Source: Siphonodentalium dalli (lineage: Eukaryota; Mollusca; Scaphopoda; Gadilida; Siphonodentaliidae). Taken from it: 64,000 nucleotides of DNA. Every line of letters starts with the position of its first letter. Within the stretch, counting starts at the first letter, position 1. The position numbers were made by a program, and so were the translations under genes. The DNA lies in contig CP136066.1 in NCBI GenBank assembly GCA_032622095.1, forward strand, positions 203,072,978 to 203,136,977, in the 5' to 3' direction. Below the pieces are notes generated by a model. That model was given only the letters and a program-made list of their open reading frames with translations, was not told the DNA's origin and searched no databases. This document shows, piece by piece, positions 1 to 64,000 of the stretch.

Positions 1-395
1 GCTATCCTGCATACTGGGCTAGCAATCACTAAATTCACCCTCTCGGGGCCTCATTCTGCTTAGGCCTCATCTTCTCTTGAAAGTTTCTTTATTATCAATA
101 TTCTATAGAAACTTCTTCACATAGATTCTATTTCTTTTTTAGTTTTAGTTTCTCTATATCCCCAAATTGGCAGACGACTCATTGCATAATCAAGGTACAT
201 TACAATATTCACCATTTGGGAAGTTCAAACTGAGTCTATATCTCCCATAGCATATGAGACCATGCAGAATGAGGTCCCCAGATGGTGAATTTGGTGATGC
301 TAGCCCGCTATGCAGGATAGCATCACTAAATTCACCCTCTGGGGACATCATTCTGCAAATGACAGGCACACTAAACTCAGACTTGCTATCATTGA
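1..395. mobile_element. Family A twin-hairpin element, cut by window edge
   Basis: Two ~100-bp palindromes (1-60, partial, and 262-352) flank a ~200-bp spacer. Each palindrome carries GAATGAGGTCCCCAGA and its reverse complement around a variable loop. The right end runs out through AAATGACAGGCACACTAAAC, which matches the termini of the copies at 45797 and 21345. The left terminus lies outside the window. No coding capacity; open frames across it are palindrome artefacts. It lies in the CPSF2 intron upstream of exon A. Confidence 0.85.
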
Positions 396-1060
396 TGACT
401 TTTATGAACTCATGATGGGTTCTCCATGGTATAATAGCGTGGTATAATAGCGCTGATATCAAAAAAACATTTTCCTGTAATGCCCTCTATCATATATAGC
501 TTTTAGTTAAAGGTTGTCCCCCTGCTGTAGGACAGAGAATTAATTATTGCTATCTGTCTGGCTAAGTCAATCATAGCATGAGTGCAATACGGCCAATCAT
601 GATGCCATACCAGTCAGGGACCACGTGTTTCATTATGAGTAATGTTCGAAGAAAGTTGACAATATATTATAACGTCACCGGTCGTACTAGTGAAAGAGAC
701 GATGAGTGGATGGTGGTGGTCTGAGAGTTTGTTTGAATCGGTGTACGAAAGAGAGAGAGAGTGCAATATATTATTACTAATGTTCATAATAATTTCCATG
801 TAATTTTGATCAATAAAAACATACGGTAAAAAAAAACAATAAAGATTGGAGGCAAATGGAATCTTAACTTAATCATATTAGCCTTATAGCAGAAGTAGCT
901 GACTGCAGTGCCGTGATGAAGAGATGATTTGCGCGATTGCACAGCTTAGCTATGATTGAAGCGACATTGGACCCATCCTATTGACAAACCAAATCTTATC
1001 ACGTAATTTCTTGACAAGAGAATCTTGATAAATCCCATCATTCTTCAATGGTCGTTGCAG
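396..1060. other. Intronic stretch upstream of CPSF2 exon A
   Basis: No gene or repeat family recognised. There is a short GA-rich run near 748-760. The last ~20 bases before 1061 form a splice acceptor ending in GTCGTTGCAG. Confidence 0.5.
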
Positions 1061-1228
1061 GTCGTATTGGCGAGCTCACCTGACATGCAATGCGGCTTTT
1101 CGAGGGATTTATTCGTTGCATGGTGTGGTCATGCCAAGAACAGCATCATCCTGACAAACCGCACATCACCGGGCACGCTGTCACGATGGCTAATTGACAA
1201 TATCGACAAAAAAACAGTCACTATGGAG
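1061..1228 (+). CDS. CPSF2: CPSF2 internal exon (CPSF100, mRNA 3'-end processing)
   Basis: CPSF2 is the non-catalytic metallo-beta-lactamase/beta-CASP partner of the CPSF3 (CPSF73) endonuclease in the nuclear cleavage and polyadenylation complex. The exon is 168 bp, 56 codons, phase 0 at both ends, and reads from [18 protein letters not shown] through [14 protein letters not shown] to TVTME. The GFSRDLF, WC, NSIILT, PGTL and LIDN blocks are diagnostic of the CPSF2 beta-CASP region and differ from the equivalent CPSF3 segment. The acceptor is GTTGCAG|GTC and the donor GAG|GTGGGT. The reading frame also runs 36 bases upstream to an ATG at 1025, but that ATG is intronic. The family protein is about 780 residues, so this is a small middle piece; earlier exons lie left of the window. 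Confidence 0.95.
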
Positions 1229-1245
1229 GTGGGTTGTTAATTCAA

Positions 1246-1498
1246 GACTTGAAATAGTGTGTCTGTCATTTGCAGAATGAGGTCCCCAGAGGGTGAATTT
1301 AGTGATGCTACCCCGCTATGCGGGCTAGCATCACCAAATTCACCCTCTGGGGACCTCATTCTGCTAACAACTCAGCAGAATGAGGTTCCCAGAGGGTGAA
1401 TTTGGTGATGCTAGCCCGCTATGCGGGGTAGCATCACTAAATTCACCCTCTGGGGACCTCATTCTGCAAATGACAGACACACTATTTCAAGGCTTGGT
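1246..1498. mobile_element. Family A short form, two hairpins back to back
   Basis: Termini AGACTTGAAATAGTGTGTCT and its complement near 1498 enclose two complete ~90-bp palindromes separated by about 11 bp (near 1370). The long central spacer of full-length family A copies is missing. It begins only 18 bp past the CPSF2 exon A donor site. Confidence 0.85.
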
Positions 1499-1527
1499 TG
1501 TTATATTTCTCCTTCTATCTTGCCCCC

Positions 1528-2045
1528 TTAACACTTCCATGAGTGGAGCATCTTGAAATTTTGCAAAAAACCCTGTGCCAATGTATTCTCTTATATATGG
1601 GAGTCTCCCATAGGGAGCCTTGCATATATAAGATAATACATTGGCCTAGCAATATTTACCTTGACCTTGTAAGCCAGTGCATTCTCTTATATATGCGAGG
1701 CTCCCATAGGGAGCCTTGCATATATAAGAGAATACATTGGCCTAACAATATTTACCTTGACCTTGTAAGCCAGTGCATACTCTTGTTTATGCGAGGCTCC
1801 CTATTGGAGACTCGATTAAGACACTTATATAAGAGATTGTACTGGCATGTAGTCTTTAATGCTGCACCAGCGCAGCTCCCGTCATAGATATACGAGAACA
1901 CATTGGCCTAACAATATTTACCTTGACCTTATAAGCCAGTGCATTCTCTTATATATGCGAGACTCCCTATGGGAGACTCGCATATATAAGAGAATGCACT
2001 GGCACAGGATCTTTCATGCTGCACAAGCTCAGACTAAAGACTAAA
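1528..2045. mobile_element. Family D2 TTAA element, multiplied hairpins
   Basis: It starts at TTAA followed by a degenerate CCCTTT-type terminus, then the D2 lead-in TTGAAATTTTGC and AACCCTGTGCC. Four successive hairpin cassettes (CATTCTCTTATATATGCGAG type) follow, linked by TATTTACCTTGACCTTGTAAG. Most D copies carry two hairpins, so this copy has been internally amplified. The right end (CACAAGCTCAGAC) is degraded. The open frame at 1543-1887 is only a product of the repeated cassette. Confidence 0.75.
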
Positions 2046-2182
2046 CCATGACTCAGTATATCTTATACAGACTGGAATAAATTTGTTTGAGCTTGAGCCT
2101 GTAGTCAATATAAAAAAATTGCTTGATTTACATCCCGTCCCGACCCTATTTAAGGGTATTTCTAATTCCCTCCTCAATTTTT

Positions 2183-5100
2183 ATCTCAACTTTTGTAAAG
2201 TTTGAGCTATTGCCATGGCTTGGTATCTGTCGTCCATGTGTGTGCGTTTGATTTGTCATCAAATTCCTTTAGCACGGGCTACAGGTTGTACCTTTGGTCG
2301 GATCATCATGAAATTTTTCATGGCTGTTGACATTGACATGTAGATGGGAACGAGTCATTTTGGGGTCATTCGGCAAAAAACATGGCCACCAGTGGCCATC
2401 TTGGATTTAAAAATTCAATTCATTAGCACGAGTCATTTTGGTGTCATTCGGCCATAAAACATGGCTGCCAGCAACCATCTTGGATTTTACTCTTTGCATG
2501 ACTAAATCCTTTGGCACGGGCTACAGGTCGTACTTTAGTTGGATCATCATGAAATTTTTCATGGCTGTTAACATTGACATGTAGATGGGAACGAGTCATT
2601 TTAGGGTCATTCGGTCATAAAACGTGGCCGCTGGCAGCCATCTTGGATTTTACCCTTTGCATGACTAAATCCTTTGGCACAGGCTACAGGTCGGATCATC
2701 ATGAAATTTGTCATGGCTGTTGACTTTCAAATGTAGATGGGAACAAATCGTTTTGAGGTCATTTGGCAAAAAAACATGGCCACCAGTGGCCATCTTGGAT
2801 TTCAAAATTAAATCCATTAGCACTGGTGGCTTAGACAGACCGGAGTGTTCGCCTGATCATCATTAAAATTTGTCATGGATGTTAATATTCACATGTAGAT
2901 GGAAATGAGTCATTTTTAGCTCAACTTTACTTTGTAAAGTTTGAGCTATTGCCATGGCTTTGTCGTCCGTCGTCCGTGTGTACGTGTGTACGTGTGTGCG
3001 TGTGTACGTAAGGCGTCAACAATAGAGGCTACAGGTCGTACCTTTGATCGGATCATTATGAAATTTGTCATAGCTGTTGACATCAACATTTGTACCGGAA
3101 TGATTCATTTTGGGGTCATTCGGAAATAAAACATGGCCGCCAGCGGCCATCTTAGATTTCAAAATTCAATCCATTAGCACGGGCTACAGGCCGTACTGTT
3201 CGTCTGATCGTCATGAAATTTGTCATGGATGTTAATATTGACATGTAGATGGGAACGAGTAATTTTGGGGTCATTCGGCCAAAAAACATGGCCGCCAGCA
3301 GCCATCTTCGATTTTACTCTTTGCATGACTAAATCCTTTAGCACGGGCTACAGGTCGTACCTTTAGTCAGATCATCATAAAATTTGTCATGGATGTTAAC
3401 AATGACATGTAGATGGGAATGAGTCATTTTTGGGTTATTCGGGCAAAAAACATGGCCGCCAGCAGCCATCTTGGATTTTACTCTTTGTATGACTAAATCC
3501 TTTAGCACGGGCTACAGGTCATACCTTTAGTCTGATAATCATGAAATTTGTCATGGCTGTTGAAATTGGAATGTAGATGGGAACGAGTCATTTTGGGGTT
3601 ATTCGGACAAAAAACATGGCCGCCAGTGGCCATCTTTGTTTTCAAAATTCAATCCATTAGCACGGGCCACAGGTCGCACTGTTCGTCTGATCATCATGAA
3701 ATTTGTCATGGATGTTAATATTGACATGTAGATGGGAACGAGTTATTTTGGGGTCATTCGGCCCAAAAACATGGCCGCCAGCAGCCATCTTGGATTTTAC
3801 TCTTTGTATGACTAAATTCTTTAGCACGGGCTACAGGTCGTACCTTTAGTCTGATCATCATAAAATTTGTCATGGATGTTAACAATGACATGTAGATTGG
3901 AACGAGTCATTTTGGGGTCATTCGGCCAAAAAACATGGCCGCCAGCAGCCGTCTTGGATTTTACTCTTTGCATGACTAAATCCTTTAGCACGGGCTACAG
4001 GTCCTACTTTTAGTCTGATCATCATAAAATTTGTCAATAATGTTAATAATCACATGTAGATGGGAACGAGTCATTTTGGGGTCATTCGGCCAAAAAACAT
4101 GGCCGCCAGCAGCCATCTTGGATTTTACTCTTTGTATGACTAAATCCTTTAGCACGGGCTACAGGTCGTACCTTTAGTCTGATCATCATAAAATTTGTCA
4201 TGGCTGTTGATATTGGAATGTAGATGGGAACGAGTCATTTTGGGGTCATTCGGACAAAAAACATGGCCGCCAGCGGCCATCTTGGATTTCAAAATTTAAT
4301 CCATTAGCACGGGCCACAGGTCGTACTGTTTGTCTGATCATCATGAAATTTGTCATGGATGATAATATTGACATGTAGATGGGAACGAGTAATTTTGGGG
4401 TCATTCGGCCAAAAAACATGGTTGCCAGCAGCCATCTTGGATTTTACTCTTTGTATGACTAAATCCTTTAGCACAGGCTACAGGTCGTACATTTAGTCTG
4501 ATCATCATAAAATTTGTCATGGCTGTTGAAATTGGAATGTAGATGGGAACGAGTCATTTTGGGGTCATTCGGACAAAAAACATGGCCGCCAGCAGCCATC
4601 TTGCATTTAAAAATTTAATCCATTAGCACGGGCCACAGTTAGTACTGTTCGTCTGATCATCATGAAATTTGTCATGGATGTTAATATTGACATGTAGATG
4701 GGAACGAGTACTTTTGGGGTCATTTGGCCGAAAAACATGGCCGCCAGCAGCCATCTTGGATTTCACTCTTTGTATGACTAAATCCTTTAGCACGGGCTAC
4801 AGGTTGTATCTTTAGTCTGATCATCATAAAATTTGTCATGAATGTTAATAATGACATGTAGATGGGAACGAGTCATTTTGGGGTCATTCGGCCAAAAAAC
4901 ATGGTTGCCAGCAGCCATCTTGGATTTTACTCTTTGTATGACTAAATCCTTTAGCACGGGCTACAGGTCGTACCTTTAGTCTGATCATCATAAAAATTTT
5001 CATGGCTGTTGAAATTGGAATGTAGATGGGAACGAGTCATTTTGGGGTCATTCGGACAAAAAACATGGCCGCCAGCAGCCATCTTGCATTTAAAAATTTA

Positions 5101-6450
5101 ATCCATTAGCACGGGCCACAGTTAGTACTGTTCGTCTGATCATCATGAAATTTGTCATGGATGTTAATATTGACATGTAGATGGGAACGAGTACTTTTGG
5201 GGTCATTTGGCCGAAAAACATGGCCGCCAGCAGCCATCTTGGATTTCACTCTTTGTATGACTAAATCCTTTAGCACGGGCTACAGGTTGTATCTTTAGTC
5301 TGATCATCATAAAATTTGTCATGAATGTTAATAATGACATGTAGATGGGAACGAGTCATTTTGGGGTCATTCGGCCAAAAAACATGGCCGCCAGCAGCCA
5401 TCTTGGATTTTACTCTTTGTATGACTAAATCCTTTAGCACGGGCTACAGGTCGTACCTTTAGTCTGATCATCATAAAAATTTTCATGGCTGTTGAAATTG
5501 GAATGTAAATGGGAACGAGTCATTTTGGGGTCATTCGGACAAAAAACATGGCCGCTAGCAGCCATCTTGGATTTCAAAATTTAATCCGTTAGCACGGGCC
5601 ACAGGTCGTACTGTTCGTCTGATCATCATGAAATTTGTCATGGATGTTAATATTGACATGTAGATGGGAACGAGTAATTTTGGGTGTCATTTGGCCAAAA
5701 ACATGGCCGCCAGCAGCCATCTTGGATTTTACTCTTTGTTTGACTAAATTCTTTAGCACGGGCTACAGGTTGTACCTTTAGTCTGATCATCATAAAATTT
5801 GTCATGGTTCTTAACAATGACATGTAGATGGGAACGAGTAATTTTGGGGTCAATCGGCCAAAAAACATGGTCGCCAGCAGCCATCTTGGATTTTACTCTT
5901 TGTATGACTAAATCCTTTAGCACGGGCTACAGGTTGTACCTTTAGTCTGATCATCATAAAATTTGTCATGAATGTTAATAATGACATGTAGATGGGAACG
6001 AGTCATTTTGGGGTCATTTGGCCAAAAAACATGGCCGCCAGCAGCCAACTTGGATTTTACTCTTTGTATGACTAAATCTTTTACCACGGGCTACAGGTCG
6101 TACCTTTAGTCTGATTTCGGGGTCATTCGGACAAAAAACATGGCCGCCAGTGGCCATCTTGGATTTCAAAATTTAATCCATTAGCATGGGCCACAGGTCG
6201 TACCTTTAGTCTGATCGTCATAAAATTTGTCATTGATGTTAACGATGACATGTAGTTGGGAACGACTCATTTTGGGGTCATTCGGCTGAAAACATGGCCG
6301 CCAGCAGCCATCTTGGATTTTACTTTTCTCTTCATGTCTATAAACTAGTATTAGACATTGAACTTTCCACATTCCTAATCGCTCCATTGACTGTAATATA
6401 TTAAATTATTCCCTTTCCAAGTTGAGCTACAGTGTCATTGACACTTTCAT
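2183..6450 (+). repeat. Family C satellite, ~160-bp monomers, about 25 copies
   Basis: Tandem units contain GATCATCATGAAATTTGTCA, GGGAACGAGTCATTTTGGGG and AACATGGCCGCCAGC followed by CCATCTTGGATTT. Two monomer types alternate: a ~164-bp form with ACTCTTTGTATGACTAAATC and a ~155-bp form with AAAATTTAATCCATTAGCAC. Marker variants (CCACAGTTAGTACTG) recur at 4632 and 5116, a 484-bp spacing equal to three monomers, so part of the array has higher-order structure. The heads near 2190 and 2925 carry GTAAAGTTTGAGCTATTGCC and a CGTCCGT/GTGTACG microsatellite. The tail (CCAAGTTGAGCTACAGTGTC) lies near 6419. Confidence 0.9.
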
Positions 6451-6772
6451 TTAGCCATAAAACATGGCTGCTGGCAGCCATCTTGGATTTTGCTCTTTGC
6501 ATGACTAAATCCTTTGGCACCCCCTACAGTCCACTTCTCTCATCCGATCGTCACCAAATATTTTTGGAAAACATAGCTGCCAGTGGCCATCTTGGAATTG
6601 ACTTTATATATATATATATTCATGGTGATAATCTAGTATTACTTAGACATTTCAACTTTCTGCATTCCTAATCGCTCCATTGACTGTAACACATGAAATT
6701 ATTCCCTTTCCAAGTTGAGCTACAGTGTCATTGACACTTTCATTTTTATTTATATCTGTTATGCAAATAAAA
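6451..6772 (+). repeat. Family C divergent end unit and duplicated tail
   Basis: One diverged monomer (GGCTGCTGGCAGCCATCTTGG at 6467) is followed by a second copy of the tail CTAATCGCTCCATTGACTGTAA to GTTGAGCTACAGTGTCATTG, first seen near 6376. The two tails are about 300 bp apart. A short TA microsatellite lies at 6605-6620. Confidence 0.7.
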
Positions 6773-6964
6773 TTAAAGACCCTGTGCTAGTGCATTCTCT
6801 TATATATGCGAGTCTCCCATTGGGAGCCTCATATATATATAAGAGAATGCACTGGCTTACAAGATTAAGGTAAATATTGTTGGGCGACTCGCATATATAC
6901 GAGAATGCATTGGCACAGTGTTTTCGCAAAAAAAATCAGGAAGCTCCCGTCATGAAAGGGTTAA
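6773..6964. mobile_element. Family D2 TTAA element
   Basis: TTAA at both ends. Two hairpin cassettes of the GCATTCTCTTATATATGCGAG type are joined by GTAAATATTGTTGG. The right end reads GCTCCCGTCATGAAAGGGTTAA, the D2 consensus terminus. Non-coding. Confidence 0.8.
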
Positions 6965-7407
6965 TCATCAAAGTGAATTTCAGTGATCCATTGCCCAGTC
7001 TATTTTGATCAAATTGGACAATCTGAATCACCTTGTAATATATAAGATAGGATACTGCTTCAATATCTGGAACTGTCCATGACCATTTATGTTTTTCTAA
7101 AAAAGTACAAAAAGTTGTACTTTTCTTGTTAGCTCAGGCTGTCATTATGTTGCTATCGATGACTTAAATGACGTCATCTACTTATAAGATGGCGAGTGTC
7201 TGTCCTGATCTATTATGGGAATTCACGTTACAGAGCGATATATAGCTTCGTGTAGTGTTTTATCTATGAGCCAGAGACAAGTCAATTAGTTGGTGATCAG
7301 CTGATTAGTTTACGTCTACATTTATTTCGACAATACAATCGCCTGAGAGAAATAATAGTAAATTGAAATAACAAAACCCCATATCATAAAAAAGAAAGTT
7401 ACTCAAA
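6965..7407. other. No gene recognised
   Basis: Unique-looking intronic DNA. A small perfect palindrome AAGTACAAAAAGTTGTACTT lies at 7104-7123. Nothing else is supported. Confidence 0.4.
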
Positions 7408-7557
7408 CCTATGGCTTTTGACTGAACACAAGAATTATGATTCGTGGTTACAAGCAAATATTGATTTTTTACTCGTGGCAAGCCACTTTTGGAAAATCAG
7501 TATTTGCTTGTACCCATGCACTCATGATAATTCTCATATTTAGTCAAAAGCCGTAGG
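7408..7557. mobile_element. Hairpin MITE, single copy here
   Basis: Imperfect palindrome with ~65-bp arms. The outer arm CCTATGGCTTTTGACT pairs with AGTCAAAAGCCGTAGG and the inner arm AAGCAAATATTGATTTT with GAAAATCAGTATTTGCTT. No recognised superfamily. Confidence 0.7.
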
Positions 7558-7579
7558 TATCCTCTATTTATTATACTTT

Positions 7580-7965
7580 TATAATTTAAAGTGATGTGAA
7601 ACACTCCGGTAGGGTGATAAAATAGAAATGGAGAATAATCCTGTTCAAAGAAGTTATTTTTACAGATATTATAAATTGACAACACACACCATCATTCTTA
7701 TATATTAATTAAATGCAGTGACTGCCGATGGCGAAATCATTTTCGTTAGTTTATCGCCGATAAAGGCATCCCGATTCGAGTAGTAAATATTTACAATTTA
7801 GCGTAGTTCAGACAATGTTTTCTATGGAGTGGTACGGTCGATTTGCTTGAGATTTTCGGTGATGTTAGTAGAATGTTACATTCCTCCAGTTGGCATAGCA
7901 CCTGAATACTAACTTATCAGTTTCACGCACCCGAACAAGTACATAATATGTCTTTAATCATATGC
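7580..7965 (+). repeat. Family G interspersed repeat, copy 1
   Basis: About 385 bp, homologous by eye to 27737-28125 in the same orientation. Shared blocks include TTCTTATATATTAATTAAAT, GCAGTGACT, GTAAATATTTACAATT and GTACTAACTTA with GTTTCACGCACCC. Both copies are diverged and lack an open frame. Nature unknown. Confidence 0.75.
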
Positions 7966-8893
7966 TGTCAATCCATGGAATACTGTAAAACAATTGGCTA
8001 TCAGACACTTTGCGAGTTAGGTTATTTCTCGATAACCTAAATTTCTTGATTACTTTCCCGCTACAGAAATGACAGCAGTGCCGAGTGACCCGCCTATACC
8101 GCATGCCTAAAAATGTACATGGAAACTGTTCGATGCTTCCTACCATTTAACATGAAATTTTGGTGTTGCATCATAATTTATTCGGGTATGACTGTATTGA
8201 CAATAACCGTACTAGATGCTAATATTCAGTGCACAAGTAACCAGACAAATAAACAAGATTGAACATTTGTAATTACAAGAAATGAAATACGGAAATTAAA
8301 TCTAACAAGGATTTGTGCCACCGTGGTCGAATATCAATCGCACGTGCAGCTACAGCTGCTCGGTGCCTGGCGATACATGATCAGTTGTGACAAGTCAATC
8401 AAAATCGCTGAATTTTTGACACGATGTGATAATCGATAATCACAAGTTTTGAGTGACAGGTGTCTTTTTCAACTTCACGTGTCTTTTTCATTGGAAATAG
8501 TCTCAATGTTGTATGCTCTTTATACTTCTAACTTCTACTTTTGGTGGTTCTTTTATGAAATGACGACTTAAATTATATGAAATAACTCTTGTTTCGATTA
8601 AGGTTATGAGTTATAGTTGAAAAGTTTGAAGATCAATTTACTATAACTGCGCTACAACTAAACAAAATAATATAGCCAGTCCAGGCCAGTCTTCAGTTTT
8701 ATTTTTATTCTCACAATAGCTATTTGTAGCCTTCACAATTTATAAAAATTACATAATAATTACCATACCTTTGCATAATGCCAGAAAAGCGTGGGAAATC
8801 ACAGCAACGTCGCACGTCTCCATGTCCCCAAACATTATTGGTCCAACTGAACTGATGTAATGTTATTATGTAATATTTTTTACTTCGAAGATG
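7966..8893. other. No gene recognised
   Basis: Non-repetitive within this window. Open frames are short and show no splice-site context that I could support. Confidence 0.4.
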
Positions 8894-9440
8894 TACAGTA
8901 ATGCCCTAAATAATCGACTTCTTAACCACAGCAGAATTATGGGTAACTTTTCAGGATTTAGTCGGAAATATGGCTTGTTGCCATCCATCGGAAAGCTCTC
9001 AGTGAGAGCTTTCCGATGAATGGCAACAACCCATATTTCCGACTTAATCCTGAAAAGTGAGAGCTTTCCGATGAATAGCAACAAGCCATATTTCCGACTA
9101 AATCCTGAAAAGTGAGAGCTTTCCGATGAATAGCAACAAGCCATATTTCCGACTAAATCCTGAAAAGTGAGAGCTTTCCGATGAATGGCAACAACCCATA
9201 TTTCCGACTTAATCCTGAAAAGTGAGAGCTTTCCGATGAATAGCAACAAGCCATATTTCCGACTAAATCCTGAAAAGTGAGAGCTTTCCGATGAATAGCA
9301 ACAAGCCATATTTCCGACTAAATTCTGAAAAGTGAGAGCTTTCCGATGAATGGCAACAATCCATATTTCCGACTAAATCCTGAAAAGTTACCCATAATTC
9401 TGCTGTGGTTAAGAAGTCGATTATTTAGGGCATTACTGTA
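8894..9440. mobile_element. Family B palindrome with one arm amplified
   Basis: Termini TACAGTAATGCCCTAAATAA and its complement are intact, with TA at each end. Instead of one right arm, the stem segment GAGCTTTCCGATGAATGGCA to CCTGAAAAGTGA is repeated seven times with a 55-bp period (about 9000-9388). Unit variants (CAACCCATA with CTTAATCC, versus CAAGCCATA with CTAAATCC) recur every three units, giving a 165-bp higher-order period. The 147-codon minus-strand frame across it is an artefact of the repeat. Confidence 0.9.
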
Positions 9441-9559
9441 GCTGTCTCTTGTATTAACTGCTGAAGAAGGCTAAGATGCCAAAAGCTTCTAAATTGAGCT
9501 TTCTGCTGATTATCTATTTATACGATGTCCCTGCAATCCCATGACATGGGATGAACCTT

Positions 9560-10155
9560 TAAACTGTTTATTTTCAAAACAAAATTATGTTGCCACGGAG
9601 ACCATACATTTCATTTCTAATGTATTGTCAGCTCTTGTGCTATAATGTCAATGCACTCAACTTTTTTTTATGACTTTTTAATGAATTTTCATTAAATATT
9701 GTGTTGTGATGGTGAATGGAATGAAGTGACCATGGAATTAATTCCCATTGAATCATTGGTGACCAATGCCATTATATCCCCTAATTTGCAGAAGATAAAA
9801 TGCATAATTGAGGTGACTTCAACTGGGTAGCTTTAATCTGATCCTAGGTCTCCCATAGCAGTTGAGGCCTAAGCAGAATGAGGTTCACAGATGGTGAATT
9901 TGGTGATGCTAGCCTTCTGTGCTGGATAGCATCAATAAATTCACCCTCTGGGGACATCATTCTGCAAATGTCAGACATGCTCTTTTAAGGTTTGGCTCTG
10001 GCACTAATATAGTTAATGCACTTAAATTTATTTTTCTCACTGACTCAGCTGACTTCTTTAAATTTTCATGAAATCTTTTGTTGTGGCTGTGAATGGAATG
10101 AAGTCACCATGGAATTAATTCCCATTAAATCATGGATGACCATTGCCGTCTGCGT
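9560..10155. repeat. Direct repeat flanking a family A fragment
   Basis: Two ~100-bp copies (about 9681-9775 and 10053-10150) share GAATGGAATGAAGTGACCAT and GAATTAATTCCCATTAAATC-type sequence. A family A piece lies between them. Confidence 0.65.
9785..10005. mobile_element. Family A, right half with spacer
   Basis: The spacer (TTGCAGAAGATAAAATGCAT) and the right palindrome (GCAGAATGAGGTTCACAG to CATTCTGC) are present, ending in AAATGTCAGACATGCTC. The left hairpin is absent. The spacer sequence TATCCCCTAATTTGCAG gives the unoccupied form of a D1 insertion site seen at 20396. Confidence 0.75.
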
Positions 10156-10355
10156 TGCAACATTAAACTGCCATTAGCAATATAAAAAAGTTATGCACTG
10201 AAGTGCAGACAGGTTAGGTGTTCTGAGATGTCCTCTGAGAGGCCACGTGTTGGTATCATATATATGCATAACCCGTATGCGGACAATCCACACAGCAAAT
10301 TGAGAACATACCAACATTTCAAAACCGTATTCAGAATTTAACAGTATCTACTAAA
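10156..10355. other. No feature recognised
   Basis: Short unique stretch between a repeat and an interrupted family B copy. Confidence 0.3.
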
Positions 10356-10516
10356 TACAGTAATGCTCTAATTAATCGACCTCTTAACAAAAGCAGAATT
10401 ATGGGTAACTTATCAGGATTTAGTCGGAAATATGGCTTGTTGCCATTCATCGGAAAGCTCTCCCCGAGAATGGCAACAAGCCATATTTCCAACTAAATCC
10501 TGAAAAGTTACCCATA
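10356..10516 (+). mobile_element. Family B, left part, split by a 5-kb insertion
   Basis: Begins TACAGTAATGCTCTAATTAA and runs through the hairpin to AAAAGTTACCCATA. The remaining 44 bp of this same copy resume at 15582 (ATTCTGCTTTGGTTAAGAGG to CTACTGTA). Confidence 0.9.
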
Positions 10517-13500
10517 TAGTCCAGGAGATATTGGTCGACCTCTGCACCCCCCCCAGGACTCAACTTCACCCCACTAATTTTTTTCCTTAAGGTCTCCTCT
10601 AATTTTTTTCACTTGTTAACAAGAAAAAAAAGTGGCCGCAGAGACTCCAGACAAGATGGCGTCCATCATGGCGGCCATTTTTTTTAATGCACCAGGTATT
10701 TTTGATCGCCATTATAGTAAAGATGATAGCACATGCGGTCTTGTTTTCCGCTCGATTCGTTATGCTAATATACAACCCTTACAAATTAGCCAAATATCCG
10801 ACACCAGAATCCAATATGGCGGCCAAGATGGCCGCCGAAATGTGAAAATATGCTATTTTTCTGACATGTTACCACCTTTCGTTTGTCTCTGTGGGAAAAT
10901 GTTAGAATTTTTGCGTCATGTTATACATTTATCATATAGAGGAGTCATTGGCGAACACACGGGGACCATAATATGCATTCATTGCGGGATATTTTTGTCC
11001 GATATCACGTTTTCCCAAATGCCGGTATCATAGGTCAAAGCCGAATCTCCGTTAATAACGCGATGTTATGTTTCGAATCAATGAATGTTATTGCTATTAT
11101 AGCAACACACATGCATATATATTTGCAGGAGATACTCGAGATAGGATTCCTCTTATACCTGAGTTGAGAAATATTTACCCAAATCCAAGATGGCGGCCAA
11201 AATGGCCACCAGAAATAAAAAATCGCCGAAAATCGCTGATTTTAACATCAAAATGAGCATTATTGTCATGACAACTCCACACCTGCTTACTATTGTAAGT
11301 TGGGAACACTTAGGCGAAGAACTTTCCTTGTACCATATCCAAACAAAAGTCCCCCAATTCAAAATGGCGCCCACAATGGCGGACAGATTTTGAAAAATCA
11401 CCGAAATTCCCTCATATTCACATCATTGGGCATTATTGTCGAGACAACTCCATCCGTGCATACAGTTGAGTTGGAAACACTGAGGTGAAGTAATTACCTT
11501 ACATCTCATGCAAGAAATGGTTTTCCAAATTGAAGATGGCGGCCAAAATGGCGACCGAAATTTGAAAACAAGTCTACATTCCTTTACTTTCTTACGATGG
11601 GCGTTATTGTTTCGCGATTTCTATCCAGCATTACATGTTGATATGGAATAGTGATATGAAGTATTCATTAGGGTTTGGCAATTGATACTCACAGCCAAGA
11701 TCGCTGCTAAATTGGCGGCTAGAAATTGAAAAGAAATCGATATTTCCACATATTAATTTCAACTTTTTGTCATAATATCGGTATGTATGGACGAAACTGT
11801 ACATAAACCATCTGCTAGTTCAACTTAAAGGTATAAAAACGCATAACATAGCTCGTATCCTTCTCGAAAGATGAAAAACCACCATTAATATCGCGATGTG
11901 GCATTTCGAAATCCAGTCTCCACTTAGCACCGATAATGGCCGTAAGCGAGGTGCGCCGAATAGTTATATCAGAACAATTACCTGATAACAGATTCTGATT
12001 TGCCACGTCACGTCCATAATTATCTGGACCAGCTTCCATTTCTTTGTCTGATAAATATAGGTCGCTCACACCGACAAATTATTCACCACTTCCTGGGAGT
12101 AGGGTCCCTCTAATCATAACGTTTAAAACAATTCATTTCCGGTGTCTAGCTTACGATTTTAAATATTTGCTAAATATGATATTTGTGCGTCATCTTGAAC
12201 TAGGAAGGTACATGGCCGATGAGTATACAAGCTTACAGAAGGTCATCTCTATGTATGTGTCTCATACCCCATGGGATAACGACATGTACACCTGGCGAAC
12301 CAGTTAGCTAGTCACTTCTCAATAGATGGTTTATCAACTCACAAACTCAGCGAACGCATTGGCATATGTGGACAACTTCGACAGTGTTTCGAAGGTTGCT
12401 AGCTGTCTCATTCCCTTGGACAGATGTCTATCTGCTAAGGAGAAGACCCTAGTGTACAGACTACCCACACTTCTTGACCATTATCCGAAGCAAACTGTGT
12501 GACGCCCCGCAGTTGTCTCGTCGAATATCTCCCCGCAGAGAAGAACAATGCTCGCGGCGCTAGTTTGTGGACATGCGCCATGATACTGGGAATGAAATGG
12601 GCCACTGTATACACCACCCCTACACCTGGTGCATGTTTAAGATATCGAATGGCATGCGTGTCGGTTTTATTTGGTGTGGTAAGATTGTATTTCCACATCC
12701 GTTTCGAAGCCTTTCTGATTCAACTACGTACACTTTTGCTTGGATAATACTATGCTAGCCTCCCTCAAAACAGTCGGATGGACTAAAGGATAATGTCTTA
12801 AAAGCATGAATGTATGCGTGTTTTGTTATCCTCGCTCGGGGTTAGGGTCAGTATGTGGGCGATATTATTCAAGAAAATGTCAGGAACTGTGGTGCATTTA
12901 TTTCACTATGTATTTAAAGCACAATATACAGTCTCGATGGCAATGGCTGTGGACGTTGGGGAACGCGACCTTTATGATCATATAGCTTTATATATATAAC
13001 TTTAGAATATAGTAGTTAATGTCTCATGCAGGAAAATGGTCGCATTGGTGATGTTACCAAGAAATCACTTGGTGTGCCAACGTTTGTTGAACTGAATGCA
13101 AGAGCTCATCAATGTAAAATTCCTCTGGATGTTCTTCGCGTTGAACATTTAACCCTTTTGTTGGTGGCATTTGTACATTCTTGAACCATACCACCCAGCG
13201 TGAGCATGACATATCAACCAACTATCAAAGGTATCGCCTTTAAGACTACACCCCAGTCTTGGTGGGGCTTATACAGCAGTAGCCAATGGCATACTCCTGG
13301 TCCAGTTGTTTAAGAACGGCTTCCAAACGGATGGGAACATACACTCTTAGCATACAAGGAAGGCAAAGCCACACATGAGATCCTGTCGGAATCTAAATCA
13401 TAACAAAATGAGGGGCGGTGCAGTCATGGTCCAATTTCATTTCCACTGTCATGACACATACCCACAAACTAGCACCGTGTGTATTGTTATCATCTGCTTG

Positions 13501-15578
13501 GATCTGTTCGGTGAAACGATTGCTGGACGCCAACAAGCTTGTTTTTATGATCATGTTCAAGGAGTTTGGGTATATTATGCATTATGGTCTTCTACGGCTA
13601 CGCCTAAGCAGAAATACATCCGTTAAATGTCGGGCTTTCAACATTCGAAGCCATATACAGAAGTTGTCCGGGTACGTCAGTGCATTAGATGAGTATGTGA
13701 ATTGATAAACCATATATTGAGAAGTGGCTGTTTGGGGAGATCACCAGGTGTACACGTTGTTATCCCCATTAGGTCAACAAAGCTGACAATACGCAGATAG
13801 ATAGGTCCTTCTGAAAGCTAGTATACGCATCGACCGAATACCTTTATAGTGTATCGCACAAGATGACGCATATACCCCATATGTAGCATCTGAATTATAC
13901 CATAAGCTATACCACGAATGAAGCTCGCTAAGAATTCCAAGTTTTCGAAACAAACACGTGAGCTGGACACCGGCATATGTATTGTTTGAAACATTCCGAT
14001 TAGTGGCACACTCCCACAAAGAAGAGTAGTGAACTGTTATTGTGAGTGAGATAGATTAATCTGACGAAGAGATGGAAACGAGTCTAGATGATACTGAATG
14101 TGGCAATTCAAAATAAGCTCAGGTACTGTTGTTTTGATTCTTGGAAGTCATAATATGACTATTCGGCGCACCTATATACGGTTACGGCCAGTGTGAGCCC
14201 TTAGTGAAGAATGGATTTTGAAATGCCACATTGCGATTGTGGGTTTTCATCCTTCCAAAAGGCTACGACTTACATTGGAACTAATAGATGGCTCATATTA
14301 TGTACCGTTTCGTTTATACAAATCAATATTATGACAAAAAGTTGAAATTAGTATGTGATAATATCGGCTTCTTTTCAATTTCTGCCTGTCAGTTTGGCCG
14401 CCATATTGACTGTGAGTATCACTTGCCAAACCCTAATGAATAATTCATACATATCAACATGTAATGGTGGGTAGAAATCGCGAAACAATAACGCCCATCC
14501 TAAGAAAGTAAAGGAATGTAGGCGTGTTTTCAAATTTCGGTCGCCATTTTGGCCGCCATCTTCGATTTGGAAAACCATTTCTTGCATGAGATGTAAGGTA
14601 ATTACTTCACCTCAGTATTTCCAACTCAACTGTACGCATGGATGGAGTTGTCTCCACAATAATGCCCAATGATGTGAATATGAGGAAATTTCAGTGATTT
14701 TTCAAAATCTGCCCGCCATTGTGTGCGCCATTTTGGATTTGGGGGACTTTTATTTGAATATGGTACAAGGAAAGTTCTTCGCCTAAGTGTTCCCAACTTA
14801 CAATAGTAAGCAGGTGTGGAGTTGTCATGACAATAATGCTCACTGATGTTAAAATCAGCGATTTTCGGCGATTTTTTATTTCTGGTGGCCATTTTGGCCG
14901 CCATCTTGGATTTGGGTAAATATTCCTCAACTCAGGTATAAGAGGAATCCTAGCTCGAGTATCTCCTGCAAATATATATGCATGAGTGTTGTTATAATAG
15001 CAATAACATTCATTGATTCGAAACATAACATCGCGTTATTAACGGAGATTCGGCTTTGACCTATGATACCGGCATTTGGGAAAACGTGATATCGGACAAA
15101 AATATCCCGCAATAAATGCATATTATGGTCCCCGTGTGTTCGCCAATGACTCATCTATATGATAAATGTATAACATGACGCAAAAATTCTAACATTTTCC
15201 CACAGAGACAAACGAAAGGTGGTAACATGTCATAAAAATAGCATATTTTCACATTTCGGCGGCCATCTTGGCCGCCATATTGGATTCTGGTGTCGGATTT
15301 TTGGCTAATTTGTAAGGGTTGTATATTAGCATAACGAATCGAGCGGAAAAAAAGACCACATGTGCTATCATCTTTACTATAATGGCGATCAAAGAGACCT
15401 GGTGCATAAAAAAAAAATGGACGCCATGATGGACGCCATCTTGTCTGGAGTCTCTGCGGCCACTTTTTTTTCTTGTTAACAAGTGAAAATAATTAGAGGA
15501 GACCTTAAGGAAGAAAATTAGTGGGGTGAAGTTGAGTCCTGGGGGGGGTGCAGAGGTCGACCAATATCTCCTGGACTA
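10517..15578. mobile_element. Giant inverted-repeat (foldback) element, 5.06 kb
   Basis: Ends TAGTCCAGGAGATATTGGTC and GACCAATATCTCCTGGACTA are exact complements and are flanked by ATA on both sides (10514-10516, 15579-15581), an apparent 3-bp target duplication. The outer arms (10517 to ~11780 and ~14320 to 15578) differ at only a few percent of bases by eye. Further in (~11780-12700 against ~13380-14320) the arms are still alignable but far more diverged. The outer arms carry repeated AAGATGGCGGCCAAAATGGC blocks about 170-350 bp apart. I recognise no transposase. The frames at 10632-11033, 12044-12307, 12435-12747 and 13774-14019 are not conserved as protein between arms. Confidence 0.9.
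13026..13184 (+). CDS. Small unassigned ORF at the centre of the foldback
   Basis: ATG at 13026, 52 codons, stop TGA at 13182. Internal peptide GDVTKKSLGVPTFVELNA and KIPLDVLRVEHL looks protein-like in composition. It sits almost exactly on the centre of the 5-kb palindrome, in the only stretch without an inverted partner. The preceding TCATGCAG is also a possible splice acceptor, so it could be a captured exon rather than a free-standing ORF. Function unknown; it may be chance. Confidence 0.25.
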   Translation: MQENGRIGDVTKKSLGVPTFVELNARAHQCKIPLDVLRVEHLTLLLVAFVHS

Positions 15579-15581
15579 ATA

Positions 15582-15625
15582 ATTCTGCTTTGGTTAAGAG
15601 GTCGATTAATTAGAGCACTACTGTA
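15582..15625 (+). mobile_element. Family B, right remainder of the split copy
   Basis: ATTCTGCTTTGGTTAAGAGG through GAGCACTACTGTA completes the family B copy that starts at 10356. The variants CCTCTTAAC and GTTAAGAGG are complementary across the split, confirming one original element. Confidence 0.9.
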
Positions 15626-15901
15626 TAAAGTCAATAAAAGAACCAGAACAATTAATTTTGTAGATTGCGAATTAGTTCTCACTCATTGGCAATTGAAAAA
15701 GGCAGACATATAAGCGGCCCCCCAATGCCCCGATAACGTACGAGTATACAAATATTGTGACTCAAGATCCATTGAAGATGAAAAACATTTCGTTCTTTAT
15801 TGTCAAAAATATGTCGGATTGAGAAAAGACGTACGCGTCCTATGGATGGGTTAACATGACTATTAATAGCTGGTCAACATTCTCGTCTGCACTGTTTGTT
15901 A
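15626..15901. other. No gene recognised
   Basis: Unique stretch, no supported feature. Confidence 0.3.
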
Positions 15902-16013
15902 TACAGTGAGAGCTTTCTGATGAATGGCAACAACGCATATTTCCTACTAAATCCTGAAACGTTACCCATAATTATTCTGTGGTTAAGGAGTCAATTAATA
16001 GGGCATTACTGTA
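15902..16013. mobile_element. Family B half-copy
   Basis: The left terminus TACAG is fused directly to the right arm (GTGAGAGCTTTCTGATGAAT to GGGCATTACTGTA). The left arm is deleted, as expected for deletion within a palindrome. Confidence 0.8.
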
Positions 16014-16102
16014 ATCTGAATCGTGTATCTGGGTAAGTGTATCAGATGCTTTCTGAGGAACAGTGGTTTCTATGAGCAGTAGAGTAATATTCCTGGTTAA
16101 AT

Positions 16103-16235
16103 TAACCCTTTTGTTACTAAATGGATTCTCCCACCCAGTTATAAAAGCATAAATTGGAATGGTCTATTATTAATTTGGAGGGATGTTCATAATACACTCA
16201 CCACCAATGAGTATTTAGTATAGATAGAGTTAATC
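16103..16235. repeat. F repeat with TTAACCCTTTTGTTAC terminus
   Basis: TTAACCCTTTTGTTACTAAA, then GGATTCTCCCACCCAG and TGGAATGGTCTATTATTAAT. The second half recurs at 46870-46945. A TTAA-CCCTTT start suggests a piggyBac-like terminus; the other end (GAGTTAATCCTTTGC near 16228) is unclear. Confidence 0.5.
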
Positions 16236-16344
16236 CTTTGCACGATGCAACTGAAACAACGACAAACCAAACTAGCCCGAGGTGAGCTGAAAGCACAGTC
16301 GACACAAGACCAGCCTTTGGGTTTCAAATTGGGAGAAGTCTCTT

Positions 16345-16905
16345 CTCCCTATTTTCCCCCGAATTTTTTTTTCGGGGTACTATTAAAATAGCTGGTGTCC
16401 GTCCGTCCATCGTACCATCCGTGCATCTAGCCGTCCGTCAGTCCGGAAATGGTTTCCGGATGATAACTTTAGTTTCGGTTATTAGATCAAATACAAATTT
16501 CAAAGGTGAGTTTATCAGACCAAAATACAGGTCAAGTTCAAATATGGGTTTGCTCCGCCCATTTTTGCGAGAGTTATGGCCCTTTTTCGACTTAGAATCC
16601 TGTCAATTTCTGGTTTCCGGATGATAACTTTAGTTTGTGTGATCATATCTGAATCAAATTTGGTATATGAGTTTATCAGCTCGAAATACAGATCAAGTTC
16701 GAATATGGGTACGATCCACCCATTTTGTTCTGAAATTTAGTATCGGATTTAGGGTCCTTGTTATTTTTTCCAGAAAAGCTGATGCCCCCAATGAAGCAAC
16801 TTTTTCGGGGGACACTGTGGCCGGACAGCCTTTTACTTATTATCAGGGAGAAGTGACAATGGTTCAATTGACTCCTCAACATCGCCCTTTTATGATCTAA
16901 TAAGT
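16345..16905 (+). mobile_element. Family H, GTCC-headed element, copy 1
   Basis: Head CCCCCGAATTTTTTTTTCGG (a small hairpin) is followed by a GTCCGTCC run. Two ~120-bp units share GGATGATAACTTTAGTTT, ATACAGGTCAAGTTCAAATA and AGAGTTATGGCCC. The tail is AACTTTTTCGGGGGACACTG. Same layout as 19806-20330. No coding capacity seen. Confidence 0.7.
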
Positions 16906-16954
16906 ATTATGTAATACAAATGCTCATTTATAAAATCATTATATTATAATTAAG

Positions 16955-17112
16955 TTGCCCTCTAGGCTGGTCCCTGTCTCCCATATCACCCTCTAGGCTG
17001 GTCCCTGTCTCCCATGTCATCTTCTAGGCTGGTCCCTGTCTCCCAATTCACCCTCTGGGCTAGTTCTCTACCAAGTCGCCCTTTAGGCTGGTTCTCTCCC
17101 AAGTCACCTGCT
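16955..17112 (+). repeat. ~31-bp minisatellite, about 5 copies
   Basis: Unit CACCCTCTAGGCTGGTCCCT plus GTCTCCCATAT. The same sequence occurs singly (reverse complement) near 23008, 32011 and 38575 within family E, so the array has grown from an E segment. Confidence 0.75.
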
Positions 17113-17434
17113 AGTCTTGTCCCTTAGTATAGAGAGTCTAGCGTGATTTTGATTGGACAAAATTGCTTTCATGAGGTATAAGCATCACTCAGTGATAATA
17201 AATAACCTGTGGGTGGTAGAATTTACCGCTAATGAAGTTTATTACCCCAAGTGTGATCATTCCCTCCAAAAGAATATAATTGTCGATGCGTACTTAGAGG
17301 CATTATACTTATTGGTTTTGTTTAATCAAGTGGTAACATTAGCTGATATATATTGTGTTGTCATCCGCTTATTTCTGGAAAGCCGTTATCTCCCAATTAT
17401 CTACCACTGTCCTCATCTACTCGGTGATTAGAGT
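17113..17434. other. No gene recognised
   Basis: Contains an open frame at 17153-17431 with no recognisable domain and no flanking splice signal. Treated as non-coding. Confidence 0.35.
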
Positions 17435-17834
17435 TTAACCCTTTACCCAACAGAAGGGCCCTGTGCCAATACATTCTCTTATATATGCGAGTCGACCATA
17501 GGTCGCCTCGCATATATAAGAGAATGCATTGGCTTAACACATTAAAAATTATAAAATTGTTAAAGAATGAAAGAAAAAATGGTAAAAAGTGTTAAAAAAA
17601 GATTGTTTTTAGGCCAATGCATTCTCTTATATATGCGAGGCGACCTATGGTCGACTCGCATATATAAGAGAATGCATTGGCACAGGGCATAACTGTAACT
17701 ATCACAATGTGGTCAAGGAGCCGGTTCCAATGATATCCATATTTGTATGGTTCTATTGAGACAGACCGAAGATATTTTAGGCTGTTGAAGCTTTATTTGG
17801 CCGGTTTTGGCCGGTTTGTTGGGTAAAGGGTTAA
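17435..17834 (+). mobile_element. Family D1, full-length piggyBac-like element, 400 bp
   Basis: TTAA-CCCTTTACCCAACA and GTTGGGTAAAGGG-TTAA termini. Two hairpin cassettes (GCCAATGCATTCTCTTATAT stem) are exact reverse complements of one another around an AT-rich spacer. A ~140-bp unique tail (CACAATGTGGTCAAGGAGCC to GGCCGGTTTTGGCC) follows. TTAA targets and CCC-starting termini are the piggyBac superfamily signature. Non-autonomous. Confidence 0.88.
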
Positions 17835-17867
17835 TTCAGTTGTTAGTCTCGGTTGAGTGATCAAGCT

Positions 17868-18252
17868 GTCAAATAATGTGTCTGTCATTTGCAGAATGAG
17901 GTCCCCAGAGTGTGAATTTAGTGATACTACCCTAGGAATTATTTTACGCTCTCACATCCCATAGGTTGTTTAATGTATGTTGTCGGTGAGTGTCATGGCT
18001 AGTGTTGCTGTGGCCAGTTCTGTGTGGATGGCTCCAGTCCCACGATGACGAATGACCCTCCAGAGGACTAGCATCACTAAAATCATCCTCTGGGGACCTC
18101 ATTCTGCAAATGACAGACACCTCAGCAGAATGAGGTTCCCAGAGGGTGAATTTGGTGATGCTAGCCCGCTATGCGGGATAGCATCACTAAATTCACCCTC
18201 TGGGGACCTCATTCTGCAAATGACAGACACACTATTTCAAGGCTTGTTATCA
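17868..18252. mobile_element. Family A composite with a non-palindromic first core
   Basis: The left terminus TAATGTGTCTGTCATTTGCA and the right terminus GACACACTATTTCAAGGCTT bracket two cores. The first has a long loop (TAGGAATTATTTTACGCTCT, then GGTTGTTTAATGTATGTTG). The second is the standard hairpin. The first core is the unoccupied counterpart of 18370-18900. Confidence 0.8.
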
Positions 18253-18369
18253 ACACATTTACTGGTGGATCAACACTGATCATTTTTGGAGCAACTTAAT
18301 AACTATTCATACATAGAGGATCTACAATGAGTCCCTATTTTATAGCGGAATTTCAAAACGAGTAAATTA

Positions 18370-19047
18370 GGTTTACTGGACCAGAGTGTGAATTTAGTGA
18401 AGCTATCCTAGGAATGATTTTACACTCTGACATCCCATAGGTTGTTTAACCCTTTGGAGAGTATTTGTAACATCATATACATGACGTCATGAGTAAATTT
18501 AACGTCAACGTCATAATAATTATTAACATGTTCGGGTCAAAAGGGTCCAATAATTTGTTTTAATTTATATGCATTTTTTGTTAACGTGTTTTATCATGCA
18601 TAATCGATTGCACTTATACATTTGGGACATTATATTAATCAAAATAACTCCTATACAAATCATTTATAAATCAGATGATTTATTGAAGTTATGTCTACAT
18701 AAAATAACACTTCCTGAAACGACATATATGTCGTTCTGCTCCTCAACCGATAGACAACATATATGTCGTTCTACTCGCCAAAAGGTTAGTGCATGTTGGC
18801 GGGGAGTGTCATGGTTATATATATAGTGTTGCCTTGGTCAATTCCGTGCGGATGGCATGAGCCCCACGGTGACGAATTACCCTCGAGAGGACTAGCATCA
18901 CTAAAATCATCCTCTGGCCTAAGCAGAATGAGGTCCCTAGAGGGTGAACTTGATGACACTACCCCGCTGTGCATGATAGCGTCACTAAATTCACATTTTG
19001 GTGACCTCATTCTGCAAATGACAGACATACTATTTCAAGGCTTGTGA
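18370..19047. mobile_element. Family A long-loop copy split by a TTAA element
   Basis: Left part 18370-18449 (AGAGTGTGAATTTAGTGAAG to CCCATAGGTTGTTTAA); right part 18786-19047 (TTAGTGCATGTTGGC to TATTTCAAGGCTTG). Sequence order matches 17930-18250 once the insert at 18450-18785 is removed. A standard A hairpin follows at 18917-19022. Confidence 0.85.
18450..18785. mobile_element. piggyBac-like TTAA MITE, 336 bp
   Basis: Termini CCCTTTGGAGAGTA and TACTCGCCAAAAGG are imperfect inverted repeats. They are flanked by TTAA (18446-18449) and TTAG (18786-18789, one change). The paralogue at 17971 has a single TTAA at this position. The palindrome ACATATATGTCGTTCT occurs twice just inside the right end. 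Confidence 0.85.
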
Positions 19048-19131
19048 ATTTATGATGAATCGTGAATGACATTCATGAATATAGATGACTGGAGATTATT
19101 CCGAACTTTGGCCTTTAAGGACATCAGAGTA

Positions 19132-19316
19132 ACATAGTAATACCCTAAGTAATCGACTCCTTAACCACAGCAGAATTATGGTTAACTTTTCAGGATTTAG
19201 TCGGAAATATGGCTTGTTGCCATTCATCGGAAAGCGCCATATTTCCGACTAAATCCTGAAAAGTTACCCATAATTCTGCTGTGGTTAAGGAGTCATGTAC
19301 TTAGGGCATTACTGTA
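19132..19316. mobile_element. Family B, arms shortened at the centre
   Basis: AGTAATACCCTAAGTAATCG through GGGCATTACTGTA. The central loop is deleted between GGAAAGC and GCCATATTTCC. Confidence 0.85.
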
Positions 19317-19340
19317 GCTAGTTGATAAAAGAATAAACTC

Positions 19341-19577
19341 TTAACCCTTTGAGTGCCAAGTCCGATTTTTGTATCAACCCATATACCCTGTGCTAATGCA
19401 TTCTCTTATATATGCGAGTCGACCATAGGTTGCCTCGCATATATAAGAGAATGCATTGGCCTTTTTTTTGTTTTTTTACAATTTTTTTACAATTTTAATA
19501 ATTTATTCTTATTCTTAACAGACTTATTTTGTAGGTTTAGGGCCGATGAGATCGGCCCCTGGCACTCAAAGGGTTAA
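19341..19577 (+). mobile_element. Family D3, TTAA element with one hairpin
   Basis: TTAACCCTTTGAGTGCCAAG and GGCACTCAAAGGGTTAA termini. A single hairpin cassette identical to that of D1 (GCATTCTCTTATATATGCGA) lies inside otherwise unrelated sequence. Termini are shared with 48573-48787. Confidence 0.85.
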
Positions 19578-19725
19578 TGAATATAGACAACCGCCAGACG
19601 ACCTTGACATTTCTCAAAATAAAGAGGTGGTCTATACAGCTGGTCTATATGGCAGTTTAGTAAACTCAGTGCTCAGGTCAATAAAGGAAATATTCATGGA
19701 CATTTAACGACCTAAACAAAGCACA

Positions 19726-19792
19726 GTGGGCTAGCATCACTAAATTCACCGTCTGTGGCCCTCATTCTGCTTAGGCCATGTCTTCTGGGAAG
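19726..19792. mobile_element. Family A hairpin fragment
   Basis: CAGTGGGCTAGCATCACTAA to CTCATTCTGCTTAGGCC: a right half-palindrome plus the start of the spacer. Confidence 0.7.
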
Positions 19793-19805
19793 TATCTTAT
19801 TGTCC

Positions 19806-20330
19806 CCCGAAAAATTTATTTTTGGGGGACTATAGAAACGGGCTCTGTCTGTCCGTTCGTCTGTCGAGCCGTCCGTCCGTCCGTCACACTTTTGAGTACC
19901 TTCATGGTGTAATCATCTCCTCCTACAGATTTCATCCCAGAGATTTGAAACTTCAGAATATTGTTGCCCATATATTGAAGATGTGCAACATGTATATAGA
20001 TGACGGCAATTTTTTTTTTTACGGAGTTATTAACCCTTTTTGACTTTGAAAATTTCAACATTTTTTATAATTTTCTGTATGAAGGTACCTTCGTGGTGTA
20101 ATCAACTCCTCCTACAGTTTTGATCGTAGAGATTTGAAACTTCATGGTATTGTTACCCACATATTGGAGATGTGCAACATGTATATAGATGATGGAAAAA
20201 TGTTATTAACCCTTTTCAACTTAGTAAATTTCAACATTTTTTTTAATTTCTTCAACAAAGCGGCATCGACTTGCCACTTTTTCGGGGGACACTGTGGTCT
20301 GCTGACCTTTTATTATATATATAATATATT
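19806..20330 (+). mobile_element. Family H, GTCC-headed element, copy 2
   Basis: Head CCCCCGAAAAATTTATTTTT then GGGGGAC, a GTCCGTCC run, and two ~170-bp direct units with CTTCATGGTGTAATCATCTC, GAGATTTGAAACTTCA and TGTGCAACATGTATATAGAT. Tail ACTTTTTCGGGGGACACTGT. The head and tail match copy 1 but the internal repeat is different. Confidence 0.75.
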
Positions 20331-20340
20331 CTCAAATTAA

Positions 20341-20940
20341 CATTGTTTTAGTTTATATTTCCCTTCTGTTCAGTTTATATATCCCTTAACCCTTTACCCA
20401 ACAAAACCGGCCAAATAAAGCTTCAACAGCCTAAAATATCATCGGTCTGTCTCAATAGAACCATACAAATATGGATATCATTGGAACCGGCTCCTTGACC
20501 ACATTGTGATAGTTACAGTTATGCCCTGTGCCAATGCATTCTCTTATATATGCGAGTCGACCATAGGTCGCCTCGCATATATAAGAGAATGCATTGGCCT
20601 AAAAAACATCTTTTTTTAACACTTTTTACCATTTTTTCTTACATTCTTTAACAATTTTATAATTTTTAATGTGTTAAGCCAATGCATTCTCTTATATATG
20701 CGAGGCGACCTATGGTCGACTCGCATATATAAGAGAATGCATTGGCACAGGGCCGTTCTGTTGGGTAAAGGGTTAATTTGCAGAAGATAAAATGCATAAT
20801 TGAAGTGACTGATGGGTGAACATCGCCAACTTCTTTAGGGAACTTCAATCTGATCCTAGGCCTCCCATAGCAGTGAGGCCTAAGCAGAATGAGGTCCCCA
20901 GAGGGTGAATTTGGTGGTGCTAGCCCACCGTCATAGAAAT
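20341..20940. mobile_element. Family A spacer and right hairpin, split by D1
   Basis: The spacer TTATATTTCCCTTCTGTTCA reads into TATATCCC, then the D1 insert at 20396-20776, then resumes as TTTGCAGAAGATAAAATGCA to the GCAGAATGAGG half-palindrome. Matches the uninterrupted spacers near 9780 and (complement) 56000. Confidence 0.85.
20396..20776 (-). mobile_element. Family D1, full-length, inverted
   Basis: TTAA both ends; CCCTTTACCCAACAAAACCG start. Both hairpin cassettes and the unique tail are present in reverse order relative to 17435. Inserted at TTAA inside a family A spacer. Confidence 0.88.
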
Positions 20941-21068
20941 GAAACAGTCAGAATACAGTTTATCGGCAGTCATAACCAGGGTTTCTTTACTGTATTTAAT
21001 CGTGGTGAGATGACCCAGGCATTAATTCTGAACTAATATCGGGATACCAGACATTAGCTAAAAGAGTC
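20941..21068. other. Short unique stretch
   Basis: Nothing recognised between a family A half-hairpin and a D2 copy. Confidence 0.3.
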
Positions 21069-21282
21069 TTAACCCTTGTAATTACTGGACCTTTCAGAAA
21101 TTTTGCGAAAACCCTGTGCCAATGCATTCTCTAATATATGCAAGTCTCCCGTAGGGAGCCTCGCGTATATAAGAGAATACATTGGCCTAACAATATTTAA
21201 CTTGCTGCATATTTTAGAGAATGCACTGGCACATGGTCTTTTATTCTGCACCAGTGCAGCTCCCATCATGAAAGGATTAAAA
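21069..21282 (+). mobile_element. Family D2 TTAA element
   Basis: TTAA at both ends; lead-in TTTTGCGAAAACCCTGTGCC; one full hairpin cassette and a degraded second one (TATTTTAGAGAATGCACTGG); end GCTCCCATCATGAAAGGATTAA. Confidence 0.8.
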
Positions 21283-21344
21283 CACAACCCTAATCTATAT
21301 TTATACTCAATGTATTTAATACTTCGACATTTAATTTTCCGAGT

Positions 21345-21805
21345 TCCGAATTAGTGTGTCTGTCATTTGCAGGATGAGGTCCCCAGAGGGTGAAATTAGT
21401 GAGGCTATCCCACACAGTGGGCTAGCATCACCAAATTCACCCTCTGGGGATCTCTTTCTGCTTAGGCCTCATCTGCTATGGGAGACATAGACTCAGACTG
21501 AAGTTTCCAAATGGTGAATATTGTGATGTACACCCATTTGGAACCTCGATTATGCAATGTGTTGTCTGCCAATTTGGGGATATAGAGAAACTAAGCTGAA
21601 ACAGAAATAGGATCTATTTGAAGAAGTTTATATAGAAATTTGATAATAAAGAAACTTTCCAGAGAAGATCAAGCCTAAGCAGAATGAGGTCCCCAGAGGG
21701 TGAATTTAGTGATGCTATGCCAGATAGCATTACTAAATTCACCCTCTGGGGACCTCACTCTGCAAATGACAGGCACTCTGGTTTAAACTCAGGCTTGAAT
21801 TGGGT
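21345..21805. mobile_element. Family A, full-length twin-hairpin
   Basis: Left terminus ATTAGTGTGTCTGTCATTTG, hairpin, ~200-bp spacer (GATGTACACCCATTTGGAAC, TTGGGGATATAGAGAAACT), second hairpin, right terminus AATGACAGGCACTCTGG. Best reference copy for the family architecture with 28577, 45797 and 55786. Confidence 0.88.
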
Positions 21806-22032
21806 TGACCCAGACATTTTCAGAGTTAAGGTGGGTGTTCATTATCTCTACTCATAAATTGTGGACATCAGAATAGAAACAATGGATGCTGATTAATCAA
21901 TCTGTATATTGGCAGACGCTTTGATTATAAACCTAAAACATTATTTCACATTAGTTCGATTGATTTAAATCAGGTTCCCATTTATGACCACTTCTGTTGA
22001 TTACTGTTCAAAGGCTGTCATATTAACAAACA
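21806..22032. other. No feature recognised
   Basis: Short unique stretch before a minisatellite. Confidence 0.3.
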
Positions 22033-22858
22033 CTGAGGTCCAGGTATGTATTGATGGGTGTCTCATAAAGGAGGGAGGTCTAGGTACAGGTATGTAGTGA
22101 TGGGTGTCTCATAAATGAGGGAGGTACAGGTATGTATTGATGGGTGTCTCATAAATGAGGGAGGTCCAGCTATGTAGCGATGGGTGTCTCATAAAGGAGG
22201 GAGTTCCAGGTATGTATTGATGGGTGTCTCATAAAGGAGGGAGGTCTAGGTACAGGTATGTAGTGATGGGTCACTAATAAAGTAGGGAGGTACAGGTATG
22301 TATTGATGGGTGTCTCATAAATGAGGGAGGTCCAGCTATGTAGCGATGGGTGTCTCATAAAGGAGGGAGTTCCAGGTATGTATTGATGGGTGTCTCATAA
22401 AGGAGGGAGGTCTAGGTACAGGTATGTAGTGATGGGTGTCTCATAAAGGAGGGAGGTACAGGTATGTATTGATGGGTGTCTCATAAAGGAGGGAGGTCCA
22501 GGTATGTTAATAAGCGATGGGTGTCTCATAAAGGAGGGAGGTCCAGCTATGTAGCGATGGGTGTCTCATAAAGGAGGGAGGTACAGGTATGTATTGATGG
22601 GTGTCTCATAAAGGAGGGAGGTCTAGGTACATGTACATGTATGTGGCGATGGGTCACTAATAAAGTAGGGAGGTCCAGCTATGTAGTGATGGGTCACTAA
22701 TAAAGTAGGGAGGTCCAGGTATGTAGCGATGGGTGTCTCACAAAGGAGGGAGGTCTAGGTACATGTATGTAGTGATGGGTCACTAATAAAGTAGGGAGGT
22801 CCAGGTATGTAGCGATGGGTGTCTCATAAAGGGGGGGGGTCCAGCTATGTAGTGATGG
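22033..22858 (+). repeat. ~40-bp minisatellite, about 20 copies
   Basis: Unit GATGGGTGTCTCATAAAGGA plus GGGAGGTCCAGGTATGTA. Subtypes with an extra TCTAGGTACA insert and with GGTCACTAATAAAGTA alternate irregularly. Confidence 0.9.
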
Positions 22859-22924
22859 CCATACCTGCATAAAACCGTGAATGTCCCATTATGTGTTAAA
22901 AATGCTTTTCAAGTTGGAAAACTT

Positions 22925-23606
22925 GTCTTTTCAGCATTTATGCTTTACTTCAGGGGCGACTGAACAGGGGGCACATGCCCCCCCCCCCATACCCTCCTCC
23001 AAGGGACCAGCCTGGAGGGTGACTTGGGAGACATCTTGTCCATAAAATGTGCCACCTATCCCTATACATTGGCCAGGGAGAAATGAATTCTCTTATCATA
23101 CACACCAATATTCATATATCCCAACAGCATATTTAAAGTATATTCACTGATTATAATGGTGTTCTTACTCACTATAATGGGTTCTTGTGTTGCATACTAC
23201 TTATTGGATCATAGAAGGGTGATGTTGGGATGTAAACTCCAGCCATTGTTACTTCTCCCTGATAACAGTTCACTTCTCCCTAATAACAGTTCACTTCTCC
23301 CTAATAACAGTCCACTTCTCCCTGATAACAGTCCACTTCTCCCTAATAATAACAGTCCACTTCTCCCTAATAACAGTCCACTTCTCCCTGATAACAGTCC
23401 ACTTCTCCCCAATAACAGTCCACTTCTCCCCAATAACAGTCCACTTCTCCCTAATAATAACAGTCCACTTCTCCCTGATAACAGCCCACTTCTCCCTGAT
23501 AACAGTCCACTTCTCCCTAATGAACAAACAGGGAGAAGTGACTTAATTCTCTCAATTTGAATCCTCCAGGTTGGTCCCTGCCTCCTCTTAGGGGGTGGGG
23601 GGCACA
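22925..23606 (+). repeat. Family E copy carrying a 21-bp minisatellite
   Basis: Contains the E landmarks GGACCAGCCTGGAGGGTGAC, CCCAACAGCATATTTAAAGT, ATCATAGAAGGGTGATGTTG and GGGAGAAGTGACTTAATTCT. The segment at 23255-23523 is expanded as about 12-13 copies of CACTTCTCCCTGATAACAGTC. Because 21 is a multiple of three, both strands show long open frames; these are not genes. Confidence 0.85.
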
Positions 23607-23705
23607 AAGTGCCCTTTCATGCTTCATTGAAGGGCAAGAAAGACCTCATATATCAGCTAAAACAGCATTATTACCCAGACAGACAAATATACCCAGTCCA
23701 GCAGC

Positions 23706-24068
23706 TTAAACCTTTACCCAACAGAATGGCCCTGTGCCAATGCATTCTCTTATATATGCGAGTCGACCATAGGTCGCCTCGCATATATAAGAGAATGCAT
23801 TGGCTTAACACATTAAAAATTATAAAATTGTTAAAGAATTTTTTAGGCCAATGCATTCTCTAATATATGCGAGGCGACCTATGGTCGACTCGCATATATA
23901 AGAGAATGCATTGGCACAGGGCATAACTGTAACTATCACAATGTGGTCAAGGAGCCGGTTCCAATGATATCCATATTTGTATGGTTCTATTGAGACAGAC
24001 CGAAGATATTTTAGGCTGTTGAAGCTTTATTTGGCCGGTTTTGGCCGGTTTGTTGGGTAAAGGGTTAA
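23706..24068 (+). mobile_element. Family D1, near full-length
   Basis: TTAAACCTTTACCCAACAGA to GTTGGGTAAAGGGTTAA with both hairpins and tail. The inter-hairpin spacer is ~35 bp shorter than at 17435. Confidence 0.88.
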
Positions 24069-24208
24069 AATGAATGTGGTTTGATAACCAAAAGTTTGCC
24101 ATTTTGCCATTTATGCCAATACATCTGACTGAAAAAAATGACTGATTAAGTGCTCTTTCTGGATGTTGCTTTTGGATGATTATGACTCCCCTGCCTCTGT
24201 CTAAAAGG

Positions 24209-24401
24209 TACAGTAATGCCCTAAATAATTGAGTCCTTAACCACAGCAGAATTATGGGTAATTTTTCATGATTTAGTCGGAAATATGGCTTGTTGCCATT
24301 CATCGGAAAGCTCTCAACAAGCCATATTTCCGACTAAATCCTGAAAAGTTACCCATAATTCTGCTGTGGTTAAGGAATCGATTATTTAGGGCATTACTGT
24401 A
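24209..24401. mobile_element. Family B palindrome
   Basis: TACAGTAATGCCCTAAATAA to GGGCATTACTGTA, TA-flanked, loop partly deleted. Confidence 0.88.
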
Positions 24402-24708
24402 TGCTCTTTGCTGAAATTTCTGCCCATCTCCATTGGGGATATCGTTGTATTTTTGTCATTAAAAATAATAAATCTTTAATGTATATCACGATGGTGAAGT
24501 TGTTTAAAAGCTAAAATATTTATAACATCAACCTGTTATTCCTTCATGTGGCAGCTAAATCCAATTTAATAGATCCCTTGTTAGATCAAGTGAAAATACA
24601 CCTCAGTCATGTACGTTCTACACAAATCAATTGAGTAGTCCACTTAAAATCTTGTTTAGGGCAATCATCCAGCAATGTTCTAAATTGTCGCCAGTTCTCC
24701 TGTTTATA
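24402..24708. other. No gene recognised
   Basis: Unique intronic DNA. Confidence 0.3.
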
Positions 24709-24949
24709 TTAACCCTTTACCCAACAAACCGGCCAAAAACGCCCAAATAAAGCTTCAACAGCCTAAAATATCTTGGGTCTGTCTCAATAAAACCATACAA
24801 ATATGGATATCATTGGAACCGGCTCATTGACCACATTGTGATGGTTATAGTTATGCCCTGTGCCAATGCATTCTCTTATATATGCGAGTCGACCATAGGT
24901 CGCCTCGCATATATAAGAGAATGCATTGGCCTAACACTTTTTATCATTT
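24709..24949 (-). mobile_element. Family D1, left portion, split
   Basis: TTAACCCTTTACCCAACAAA through one hairpin to CACTTTTTATCATTTTTT, where it breaks off. The matching remainder begins at about 27605. Confidence 0.8.
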
Positions 24950-25015
24950 TTTATGTGTACCCATACCATAGTATGGTACACATAGTGTCAACGTCCGGAT
25001 TGACCACTCGTCGTT

Positions 25016-25075
25016 CGTCCGTCCGTCCGTCCGTCCGTCCGTCCGTCCGTCTGTCCGTCCGTCTGTCCGTCCGTA
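25016..25075 (+). repeat. GTCC microsatellite
   Basis: Uninterrupted GTCC/GTCT repeats. Confidence 0.95.
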
Positions 25076-25459
25076 GACACTTCACGTGTAATGCGATAAC
25101 TCAAACATTTTCTATCCAATCAGAACCAAATTTTGTATATGGGTTTCTCAGCCCAAAATACAGATCGAGTTCGAATTTGGGTTTGATCCGAGTTTTTGTT
25201 ACAGAGTTATGGCCCTTTTTTTACTTAGAATTCCTGGATTCTGCCATAACTCAAACATTTTTTATCTGATTGGAACCAAATTTGGTATGTGAGTTTCACA
25301 GCCCAAAATACAGATTGAGTTCGAATTTGGGTATGATCCAATTTATTTTAAAGGAGTTATGACCCTTTTTTGAAAAAAATGAAGAAATTTTTTTTTTTTT
25401 TTAGATTGAACTCCTTGCTCAATTTGACCAAAAAAAAATATTAACTTTTTTTTTTAACT

Positions 25460-25461
25460 TT

Positions 25462-25496
<35 letters not shown>
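25460..25496 (+). repeat. TAA microsatellite
   Basis: About twelve TAA units. Confidence 0.95.
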
Positions 25497-25501
<5 letters not shown>

Positions 25502-26539
25502 TATTCGGCCGCCATTCGTTATTTTTATAACGATTATAAAAAATTCCGAAGTTAGCCGAAGATTTTGTTGTAGACGAAGTCACGTGATCATCGGCCCGAT
25601 CACATGATTGTCGCATGTAAACAGAAGCATAGCACGTGATCGATCACGTGGTAACCCATCGACAACGCATAGATACGCTACGGCAGTATTTTAAGTTTGC
25701 ATGTAGTCGATCGCGGCCTTTGAAGACTGTCGCGTTATCACACTACGAATGCAAAACTTTGCCGAAAACATCGCCGTTCTCGTAATTAAATGTCTTTTTC
25801 GTGTTATTACTATTATATGTATCGCGATGTGTTGTTACTATAAAGCCATGCCCGTATATTATAATGTTTTGCGCGCATTTATCTATATAAACACGTGCTC
25901 GTGTTTATATATTTTGTTTCGTTACCGGAATAGTCGAAGTTATATTATATATTATATATTCATATAAAGATTTCATATATATGCGAAGACTTGCACAGTT
26001 ATTAGGCAATTATCATCTCGTAAACATTCCAATTTCCAGATGACCTTTGTCTTGTGTCAATAAAGAGCATTTCGTTTTAATTTATCGTAACGCGGTAAAA
26101 CAAACAAAATCGGTTTATTGCTGTCTGATTTAATCAATTATAATCAAGTCATTCATTACCAATATGATATGATAAGTTCATTTTTCTTGGTTATGAATCG
26201 TGTATATATTAGGGCAATATGGTGTTTATATATATTTCGGAATATTGCTTCCCCTACCCCCAAACTATCTTGCCGACTCTCACTGATGAAATCACTGCGT
26301 ATATGCGTGGTTATTGGCCTATAAAATTAACACTCTAGCGATTCGGTCTATTGAATATGCAGGTAATAACTCGACCTCTATGTGTCAATTACGCATAACA
26401 ATAGGATTATAAAATATATAAACGTTCGCCGTGGTTCGTTTAAACATCAAATAATATATAACACTTTTTGAAGGAGGGATAATAATCCGGTTTAATATGT
26501 AAGCACATATAGAAGTGTTCTTTATTCGCAATATATCAT

Positions 26540-26825
26540 AATAATGAACGCTCTTTATTGCGTCAAGGTAAAGGGACTGGACTTAGAACAGTTGTCATCG
26601 TGATTTTTTAACTGATTACACCAATACAGGTCAATACATGTACACGAACTTCCGATATGCATGCTTTATATATCCTTCAAAGTCATAGCAATTTCCGCTT
26701 TATTAAACTCTTTTTATTCGTACCATATTAGGAAAACTCTTAACACGGAACGCTCTTTATTGAGCCATGGTGAAGGAAATGGGGAATCGACTTAGAATAG
26801 TTGTTATCGTGAATTATTCAACATA
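26540..26825 (+). repeat. Two-copy direct repeat, ~206-bp spacing
   Basis: AACGCTCTTTATTG, then GGGGAATCGACTTAGAATAG/GGACTGGACTTAGAACAG and TTGTTATCGTGA, occur near 26544 and 26750. A third CGCTCTTTATT lies at 26870. Confidence 0.6.
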
Positions 26826-27604
26826 GTCTCCACTTTAACTGCAATTGTATGTATTCGTAACCATGACTGACGCTCTTTATTATATGTAATCGGTTTCTGA
26901 TTTTGCTCAACGGGTTTCCCACAGATATCCCGCCAAATGGCACGTAAACGAACATCGTTTGGAAATGAATACAGCATTATACCTAACTGAGAGTCACTAT
27001 CTAGACCGGCCACAGCCGAAAACACTGCATTTATATGGCATTGTTACTAATGAATGGTTGTAAATACGGGACACTCAGGGCATATATACGGAAAATTAAA
27101 AAAACATCGTGAACACACGCCCGAATAGAGTTCACATGCCTGCTCGTGTTTTTATAAGCTTTATTTTTGACACGAAAGTGTTACCTACTCCGCTCAATCG
27201 GCCTTCTATAGTTTATTTTGTCAAAACAATAACTTTCCAAACAGCGTTTAAGACAAATCACAAGTGAATATAACTCACCGCGCGATGACAATTAACCATG
27301 TGTACACAATGCTATTGATATGCCCCGCAGTAATTCCATCACGCTCGCGCGCTGATGTCTATTCCGGATTTTCCATCCTCATATATGTAGACTCAATTAA
27401 CTCAGACTCCGATTCCGTGTTTTTAATTAGTTTACCTCGCTTGACGTCATGCGAGGTTTTGCGACGGAGATGGCCGACAACCGGTGGCGGTATTATTTAT
27501 TTATTTCTCGGCTTATTTATTACGCGATTTTTATGGGACTTGGATTATTGTGATCACAATAGGGGTGGCTTTCCGATAGAGTTTTGTTGTTTCATGAGCA
27601 TTGT

Positions 27605-27740
27605 AATCCTTTAACAATTTTATAATTTTTAATGTGTTAAGCCAATGCAATCTCTATATATGCGAGGCGACCTATGGTCGACTCGCATATATAAGAGAAT
27701 GCATTGGCACAGGGCCCTTCTGTTGGGTAAAGGGTTAAAG
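27605..27740 (-). mobile_element. Family D1, right portion, split
   Basis: CTTTAACAATTTTATAATTT through a hairpin to GTTGGGTAAAGGGTTAA. Continues the D1 copy begun at 24709. Confidence 0.8.
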
Positions 27741-28125
27741 TGATGTGAAGCACTCTGGTAGGGTGATCAAATAGATCTTGCTCAAAGTAGTTATTGTCAG
27801 ATATATTATACCCAAACTGACAACACACACAGTCATTCTTATATATTAATTAAATGCAGTGACTCTCGATGGCGAAATCGTTTTTGTTAATTTATTGGCA
27901 AGCCGCAATAGTTGCATCCTGAATCGAGACGTAAATATTTACAATTGAGCGCAGTTCAGACGATGATTTCTGTAGAGTGGTATGGTCGATTTGCTTCAGA
28001 TTTTTGGCGATGTTTAGTAGAATGCTGCATTCCTCCAGAGGCCATAATGCCTGAGTACTAACTTAGTAGTTTCACGCACCCAAACAAACTGTCTTTAATA
28101 CATAATACATGAATATTCATGGGAA
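27737..28125 (+). repeat. Family G interspersed repeat, copy 2
   Basis: AAGTGATGTGAAGCACTCTG to GTTTCACGCACCC, homologous to 7580-7965. The boundary with D1 falls at a TTAA that is also present in copy 1 (TTTAAAGTGATG). Confidence 0.75.
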
Positions 28126-28158
28126 TCATAGCTTCAGGATTTTCACCCATTTATCATA

Positions 28159-28288
28159 CTGTAATGCCCTAAATAATGTACTCCTTAACTACATACTCCT
28201 TATGGCCATATTTCCGACTAAATCCTGAAAAATGACCCATAATTCTGTTGTGGTTAAGAAGTCGATTATTTAGGGCATTACAGTAGAT
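28159..28288. mobile_element. Family B, internally deleted
   Basis: ACTGTAATGCCCTAAATAAT to GGGCATTACAGTA; most of the left arm is missing. Confidence 0.75.
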
Positions 28289-28576
28289 ATACTGAATTGA
28301 CAGGTGCACGCTCCTGTCCTAGTCTTCTTTACCTCCGTTAGAATCCCGTCCAGACTGGCCCAGACTCGTCAATAATAGCAGACTCCATGTATCACTTAAT
28401 CTTATTTTATTGCGTCTCTGTATATCCACCGCCACTAACAAGGGCAAATCACTCATCATTCAGTCCCGTATTCCATACTTTGTAAACATTTTCTTTTGCT
28501 GCATAATATGATTGATGCACTGTATCGCCTGAGCTTCTCATATTACATAATATTACTATTTTTAAACTTGAATCCA
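28289..28576. other. No gene recognised
   Basis: Unique intronic DNA. Confidence 0.3.
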
Positions 28577-29028
28577 AGGCCGGAAATAGTGTGTCTGTCA
28601 TTTGCAGAATGAGGTCCCCCAGAGTATGAATTTAGTGACGTTATCCCGTATGGTGGGCTAGCATCGCCAATTTCACCATCTGGGGGCTTCATTCTGCTTA
28701 GGCTTCAACTGCAATCGGATACCTTGGATCAGATTGAAGTTCCCCAGTTGAAGTTGGTGATGTTCACCCATTAGTCACCTTGATTGTGCATTTTATCTTC
28801 TGCGACTTTAAAGTGATATAGAAACTGAAGAGAAGGGAAAAATTAACTGAAAACAATGTTAAATTCAGACCATAGATACTTCCCAGAAGATGAGGCCTAA
28901 GCAGAATGAGGTCCCCAGAGGGTGAATTTGGTCATGCTTGCCTACTGTACGGGATAGCATCATTAATTCACCCTCTGGGGACCTTATTTTGCAAAAGACA
29001 GACACACTATTTGCAGGCTTGAAGCTAT
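28577..29028. mobile_element. Family A, full-length twin-hairpin
   Basis: GAAATAGTGTGTCTGTCATT, hairpin, spacer (TTATCTTCTGCGACTTTAAA), hairpin, then AGACAGACACACTATTTGCA. The hairpin loops differ from those at 21345. Confidence 0.88.
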
Positions 29029-29374
29029 CTCAGATTACATAATAATACTATTTTTAACTTGATTCATGCCAAGTGAAATATTGTGTTGTCTATAAGATAA
29101 TCAGCAGCCTTTCAAAAGAAATCAGTTGTTTTGTACCTGCAATATGGTCTATTAGAATATGTTTTTCTTCTACGAAAATGTTGTTCTTCTCGGTATAATG
29201 AAATAACCCCAGGCAGATCATTTTCAACGATATTGGTGACGTTTGTTTACAGAAAACCGTTTATGGATGATTATATTTTGTTACCATTTTAATCATGTTA
29301 TACTTTTAGCATCAAAGAGATGGTTTCGTGCACTCTCTATATTCTCTTGTATGTTCACCTTCCAATTTTTTTTA
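29029..29374. other. No gene recognised
   Basis: Unique intronic DNA with no supported exon. Confidence 0.3.
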
Positions 29375-29775
29375 TTAACCCTTTACCCAACAGAACGGCC
29401 CTGTGCCAATGCATTCTCTTATATATGCGAGTCGACCATAGGTCGCCTCGCATATAGAAGAGAATGCATTGGCTTAACACATTAAAAATTATAAAATTAG
29501 TTAAAGAATGTAAGAAAAAATGGTAAAAAGTGTTAAAAAAAGATTTTTTTTAGGCCAATGCATTCTCTTATATATGCGAGGCGACCTATGGTCGACTCGC
29601 ATATATAAGAGAATGTATTGGCACAGGGCATAACTGTAACTATCACAATGTGGTCAAGGAGCCGGTTCCAATGATATCCATATTTGTATGGTTCTATTGA
29701 GACAGACCGAAGATATTTTAGGCTGTTGAAGCTTTATTTGGCCGGTTTTGGCCGTTTTGTTGGGTAAAGGGTTAA
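29375..29775 (+). mobile_element. Family D1, full-length
   Basis: TTAACCCTTTACCCAACAGA to GTTGGGTAAAGGGTTAA. The right TTAA is immediately followed by CCCCTTTGTTTACTAAAT, an F-like terminus, so two TTAA-ended elements appear to share one TTAA. Confidence 0.88.
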
Positions 29776-29868
29776 CCCCTTTGTTTACTAAATAAAATAC
29801 TCATTGACGAGTAGTTCCCATCTGATATGTTCAGATAATAAGTTCAACAAATGACCTTAGGTTGAACT

Positions 29869-30085
29869 TACAGTAATGCCCTAAGTAATCGACTCCTTAA
29901 CCACAGCAGAATTATGGGTAACTTTTCAGAATTTAGTCGGAAATATGGCTTGTTGCCATTCATCGGAAAGCTCTCAGTGAAAGCTTTCCGATGAATGGCA
30001 ACAAGCCATATTTCCGACTAAATCCTGAAAAATTACCCATAATTCTGCTGTGGTTAAGGAGTTGATTATTTAGGGCGTTACTGTA
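29869..30085. mobile_element. Family B, full-length (217 bp)
   Basis: Best full copy: TACAGTAATGCCCTAAGTAA, arm to the centre GAAAGCTCTCAGTGAAAGCT, complementary arm to GGGCGTTACTGTA. TA at both ends. The CAGT start with a TA target is the pogo/Tigger-type pattern. Confidence 0.9.
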
Positions 30086-30966
30086 TGCCTCCAACTGCAT
30101 AAATGCGTGCAACATTACACATGAGTCCATTTGCAAGCAGAGTCCATTTGCAAGCACATAGTTTCATAAACTGCACCACAAACGACTAGGGATGTAACAC
30201 ATTTGATCAAACGGAAAGCCAGAGTCGAATCATATGGACAGTACTTGTACATTTTGTAAATAAGCCACTTCACAATTGACATGTATTGGTACATATGTTG
30301 AACTACAGTGTCATTGTCCCTATGTTTACTACAAGGGCCAAATAATTTGCGAAATGACTTGTGTTTTTTGCCAAATTGTTTTAGAAATTGTCAAATGCTA
30401 TCACTGATATAATCAGTTTCTGCAACACGGGAGTCTTATATTTCAACAATCGCTGTTTGAACGACTTTTGATATCGATAATAAAGCAGTTAGTTAATAAT
30501 TAATTATACTGGCATCTCTATTGTGATTTATTATACAATAGCTGAACAATACAATTTTAGAAGTGTTGCTTCATCAGAATTAAGGGAACATCAATAAACT
30601 TAAAAGGATTAGCTATGTAAACACCACCACAATAATTACTAGTTATCCCTCCACATGTCGATAGTAATCCTATCATATTAACTGCATCTTGATAGGGGTG
30701 TAACTTTTCCTAACCCTTATAAAACACCACAATAATACAATTATATAGTAAGAGTTTCCTTAAATGAATGTTATTCATTGACCAATATTTTTCATTTCAA
30801 CTTTCTTGAGGAATTAACAACTGACGACGAATATTTTGCCAAATGAAAATATTTTTTGCAAAATGTGAATTATTTTTGTCATTGGCAAATTTTGCAAGAG
30901 GCAGCACGAACACTTGTTTACTACTACACCTTAGATGTCCCCATCAGGCACGACTATACTTGAGTG
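30086..30966. other. No gene recognised, 0.9 kb
   Basis: AT-rich unique DNA. No open frame with splice context on either strand. Confidence 0.35.
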
Positions 30967-31179
30967 TACAGTAATTCCCTAAATAATCGACTCCTTAACC
31001 ACAGCAGAATTATTGGTAACTTTTAAGAATTTAGTCGGAAATATGGCTTGTTGCCATTCATCGGAAAGCTCTCAGTGAGAGCTTTCCGATGAATGGCAAC
31101 AAGCCATACTTCCGACTAAATCCTGAAAAGTTACCATAATTCTGCTGTTAAGGAGTCGATTATTTAGGGCTTTACAGTA
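30967..31179. mobile_element. Family B, full-length
   Basis: TACAGTAATTCCCTAAATAA to GGGCTTTACAGTA with both arms complete. Confidence 0.88.
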
Positions 31180-31834
31180 CCAGTGAGGACATACATGAAT
31201 ATCGTCTGTCTCTTGTGGCTTCTATGATGTCTTCGATTGTCACTGACCTTTGAATATATTTGCGACATTCTTAACCTGAAGATTAATTCTGCCGTGTGGC
31301 AGTAATACAGATTCGGAGTCTGATGACTTGTTGTACAATGAGATTATTTCCAAATGTCAAAAAGGCTTCCTAAACCAATATGATCATTTATGATGTCTGT
31401 TCATTTAGAACTACAGTTTTAGAATGTTATTACTGATATTTACCCAAAATGTCATGACGACCTTGGATATTTTTGTCAAGCTCTTAATATAGTTCTTATA
31501 TTTACATACTAAGTGTGATCATCACTAAATCCAGCATTCCGATTGGTCGACGCCCACAGGGTAGTTGCAATTATTTCTCGGTGAATGCGCAATGGCTCAT
31601 AACACCATCGATACGCCATTGGGTTTGGAAAGACGAACGCGTAATGTTTTGGGCGCATTTGGACTCGCGCAGCTAGGATTGACTTAATACATCATCGGGT
31701 TTCAATATGAAGAGAAATTGTTCCTATTAACTTTTGCCAAGGGTGCTATTGGGTATTTTGGGCTGGTTTTGTCACGATACACTTTTCGATTTAAATACAT
31801 TTACAAAAGTGGCTTTTTCGCTAAATGTATATAA
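31180..31834. other. No gene recognised
   Basis: Unique intronic DNA, slightly richer in CpG near 31540-31680. Confidence 0.3.
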
Positions 31835-31999
31835 ATATAATGATTAACTGTCATGTTGACTATTTTTATGGAGATGTAACCGTGAGGTAAGTTGTGATAA
31901 CTTGTATGTAAAACCCTTCGGGTTTTAAACAAGTTATGTCCACTTACCTCACGGTTACATCACCATAAAAACAGTCCACATGACAGTTAATCATTATAT
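31835..31999. mobile_element. Hairpin MITE, ~70-bp arms
   Basis: ATATAATGATTAACTGTCAT pairs with ATGACAGTTAATCATTATAT. The central stem ACCCTTCGGGTTT has a 3-base loop. One base-rich asymmetry (GTTGTGATAACTTG against CAAGTTATGTCCAC) lies near the tip. Confidence 0.85.
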
Positions 32000-32049
32000 A
32001 TAGGACATCATGAGGGACCAGCCTAAAGGGCGACTTGGGAGACATGTTC

Positions 32050-32161
32050 TCCAAGCCTGATTTTAGTGAGCCTGTCATTTACAGAATGAGGTTCCCAGAG
32101 GGTGAATTTAGTGATGCTATCCCACATAGAGGGCTAGCATCACCAAATTCACCCTCTGGGG
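32050..32161. mobile_element. Family A, left part, split by a hAT-like element
   Basis: AGCCTGATTTTAGTGAGCCT and a complete left hairpin up to CACCCTCTGGGG, where it breaks. It resumes at about 33145 as CCTCATTCTCCTTAGACCTC plus ~110 bp of spacer. Confidence 0.85.
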
Positions 32162-33144
32162 TAGGGCTGGGCGATATTTCGATATATTGACTATAGTCGG
32201 TTTGGAAAAGAAAAACCGTTTTGAAACCGTGTGTAAAATAACATTCAATATATCGCAACCGCAATTTTATCACCTCAAAAGACGGTTTAAAATTACAATC
32301 CAATACTGAGTTGAATACTTTAGAGGACCGCTGATTGAAAGCAGCCTTTATCGGTCGCTCACAATTTAAGTGTCCATTGTCTTTTATTGTAATCAATGAC
32401 GCAATGGTTGTATTTTGGGCTGAAGTGGAGCGATGGAGTATCTTCTTCCGAATCCAACCTGGTAGCGGTGTAACGTCACGAGCGATACTTCGTCCAAACT
32501 TTCCGACTCACGACTCGGCGGTATTTGTCGTTCAATTATATCTTAAAACTTGACTCAGGGAACGAACATGTCTCAATCCTTCTAGAGTTGACGTGTTGGT
32601 GTTCCTTGCCAAGAATTTGGACACATAAACTCACGAACTGCAATACTGTTCAATGATTAATTATGATTATCTTTCCCGTGTTCAAAAGATAATTAAAAAT
32701 GTTCTGTAATTCATTGTGTATGATAAACTGCACACAGCGCAGAATGAACCATCTTGGCCCAATTCTACTAGGTCCTCTGTCAACCTATGAGTACGTGCTT
32801 AGCTATGACGTAACGGGAATGTGCATCGCATGCTGATATGTAAACAATGGAGTAATCAGGATAACTTGCGCCTGTAATGCACTCAATGTTGTTTCGTATT
32901 CCAGAATGCAGGAACTTTATAGAATGGGCACATGCTATTGTGAGAATAGGGTATAATTTACTGCCTGGCAATAGTGTGTACAACTTTACATCCCTTATAA
33001 CGAAAACCCGGAGTGTTATATCTCTCATTTAAAATTTGATTTTACGTGGTAATTTTCAATATTAAAATAATATTCAATAAAACCGTATATCACGGTGTTA
33101 TTTTGGAAAAATCTCGGTTTTTAAAAACGTCAATACCACCCAAC
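32162..33144. mobile_element. Non-autonomous element with GGGCTGGGCGATAT terminus
   Basis: Ends TAGGGCTGGGCGATATT and AATACCACCCAACCT are imperfect inverted repeats. Just inside each end are GGTTT/CGATATATTG and AAACCG/ATATCACGG stretches. The terminus resembles widespread animal hAT-type repeats; that assignment is inference. No clear target duplication survives and no transposase is visible. Confidence 0.65.
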
Positions 33145-33255
33145 CTCATTCTCCTTAGACCTCATCTGCTATGGGAGATATAGACTCAGATTGAAGTTTC
33201 CAAATGGTGAATATTGTGATGTACACCAATTGGGAACATCGATTATACAATGTGT
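33145..33255. mobile_element. Family A, resumed spacer of the split copy
   Basis: CCTCATTCTCCTTAGACCTC, GGGAGATATAGACTCAGATT, GTGATGTACACCAATTGGGA match the spacer of 21345-21805. Confidence 0.8.
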
Positions 33256-34816
33256 CGTATATGGCATAATTCTTATTAAATCATAGAAGGCTGATGTAGG
33301 GGTGCAAGTTGAACTTCACACATTATGACTTAATTCTCCCTGACTTAATTCTCTCATTCATATACCAGTATGCATATGTCCAAACAGAATACTTAAAGTG
33401 TATTACTGATCATGATTGGAATGGTGTACATAGTCATTCTAATATTTACTGATCATAATGGTGTACATAGTCATTCTAATATTTACTGATCATAATGGTG
33501 TACATAGTCATTCTAATATTTACTGATCATAATGGTGTACATAGTCATTCTACTATTTACTGATCATAATGGTGTACATAGTCATTCTAATATGTACTGA
33601 TCATAATGGTGTACATAGTCATTCTAATATTTACTGATCATAATGGTGTACATAGTCATTCTAATATTTACTGATCATATTAAATGGTGTACATAGTCAT
33701 TCTAATATTTACTGATCATAATGGTGTACATAGTCATTCTAATATTTACTTATCATAATGGTGTACATAGTCATTCTAATATTTACTGATCATAATGGTG
33801 TACATAGTCATTCTAATATTTACTGATCATAATGGTGTACATAGTCATTCTAATATTTACTGATCATAATGGTGTACATAGTCATTCTAATATTTACTGA
33901 TCATAATGGTGTACATAGTCATTCTAATATTTACTGATCATAATGGTGTACATAGTCATTCTAATATTTACTGATCATAATGGTGTACATAGTCATTCTA
34001 ATATTTACTGATCATAATGGTGTACATAGTCATTCTAATATTTACTGATCATAATGGCGTACATAGTCATTCTAATATTTACTGATCATAATGGTGTACA
34101 TAGTCATTCTAATATTTACTGATCATAATGGTGTACATAGTCATTCTAATATTTACTGATCATAATGGTGTACATAGTCATTCTAATATTTACTGATCAT
34201 AATGGTGTACATAGTCATTCTAATATTTACTGATCATAATGGTGTACATAGTCATTCTAATATTTACTGATCATAATGGTGTACATAGTCATTCTAATAT
34301 TTACTGATCATAATGGTGTACATAGTCATTCTAATATTTACTGATCATAATGGTGTACATAATCATTCTAATATTTACTGATCATAATGGTGTACATAGT
34401 CATTCTAATATTTACTGATCATAATGGTGTACATAGTCATTCTAATATTTACTGATCATAATGGTGTACATAGTCATTCTAATATTTACTGATCATAATG
34501 GTGTACATAGTCATTCTAATATTTACTGATCATAATGGTGTACATAGTCATTCTAATATTTACTGATCATAATGGTGTACATAGTCATTCTAATATTTAC
34601 TGATCATAATGGTGTACATAGTCATTCTAATATTTACTGATCATAATGGTGTACATAGTCATTCTAATATTTAATGATCATAATGGTGAACATAGTCATT
34701 ATAATATTTACTGATCATAATGGTGTACATAGTCATTCTAATATTTACTGATCATAATGGTGTACATAGTCATTTTAATATTTTTATAAATAGGATCGTG
34801 TATGGCATAATACTTA
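33256..34816 (+). repeat. Family E copy expanded into a 37-bp minisatellite
   Basis: Starts with GTCGTATATGGCATAATTCT, ATCATAGAAGGCTGATGTAG and the CTCCCTGACTTAATTCTC segment. From about 33402 to 34775 it is ~37 near-identical copies of TACTGATCATAATGGTGTAC plus ATAGTCATTCTAATATT. The same 37-bp segment is present once in unexpanded E at 37129-37165. A second GTGTATGGCATAATACTTAT follows at 34799. Confidence 0.93.
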
Positions 34817-34820
34817 TTAA

Positions 34821-36956
34821 CTCTTTCGCTGCCACCCGCCACCACAGACGTACCCCCCAGTGCCACGCATCCTGTACATATATCCATGTATTTTAGGTAT
34901 ATATGGGTAATACATTATATCTCAAGCAGTTTCTAATATAATTAGTTGAAACTTCACATGTATATAGACATAGGTATACCCTGTCGAATGCCGCCGTGGA
35001 CACGCCCACCAAGGTCACGTGACATTGGCGGCCATCTTGGATTAGTGGCTATTTGTCGGTATATGTACAGTTTGTGTAGGTATGAATGAGTGTGTTGTTT
35101 GTTTTCTAATTTTCAACCCAATTATACGATGTCCAACAGTAAGGTACACGGGAGTAACATATATGAAGCCACTTTGGACATAACATAGGTCACCTGACCT
35201 TGGCGTCCATCTTGGATTTATGCAAGTTGCCACCTATTTGTAGCAAAATGGGATACAATGGCGCACTTTGTTGAGTTCGTGCTTTTGTTCCTTGAATATT
35301 CCCTGTTAGGTACAATTCCAAATACAGATATATATATATATAACCACACCCATATGTATATATACCTGCAGGGGACATATGACCCTGCTCTGCCCCTTAT
35401 AAGTCACGTGATCTTGACGGCCATCTTGAATTTCAGGAAAATTGGGTTTTTACGATGATTTATGTGAATTATATGGGTCACGCGGGCGTACACATGGTCA
35501 ACTCACCAGCACAATTAATTTAGTTGCCTGTTATCACCACTGAAAACGATACAATAGACAAGGGTTGTTCAAAACCAGTAAAGGTGTATTATAAATAATA
35601 GGTATAAGTATCTTATGCGCCGCAAGCGCCCTCGATCATTAGAGTATAGAGGTTAGTTACCCACCCGCCACCCTATCCCGCCACCTATAGTATCTTATGC
35701 GCCACAGGCGCCCCTATAGAGGCTACTGCCCATATAAATAATAGGTATCAATATCTTATGCGCCCCTCGATCATTAGAGTATAGAGGTTAGTTACCCACC
35801 GACCTCCCCATCCCGCCAACATAGTATCTTATGCGCCCCTATAGAGGCTACTGCCACATAAATAATAGGTATAAGTATCTTATGTACCGCAGGCGCCCCT
35901 CGATCATTAGAGTGTAAAGGTTAGTTACCCACCCACCTCCCCATCCCGCCACCCATAGTATCTTATTCACCGCAGGCGCCCCCATAGAGGATACTGCCAC
36001 ATAAATAAAAGGTATAAGTATCTTATGCGCCGCAGGCGCCCCACGACCATTAGAGTATAGTGGTTAGTTACCCACCCACCACCCCATCCCACCACCTATA
36101 GTATATTATGCGCCGCAGGCGCCCCTATAGAGGCTACTGCCCACATAAATAATAGGTATAAGTTTCTTATGCACAACAGGCACCCTCGATCATTAGAGTA
36201 TAGAGGTTAGTTACCCACCCACCACCCCATCCCGCCACCCATAGTATATTATGTGCCGCAGGCGCCCCCCATAGAGGCTACTGCCCACATAAATAATAGG
36301 TATAAGTTTCTTATGCACAACAGGCACCCTCGATCATTAGAGTATAGAGGTTAGTTACCCACCCACCACCCCATCCCGCCACCCATAGTATATTATGTGC
36401 CGCAGGCGCCCCCCATAGAGGCTACTGCCCACATAAATAATAGGTATAAGTTTCTTATGCACAACAGGCACCCTCGATCATTAGAGTATAGAGGTTAGTT
36501 ACCCACCCACCACCCCATCCCGCCACCCATAGTATATTATGTGCCGCAGGCGCCCCCCATAGAGGCTACTGCCCACATAAATAATAGGTATAAGTATATC
36601 TAATGCGCTGCAGGCACCCCTCGATCATTAGAGTATAGAGGTAATAACAATAACTTCTTCAGTCCTGAGTCTTTTGCGAGCAGCCATTTTCGACTGATAA
36701 CCACGTGCTAACAACAATGACGCAATATTCCGGCTCTGACTGTACTCCCATAACGTCAGAAATAGCATGTACTTGAGGACATTGTCGCTTTAAATTGTTC
36801 GCACATAACAGTACTACAGATAAATACATTGTACACTGTCAAACATGCCGGAAAGAATAGAGTTATATACCATACATTAGACTACCAAATTCGTAAATAT
36901 GCGCGATTGGCAGCGTCTCCGAAGTTCGCATTTATGCGCGTTTGGCAGCGAAAGAG
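34821..36956. mobile_element. 2.14-kb TTAA-flanked element
   Basis: Termini CTCTTTCGCTGCCA and TGGCAGCGAAAGAG are perfect 14-bp inverted repeats next to TTAA (34817-34820, 36957-36960). TATGCGCG-TTGGCAGCG recurs inside the right end as a subterminal repeat. Three degenerate ~190-bp units near 35013-35430 share GTCACGTGA and GGCCATCTTGGATT. The core is a 144-bp tandem array. The pre-insertion sequence is seen at 33267. The TTAA target suggests the piggyBac or Kolobok superfamily. No transposase. Confidence 0.85.
35590..36650 (+). repeat. 144-bp tandem array, about 7 copies
   Basis: AATAATAGGTATAAGT recurs at 35594, 35737, 35861, 36004 (variant), 36148, 36292, 36436 and 36580, a 143-144 bp period with one 124-bp unit. 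Units contain CTTATGCGCCGCAGGCGCCC, CGATCATTAGAGTATAGAGG and CCACCCCATCCCGCCACC. The last three units are almost identical, so growth is recent. Confidence 0.93.
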
Positions 36957-36960
36957 TTAA

Positions 36961-37300
36961 ATTAAATCATAGAAGGCTGATGTCGGGGTGCAAGTTGAAC
37001 TTCACACATAATGACTTCTCCCTGACAACAGTCCACTTCGCCCTGATGATCAAATAGGGAGAAGTGACTTCTCTAAGTTCTCTCTGATATATTACCAGTG
37101 TGCATATCTCCCAACAGAATATTTAAAGTGTATTTACTGATTGAAATGATGTACATAGTTATTAAATTATAGAAGGCTGATGTCGGGGTGCAAGTTAAAC
37201 TTCACACATTATGACTTAATTCTCCCTGACAACAGTCCATTTCTCCCTGACGATCAAATAGGGATAACTGATTTCTCCCAATTTGAAACTTCTAGACTAT
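36961..37300 (+). repeat. Family E, two unexpanded units
   Basis: ATCATAGAAGGCTGATGTCG at 36966 and ATTATAGAAGGCTGATGTCG at 37165. Each is followed by TGCAAGTT-AACTTCACACAT and CTCCCTGACAACAGTCCA. Useful as the ancestral form for the two minisatellites. Confidence 0.85.
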
Positions 37301-37469
37301 GGTCGTCATAGTGCAATTAGTGGAAGTCTTGACCTTGGACACTGTTGAAGTATGAAGATGTCTGTAGTAGGGAAAAATACGGGCCCTTCATCATGTATCT
37401 AGATCAATGAATTTCCCAGAAAATTGATTTTCTGTTTACAGCCTTGCGGTGGTTTTGAACTATATGAAC
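37301..37469. other. Short unique stretch
   Basis: Nothing recognised. Confidence 0.3.
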
Positions 37470-37617
37470 TACAGTAATGCCCTAAATAATCGACTCCTTA
37501 AACACAGCAGAATTATGGGTAGCTTTTCAGGGTTTAGTCGGAAATATGGCTTGTTGCCATTCACCGGAAAGCCCTCAGTGAGAGCTTTCCGATGAATGGC
37601 AACAAGCCATATTTCCT
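37470..37617. mobile_element. Family B, right arm truncated
   Basis: TACAGTAATGCCCTAAATAA to CAACAAGCCATATTTCC, then unrelated sequence. Confidence 0.85.
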
Positions 37618-37949
37618 ACAAAACTGTCACTGCGATTTGTAAAGTGCCACACTATTTCGGAAACCAATCCACCCATGCATAAACATTGTGTATGTCCTTA
37701 TATAACTACTCCTTTGTCCAAACCTTCAGTTACTATTGAGATCACACCCTTAAGCTCGTGGTGTCACATCAGACTTTCGGATAGATGCTATCAGGAACTC
37801 ATGCAGTCGGTGAGCTAGATATTGGTTTCAGGAGTTATATCTATTATATATTTTGGAAAAGTAACCCCACGTATCAAATTTCGTCGAAATCCCATCAAAA
37901 TTGGCGAAATACACTTTAATTATGCTCTTTTGACATATGCATACTCATA
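37618..37949. other. No gene recognised
   Basis: Unique DNA between two family B copies. Confidence 0.3.
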
Positions 37950-38222
37950 TACAGTAATGCCCTAAATTATTGACTCCTTAACCACATCAGAATTATGGGT
38001 ACCTTTTCAAGATTTAGTTGGAAATATGGCTTGTTGCCAACAAGCCATATTTCCGACCAAATCCTGGAAGATTACCCAAATATGGCATGTTGCCATTCAT
38101 CGGAAAGCTCTCAGTGAGAGCTTTCCGATGAATGGCAACAAGCCATGTTTCCGACTAAATCCTGAAAAGTTACCCATAATTCTGCTGTGGTTAAGGAGTC
38201 GATTACTTAGAGCATTACAGTA
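37950..38222. mobile_element. Family B with internal duplication
   Basis: TACAGTAATGCCCTAAATTA to GAGCATTACAGTA. Two partial hairpins in series: a short one at 38027-38050 and a complete one at 38080-38150. Confidence 0.85.
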
Positions 38223-38560
38223 CATTAAAGGATCCTAGAATAATAGAGAGAACGGTACTGTGAATTAATTGTGTGAATTTGGAGATCAAATCACCATGAA
38301 TCGTCCTTGATTTGCACTAATGATTTCCTCAGGACGCTCCTGTCCCCTTAATTCTTATCTTTCCTTACTGGACTTGATTGATTTGCAGATAATTATATTA
38401 TAGTATTCCTACCCAAGGGCTGTCTGGCCATACTATTATCGGTGGGTCATTTAGGGTCGAATTGCCTTCCAAATGTCTTGGGAGCATGTCTATATTTGGT
38501 AATTAAGTTTCGGTTGCTTGTGTACGTATAATACATATATCTATAAGAGGATATTGCCAG
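38223..38560. other. No gene recognised
   Basis: Unique intronic DNA. Confidence 0.3.
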
Positions 38561-39095
38561 ACCAGGTTTAACCCTGGTACCAGCCTATAGGGCAACTCAA
38601 TGGGGATATCTTCTCCCTAAGTGAACGTTCAGACGACCACTATTCAATCATAAGTGGAAGGATTTCCGTCAAAGGAAGTAACCGGTAGTTCGACTGCACA
38701 TGCTCACATCAATATCACAAGTCAAAAAATAATATCAAGCACTGTTTGATGTTAGATTCGAAATCATGGCGTATCCCTTGGATATGTCAACTTGCAATGC
38801 AATCACAGTAGTGTTTACGTAAAAATCGTAGCTGGAAAGATAGTAGGGTAGTCAATCACATGCTTATGAACAACCTACGATATCATCATCTACAACGACA
38901 TCGCAATCGTGTGAACAAACCTTCCATGATTTTGTCCTGCCCCTATTCCTCCACTTAAGATTGAATCATGGTCGTCTGAACATTCACTAAAATTCGCCAT
39001 GTCTCCCTATGTCTGTCCCAGGAAGAAGAGACTTCTCTCTCATATACGCGTATACATATGTCCCAAAAGCATGTTTAAAGTATAATTAATGTTTA
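38561..39095 (+). repeat. Family E copy split by a TIR element
   Basis: GGTACCAGCCTATAGGGCAA to CTTCTCCCTAA (38561-38620), interrupted by 38621-38987, resuming TAAAATTCGCCATGTCTCCC, GAAGAGACTTCTC and GTCCCAAAAGCATGTTTAAA. A further E piece follows the next family B copy, from 39313. Confidence 0.65.
38621..38987. mobile_element. 367-bp TIR MITE with TAA flanks
   Basis: GTGAACGTTCAGACGACCAC pairs with GTGGTCGTCTGAACATTCAC-type sequence; ~42-bp inverted repeats extend to AAGTGGAAGGA. Flanked by TAA on both sides (38618-38620, 38988-38990), compatible with PIF/Harbinger targets. Superfamily is inference. Confidence 0.75.
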
Positions 39096-39312
39096 TACAG
39101 TAACATCCTATATAATCGACTCCTTAACCACAGCACAATTATGGGTAACTTTTTAGGATTTAGTCGGAAATTTGGCTTGTTGCCATTCATCGGAAAACTC
39201 TCACTGAGAGCTTTCCGATGAATGGCAACAAGCCATATTTCCGACTAAATCCTGAAAAGTTACCCTTAATTCTGCTGTGGTTAAGGAGTTGATTATTTAG
39301 GGCAATACTGTA
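39096..39312. mobile_element. Family B, full-length, between two E segments
   Basis: TACAGTAACATCCTATATAA to GGGCAATACTGTA. ATGTCCCAAAAGCATGTTTA occurs on both sides (39058 and 39314), so the element sits between duplicated E sequence. Confidence 0.88.
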
Positions 39313-39439
39313 TATGTCCCAAAAGCATGTTTAAAGTATATGTAATGATTATATATATGGTGTACTTACGCTGACAATATAATGGTTTTATAAATGGGCT
39401 CTTAATTGTGATTCATTACACTCTGTTACTAATTCACGG

Positions 39440-39619
39440 CCATATTGGATCCATCAGGCTCGGTCCATGGTTTAAGTGCTATAGGTCAACGTTCTGTAAA
39501 TAGCATTTCCATATATGGAAATGCTACTCCAGAACTTTGACCTGTTGCACTAAAACCACAGAACCGGGGCTAGATGAATTTCTGAAACAACGGAACTGTT
39601 ATGGATGAATCCAATATGG
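39440..39619. mobile_element. Palindromic MITE, 180 bp
   Basis: CCATATTGGATCCAT pairs with ATGGATGAATCCAATATGG. The inner core AGGTCAACGTTCTG pairs with CAGAACTTTGACCT around TTTCCATATATGGAAA. Confidence 0.75.
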
Positions 39620-39680
39620 TTGAAACTTACTGGATCATAGAAGAGTGATGTTGGGACGTAATTTGAATTTCAACAATTAT
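39620..39680 (+). repeat. Family E fragment
   Basis: ACTGGATCATAGAAGAGTGA and TTGGGACGTAATTTGAATTT match the start of the E unit. Confidence 0.6.
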
Positions 39681-39741
39681 TGTGCTGGTGCAGCATTAAA
39701 GATCCTGTGCCAGTGCATTCTCTTACCGTATATATGCGAGT
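39681..39741 (+). mobile_element. Family D2, left part, split by a hAT-like element
   Basis: GCTGGTGCAGCATTAAAGAT, CCTGTGCCAGTGCATTCTCT and half a hairpin up to ATATATGCGAGT. Continues at 40853. Confidence 0.85.
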
Positions 39742-40852
39742 TAGGGTCCTGCAAATTGGAGATTTTGATCGAATCGAATATCGAATCGAATCGACGAAAT
39801 CGAACCGAATATCGAATCGAATATTGAATCGAATCATACATGTGTGTTGCATTCTCAATTAGGCATGTTTTTTCAACGATTAGATTATTTGTGAAAAGTT
39901 CTATGAACTTCCATGAAGTTCCATCATAACTTATGTGGCGATCAACTGTCGTTCGCGATACTATTAACTTCAATTGATAATTGTCGAGAAAACAAAAACA
40001 GATTAAAACGTCCATGCGGCCGTCACGACGATTAATATATTACCACTGAACGGATTATCGGAAATAAAATCATGCTAAATTTGTAAAGTTTGCATGTACA
40101 TGCAAAATTTCAAATTGGCATTTGGAAACACCCGTTGTTATAAACTTGAAGATACAACAACAGTCGCAGGGTAGGCTGTTTATGCAGTGCTGGATGCTTC
40201 TTTGACAGATGATTCCATAGATGGGTCATTGTCCCAGACACTTGCGATTTATACACCATGTTGCATTCATCACAAGTGTAAGTTCCTGCACTGCCTGCAG
40301 CTTTGTCATGTTTAAATTAAACATGAATAACGGACAACATAATTATTGTCAAGTGTCGAAGAACGCTCCGAAACTGAAAGTCAACTTCAAAAGAAAACAC
40401 CGCCCACGTGCACTTTTTGACGCCGGGAACACGTGTTGTTTACATTCTCAGCTATATTACATATAACGCTGAATCTGAGACGGATAGTCGGCAGATAACG
40501 CTAGCGGTTGCTCAGTCTCATACATGTAGCTATTATAATTTATGCGCATCGTCGGTCCATCGGCGATCTCCAAGCTTTTGGCTACCATGTTCAAAGCTCG
40601 ATTTCAGACAAATTTAGTCATCCTATAGTGGTTAATTACTAGCTAAACTTATATTTAATAGCATGCGAATATTCGTGATGTATAATAAGAATTATAAGGT
40701 GCATATATTCATAATTTTCGGGAATTAAATGGAACCGAAACAGCTAAGATCGACGTGTGTACTTGTCCGTAAACAGCTTACTTTTTGTCAGTGTATATTC
40801 GAAATTTCGAGTTGGAATCTCGAATAGAATATCGAATATTCACAGGACCCTA
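39742..40852. mobile_element. hAT-like element, 1,111 bp, 8-bp target duplication
   Basis: Inverted termini TAGGGTCCTGCAAAT and ATTCACAGGACCCTA. Flanking ATGCGAGT at 39734-39741 and 40853-40860 is an exact 8-bp duplication, the hAT signature, and it falls inside the stem of a D2 hairpin. Just inside the left end is a GAATCGAATATC-type degenerate microsatellite (39766-39835), echoed at the right end (40795-40838). No transposase frame; non-autonomous. Confidence 0.9.
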
Positions 40853-41044
40853 ATGCGAGTCTCCCATAGGGAGCCTCGCACATATATAAGAGAGTGCACT
40901 GGCTTACGGTCAAGGTAAATATTTTTATTCAGTGTATTCTCTTATATATGCGAGGCCCCTATGGGGACTCCCATATATGAGAGAATGCATTCAGGCACAG
41001 GGTTTTAGTAAAATTTCAAGAAGCTCCAGTCATGGAAGGGTTAA
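40853..41044 (+). mobile_element. Family D2, right part
   Basis: TGCGAGTCTCCCATAGGGAG, a second hairpin with CGAGGCCCCTATGGGGACTC tip, TTCAAGAAGCTCCAGTCATG and GGAAGGGTTAA. Confidence 0.85.
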
Positions 41045-41061
41045 AGCTGCCTCACACCCAA

Positions 41062-41142
41062 GCCTTGAAATAGGGTGTCTGTCATTTGCAGAATGAGGTC
41101 CCCAGAGGGTGAATTTAGTGATGCTACCCCGCATATTTTATT
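41062..41142. mobile_element. Family A, left half-hairpin
   Basis: AAGCCTTGAAATAGGGTGTC, GCAGAATGAGGTCCCCAGAG to GATGCTACCCCGCAT, then broken. Confidence 0.75.
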
Positions 41143-41259
41143 GAAGAAATATGCAGCACACAGTAACCCTTTCACATTGATCGTTATCTGTATTTTAGAG
41201 TTATCGTTCTTTTTGCTGGAAATGACAACAAAGATGCCTGCAACAGCTTTTCTGTAAAC
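41143..41259. other. Short unique stretch
   Basis: Nothing recognised. Confidence 0.3.
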
Positions 41260-41627
41260 AAAAGGAGTTCTACACACCATATCTCCTCACTAGGGAATCA
41301 TTGATAAAAGGAGTTCTACACACCATATCTCCTCACTAGGGAATCATTGATAAAAGGAGTTCTACACACCATATCTCCTCACTAGGGAATCATTGATAAA
41401 AGGAGTTCTACACACCATATCTCCTCACTAGGGAATCATTGATAAAAGGAGTTCTACACACCATATCTCCTCACTAGGGAATCATTGATAAAGGAGTTCT
41501 ACACACCATATCTCCTCACTAGGGAATCATTGATAAAAGGAGTTCTACACACCATATCTCCTCACTAGGGAATCATTGATAAAAGGAGTTATACACACCA
41601 TATCTCCTCACTAGGGAATCATTGATA
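41260..41627 (+). repeat. 46-bp minisatellite, 8 copies
   Basis: AAAAGGAGTTCTACACACCA plus TATCTCCTCACTAGGGAATC and ATTGAT, nearly perfect; one unit is 45 bp and one has ATACACACC. GGAGTTC...TCTCC gives partial dyad symmetry. Confidence 0.95.
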
Positions 41628-41770
41628 ATTGAAATAAGAAGTAGTCTTTCTATTTTTTTTCGCATTCTACTTTGTGATAATGATGTTATAAGCGTTGTGC
41701 TATTTCGGCTTTACCCACCACAAACGCCTTCCATATATTTTAAGTCTGTTGCACTGTTTTCCTACAGCAT

Positions 41771-42030
41771 TTAAATCTTCCATGACTGGAGCTTACTGAA
41801 ATTTTGCGAAAATCCTGTGCCAATGCATTCTCTTGTACATATATTCGAGTCTCCCATATGGACCTCGCATATACAAGATAATACATTGGCCTAACAATAT
41901 TGACCTTGTATTAAGCCAGTGCCTTCTCTTATATATGCCTTCTCTTATATGTGCCTTCTCACATATATAAGAGAATGCGATGGCGCATGATCTTTTAATG
42001 CAGCACCAGTGCATCTCCCGCCAAGAAAGT
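41771..42030 (+). mobile_element. Family D2 next to CPSF2 exon B
   Basis: TTAAATCTTCCATGACTGGA, TTTTGCGAAAATCCTGTGCC, two hairpins (the second scrambled as ATATATGCCTTCTCTTATA), GCGCATGATCTTTTAATGCA, CATCTCCCGCCAAGAAAG. It ends about 55 bp before the exon acceptor. Confidence 0.75.
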
Positions 42031-42083
42031 CTGGTGTACTGTTTTGTGCAGCATTTAAATTTGTTGTACTGTTTTACTGTTAG

Positions 42084-42190
42084 GTGCGGAGAAGGATACG
42101 ACTTGATGGAACCGACTTGGATGAATATCAAAAGAAAAAACAAGAAGATGAAGCAGAGGAAGCTAAAATCAAATCTGAATTGGCCAAGAA
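42084..42190 (+). CDS. CPSF2: CPSF2 next exon, charged segment
   Basis: 107 bp: 35 codons plus two bases (phase 2 at the 3' end). Reads VRRRIRLDGTDLDEYQKK, then a Lys/Glu-rich stretch ending ELAK. It follows exon A without a gap in the CPSF2 family, where a basic RKR-V-KLEG motif precedes ELEEYL and a charged linker. Acceptor TTTTACTGTTAG|GTG, donor AA|GTAAGT. A different, longer frame covers this DNA (41980-42258) but is a shadow. The next expected block, the conserved peptide linking the nuclease module to the rest of CPSF, was not found downstream. Confidence 0.92.
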
Positions 42191-42249
42191 GTAAGTTTCT
42201 ATTGGTCAATTCCTTGGCAACAATGTGTAAAAGAACTAAAATCCATTCT

Positions 42250-42388
42250 GTGGGATAGTGTCAAGCCTTGAAATAGTGTGCCTGTCATTTGCAGAATGAG
42301 GTCCCCAGAGGGTGAATTTAGTGATGCTACCCCGCATAGCGGGCTAGCATCACTAAATTCACCCTCTGGGAACCTCATTCTGCTACTG
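42250..42388. mobile_element. Family A, left terminus and hairpin
   Basis: AAGCCTTGAAATAGTGTGCC, full hairpin to CATTCTGCTA. It begins ~60 bp past the exon B donor, mirroring the copy just past exon A. The right terminus is replaced by family B. Confidence 0.85.
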
Positions 42389-42525
42389 CTTGTTGCCATT
42401 CATTGGAAAGCTCTCGGTGAGAGCTATCCGATGAATGGCAACAAGCAATATTTCCGACTAAATCCTGAAAAGTTACCCATAATTCTGCTGTGGTTAAGGA
42501 GTCGATTATTTAGAGCATTACTGTA
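42389..42525. mobile_element. Family B right part fused to family A
   Basis: GCTTGTTGCCATTCATTGGA through the right arm to GAGCATTACTGTA. The left ~75 bp are missing. Confidence 0.85.
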
Positions 42526-43006
42526 AGTGGCACATTTTAGAGAGACCCTGGTTAGACACACACTGTCCAGACTTGCTAACTGTTAAATGCAATCGATTTA
42601 TTGCTTCTCAAGATAATTTGATTACAAAGATAATAGACCTATTGATATCAATATTTCATTAAAAAAAAACCAGAATGATATTCCATAACACATCATCTGC
42701 ATTCACACAATTAGCTTCCTTATAAATCAGTTTAAATCGCATCAGGCAATAATTGAAGTGGGCCACTTCATAAAAAGGGATGGACACTATGTCACTCCAA
42801 GCTGACCATGTGTACGTGCTCTGTGCTTGGTGTCCACTTCACAAAAAGAGATGAACCATCGACGTCACTTCAAGATGCATGTTGTTATTGGGAGACTGTG
42901 TTGGAATTTTAACAATATGTTACTTACAATGGTTGTGATATTTTTGAAAATTTGTTCACATTTTTAATGTTCTATTCAAATGTGCTGGTACATGTATATG
43001 ATTATA
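42526..43006. other. CPSF2 intron, no exon found
   Basis: Unique DNA. I looked for the next CPSF2 exon on the + strand and found none. Confidence 0.4.
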
Positions 43007-44151
43007 AGAAATGACTGGCAGATCCATTGGGGTCATTGGGTTTTGACCAGCAGAGTAATTAAACAAAGTTCGTGTAAAATCCTTTTTATTTGTGGGGGTC
43101 CATTATTCGTTGATTTCGTGGTTCGACCCAACCACAAAATCAAAACCCAACGAAATAATTGACTCAGAGTAAATCAATCTCAATGGACGAGATCGAAATG
43201 AATATCGGGGTATGAAGTCTGTTTTTTGACATGTCGTAAAATGGGTCAACAAAAAATATACGGAAGACGAGATGAAACGAAATTAGTTTTATTCAGATAA
43301 CAGTCATGTTCATATAAACAATATTTACATTTATAACATTTCATATTTAACACATATTTATGATTTGGCACTAGAAAGTCCAGCTTTTGTGAAGCCAGAT
43401 ATGATTAATTCCTTCCGTTGTGACACGGCCTAGTCAACAGTGATCAACCACTTGGCGTGAACGGGTTTTAGAATTTACGTTCTCAAGTCCACTGGTTTAA
43501 AACGAAGATGCTTCTTCGCCTGTTAAGTCCTCGCTCTCATCTAATCTCAGACTTGTTGCACATACCAGTCATGGAAACGGGCTTTAAGCTGTTCTTTAAA
43601 CGCATAGTTCACAGTTAAGTCCAAAGGCTGAAGTCTGTCCGTACACGCTGCAGGAACGAATAACGAAACATTTTAACCACGAAGTGAGAGACCTGACTGT
43701 TAATTTGGTAATGGCCTATTCATAACTATTTATATACAACATGCTCTGATCCTTGCTATAATGCTTTGTATAAACAATGCTCAATGAATTGAACTCTTAA
43801 TAAAGGCTAATGGTTTAACCACGCGCAGGTTACATAAAACAATAAATGACTACCTCATTAGCATGTGAAATGAAGCCAATAGATATTAGTACACGGATTG
43901 CGTGATGCCTTTCGGCGCTGGAATACCGGGGGTGTCGATTTCTCAATAATGTCTACTCAAACATGTCATAAACGTGCTATTGTAGGACCTGTTGATATGC
44001 ATAAATATGATACCTGATCCACGAATTTACGTCCCAACGAAATAGCCTTTTTATAAGAAACCACGAAAATTGAGGCCCACAAAATTAAAGCCAATCACAG
44101 TACTCTGCTGGTCATAACCCAATGACCCCAATGGATCTGCCAGTCATTTCT
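43007..44151. mobile_element. Pogo/Tigger-like element remnant with 51-bp inverted ends
   Basis: AGAAATGACTGGCAGATCCA to GACCAGCAGAGTA at 43007-43057 is matched in reverse at 44101-44151. Inside, both ends carry TTTCGTGGTT and CAACGAAAT-type sequence (43085-43160, 44030-44090). A decayed transposase fragment lies on the minus strand. Confidence 0.75.
43523..43675 (-). pseudogene. Degraded DDE transposase fragment, pogo/Tigger type
   Basis: Minus-strand peptide NVSLFVPAACTDRLQPLD, then VNYAFKEQLKARFHDWY before a stop. The P-x-x-C/T-T-D-x-LQPLD-x-x-VN motif followed by FK-x-x-L and W-Y is typical of the C-terminal part of pogo/Tigger DDE transposases (Tc1/mariner superfamily). Stops lie on both sides and no N-terminal or catalytic segments are visible, so it is a relic. 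Confidence 0.7.
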
Positions 44152-44317
44152 TAAATAAGGATTTATTGGAGAAAAGTGACTTCAGGGTAGATGTGATAAA
44201 CATGAATTGATCATCCGGGGAAGATTTTATGAATGTATGACCCACGCAAAGCGAACTATGCTAAAAAAATGGCTCAACGGACGCCCACACAATGAAGTGA
44301 AATCCTACTGACATAAA

Positions 44318-44436
44318 TTAATGCCCTAAGTAATCGACTCCATGACCACAGCAAAATTATGGGTAACTTTTCAGGATTTAGTCGGAAATATGGCTTGTTG
44401 CCGATTAAGAAGTCGATTAATTAGGGCATTACTGTA
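44318..44436. mobile_element. Family B, internally deleted
   Basis: TAATGCCCTAAGTAATCGAC to GCTTGTTGCCG, then directly GATTAAGAAGTCGATTAATT to CATTACTGTA. Confidence 0.8.
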
Positions 44437-44467
44437 TGCTGAGTGCCAATCATCAAAATATGGTGCC

Positions 44468-44562
44468 GGACATGTGCAGAATGAGGTTCCTAGAGGGTGA
44501 ATTTAGTGATGCTATATACCCTGCACATCAGGCTAACATCACTAAATTCACCCTCTGAGTGG
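44468..44562. mobile_element. Family A hairpin, partial
   Basis: CATGTGCAGAATGAGGTTCC to CACTAAATTCACCCTCTGAG; flanks are lost. Confidence 0.75.
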
Positions 44563-44582
44563 GACAATCCATTTATGGTGAA

Positions 44583-45180
44583 GTAAATAAAAATTCTGTG
44601 TTCTCAGGCACCTTCCTCGTTGGTGATATGTTCTTTTAAAATGCCTCGTCAAAATTTTTTTTTAATATTTCTGTTATAAATATTGGATTTGAAGAACGAA
44701 AATTATTTTTTTATTTTTTTCCGAAGTCTCTTTTCCCGATGTTGAGAAAAAAATTTAAATAAATAACATCCCTCACTCATCTCAAAATTGATATCTAATT
44801 GCCTGAGAACACAGTTAAAATTTATTTTAATGGCTTACAGTAATGCCCTAAATAATCAACTCCTTAACCACAGCAGAATTATGTGTAATTTTTCAGGATT
44901 TAGTCGGAAATATGGCTGAATGAGAGCTTTCCGATGAATGGCAACAAGCCATATTTCCGACTAAATCCTGAAAAATTACCCATAATTTTGCTGTGGTTAA
45001 GGAGTCGATTAGTAAGGTCATTACTGTAAATCAATAATGACTGTCTATTGTAAACAATTTGTGATTGGGGTGGATCACGTGACTTGATCCTGGCTGCGTG
45101 GTAAAATAAATAACTCCATCCCTCATCTCAAAATTGAGAACTAATTGCCTGAGAAGACATATAATTTATTTTAATGGCTT
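44583..45180. repeat. TIR repeat with duplicated right end, hosting family B
   Basis: AAAATTCTGTGTTCTCAGGC (44588) pairs with GCCTGAGAACACAGTTAAAA (44802). The right segment (CATCTCAAAATTGA, ATTTATTTTAATGGCTTA) recurs at 45120-45185. A family B copy sits between the two. Confidence 0.65.
44836..45028. mobile_element. Family B palindrome
   Basis: TACAGTAATGCCCTAAATAA to GGTCATTACTGTA, loop shortened. Confidence 0.88.
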
Positions 45181-45235
45181 AATCAGTTTACTGCTGTACA
45201 TTGATTAGTCCAAGTCTGCTCCTACTTAACCCTTT

Positions 45236-45559
45236 ACCCAACAAAACGGCCAAAACCGGCCAAATAAAGCTTCAACAGCCTAAAATATCTTCGGTCTGTC
45301 TCAATAGAACCATACAAATATGGATATCATTGGAACCGGCTCCTTGACCACATTGTGATAGTTACAGTTATGCCCTGTGCCAATGCATTCTCTTATATAT
45401 GCGAGTCGACCATAGGTCGCCTCGCATATATAAGAGAATGCATTGGCCTAAAAAAATCTTTTTTTAACACTTTTTACCATTTTTTCTTACATTCTTTAAC
45501 AATTTTATAATTTTTAATGTGTTAAGCCAATGCATTCTCTTATATATGCGAGGCGACCT
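45236..45559 (-). mobile_element. Family D1, truncated in its second hairpin
   Basis: TTAACCCTTTACCCAACAAA through the tail, first hairpin and spacer to GCGAGGCGACCT, where it fuses to family B. The second hairpin arm and right terminus are gone. Confidence 0.85.
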
Positions 45560-45754
45560 ATGCTCTAATTAATCGACTCCATAACCACAGCAGAATTATG
45601 GGTAACTTTTCAGGATTTAGTCGGAAATATGGCTTGTTGCCATTCATCGGAAAGCTCCCGATGAATGGCAACAAGCCATATTTCCGACTAAATCCTGAAA
45701 AGTTACCCATAATTATGCTGTGGTTATGGAGTTGATTAATTAGGGCATTACTGT
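45560..45754. mobile_element. Family B fused to D1
   Basis: ATGCTCTAATTAATCGACTC to GGGCATTACTGTA. The first ~8 bases of the left terminus are missing at the junction with D1. Confidence 0.85.
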
Positions 45755-45796
45755 ACCTAAGCACAAACCAATCCAATGAAAAATAGGTTAAGCACA

Positions 45797-46228
45797 AGCC
45801 TGAGTTTAGTGTGCCTGTCATTTGCAGAATGAGGTCCCCAGAGGGTGAATTTAGTGATGCTATCCTGTTTAATGGGCTAGCATCACTAAATTCACCCTCG
45901 GGGGAACCTCATGCCTCATCTTTGAAAAGTTTCTTTATTAGAAACTTCTTCACTTAGATTATGTTTCTTTTTTGGTTTAATTTCTCTGTATCCCCAAATC
46001 GGCAGACAACACTATGCATAATCGAGGTTCCCAATGGGTGTACATCACAATCTTCACTATTTGTGAACTTCAATCTGAGTCTATGTATCCCAAGGCGGAT
46101 GAGGCCATGCAGAATGATGGCACCAGAGGATGAATTTGGTGATGCTAGCCCGATATGTGGGATAGCGCTACTAAATTCACCCTCTGGGGACCTCATTCTG
46201 CAAATGACAGGCAGACTAAACTCATAAA
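45797..46228. mobile_element. Family A, full-length twin-hairpin
   Basis: AGCCTGAGTTTAGTGTGCCT, hairpin, spacer in reverse orientation relative to 21345 (CGAGGTTCCCAATGGGTGTA), hairpin, AAATGACAGGCAGACTAAAC. Same subfamily as 1-395. Confidence 0.88.
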
Positions 46229-46358
46229 AATAGTTTTAGAAGGTACCCCACAAAAACAAGATTCATTTAATGCCAAAAGTAGAATTTATACATTTTTGAA
46301 AAATACTCCCAATGAGTTAAAAAGATGCCAAAATGTTTTGATAAGATCATCATCAGTT
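46229..46358 (+). other. Short unassigned open segment
   Basis: Reads IKIVLEGTPQKQDSFNAK and TFLKNTPNELKRCQ before the 57-bp array. Composition is protein-like but I recognise no family and see no start or acceptor. Could be a relic of a mobile-element protein. Confidence 0.2.
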
Positions 46359-46872
46359 GCAGATTGCTGACTATATGCCATGCTAAGCGCATGTCACATA
46401 ATGTTTCGACTCGTTACAGATTGCTGACTATATGCCATGCTAAGCGCATGTCACATAATGTTTCGACTCGTTACAGATTGCTGACTTTATGCCATGCTAA
46501 GCGCATGTCACATAACGTTTCGACTCGTTACAGATTGCTGACTATATGCCATGCTAAGCACATGTCACATAACGTTTCGACTCGTTACAGATTGCTGACT
46601 ATATGCCATGCTAAGCGCATGTCACATAACGTTTCGACTCGTTACAGATTGCTGACTTTATGCCATGCTAAGCGCATGTCACATAACGTTTCGACTCGTT
46701 ACAGATTGCTGACTATATGCCATGCTAAGCGCATGTCACATAACGTTTCGACTCGTTACAGATTGCTGACTTTATGCCATGCTAAGCGCATGTCACATAA
46801 CGTTTCGACTCGTTACAGATTGCTGACTATATGCCATGCTAAGCGCATGTCACATAACGTTTCGACTTGTTA
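46359..46872 (+). repeat. 57-bp minisatellite, 9 copies
   Basis: Unit CAGATTGCTGACTATATGCC plus ATGCTAAGCGCATGTCACAT and AACGTTTCGACTCGTTA. 57 is a multiple of three, so one frame stays open for ~190 codons (repeating RLLTICHAKRMSHNVSTRY). Units alternate TATATGCC and TTTATGCC about every second copy, hinting at a 114-bp higher-order unit. No signal of translation. Confidence 0.93.
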
Positions 46873-46950
46873 CTATATGGATTCTCCCAGTGAGATATAA
46901 ACATAGTCTTTGGAATGGTCTATTATTTAACTGGAGGGGCTTTCAGGAAA
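46873..46950. repeat. F repeat fragment
   Basis: TATGGATTCTCCCAGTGAGA and GGAATGGTCTATTATTTAAC match 16120-16190. Confidence 0.55.
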
Positions 46951-46989
46951 AATAATCAGACGACTGATAATACAAGTACAGAAGGATTC

Positions 46990-47089
46990 NNNNNNNNNNN
47001 NNNNNNNNNNNNNNNNNNNNNNNNNNNNNNNNNNNNNNNNNNNNNNNNNNNNNNNNNNNNNNNNNNNNNNNNNNNNNNNNNNNNNNNNN
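46990..47089. other. Assembly gap, 100 N
   Basis: Exactly 100 N, the usual placeholder for a scaffold join of unknown size. Missing CPSF2 exons could lie here. Translated frames crossing it are meaningless. Confidence 0.99.
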
Positions 47090-48572
47090 AGCAACCATAA
47101 GTCAATTTAAATATCGAAACATTATGATACAACATCAGACACAGCTTCAGGGATGAAATTTTACCAGATGGCAGGGCATACTGTCTGTTTAACAAAGCTG
47201 CCATGACAGTTTTGCACGACAGTAACTCTAGTGGTGATGCCATAACCCCCCCCCCCCCGACTTGGGGTGGGGCTACGGTCCCAGATAAGGCTACTGGGTG
47301 CCGGAAAAGCTTAATTGGTCAAATGACACCTTTTCCCAATGGGGGGGGGGGTTAACACTCCTCAGAATTGTGGGGAGGGGGGCTTCAGACCCCTGACCCC
47401 CTAATGGTACCTGACATCCATGCAAAATTACCAGATTTATCACTTTCTTTACTATCTACATGCGAATCCATGCGTTTCTTCTTTAAATCTGTCCAAAATG
47501 TGGTCATTATCATTTGAAAATAAGAAAATATGGAATTAACAACTTATCATGGCGAGACGTGAAATTTCGTAAAATTCAAATTTTTCTTATAGGAATCACT
47601 GAACTAAATGGTTTCCCATAGGCGACAGTGTTAACGTTTCTGCCAAATTCACTGAATTGAAGCCTGCAGGCCATACCAGTGATGTTTACCCAGCTAGATT
47701 GACACCAGTTGATCACGAAAATGCAAGAAAAATTAAAGGTCATGTGTTTACTTTTTAAAATAAATCCCCAAGTGTACGACAGGGCTATCCCACAGCCAAA
47801 TTTGATCTGGAAAAACCCAGATCTACAACAGCTTGTTAAATACATTTCCCGCTCACAAAAATCCGTTCCCCCATTCACTCACCAGTTTAAATTATTTAGA
47901 TATTATGTACAAATCAAATAAACGCGATGTCGTCCTTTAATAACGTGACACATGTATCAGGTGAAGGTCATTCTTCAGTTACCTTCACCTTTAGCATTCC
48001 ACGGTGTACTCGCTCCCCGACTCTAGAACACATTTAGCTCCCTGATTCCTATAGCGAACAACTGTTCGCAGCCAAACTCCATGCAGCAGCCTCTCCGTTA
48101 TCACTGCGATATATCAAGGCTGGAAGGGTGGCACTATTTGCGGAAATCATTGCTAAGCCCAATGATATCAATCAATTTCAAGGCAGATCAGAAAGCCATA
48201 CAAATAGATTCATACAAACATTATTTAATTTTTTTTTAAATGTTATGCATATGGACCTTAATTTTGACATACATGTAATCCGAACAAGACATGTACTTGT
48301 CTTTGTCGTTAGTACTATACAGATTAATAATAATGTGAAAACAGTAAGTAAGGAATACGCTTCTGTGCGATGTGGTTAAATGAACTTGATATTTCCACAC
48401 ACACAAAAAAATCTTTAAAAATAACTCTCTTTATGACTAAAATGTTGAAATCTGAAAATCTTTGCACTGGGTTTATGTCTCAAACATTTATATTCACATA
48501 ATAAACATGATAGGTTGGATTAAACAGATTATAGATGAGCTCATATATGGGCTTTCTTTGAGAAAATGTCTT
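47090..48572. other. No gene recognised; homopolymer runs near the gap
   Basis: Runs of C (47249-47258) and G (47341-47350) lie close to the gap and may have caused it. Open frames at 47576-47878 (minus) and 47709-47921 (plus) overlap and show no domain. Confidence 0.4.
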
Positions 48573-48787
48573 TTAACCCTTTCAGTGCCAAGTCCGATTT
48601 TTGTATCAACCCATATTTCCTTGATCATTTTTCAAATTTATTGATTATAATAATGTGATACATGGATGGAAAGAGCTCTAAGAGCTCTTTCCACCAATGT
48701 ATCACATTATTAGAATCAATAAATTTGAATAATGATCAAGGAATTGTTGGTTGATACAAAAATCTGACTTGGCACTGAAAGGGTTAA
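48573..48787. mobile_element. Family D3-type palindromic TTAA MITE
   Basis: TTAACCCTTTCAGTGCCAAG and CTTGGCACTGAAAGGGTTAA. The arms are ~100 bp and nearly complementary throughout (ATAATGTGATACATGG with CCAATGTATCACATTAT), with centre AGAGCTCTAAGAGCTCT. Same ends as 19341 but without the shared hairpin cassette. Confidence 0.88.
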
Positions 48788-49296
48788 CAGGCACCCCACT
48801 TTAAGGTCAGTTTTAAAGTAGTCCGCATCAGAAATGGCGACAACCAGCTTTAATGGATTCAGAATATTCGAATTAGGTTATATAAAGTGCATTGTTTGTA
48901 CTTTTCCCCAAAAATGCTTCCATGTGTGTTATTTGATTGATATAACGGGTTTCTGTCTGGTCTAAATGGATATTTCGTGATACAGGAATCACGATATGGA
49001 TATATACATGTAGGAAACACCACACGGATAGGAGCTCAAGCCTCCATACGTGATATAACTTGTGCTCTGATTCATTTTCGCCTTTTCATCCACATCATAA
49101 ATTATTCTATCAGTAGTTGTTTCCGTTCAGTGATGGAAAATCAATTATATGTTTACATCGGGGGGGGGGGGGGTTTCCCGGCACGTATGCCGGGGTGGGT
49201 GGGTGGTCGATATGACAAAAAAAAAAAAAACTCAATTTTTTTTTCCTGCAAGTCTTTTTGACTGTTATTGCAATGAGTTTGGCTTAAATCACCTTA
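48788..49296. other. No gene recognised; G-run
   Basis: A 14-base G run at about 49160 is followed by TTTCCCGGCACGTATGCCGG and an A-run. A related sequence in inverse orientation lies at 49615-49690. Confidence 0.4.
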
Positions 49297-49480
49297 GAAT
49301 GTCAATATTAACATAAATGAAAAATTTCATGATGATCAGACAAACAGTATAGCCTGCTAATGGATTGATTTTTGAAATCCAAGATGGTCGCTGGCAGCCA
49401 TGTTTTTGTTTTGGCCGAATGACCCCAAAACTACTCGTACCTATTTACATGTCAATGTTAACATCCATGACAAATGGTAT
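49297..49480 (-). repeat. Family C solitary monomer, inverted
   Basis: ATTTCATGATGATCAGACAA, AATCCAAGATGGTCGCTGGC, GAATGACCCCAAAACTACTC and TGTTAACATCCATGACAAAT are the complement of the C satellite monomer. About 1.1 units, 43 kb from the array. Confidence 0.8.
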
Positions 49481-49609
49481 GCACAGAAATTCATATACAG
49501 CTGTTTACAGTGAATTTCCCCCCGAAAATCTCTGTTTTAGTGTTAAAAGGGGGTGGGTGTCCAAAAATGGTCGGAAAAAACTGCCGAAAACGGAAAACAT
49601 TTTGGACCC

Positions 49610-49690
49610 GGGGGTCGAAAGGAAAAAATCAGCATACGTGCCTGAAAAAAATTCCGACCCCCCCCCCCCCCCCCCCCCCCCCCCATTGCC
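49610..49690. repeat. Poly-C tract, inverted partner of the 49160 G-run
   Basis: GCATACGTGCCTGAAAAAAA TTCCGA leads into ~27 C. The reverse complement resembles 49158-49195 (G-run, then GGCACGTATGCC). Frames with poly-Pro or poly-Gly across it are artefacts. Confidence 0.7.
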
Positions 49691-50907
49691 GCCCCTGTTT
49701 ACATCAGGAAACACGAAACGCTTGACCGATACAGAACAAAACGCACAACCGGACACATTTTGACACACTGAATCATTGATGGCGTATAGTAATACTTCGC
49801 AATGACGTACAACAAAGTCAACTGTGGGGTGCGATGCTCCATAGTATCTTATCTCTCCATAATTCTCTCCATATCTGTTGCTCATCAGTTTGAATTCGTG
49901 TTTCTGTGTTTGAACGGATAAGTTAGCCAAAACCACTATATAAATAAGTCTTATAGAAGTAATATAAGCATCCAACCGACATTGATAGTGGGATTCTGGG
50001 CTTCATAAATACGGTAAATATTTACTAATATTTCTATATCGTATGAATAAATTTAGTTTATTCGGGAATTCCAACGTGGAAGAAACTGCATATGTATGTT
50101 GTCAAGCTGACACCATATGGACAAATGTACTGTGGTGAAGAGCGTTTATAATTCCTTTCCCATTAACGACACATGCATTGACCTATGTTTCGATAGGCAA
50201 CATCACACCGGATATTAGTAAATTATTTTCTCACAACACACTAAAAAGTGTAAGCCGAGGCCGACTCCAAGAAAATGGTTTAAGTGATGTCGGATTTGTT
50301 TTATTCGTTTCTCAATGCTCATGCATGAAATTTGGAAAATATATATATGTTCGCTTTAGAATAAGGAATAGTTTTTTCCTGAGAAAAAAAACACTAAAAT
50401 GTGTAATCAGTGTGTATTTTGGTTAAGTAATCAGCTTAAGTTGGGATTAAATATGTACCGCTCGGGTCGGAATATTTAAACATCTATACGGTACCTCCAA
50501 CTGCGGAAAATGTTCAAACTATCACCCTATGGTGGGAAAATATTCATTATAGATGCGTGAAGCGCTATGAAATGATTGGAGTATGATGGTATCAACGGAA
50601 AGACACGTTTCTTATCAATACAATGTGCCTATTGCGAATTTTGAAAAAAATTCGCATGTAAAAGGCTTTATCGGCACAACTGTAATATCAATCACCTGTT
50701 TATATTTGTCATGATTAAGATTTGAGATCATCCAATATTGATCACTATCGCGCGCTTGTAATCCCCACATCAGAGTCTCTCTTGGCCGATGTTTTCTGGT
50801 TATTGAATGCAAATATAACGTCTTGTAGTTCAACTTACAGCACAATCACTCGACCACACGACTCACCCGTGTTCAACGCTCTGACAAAAGAGGAACTAAT
50901 AAGGTCG
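49691..50907. other. No gene firmly recognised; right end flanks KDZ-like debris
   Basis: Unique DNA. The segment 50821-50907 (after CAACTTACAG) may belong to the transposase relic that resumes at 52283. The frame at 49770-49975 (minus) has no recognised domain. Confidence 0.35.
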
Positions 50908-52269
50908 TAGTTCAAGTCTTCTCGTACTAAAACTAGCTAAGATTTTGGGATGGAGAGATGCTAGTGTTTAGTCCGAGACCGCGCGCATAGCCTTCTTACG
51001 ACACGAGTTACGCCCAGGATCTGTGGCGGGAATCTGTGGTGTATTTTACTCGATTTACCTAACAAAGCAATACATGATGCTATATACGTCGGAAAGAGTG
51101 ACATCTTATGGTCAGAATGGTGTATAATAATCTAACTTTAATGTTAAATTACACATAGAATATTCCGGTTGATTGCCACAAACATCGTTGTTTTTTCTGT
51201 TTGTTTACTTAACTGAAAGCCGAACACAGGTTCCGAAGAACTTCGGCATTGTCCGGTGTTTGTTCTGAGTATTCTAGTTTACGTTTCTATATATAGCGCG
51301 GGGTTTTCCGACAAAATGGCGAAAACCGATCGCCGCAAAGTCCAGTTTCCGATGTGCTTTGAGAACAATTCCCGCACTAAAAACTTAATGACATAATGGA
51401 GGATCAGAAAGGTAGTTTTGTTGACAATTTTCGCAAGCAACTTGTCAAAATTGGAGCAAATTAGAACTCTTGTGTCTGACTTGCCATGCGTGCGATTTTC
51501 ATCCATGTGCATTTTGACTTATGTGTTGATAAAATAATCGGAGAACCGAATCACACAGTTTCGAAATATAGTTCTTCCGTTTTAGTGGGACTTTTCAAAC
51601 TTAAGGTTAAAAATTTATACAAATTTTGTTTGATTTTTTGTGTGCTTAACAAGAGCAGTATATTGCTCTGTTCGCTTAGTATATATCTTAATTTCGCTGA
51701 AGTCCACCAAATGTGGGAAATGTAGCACCATATTATTTATTCTAATGCTCGTTGTGTATACACTGTTTTAAACTTTGAGAGGGTTGTAATTCCCCGTAAT
51801 TTATTTAATGTATTACATCTATATCTTCAGTGTTTAAGTAATCTATTTATTTTTTATTTATTGACACACATAATTACGATTACAATGGAGAATTCATCGT
51901 AATTTGCGTTGTCAGTCGAAAATCTACGGAATATTTTCAACGGAAAATGCCGAACACAGTTCGCGAGGTCAACTGAGTTCGCATACTTTAAAAAATTTGT
52001 AAACATTGCGGTAAATGTCTCTTTTCGCATTAAATTACCGCTTTCAATTCACAACTGATGTGGGGTTCAGATCAAATAGCATGTCTTCTGCGGAAAATAT
52101 CTTTTATTGTCGCAATTGTGATATTTTATTTCATATAATTGTGGTTTTATTTGAGCGGGTCATTAACGCTTAACTCGTGCCATAAGAAGGCTATGCGCGC
52201 GGTCTCGGACTAAACACTAGCATCTCTCCATCCCAAAATCTTAGCTAGTTTTAGTACGAGAAGACTTGG
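50908..52269. mobile_element. 1.36-kb TIR element with 13-bp flanking repeats
   Basis: Perfect 86-bp inverted repeats at 50913-50998 and 52183-52268 (CAAGTCTTCTCGTACTAAAA to GCGCGCATAGCCTTCTTA). ACTAATAAGGTCG occurs immediately outside on both sides (50895-50907, 52270-52282). A 13-bp duplication is longer than usual for DNA transposons (2-11 bp). The interior has CGAACACAG-type small repeats and no recognisable transposase. Confidence 0.85.
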
Positions 52270-52424
52270 ACTAATAAGGTCGAAGCAATCACGACCGTTT
52301 CGCTCCACTCTAAGCAGCGTGGCCATGCTAGCTCCCCAGGAAGTTCCCATCAGCGTCTGAGGAGATTAACTCGTTGCATGGCCCTCTTGGCTGTCTGCTT
52401 AACATGGGTTTTTCGTCATTGCAG

Positions 52425-52581
52425 ATTTTTTGTCGACCGTCTTCATTTCCGTGGCCATATTGGGTGCTCACTTGGCTACGACATGGACACATACAAATCT
52501 GACACATCAGTTCGCTCTATCAACAGCCGAGTGGTCGAACAAGCCAACAGCGGACTGAGACGTATATACAAACTCAACTAA
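52425..52581 (+). pseudogene. KDZ-type transposase fragment
   Basis: After a TTTTTCGTCATTGCAG acceptor-like site the frame reads FFVDRLHFRGHIGCSLGY, then SINSRVVEQANSGLRRI and a stop. D-R-x-H-x-x-GH-x-x-CS-x-GY and the IN-x-x-V-x-EQAN-GL-x-x-I block resemble the C-terminal part of Kyakuja-Dileera-Zisupton transposases known from many animals. Family assignment is from memory of the motif. Confidence 0.55.
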
Positions 52582-52593
52582 CATATATGCCAC

Positions 52594-52815
52594 CTAAAAT
52601 ATTAATGGTACACGCAGCCGTATTTCTTGCGCTTCGAAACAGGAGGAAGGGTGCATCGATAAAAAAAAGTTACCATAGTAGTAGTTCACTCTTGCATATA
52701 TGTACGCCAGTTGAGTTTGTATGCACCTAAGACCGCTATTGACCTGTTCCACCAGCTGCATTGCTGTTTTAACACATGTCTCTATAATAGTGGCGTCAGC
52801 TTCGTAAGTTCTCAT
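52594..52815 (-). pseudogene. Second KDZ-type fragment, tail to tail
   Basis: Minus-strand peptide LVEQVNSGLRCIQTQLAY repeats the EQxNSGL-x-x-I block of 52425-52581 and continues further (NFFLSMHP) before losing similarity. The two fragments converge with 12 bp between their stops. Confidence 0.5.
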
Positions 52816-53136
52816 ATATCCTTTTCAAAATGAGCACCGGAAATGCAATCGGTCGACAGAAAACTTTGCATGTTCAAATCTGGCCGAATCAGGTAGCAGC
52901 GCGTATAAGTGTAATTTGCACGAATTGTCATATATTATCTTTCGTCTCATTTCGTTATCAAAGTGTCTCATTAGGATATCAAGAGCTGTCAGGTGCATCA
53001 AGATGTCATGCGGTCAGAACATCTCTAATATTCCAGGAGTTGTTAATTCTTTATGAGTATCACATATATAATTATTTAGTGTTATATAAATAAAATATTA
53101 TTATTGTAAAATCTTCTGTTGTTTATGGAAAAAAGT
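52816..53136. other. No gene recognised
   Basis: A frame at 52830-53093 (plus) has no known domain. Confidence 0.3.
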
Positions 53137-53300
53137 ATTTTCAAATGACCACGCGCAGGTGACCACCGTTCTCGCACCATTAGTGTCCCAAACAGGCGGT
53201 GCAAACATTATTGTTGGCGAACGCTCATTGGTGCGCCGCGTATTTGGGACACGCCCATTGGTGCTCGACTGGTGGGGTTCTGCGCGTGGTCATTTGAAAA
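53137..53300. mobile_element. Imperfect palindrome, GC-rich
   Basis: TTTTCAAATGACCACGCGCA pairs with TGCGCGTGGTCATTTGAAAA; inside, GCACCATTAGTGTCCCAAA pairs with TTTGGGACACGCCCATTGGTGC. Foldback MITE-like. Confidence 0.8.
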
Positions 53301-53316
53301 GACTCTCTGTCAAAAC

Positions 53317-53520
53317 CACCGCCTGTTTGTACTGACCCCATTAACACACTGCGCGTAATTAATTATTTAATTATATTGACGCCCCTTTGTGTTACTCAAT
53401 GCCCTAAGCAGCGTAACGCCTGTTTGTACTGATCCACTATACATATACTGCGCGTAATAAATCTCTATTCATTGATCGACGCCCCTCTGTCTTATTCACT
53501 GCACTAAGTAGCGTAACGCG
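53317..53520 (+). repeat. 97-100 bp direct repeat, two copies
   Basis: CGCCTGTTTGTACTGA at 53320 and 53417; both units contain ACTGCGCGTAAT, GACGCCCCT and AGCGTAACGC. A third start is at 53517. Confidence 0.8.
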
Positions 53521-54755
53521 TGTTTGAGCCACTTTGGAATAATTACATATATGGATTAACATGAACTTATCGCCGTTGAATGTGAATAGATATGTCCGAA
53601 ACAACACGGACTGGTCCCACTTTGAAGCGCCCATGCGATTTGTCTGTTATGAGTTGCGTGTACTTAACAATGGGATAATCATTGAACTATTCCTTCGCTA
53701 GCCTTGGGAATTGGTCTGATTTACAAAAAAAATCAGGGAACGATTGCAACAATGGGATTGTGCTCTAAAGCATGTTCAATGTCGGCCAGCCCACGGGTTT
53801 TACACTGCATGCCGTGGTCAACACGCGCGCAACGGCGATATCCAGCTAATCACAATGTCACATCTGGTCAAGTTAGAGCCCGAAGCCGCCATCGCACGCC
53901 GCCGCCGCCAGCCATATTGGCCACAAGCCGCCGCCAGCCATATTATCTCTAACGCCAGCCGCATGAAAAAATCTCCGCCGCCGGAATTGTAAAATGGCTG
54001 AGCCGTGTGCATGGACTTATATGTTAAGGACAACTGTACTGCGAATCGCAAATAACTAAACCACATTGCCTAATATTGGCATACTCGTATGGGCACGGTA
54101 TGGTTGTTACACTATCAGAACACCCGGGGCCTCTCATTGTGGAATAGACTATTCCAATGCATGCTTTCATATAACGAAGTGGGAGCATCCATTCAGTATT
54201 GAAAGGGTTTAAAGTATAAATTGTTTATTTCGACACGACTCAGTGTTAGACATCGCTGACAGTTGTCAATATATGCACATAACCTGTAGAAGAGAATAGA
54301 TAATAGTTTGAAATATTATATATCAATTCTATCGGATTCAGCATTCAATGATGCATGCATACATCGCAAGATGCCAGTGATGATAGCCGTCTGAAGTCGA
54401 CAGAAGTTCCAATGTAACTTATACCGATTATATGATGAGAAACTACATAGTACATCCCTGCCAGTCCTTTACTGAGTCCTTCGTGTATTTCGCCATAATG
54501 GAAAGCCCAACACCAATAGAATACGCGTGGTCTGGAATTATACGGGTTCACAACAAACGCCAAAAACAAGCGGGTGTCTATAACCGGGGATTGGGAAAAT
54601 TTCGGAAACGAAATACGCTGAATGATAACGTCTCAGCCGGCTGAGCCGCCGTATTTCATCAGCCACGAACGTCGCGACTGAGCCGGCTTAGCTAGATAAC
54701 CAGCCACGAAAATTGGTTGAGCCAGCCGTGAAAACTAGTTGCCGTGGCTTCGGGG
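53521..54755. other. No gene recognised; CCG-rich patches
   Basis: Clustered CCGCCGCCAGCCATATT at 53885-53945 and CAGCCGGCTGAGCC/CAGCCACGAA motifs at 54631-54735. Neither looks like a coding exon. Confidence 0.35.
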
Positions 54756-55392
54756 TCTAGGTCAAGTGGTCCTTCTAATATGCTATGATGCTGGTCAGGG
54801 AGCAAATTAACTGATATCGCATCGCAATTTGCTACCCAAATTTGGATAATAGCTATGCAATTTGGTATGAATTTGATATGATTTTAGAACAATGCGATCT
54901 AATCATTTCAATGGAAGGTTATTTGCTAATCAAAATTTCAAAAGTAATTTGCTCCCTGATACTGGTGGGTCCTGCTGAATTAATTTTTATGCTGTTAGGG
55001 CAAACTGATGCTGTTAAGAAAAAGTACCGTTATGTTTTCTAACGTTGTCATATTTGCGGTGTTTGGCTAATCCGAGGGATTTGAGAAAAACCCAGTGTCT
55101 ATATGAAACATTCAAGAACATATATATTTTTTTGAAAAAACTGAATAATGGCTGCACTGGTGTTTTTAAAATGACACGAATAGCCATCTTGATTAAAGTC
55201 GGTTTTCGAATATTTGATATAAATAATCGCTTTTCCTTGATATGCTCAGATTATTCGAAAACCGCAAAAATGACAACTTTAGAAAATTAACTGTACTTTT
55301 TTATAACAGCATCAGTTTACCGTAACAGCATCATAGCAATTCAGCAGGACCGACCAGCATCATAGCACATTTACAGGACCGCTTGACCTGGG
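54756..55392. mobile_element. Nested inverted-repeat element, 637 bp
   Basis: The outer pair, ~41 bp, is 54756-54796 with 55352-55392 (GGTCAAGTGGTCC...GCTATGATGCTGGTC). The inner pair, ~65 bp, is 54968-55033 with 55288-55352 (GGTCCTGCTGAATT...AACTGATGCTGTTA). The right pairs abut each other, the left ones are separated by ~170 bp. Confidence 0.75.
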
Positions 55393-55785
55393 GTGAATGT
55401 GTACAGTCGTGCTCTAATTCGGTCAGAGCATGCTAATAGTTCTTTACCAGAATAATCTCGTCTTCGACTCGATTGATTCTGGTAAAAAAAAAATATTCTT
55501 TACTCTAACCCTTACTCAAAGTCAGTTGTTTTGCCGGCGATGTCACAGTACCCATCACCAATTACTGGTTTAATTCCAAAGAAATATAATATCCCCCATC
55601 ATGCTCTGAGTAACAATATCTATAACTAATACAGTTTGAATCAATGGATCCAGGTCTGCATAAACATAATATGATACTAAATCCTATCCGATTCGTTTTT
55701 CTTAAATGTAATGTAACCTATATTCGCGTTATATCGATAAATATATCGGGAATCGAACATAAGACAATGCCGACGGTGGCAAGCC
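55393..55785. other. No gene recognised
   Basis: A small palindrome TTACCAGAATAATC...GATTCTGGTAA lies at 55445-55489. Confidence 0.4.
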
Positions 55786-56215
55786 TGCAAATAGTGTATC
55801 TGTCATTTGCAGAATGAGGTCCCCAGAGGGTGAATTTGGTGACGCTATCCCGCATGACGGGCCAGCGTCACCAAATTCACCCTCTGTGAATCTCATTCTG
55901 CTTAGGCTCCAACTGCTATACAAGGCCTAAGATAAGATTGAATTTCCCCAGTTGAAGATGGTGATGTTCACCATTAGTCACCTCGATTATGCATTTTATC
56001 TTCTGTAAATTATGGGATATAGAAACTTCCCAGAAGGGAAACAATAACTAACATAATGTTAATTTGATATTATAGATACTTCTAAGAATAATGGGGCCCC
56101 CAGAGGGTGTATTTAATGATACTAGCCCGCTGTGCGGGATAGCATTACTAAATTCACCCTCTGGTGACCTCATTCTGCAAATGACAGACACACTATTTGC
56201 AGTCTTGGAAGGTGG
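55786..56215. mobile_element. Family A, full-length twin-hairpin
   Basis: GCAAATAGTGTATCTGTCAT, hairpin, spacer (TTATGCATTTTATCTTCTGT), hairpin, AATGACAGACACACTATTTG. Confidence 0.88.
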
Positions 56216-57140
56216 TATAATATGACATGGCGTATCAATAAGTTTATGAAGCAAACGTCTACGAAAAAGAGCGGTAAAAGGGGAATGCGAACCGGTTAGA
56301 CCGCGGTCTGTGTGTCGGACAGACCTCATACTAGTACTTCATAAAAAACTAACCGCAGCCACAGACATTTTCCAATGGAGTGTGGCCTGAGTACATATAC
56401 GTGAGTGTATATACTGAGTGTCTGTATTTTTAAATGAAGTCCTTGGTATTAAAAGAATCTGCAAAATGCATACATTTAGAGTGTTGGCTGAGACGCTTGA
56501 TAACCGTATATAATCGTATACACTGTATATACGACAGAATTGCGCGCTCTGTGGCTGGCGACAGAAAATATAGTTCCCCCAATTTGCCTCTTTGTTTTTG
56601 TATCTATTTACGTGCGCTCGCGCAACAGTATGGCGATCAGTCAGATTCGTAGGTACGTACGTTGGTGTCACCCTACCGATTTCACTCCATGACGTCACCC
56701 TTACGCAGTACATGCCGGCGACGTTACGGAGTAGATTATAGAGTTGACGCCCTTGGCACTGACTTCCGGTACTAGCTCGTTGCTATATAAACAAACCGGC
56801 GGTGTGGATTTTGTCGAAAATTTACAGTCATTACATTCGCCCTGTATACATGTACTTTCAGAAAATACAAACCACCACAACGTTATACCCCACCAATGTC
56901 AATGTCTCGATATCATTTGACAAAATTTCTTGACATGAAACCGCGACAGATCCGGCGGGAAATACATCGCATTGAGTAAACAATTTCCCATTGTTTCAAT
57001 TCAACTTCAAGATCGCGGTAAAATCAAAACCGCAATTTGTAAGTGGTAAACATCTGAAAAAGACATCAGGTACATGCAGAAACTAATTGTTGTGCATATT
57101 TATTTCTATTTGAGGTGGCAATTTTTCATGTTTATAAGTA
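56216..57140. other. No gene recognised
   Basis: Relatively CpG-rich. Opposed frames at 56339-56713 (minus) and 56434-56652 (plus) overlap and lack domains; neither is called. Confidence 0.35.
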
Positions 57141-57278
57141 TTTTTAACGATAAGAGCGATTGTAATTGGGGGACTATATTTTATCTAGCGCATTAAATTT
57201 AAAATATTATTTTTAACGATAAGAGCGATTGTAATTGGGGGACTATATTTTATCTAGCGCATTAAATTTAAAATATTA
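57141..57278 (+). repeat. Perfect 69-bp tandem duplication
   Basis: TTTTTAACGATAAGAGCGAT to AAATTTAAAATATTA is present twice without visible differences, so it is recent. Confidence 0.95.
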
Positions 57279-57299
57279 TACTAAGTTCGCTTTCGAACA

Positions 57300-57365
57300 T
57301 GGGCGCCGCCATCTTGAATTAGGGGCACCGCCATCTTGGATTTGAGGGGCCGCCATCTTGAAACG
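57300..57365 (+). repeat. Triple GCCGCCATCTTG cluster
   Basis: GCCGCCATCTTGAATT, CACCGCCATCTTGGATT and GGCCGCCATCTTGAAA occur in ~25-bp steps. The same motif recurs in family C, the giant foldback and the 2.1-kb TTAA element. It matches the known YY1 site core (complement AAGATGGCGGC). Confidence 0.8.
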
Positions 57366-58467
57366 TCATTACAATTAAATTAAAACTACAAAATGTTATT
57401 TTTCATATAGCCAACATAACAGTATTCATTGCGTTAAGGCATTACATGCTTTATTCTTTGAACAATAATCATTACTTAAATCATAAATATTGTCGACCGG
57501 ACTCGGGTTGCTATGCCATTCGGGAAATGGCGGAAATTTACGTAAAACTGCAAATTTTCCTTAGCCACCTCGCGAAAACAACATAATTCATATCGTAAAT
57601 ATCTTGATCGTTTATTATATAACTAAATAAACTTTTCTTTAGTTTAGTAAATTAGTAGAAGCATGTTCACGTAAACTGTTAGGTTACGTCATATATGTTG
57701 TATCCAAAGCGACGTCATATTGGCACGCGCATTTTCCCGCGAAAGTTATTGACGTTTTGACAGCGACGCGACATAGCACACAAAGCAGGCATAATGTTGG
57801 CATGGTTCGCATTTTAGGTTTGGTTGGGTTGACGTTTCATAGTGCATGGCTCCGAGTCCAAGGGTTGTGGAGGCGAGTACAACTAATATTTCATCCAAAT
57901 TGAGAATGGGCATATACGTGCCAGTCAAAACATGGCTCCGAGGAGCCACGATCGAAAGGCTGGAAGATACATGTATGAGTACAATATGATAAATATGAGG
58001 TAGGCCTACAGACCCAATCCCCCTATCACAAGCAACCAACTTCGTGTACGTAATTGGTTATAAGAAATATTTATAGTAAATTAAATCTTGACGTTCATAT
58101 AAGTAAACACATATTAGTCTGAGTAGTGCAGGTCGTGACTGCACGGTCGTCCTTTTTTACATGGATTTCAAAGCCATAATTTCTTGTTTTAATTGTTTTT
58201 TATTACATTTTTGCGCACGTTGGCATCTCTCTGAGTGCATTCTAGTTTCATTATTGCAATGAAGTTGGACACAAATCATTTTTGCATTGTCTGGTGTTGG
58301 TGTCATGCGCAGATTTTTGAAATAGTATTAAACCCCTGAATCAATGTAAAGACGCGGCGTGGTCGTTTTGTTGGCGCGATGCCAAGTGATATGTAGCACG
58401 CGCCTATTCATAACTAGTGAGAGATAACGAAATATGTAATGTTTTTAATGATATAATAGGGGTTTAA
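57366..58467. other. No gene firmly recognised
   Basis: A 97-codon minus-strand frame (57746-58039) contains a TATCTTCCAG acceptor-like site and a fairly even composition but no recognised domain; left uncalled. Confidence 0.35.
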
Positions 58468-58640
58468 TGTGATATATAGAGGATATGAAATGAGTGTTTC
58501 TCTCATATGATATTTATGAAACGAGTCTAAGAATTTTCAGTTTTCTCGAACCTCCGGCGAGAGAAAACTGAAAATTCTTGACGAGTTTCATCAATATCAT
58601 ACATGTATGAGAGAAACACGAATTACATATTCTATCACTA
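58468..58640. mobile_element. Hairpin MITE, ~75-bp arms
   Basis: GTGTTTCTCTCATA pairs with TATGAGAGAAACAC, and AAGAATTTTCAGTTTTCTC with GAGAAAACTGAAAATTCTT, around a CGAACCTCCGGC loop. Confidence 0.85.
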
Positions 58641-59721
58641 GCGAGCATCACTGAAATGAGAGTTACTTTAGTCCCATTATGTACTCATATGGACTTATTA
58701 AGAGTTCATAGTGAGCTTAAAGGTACTCAATCCGATCAGACGCTCCTAAATTACTATTTCTTTGGCTTCGGGGGGTTAAAATATTTTATTCGAGTCGAGG
58801 AACCCACCCATCAAACCTCAGAGTGATCAGATATCGATTTTTGAAGTTTGTTATTTCTCGAGATGTGTCATAATATGTGGCCCAGAAACACGTGGTCAAA
58901 CGGAGGGTCTCGGACAAAATTGCGGATGAAGATGGATAACTATAAAATCAAGTGGTAATACGGTCAAATTCGTGATACTTTAGTGATTATACGGCCATAT
59001 TTTGTTGAACAAAATGTTGATAAATAACAAGTTTTGGGAAATTTGATATCATAGATGACAGTGACATTGTTGCAATAAATCAATCTATTCTGATAACTAT
59101 AAAGCGCATTTTGAAGAAATGTTATTGTTGTTGTATCTTGATGGTATGGTGACCGTCTGGTCGGATTGTGTACCTTTGAAATAACACGAATAAACCACTC
59201 ACTCACCACAGGCTTATTTCAGAATCAAACGAACACAGATTATAATCTTAATACTTCAGCCGTTAGTCACGTTGTTCACTCGGTTTAACCTAACACAACT
59301 AACACCGTACTAACCTTATAACACGGGAGCCGTTCATTTCAGCGCACCAACGACGTGGCCAGCTTCAACAAAACATCCATCTTAAAGGGACACCTCGGGC
59401 ACCATCATGCCCCGTATTAAAGCTCGTGGGCTCTACCTCTATCAAACATTGTCGCGGTCGGACATGATTCAGAAGTCCAATATGAACCTTTGTGGATAAT
59501 TAGGTCCAATATGATTCTATTTGCACGAGGATATTTTGGGCTATAATTTTGGGCTTTAAACCGCCAGGCATGTGGCTTAAAAACCGCCAATTCTAACCTA
59601 TACTCAAAAGTGTTGAAAACGTCATTATCCCTGCGGACCACTGCTCTCGTTTTATGAAGAGTGCAATGAACTTGAACAAACATTTCCGTCTGCCCTATAG
59701 TGGTCTCAAACTATCCAATAG
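58641..59721. other. No gene recognised upstream of a candidate exon
   Basis: I searched for an exon leading into 59722 and found none I can support. The frame at 59417-59683 (minus) has no domain. Confidence 0.35.
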
Positions 59722-59949
59722 GTTCCAGATCCTCAGACAGAGAAAATCGACCAAATAAATTATATCCGTTTAACATTTCCCGATCGTGCATCAATTACCA
59801 GCGATCAGCGGTTATTAGGCGGTCGATTTATATTGAATAATAAGAGACGCCCCGCGAAGCTGCAATCTGATGCCTTTGGAGGTGGAGGTTCCGATTCTGA
59901 TTCGTTGGATGAACAATCGTCATCATTTCGAAACCATAGTGTTATTTAA
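59722..59949 (+). CDS. Candidate terminal coding exon, unassigned protein
   Basis: After the acceptor AACTATCCAATAG a frame stays open for 75 codons to TAA at 59947. It reads VPDPQTEKIDQINYIRLTF, then SDQRLLGGRFILNNKRR, a GGGGSDSDSLDEQSSS low-complexity acidic/serine tail, and ends HSVI. The final S-V-I fits a class I PDZ-binding C-terminus (S/T-x-hydrophobic). An alternative acceptor (TTCCAG) would start it at 59729. This is not part of CPSF2, whose C-terminus is unlike this. No family recognised and upstream exons not found. Confidence 0.45.
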   Translation, partial: VPDPQTEKIDQINYIRLTFPDRASITSDQRLLGGRFILNNKRRPAKLQSDAFGGGGSDSDSLDEQSSSFRNHSVI

Positions 59950-60075
59950 GTGGTTGAGATTGGCAACTTCACTTTAATAATCCAAAGGGTAATCTGTGAC
60001 CAGTTATTCTCTTCTCACGTAACTTTCAAACTATATTGTTTTATTTTTCTAGAAGCACAACTAACTGGACAAATT
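59950..60075. other. Inter-exon stretch
   Basis: No clear AATAAA polyadenylation signal after the stop. TATTTTTCTAG at 60044-60052 could be an acceptor for a 5' untranslated exon of the next gene. Confidence 0.3.
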
Positions 60076-60086
60076 TATATATAAAA
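60076..60086 (+). promoter_or_regulatory. Possible TATA box
   Basis: TATATATAAAA lies 66 bp before the candidate start codon at 60152, placing a start of transcription near 60110. AT-rich surroundings make chance occurrence easy. Confidence 0.3.
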
Positions 60087-60151
60087 CAGCATAACTTCAA
60101 GAACACGTCTACGGTTGTCGCTATAGAGAGAGGACAGTAACATATTGTAAA

Positions 60152-60239
60152 ATGGCCTGCCTCACAGGAACTGTCCATTTTATTCTCTTCTTTGGATATC
60201 TACAGTTGTCGTCTGCGAGACTCATACTCGTAAAACCAG
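60152..60239 (+). CDS. Candidate first exon encoding a signal peptide
   Basis: ATG at 60152 (context GTAAAATGG), 29 codons plus one base, then donor CCAG|GTATGT. The peptide MACLTGTVHFILFFGYLQL continues SSARLILVKP. It has a hydrophobic core at residues 7-18 and a likely cleavage after S-S-A. A phase-1 donor directly after a signal peptide is typical of secreted or receptor genes built of phase-1 modules. The next exon was not found before the window end, and the mature protein cannot be inferred. Confidence 0.5.
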
Positions 60240-60885
60240 GTATGTATAATAGAAACATTCAAACAATTAGTTGGGCATATGCAGATAGAAATGATGACCA
60301 GACAAGGAAGCAACTTGCATTGTAATTTAATAACAAGAACCAATCTAAACTGACTGTCTAAATGCAGTTTTGATGATAAAATTAAGTTTTAAAGCCAAAA
60401 ATAGTGCATGATATTTTTTTTTAGCTGTGGAAAAAATATTGCTTTTGGGTGCTCATGACCATCAAAAAAGTGATGAAGAGTGCACAGGTTTTGGAAATGT
60501 GCTGAAGGGTACACAGGGTTTGTGATCGGCACTAATGCAGTAACTTTAACCTGGAAGTCTGGCGCCCATTAGCAATTTGTTTTCAGTTAATTGTAATATT
60601 CCTTGCTACATAATACAGTATTCTCTAACAAAAATCATGGTGGACACGAACACTAAAAGTCATTAGAACGAGATTTCAAAACCTGTGAACCCATCATCAC
60701 ATTTTCAAAACCTGTGTACCCTTCATCACATTTTAAAAACATGAGTACCCTTCAACACATGTTCGAAACCTGTGTACCCTTCAGCACATGTTCAAAACTG
60801 TGTACCCTTCAGCACTTTTTTCGTGAGAGTGACCCCTTCAGCGTTAATAAACGGTCAGAACAATTATCATGATTGCAATGGATCA
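60240..60885. other. Intron of the candidate secreted-protein gene
   Basis: No exon found. It contains the ~30-bp minisatellite listed separately. Confidence 0.35.
60673..60830 (+). repeat. ~30-bp minisatellite, 5 copies, with inverted partner
   Basis: TTTCAAAACCTGTGTACCCT plus TCATCACA repeated and diverging. An inverted pair of units lies at 60473-60525 (CAGGTTTTGGAAATGTGCTG). Confidence 0.75.
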
Positions 60886-61921
60886 GAAAGCCATTGGCTG
60901 CGGACACACATACCACAGTAGCGATGGCATAGTAGGTGTGACAATTTATTTTTTTAAAAAGATATAATAATTATGTGCCATAGCTATCCATGTCGCCTGC
61001 TGATTTTCCGCACAATGAGTCGACTGGACCAATTAACCATTCTTTTCACAAAGGTTGATCTCTATTCATTACGTTTTGCTAAATTGTATTCACGACGATA
61101 TATATAATTGCACGATGGATCGTCCAGAATTGTGTTTGACCGTGGCCTGGTGCTAATTACTCGTTGACTCGCATATCATTATTGTGGTACGTTTTTTATA
61201 TGATATCAATGCATCCATGTTTATCTACTTTTATTATATGATCATAAGTTTCTTTCCCAATTCCTATGTTAAAACATAACGAAAAAATCAAGATATCTAA
61301 TGATGTCCACCTCATTAATCAAATAAGAGGTTAATAACAGTTCTGAGTGACGTCAGATACTTCAGGGGTTAACATAACTTATTATCAGACCTGAAAATAG
61401 ATAGGATTTTCACAGCGACGTTCAACGTCACAACGTCTTGTCCAATCAAAGCGAGTTTCATATAATAAAACAGTTATCGCATTGTTTCTTGGTTGAGACG
61501 TGGAATTGTCAGCCCTTGGAAGTCAATATTCACCTCGGCCTACGGCCTTGATGAATATTGACTTCCTCGGGTTGACAATTCCACGTGTCAACCTCGAAAC
61601 AATGCGATAACTGTATAATATTAATTTCATTAGTAAGAACAATCATGGCTGTTGAGATGGGTTATTCATTAAGTTATCAAGTGGACTTGTGTCTTAGCAT
61701 GCAAAATATAACACTGACAAGGCATTCGGGTAGATACATCCTTGGGACCGTCTCTGTTAGAGCTTGGTAGACTCATTGTGCGAATGTACAGAGGGCGACA
61801 TGACTTGCTATGGCATATTAATTGTGACAACTAATTATCACCAAACTCCACCATAATAAATTGTCACACATACTATACCATCGCTACTGTGGTACGTGTG
61901 TCCGCAGCCAATCGTGCTTTC
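60886..61921. mobile_element. 1.04-kb TIR element containing a hairpin
   Basis: ~65-bp inverted repeats at 60886-60950 and 61855-61921 (TTGGCTGCGGACACAC, TACCACAGTAGCGATGG, GTGTGACAATTTATT). No target duplication identified. It houses a separate foldback at 61461-61620. Confidence 0.85.
61461..61620. mobile_element. Hairpin MITE inside the TIR element
   Basis: ACAGTTATCGCATTGTTTC pairs with GAAACAATGCGATAACTGT; GGAAGTCAATATTCA pairs with TGAATATTGACTTCC; the tip is CGGCCTACGGCC. Confidence 0.85.
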
Positions 61922-62923
61922 CACTCGCAGTAATTGTGTTGTTATCAGGTCATAGCTTAAAGACATATTATGTACTTGTTCGGGTGCGTTAAAATATTTC
62001 GAAATAGCTATATGTGTCTATACATGTGACATCAAATTCACAGTTGTTAATACTTGCACAGAACTTCAATTCAGTTGCGTTTCATCGCAATCAATTGCAC
62101 TTAAGTGCAATGGAATTGTATTGAAGCATAATCCAATTGCGCTTAAGGTTCAGTTGACCTCCATTACAAAGAATTGAGCTTCAACGTAATTGAGTTGCGC
62201 TTTAAATAGCGCTGGATTGTGCTTCAGCGCAATTGATTGATATATAGATAGATAATTTATTGGCAAAAGTGCATTCATTATACAAGAATACAGGAGATAC
62301 AAAAATAATCATAAATAGGATTGAATCGTCAAGTGCATAAGATCAGTTACTTTCCCAGTTGAGGGTCAGCAAGATATGGATATATGACAATCCACATTCA
62401 TGCTGACTCCCAAATGGGGTGCACTCAGTCTGGGGTTGACATAACCTCGTTCGTGGCTGTCTTCCTGCTGACCCCACCATACTATGTATTGTGTCAACTC
62501 CGGTTATGTCAACGATTAAATGTGAGTTAGTATATAGCAGACATATGTATATGCTCTTCTTTGACGAACCCGAGGGAGTGTGGCATGTGGTCTCGCGGGT
62601 TTCTTAAATACAGACATATATGTAAACCAAGGTTGCCCTCATTTATTTTCGAAGAAACCCGCCAGGCCTGTTGGCTTCAGCGCATTTATAAATAAATCAG
62701 GCTCTTTAAAAAGCTGAAGAAAATTTTACAATGTTTACGTCTCTGGATACTTCAATCATAATTAGTTACTGAATTAATGGAAATCCCTCCATTTCATTGG
62801 AGAGTGGCGAAGCACGCGTGTAATTTCATTGATTTATGGCATAACACATCACTTCACAGATCAGATGTCAATGACGTGTTCACAAGTTTCCCACGCATTG
62901 TTAAACTCATCTATTGTTGCAAA
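61922..62923. other. No gene recognised; degenerate AATTG repeats
   Basis: 62060-62235 has many scattered CAATTGCACTTAAGTGCAAT/TTGCGCTTAA-like words, a decayed simple repeat. The rest is unique. Confidence 0.4.
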
Positions 62924-63030
62924 ACTGAATACAGTAGATATATCCATAATTAATTATTATTAACTGAATACAGCCGATATATCCATAATTAATTATTATT
63001 AACTGAATACAGCCGATAAATGGATAACTC
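62924..63030 (+). repeat. 39-bp tandem repeat, about 2.7 copies
   Basis: ACTGAATACAGCCGATATAT plus CCATAATTAATTATTATTA; starts at 62924, 62963 and 63002. Confidence 0.9.
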
Positions 63031-63770
63031 ATTTTACTCATCGCAAAAATAGGAGACATCATCTTCGAGTTTTTATCAGTCAACGATATTCGTGACTGAT
63101 TATGCTCTCGCATCTTGTATTTATAACTATTTCTAAATACTACGATTCTCACAAACATGCATTTACTATGCCAGGAATGCATTCCGTATTTGGATATGGT
63201 TTATTACGTCATGTTGGGAATGCCGCGTCGTTGTAGAAATGAAATTTAGTGGACACATCCAGAGACGTTCATCCGTTAGGATTATCGTCGTCTTTTAAAG
63301 AGGCCGACCTTCCATATGTGCCTAAATGTTCAACATGAACACGCATATACAGATAATGGCCTTATCTTAAATTGTTCGGCTTTGCCAAAGACCGATTAAA
63401 AATAATGCTACATTTACTCAACAGCAATTGGGCTTCAGGGAATCTCTCATTTAACACAATATGGTAGTTATTGTCATTAACGATGGCACATAATAAACAG
63501 GGTAATTTACAAATAATGCAATGCGATGCTATCAGATTGTGTGTTCGTCATATTTCCCCGCTTGGAATTTAAGTTAGTGGTTTATTTACTTTCGATATTT
63601 TGGACAAGTTATTTAATGAATCGATATGTGGAGATAGTTATAACCAGAAAATTGTGTAAACTTTTCCGCTGGTGGCAATGGCGATTACACTGGATGAAGA
63701 ACGATGTTTGCTGGGATGACGACAATGTTCACCGACATACTAGCAATAGTGGTTAGTTCATATAGTCTCA
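63031..63770. other. No gene recognised
   Basis: A frame at 63526-63756 (plus) is Trp-rich and lacks a domain or clear acceptor. Confidence 0.3.
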
Positions 63771-64000
63771 ATTGAGTGTGTCTGACATTTGGAGAATGAT
63801 CGAGATCCCCACAGGGTGAATTTAGTGACGCTATCCCACACAACGGACAATCCTCACAAAATTCACCATCTGGGAACCTCATTCTACTTAGGCCTCAACT
63901 GCTATGAGAGACCTAGATTGAAGTTCCCAAGTTGAAGTTGGTGATGTTCACCCATTTATTATTATTTAGTCACCTCGATTATGTATTTTATCTTCTGCAA
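63771..64000. mobile_element. Family A, full-length type, cut by window edge
   Basis: TGAGTGTGTCTGACATTTGG, degraded left hairpin (GATCGAGATCCCCACAGGGT), then spacer GAGACCTAGATTGAAGTTCC to TATTTTATCTTCTGCAA. The right hairpin lies beyond the window. Confidence 0.8.

Follow-up and report, generated by a model that had tools for sequence, protein, structure and literature searches.

A mobile 5-kb palindrome in Siphonodentalium dalli with concerted outer arms and independently inherited inner arms

Introduction

The window analysed here, a 64,000-nucleotide stretch of DNA from Siphonodentalium dalli, contains a 5-kb palindrome whose arms are nearly identical on the outside and strongly diverged on the inside. 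What could have given one pair of arms two such different identities? An earlier note, made from the letters alone, offered two answers: recent homogenization of the outer arms by gene conversion, or acquisition of a younger inverted repeat around an older one. Based on the data below, 10517–15578 is most probably a non-autonomous foldback-type DNA transposon, the outer arms of which evolve in concert via arm-to-arm conversion, whereas its inner arms evolve independently.

Results

Build of the element

The palindrome is real and the coordinates given for it earlier hold to the base, with arm ends at 10517 and 15578. The element opens with TAGTCCAGGAGATATTGGTCGACC, closes with the reverse complement of these letters, and is bracketed by copies of ATA lying just outside. 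Its features, and those of its immediate flanks, are as follows (+ and −, strand;., no strand).

10514–10516 (.): left copy of the target-site duplication, 3-bp ATA, supported by an empty-site comparison
10517–15578 (.): whole element, subfamily A, 5062 bp, without a long open reading frame (ORF)
10517–11595 (+): left outer arm, ~97% identical to the right outer arm, homogenized
11596–11777 (+): left border zone, consensus arm identity 87–90%, exchange almost absent
11778–12716 (+): left inner arm, ~80% identical to its partner; passed on as a left arm in the subfamilies tested
12717–13312 (.): central spacer, arm homology not detectable by local alignment
13313–14326 (−): right inner arm; passed on as a right arm in the subfamilies tested
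14327–14499 (−): right border zone
14500–15578 (−): right outer arm, homogenized with the left one
15579–15581 (.): right copy of the target-site duplication, 3-bp ATA
10656–11557 (+): in the left outer arm, five doublets of the ATGGC motif at 12-bp spacing (consensus positions 140/152, 300/312, 674/686, 847/859 and 1019/1031)
14536–15440 (−): five ATGGC doublets in the right outer arm (142/154, 303/315, 677/689, 850/862 and 1022/1034 from the right tip)

The longest closed ORF within 10517–15578 starting with ATG, GTG or TTG encodes 133 amino acids. Four ORFs from the inner half of the element gave no Pfam match above the cut-off (TMEM251 fell below it, with E = 0.045), an Rfam scan of the whole window returned no matches, and the folding of the left tip is unremarkable (z = −1.47).

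Arm identity along the element

When the left half is aligned with the reverse-complemented right half and identity is read per 50-bp bin, a check suggested in the earlier note, the arms are identical at 92–100% from 10517 to ~11616, 84–93% from there to ~11766, and 66–86%, with many gaps, further inward. Overall, the outer ~1.1 kb is 97% identical, the next ~0.16 kb 87–90% and the inside ~80%, and the central ~0.6 kb is chance-like. The sharp step between two tiers described in that note therefore exists, albeit nearer to 11600/14490 than to 11780/14320: the border of the homogenized zone falls at ~11595–11624, and an intermediate tier (consensus 1101–1260, window ~11618–11777) separates the two, with an identity of 0.893 in the window and 0.900 in the consensus. 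The further claim that the arms can be followed almost to the centre holds as far as 12716 and 13313 (~consensus 2200), up to which the inner-arm homology is well beyond chance (local alignment scores of 194, 183, 121 and 127 for four segments of 1101–2200, against shuffle maxima of 25–30); it fails for the innermost ~0.3 kb per side (~330 bp on the left and ~265 bp on the right), where scores of 20 and 16 do not rise above shuffle maxima of 25 and 26. Identical runs between the arms reach 254 bp in the outer arms, but are at most 28 bp long beyond position 1056.

The same profile is seen in each of the 20 subfamily A copies, with within-copy arm identities of 0.965–0.982 at positions 1–1100, 0.860–0.907 at 1101–1260, 0.793–0.811 at 1261–1640 and 0.778–0.799 at 1715–2200; their outer arms thus still differ by 1.8–3.5%. 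Identity drops by at least 0.06 between bins 1001–1100 and 1101–1200 in 10 of the 11 non-A rows for which both bins could be scored, the exception being L042, for which the drop is small (0.035, from 0.880 to 0.845) and the outer identity is lower (0.917).

The homogenized zone coincides with an array of ATGGCGGCC-type motif doublets, all five of which lie within it in each arm; the right arm has one extra single site at 1177, past the border. The ATGGC-type motif presumably resembles YY1 sites. Candidate repeated units within the arms are these unevenly spaced doublets and degenerate 71-nt units; no high-scoring tandem array was found.

Mobility and copy number

The element belongs to a mobile family. 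Across the genome searched (2.23 Gb in 9 contigs), its 18-bp tip, allowing up to 2 mismatches, was found 2,765 and 2,712 times, against 24 and 22 for the reversed control, which corresponds to roughly 2,700 elements, if there are two tips per element. Of 20 stretches retrieved from around the best matches, 18 contain the element whole and uninterrupted at 97.7–99.3% identity, so that the search for other copies called for in the earlier note shows the palindrome not to be a single object. In the remaining two, it is either interrupted by an insertion (L015) or only partially matched (L024); the latter was excluded from the copy set, and the former from the 19-copy alignment, although it was retained in the 20-copy projections.

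Perfect 3-bp target-site duplications flank all 20 subfamily A copies, including that in the window, and their letters vary (TGT, AAG, CAC, CGA, ATA and others). They also flank 17 of 19 additional elements (the exceptions being L038 and L040), which were taken from contig C1 and picked for varied length; L046 and L047 are probably a single duplicated insertion, and were counted apart. Moreover, the element in the window is inserted within another repeat, a sister copy of which, at ~9387–9403, carries the empty site GTTACCCATAATTCTGC, and this comparison supports the 3-bp length of the duplication. The 19 aligned subfamily A copies are 98.9–99.6% identical to their own consensus, indicating that the burst was young. 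A second young subfamily is represented by L036: among 41 listed matches to its inner part, 40 (including L036 itself) are at 96–100% identity, the other being a short piece at 79%.

Inheritance of the arms across subfamilies

Arm trees were built from 18 rows, comprising the A consensus, 4 of the 20 A copies and 13 other elements; L032, L033/L034, L035, L037, L043 and L047 are omitted, the inner left arm of L042, which lacks data, was dropped, and sampling amounts to one or two copies per subfamily, except for A and a C-like group. In the inner-arm tree, the 17 left arms are monophyletic and separate from the 18 right arms: the inner arms are inherited independently of one another. In the outer-arm tree, left and right arms pair as sisters within one copy in 7 of the 18 rows (L029, L030, L036, L038, L040, L042 and L048; support 0.79–0.993), and the four arms of L031 and L039 make up one clade. 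Of the 11 rows without sister arms, 9 belong to subfamily A or C. Most of these non-sister outer arms mix by subfamily; those of A (with its sub-lineages) and of the C-like copies are still partly split by arm. For L041, L045 and L046, the right arms lie beside, rather than within, the clade of their left arms.

The comparison of arm-to-arm with copy-to-copy identity, likewise suggested beforehand, agrees with the trees. For the inner arms, within-copy identity (0.752–0.793) is below same-arm identity to A (0.876–0.979) in 13 of 13 non-A elements. For the outer arms of the same elements, the two are alike (0.917–0.976 and 0.888–0.980, respectively), and within-copy identity exceeds both same-arm identities to A in five of them (L029, L030, L031, L036 and L038), most clearly in L036 (0.958 versus 0.910 and 0.905) and L038 (0.934 versus 0.888 and 0.905). 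The other 8 of the 13 rows lack this excess, suggesting that conversion proceeds slowly compared with the last bursts. Same-arm divergence between subfamilies is alike in both zones, L036 having identities to A of 0.910/0.905 in the outer arms and 0.889/0.876 in the inner arms.

Direct signs of arm-to-arm copying

At diagnostic sites, defined as positions where the consensus arms differ, the base of the other arm occupies 22 of 439 cells in the outer arms versus 11 of 3,954 in the inner arms (Fisher p = 4 × 10−15), with third bases numbering 1 and 13, respectively. These are corrected counts from 11 copies, from which sub-lineage A2 and L015 were left out because their states may be ancestral. 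For this reason, the raw outer count for all 20 copies (107 of 799) was inflated; the corresponding counts further in are 3 of 600 in the border zone (1101–1260), 7 of 2,515 and 9 of 3,554. The outer-arm state pattern of A2 is largely common to eight copies at different loci. The last outer site exchanged in several copies is position 1078, and exchange is seen three times over the 15 diagnostic sites from 1107 to 1236; the border is sharp in subfamily A. Across the outer sites, no arm swap is found in any of the 20 subfamily A copies; a single swapped state is seen, at one site in L025.

Additionally, the same private change is present on both outer arms of a copy in seven cases, versus 0.37 expected from sharing with the arms of other copies, and 0 of 10,000 permutations reach seven; no such case occurs in the inner arms. 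Some of the seven could be polishing errors between near-identical arms. Private changes are also common to arms of different copies, with seven instances over all 380 ordered pairs of different copies. Private substitutions per site are nearly equal in the two zones (0.0049 and 0.0047 in the outer arms, 0.0043 and 0.0049 in the inner arms), and the outer arms are therefore not more constrained. Taken together, the trees, diagnostic sites and private changes bear out the earlier suggestion of homogenization by conversion, with ‘repeatedly’ in place of ‘recently’, since private both-arm changes occur in single copies and, in several subfamilies, outer arms cluster by copy.

Candidate superfamilies and the search for a transposase

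The element is of foldback type, in that long inverted arms make up most of its length and its dispersed copies carry target-site duplications. Its termini are TAGTCC, and those of CACTA/EnSpm are of the CACT type, which speaks against that superfamily, although the 3-bp duplication agrees with it. The 3-bp duplication of PIF/Harbinger is generally restricted to TWA, and the variety of duplicated letters seen here (TGT, AAG, CAC, CGA and others beside ATA) is at odds with this. The 3 bp found in 20 of 20 copies also differ from the 7–8 bp of the P superfamily, to which Galileo belongs, and from the 8–10 bp of Mutator/Foldback. Duplications of 3 bp in Zator and 3–4 bp in AcademX have been reported (PMC10045372), and the present length agrees with both.

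A transposase with the tips of this element was not found among the PF02992 loci fetched or the tip and anchor places. The long copies (L015, L030, L031, L033 + L034, L039 and L040) consist of the consensus plus inserted or duplicated segments. Four places where the tip is followed by foreign letters, and 11 where ~145 bp of anchor is followed by other letters, were read as ordinary arms with small indels. A genome profile search with PF07592 (ISAzo13-like, used for Zator) gave 0 matches, the control being silent too. PF02992 gave 78 matches, and the tip with up to 3 mismatches is absent from all 10 of the loci fetched; sites with 4 mismatches occur in these loci, one in L051, L052, L055 and L058 and another in L052–L058, the first of which, at L051 3019, was rejected as an element end, as its flanks on both sides are common to copies elsewhere. 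For DDE_Tnp_4 (PF13359), used for PIF/Harbinger, 150 of 910 candidates were scored and listed. On C1 below 78 Mb, the three PF02992 matches and the three PF13359 candidates in that list are all remote from the 100 exact tips listed (all on C1), albeit this is a weak test. A literature search with two tip words yielded, among the 10 of 15 matching papers listed, no title on transposons, and the 17-letter word is absent from these 10.

Discussion

A younger inverted repeat outside an older palindrome, with the step as its junction, would account for the sharpness of the step and for its identical position in 10 of the 11 rows tested. However, such an origin is contradicted by the similar same-arm divergence between subfamilies in the outer and inner zones (L036 versus A), by the sister outer arms in 7 of 18 rows and by the exchange of bases between outer arms that is ongoing within lineages; we reject this second proposal of the earlier note as very unlikely. 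Selection for transposase binding might instead keep the outer arms alike without any copying between them: the motif doublets are confined to these arms, and a link between transposase binding and the repeat units of foldback arms has been reported (PMC4079207). Nevertheless, the near-equal private substitution rates lead us to reject purifying constraint as the sole cause, copies carry identical private changes on both arms, and the outer arms of L036 and A differ by ~9%, all of which renders this explanation scarcely credible.

The remaining alternatives concern the origin of the shared bases. Arms that are 97% alike in a 5-kb element are difficult for short reads, and one arm could have been copied onto the other by assembly or polishing error; yet the A2 pattern recurs in eight copies at different loci, sister outer arms occur in copies of other subfamilies, and the A copies retain their 1.8–3.5% outer-arm differences, making it extremely improbable that error is the sole cause. 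Homogenization might also proceed chiefly between different copies, by ectopic recombination, rather than between the arms of one copy. Both the private changes common to arms of different copies and the chimeric copies described for Galileo (PMC3573991) fit such a process, but same-copy sharing is about 19 times the per-partner expectation, and we regard ectopic recombination as an unlikely main source.

Under arm-to-arm conversion, the preferred explanation, the element is or was a palindrome with an arm length of ~2.2 kb. Its tips and 3-bp duplications suggest that it is moved by a putative transposase supplied in trans, which would leave the target duplications behind. Within the outer ~1.1 kb, the arms of one element continue to pair and copy each other, by gene conversion or template switching, such that both arms of a lineage change together; the copying would presumably occur during replication (template switching) or during repair after excision. 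Inward of ~1.1 kb, copying probably ceased earlier than the divergence of the sampled subfamilies, and the two sides have drifted apart since then. A reason for the halt at ~1.1 kb is suggested by the identical runs, which fall from 254 bp in the outer arms to 28 bp or less beyond 1056: if conversion needs long identical stretches, divergence would lock itself in and the border would persist. Tentatively, the border might then be a self-locking front, where any stretch that has escaped copying drifts beyond recapture, with the outer arms still renewing themselves as long as the element is mobile, and a protein on the ATGGCGGCC-type doublets could start or confine the copying; we would not put this beyond a working idea.

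The family is of interest because a single molecule presents two pairs of arms under two regimes, copied and uncopied, with nearly equal substitution rates, in seemingly thousands of elements with known ends. It thus has a built-in control for measuring the rate of conversion, its tract length and the identity that it needs. Were the front indeed self-locking, the ~2,700 elements would amount to a natural experiment, with replicates, on the threshold of arm identity that conversion needs.

The earlier note knew of no named family with this build. However, it is a mobile element of foldback type, and recombination between long transposon arms has already been proposed for Galileo, a foldback-like member of the P superfamily in Drosophila, where long arms are suggested to attract recombination and conversion and same-copy arm identities of 98–100% are reported (PMC3573991); the same source offers recombining arms as the reason why long arms recur in unrelated transposon superfamilies. 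Galileo further resembles the present family in its long inverted arms, its many non-autonomous copies and the presence of several subfamilies in one genome (PMC3573991). It differs in its 7–8-bp target duplications (PMC4168063), and no fossil inner arm pair was seen in the descriptions considered. Tetris/Foldback elements, for which their authors suggest a Mutator affiliation, are likewise non-coding palindromes for which no transposase was found; their arms consist of domains with repeated units, but they have 8–10-bp duplications and true ~220-bp tandem repeats, and the assembly studied there contains just three copies of complete structure (PMC4079207). The 3-bp duplication length sets the present family apart from both Galileo and Tetris.

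Outside the foldback elements, conversion also keeps the arms of the human Y palindrome P6 alike while its spacer diverges more, although P6 is an immobile chromosomal segment with ~100 kb arms that are >99.9% alike (PMC3723533). In ISWpi1 of Wolbachia, the terminal repeats at either end of a copy recombine and undergo conversion with each other, but these are 23 bp long and belong to a bacterial, coding element, in which inversions have been seen (PMC3004938), whereas none of the 20 subfamily A copies is arm-swapped. Among the titles and abstract openings of the papers listed, we found no description of fossil inner arms within a transposon palindrome that undergoes conversion, though one may exist. 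Overall, the build is common to Galileo, Tetris and Foldback elements, to which the present family is comparable, and conversion between long arms has been proposed before for Galileo.

Host repeat and other repeats of the window

The palindromic element is inserted in a host repeat (window 10356-10516 and 15579-16000) that is itself a small inverted-repeat element, with arms of ~108 bp and a 55-bp tandem unit (GAATGGCAACAAGCCATATTTCC...). Also in the window are the following:
8894-9440, second copy of the host repeat
15908-15999, stretch related to the host repeat

Elsewhere, direct repeats of 31 bp (three copies) occupy 16961-17064, and the array of repeats at 46325-46900 retains a 191-aa open frame, which is built of 19-residue units (RLLTICHAKRMSHNVSTRY).

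Related elements and transposase loci

Further elements of the palindromic family were inspected on contig C1 of the same genome. L033 and L034 (C1:33144405-33159519) are one element, interrupted at consensus position ~2030 (subfamily A) by the ~9.9-kb insertion that separates them, and this insertion contains self-complementary stretches. L035, L037 and L043 are hairpin-like short derivatives with unequal arms; the 3-bp duplications of these three are perfect. L046 and L047 lie ~61.6 kb apart and agree in length, in their pattern of hits, in the duplication and in the stretch of flanking sequence compared; given this identity, they are probably a single insertion, duplicated together with its surroundings.

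Among the loci L051-L058, fetched around PF02992 matches, is a 909-aa open reading frame for a CACTA-type transposase, and a stretch of ~475 bp adjoining this frame is absent from four of the eight. Several copies of the transposase are nearly identical, which suggests that it was active recently.
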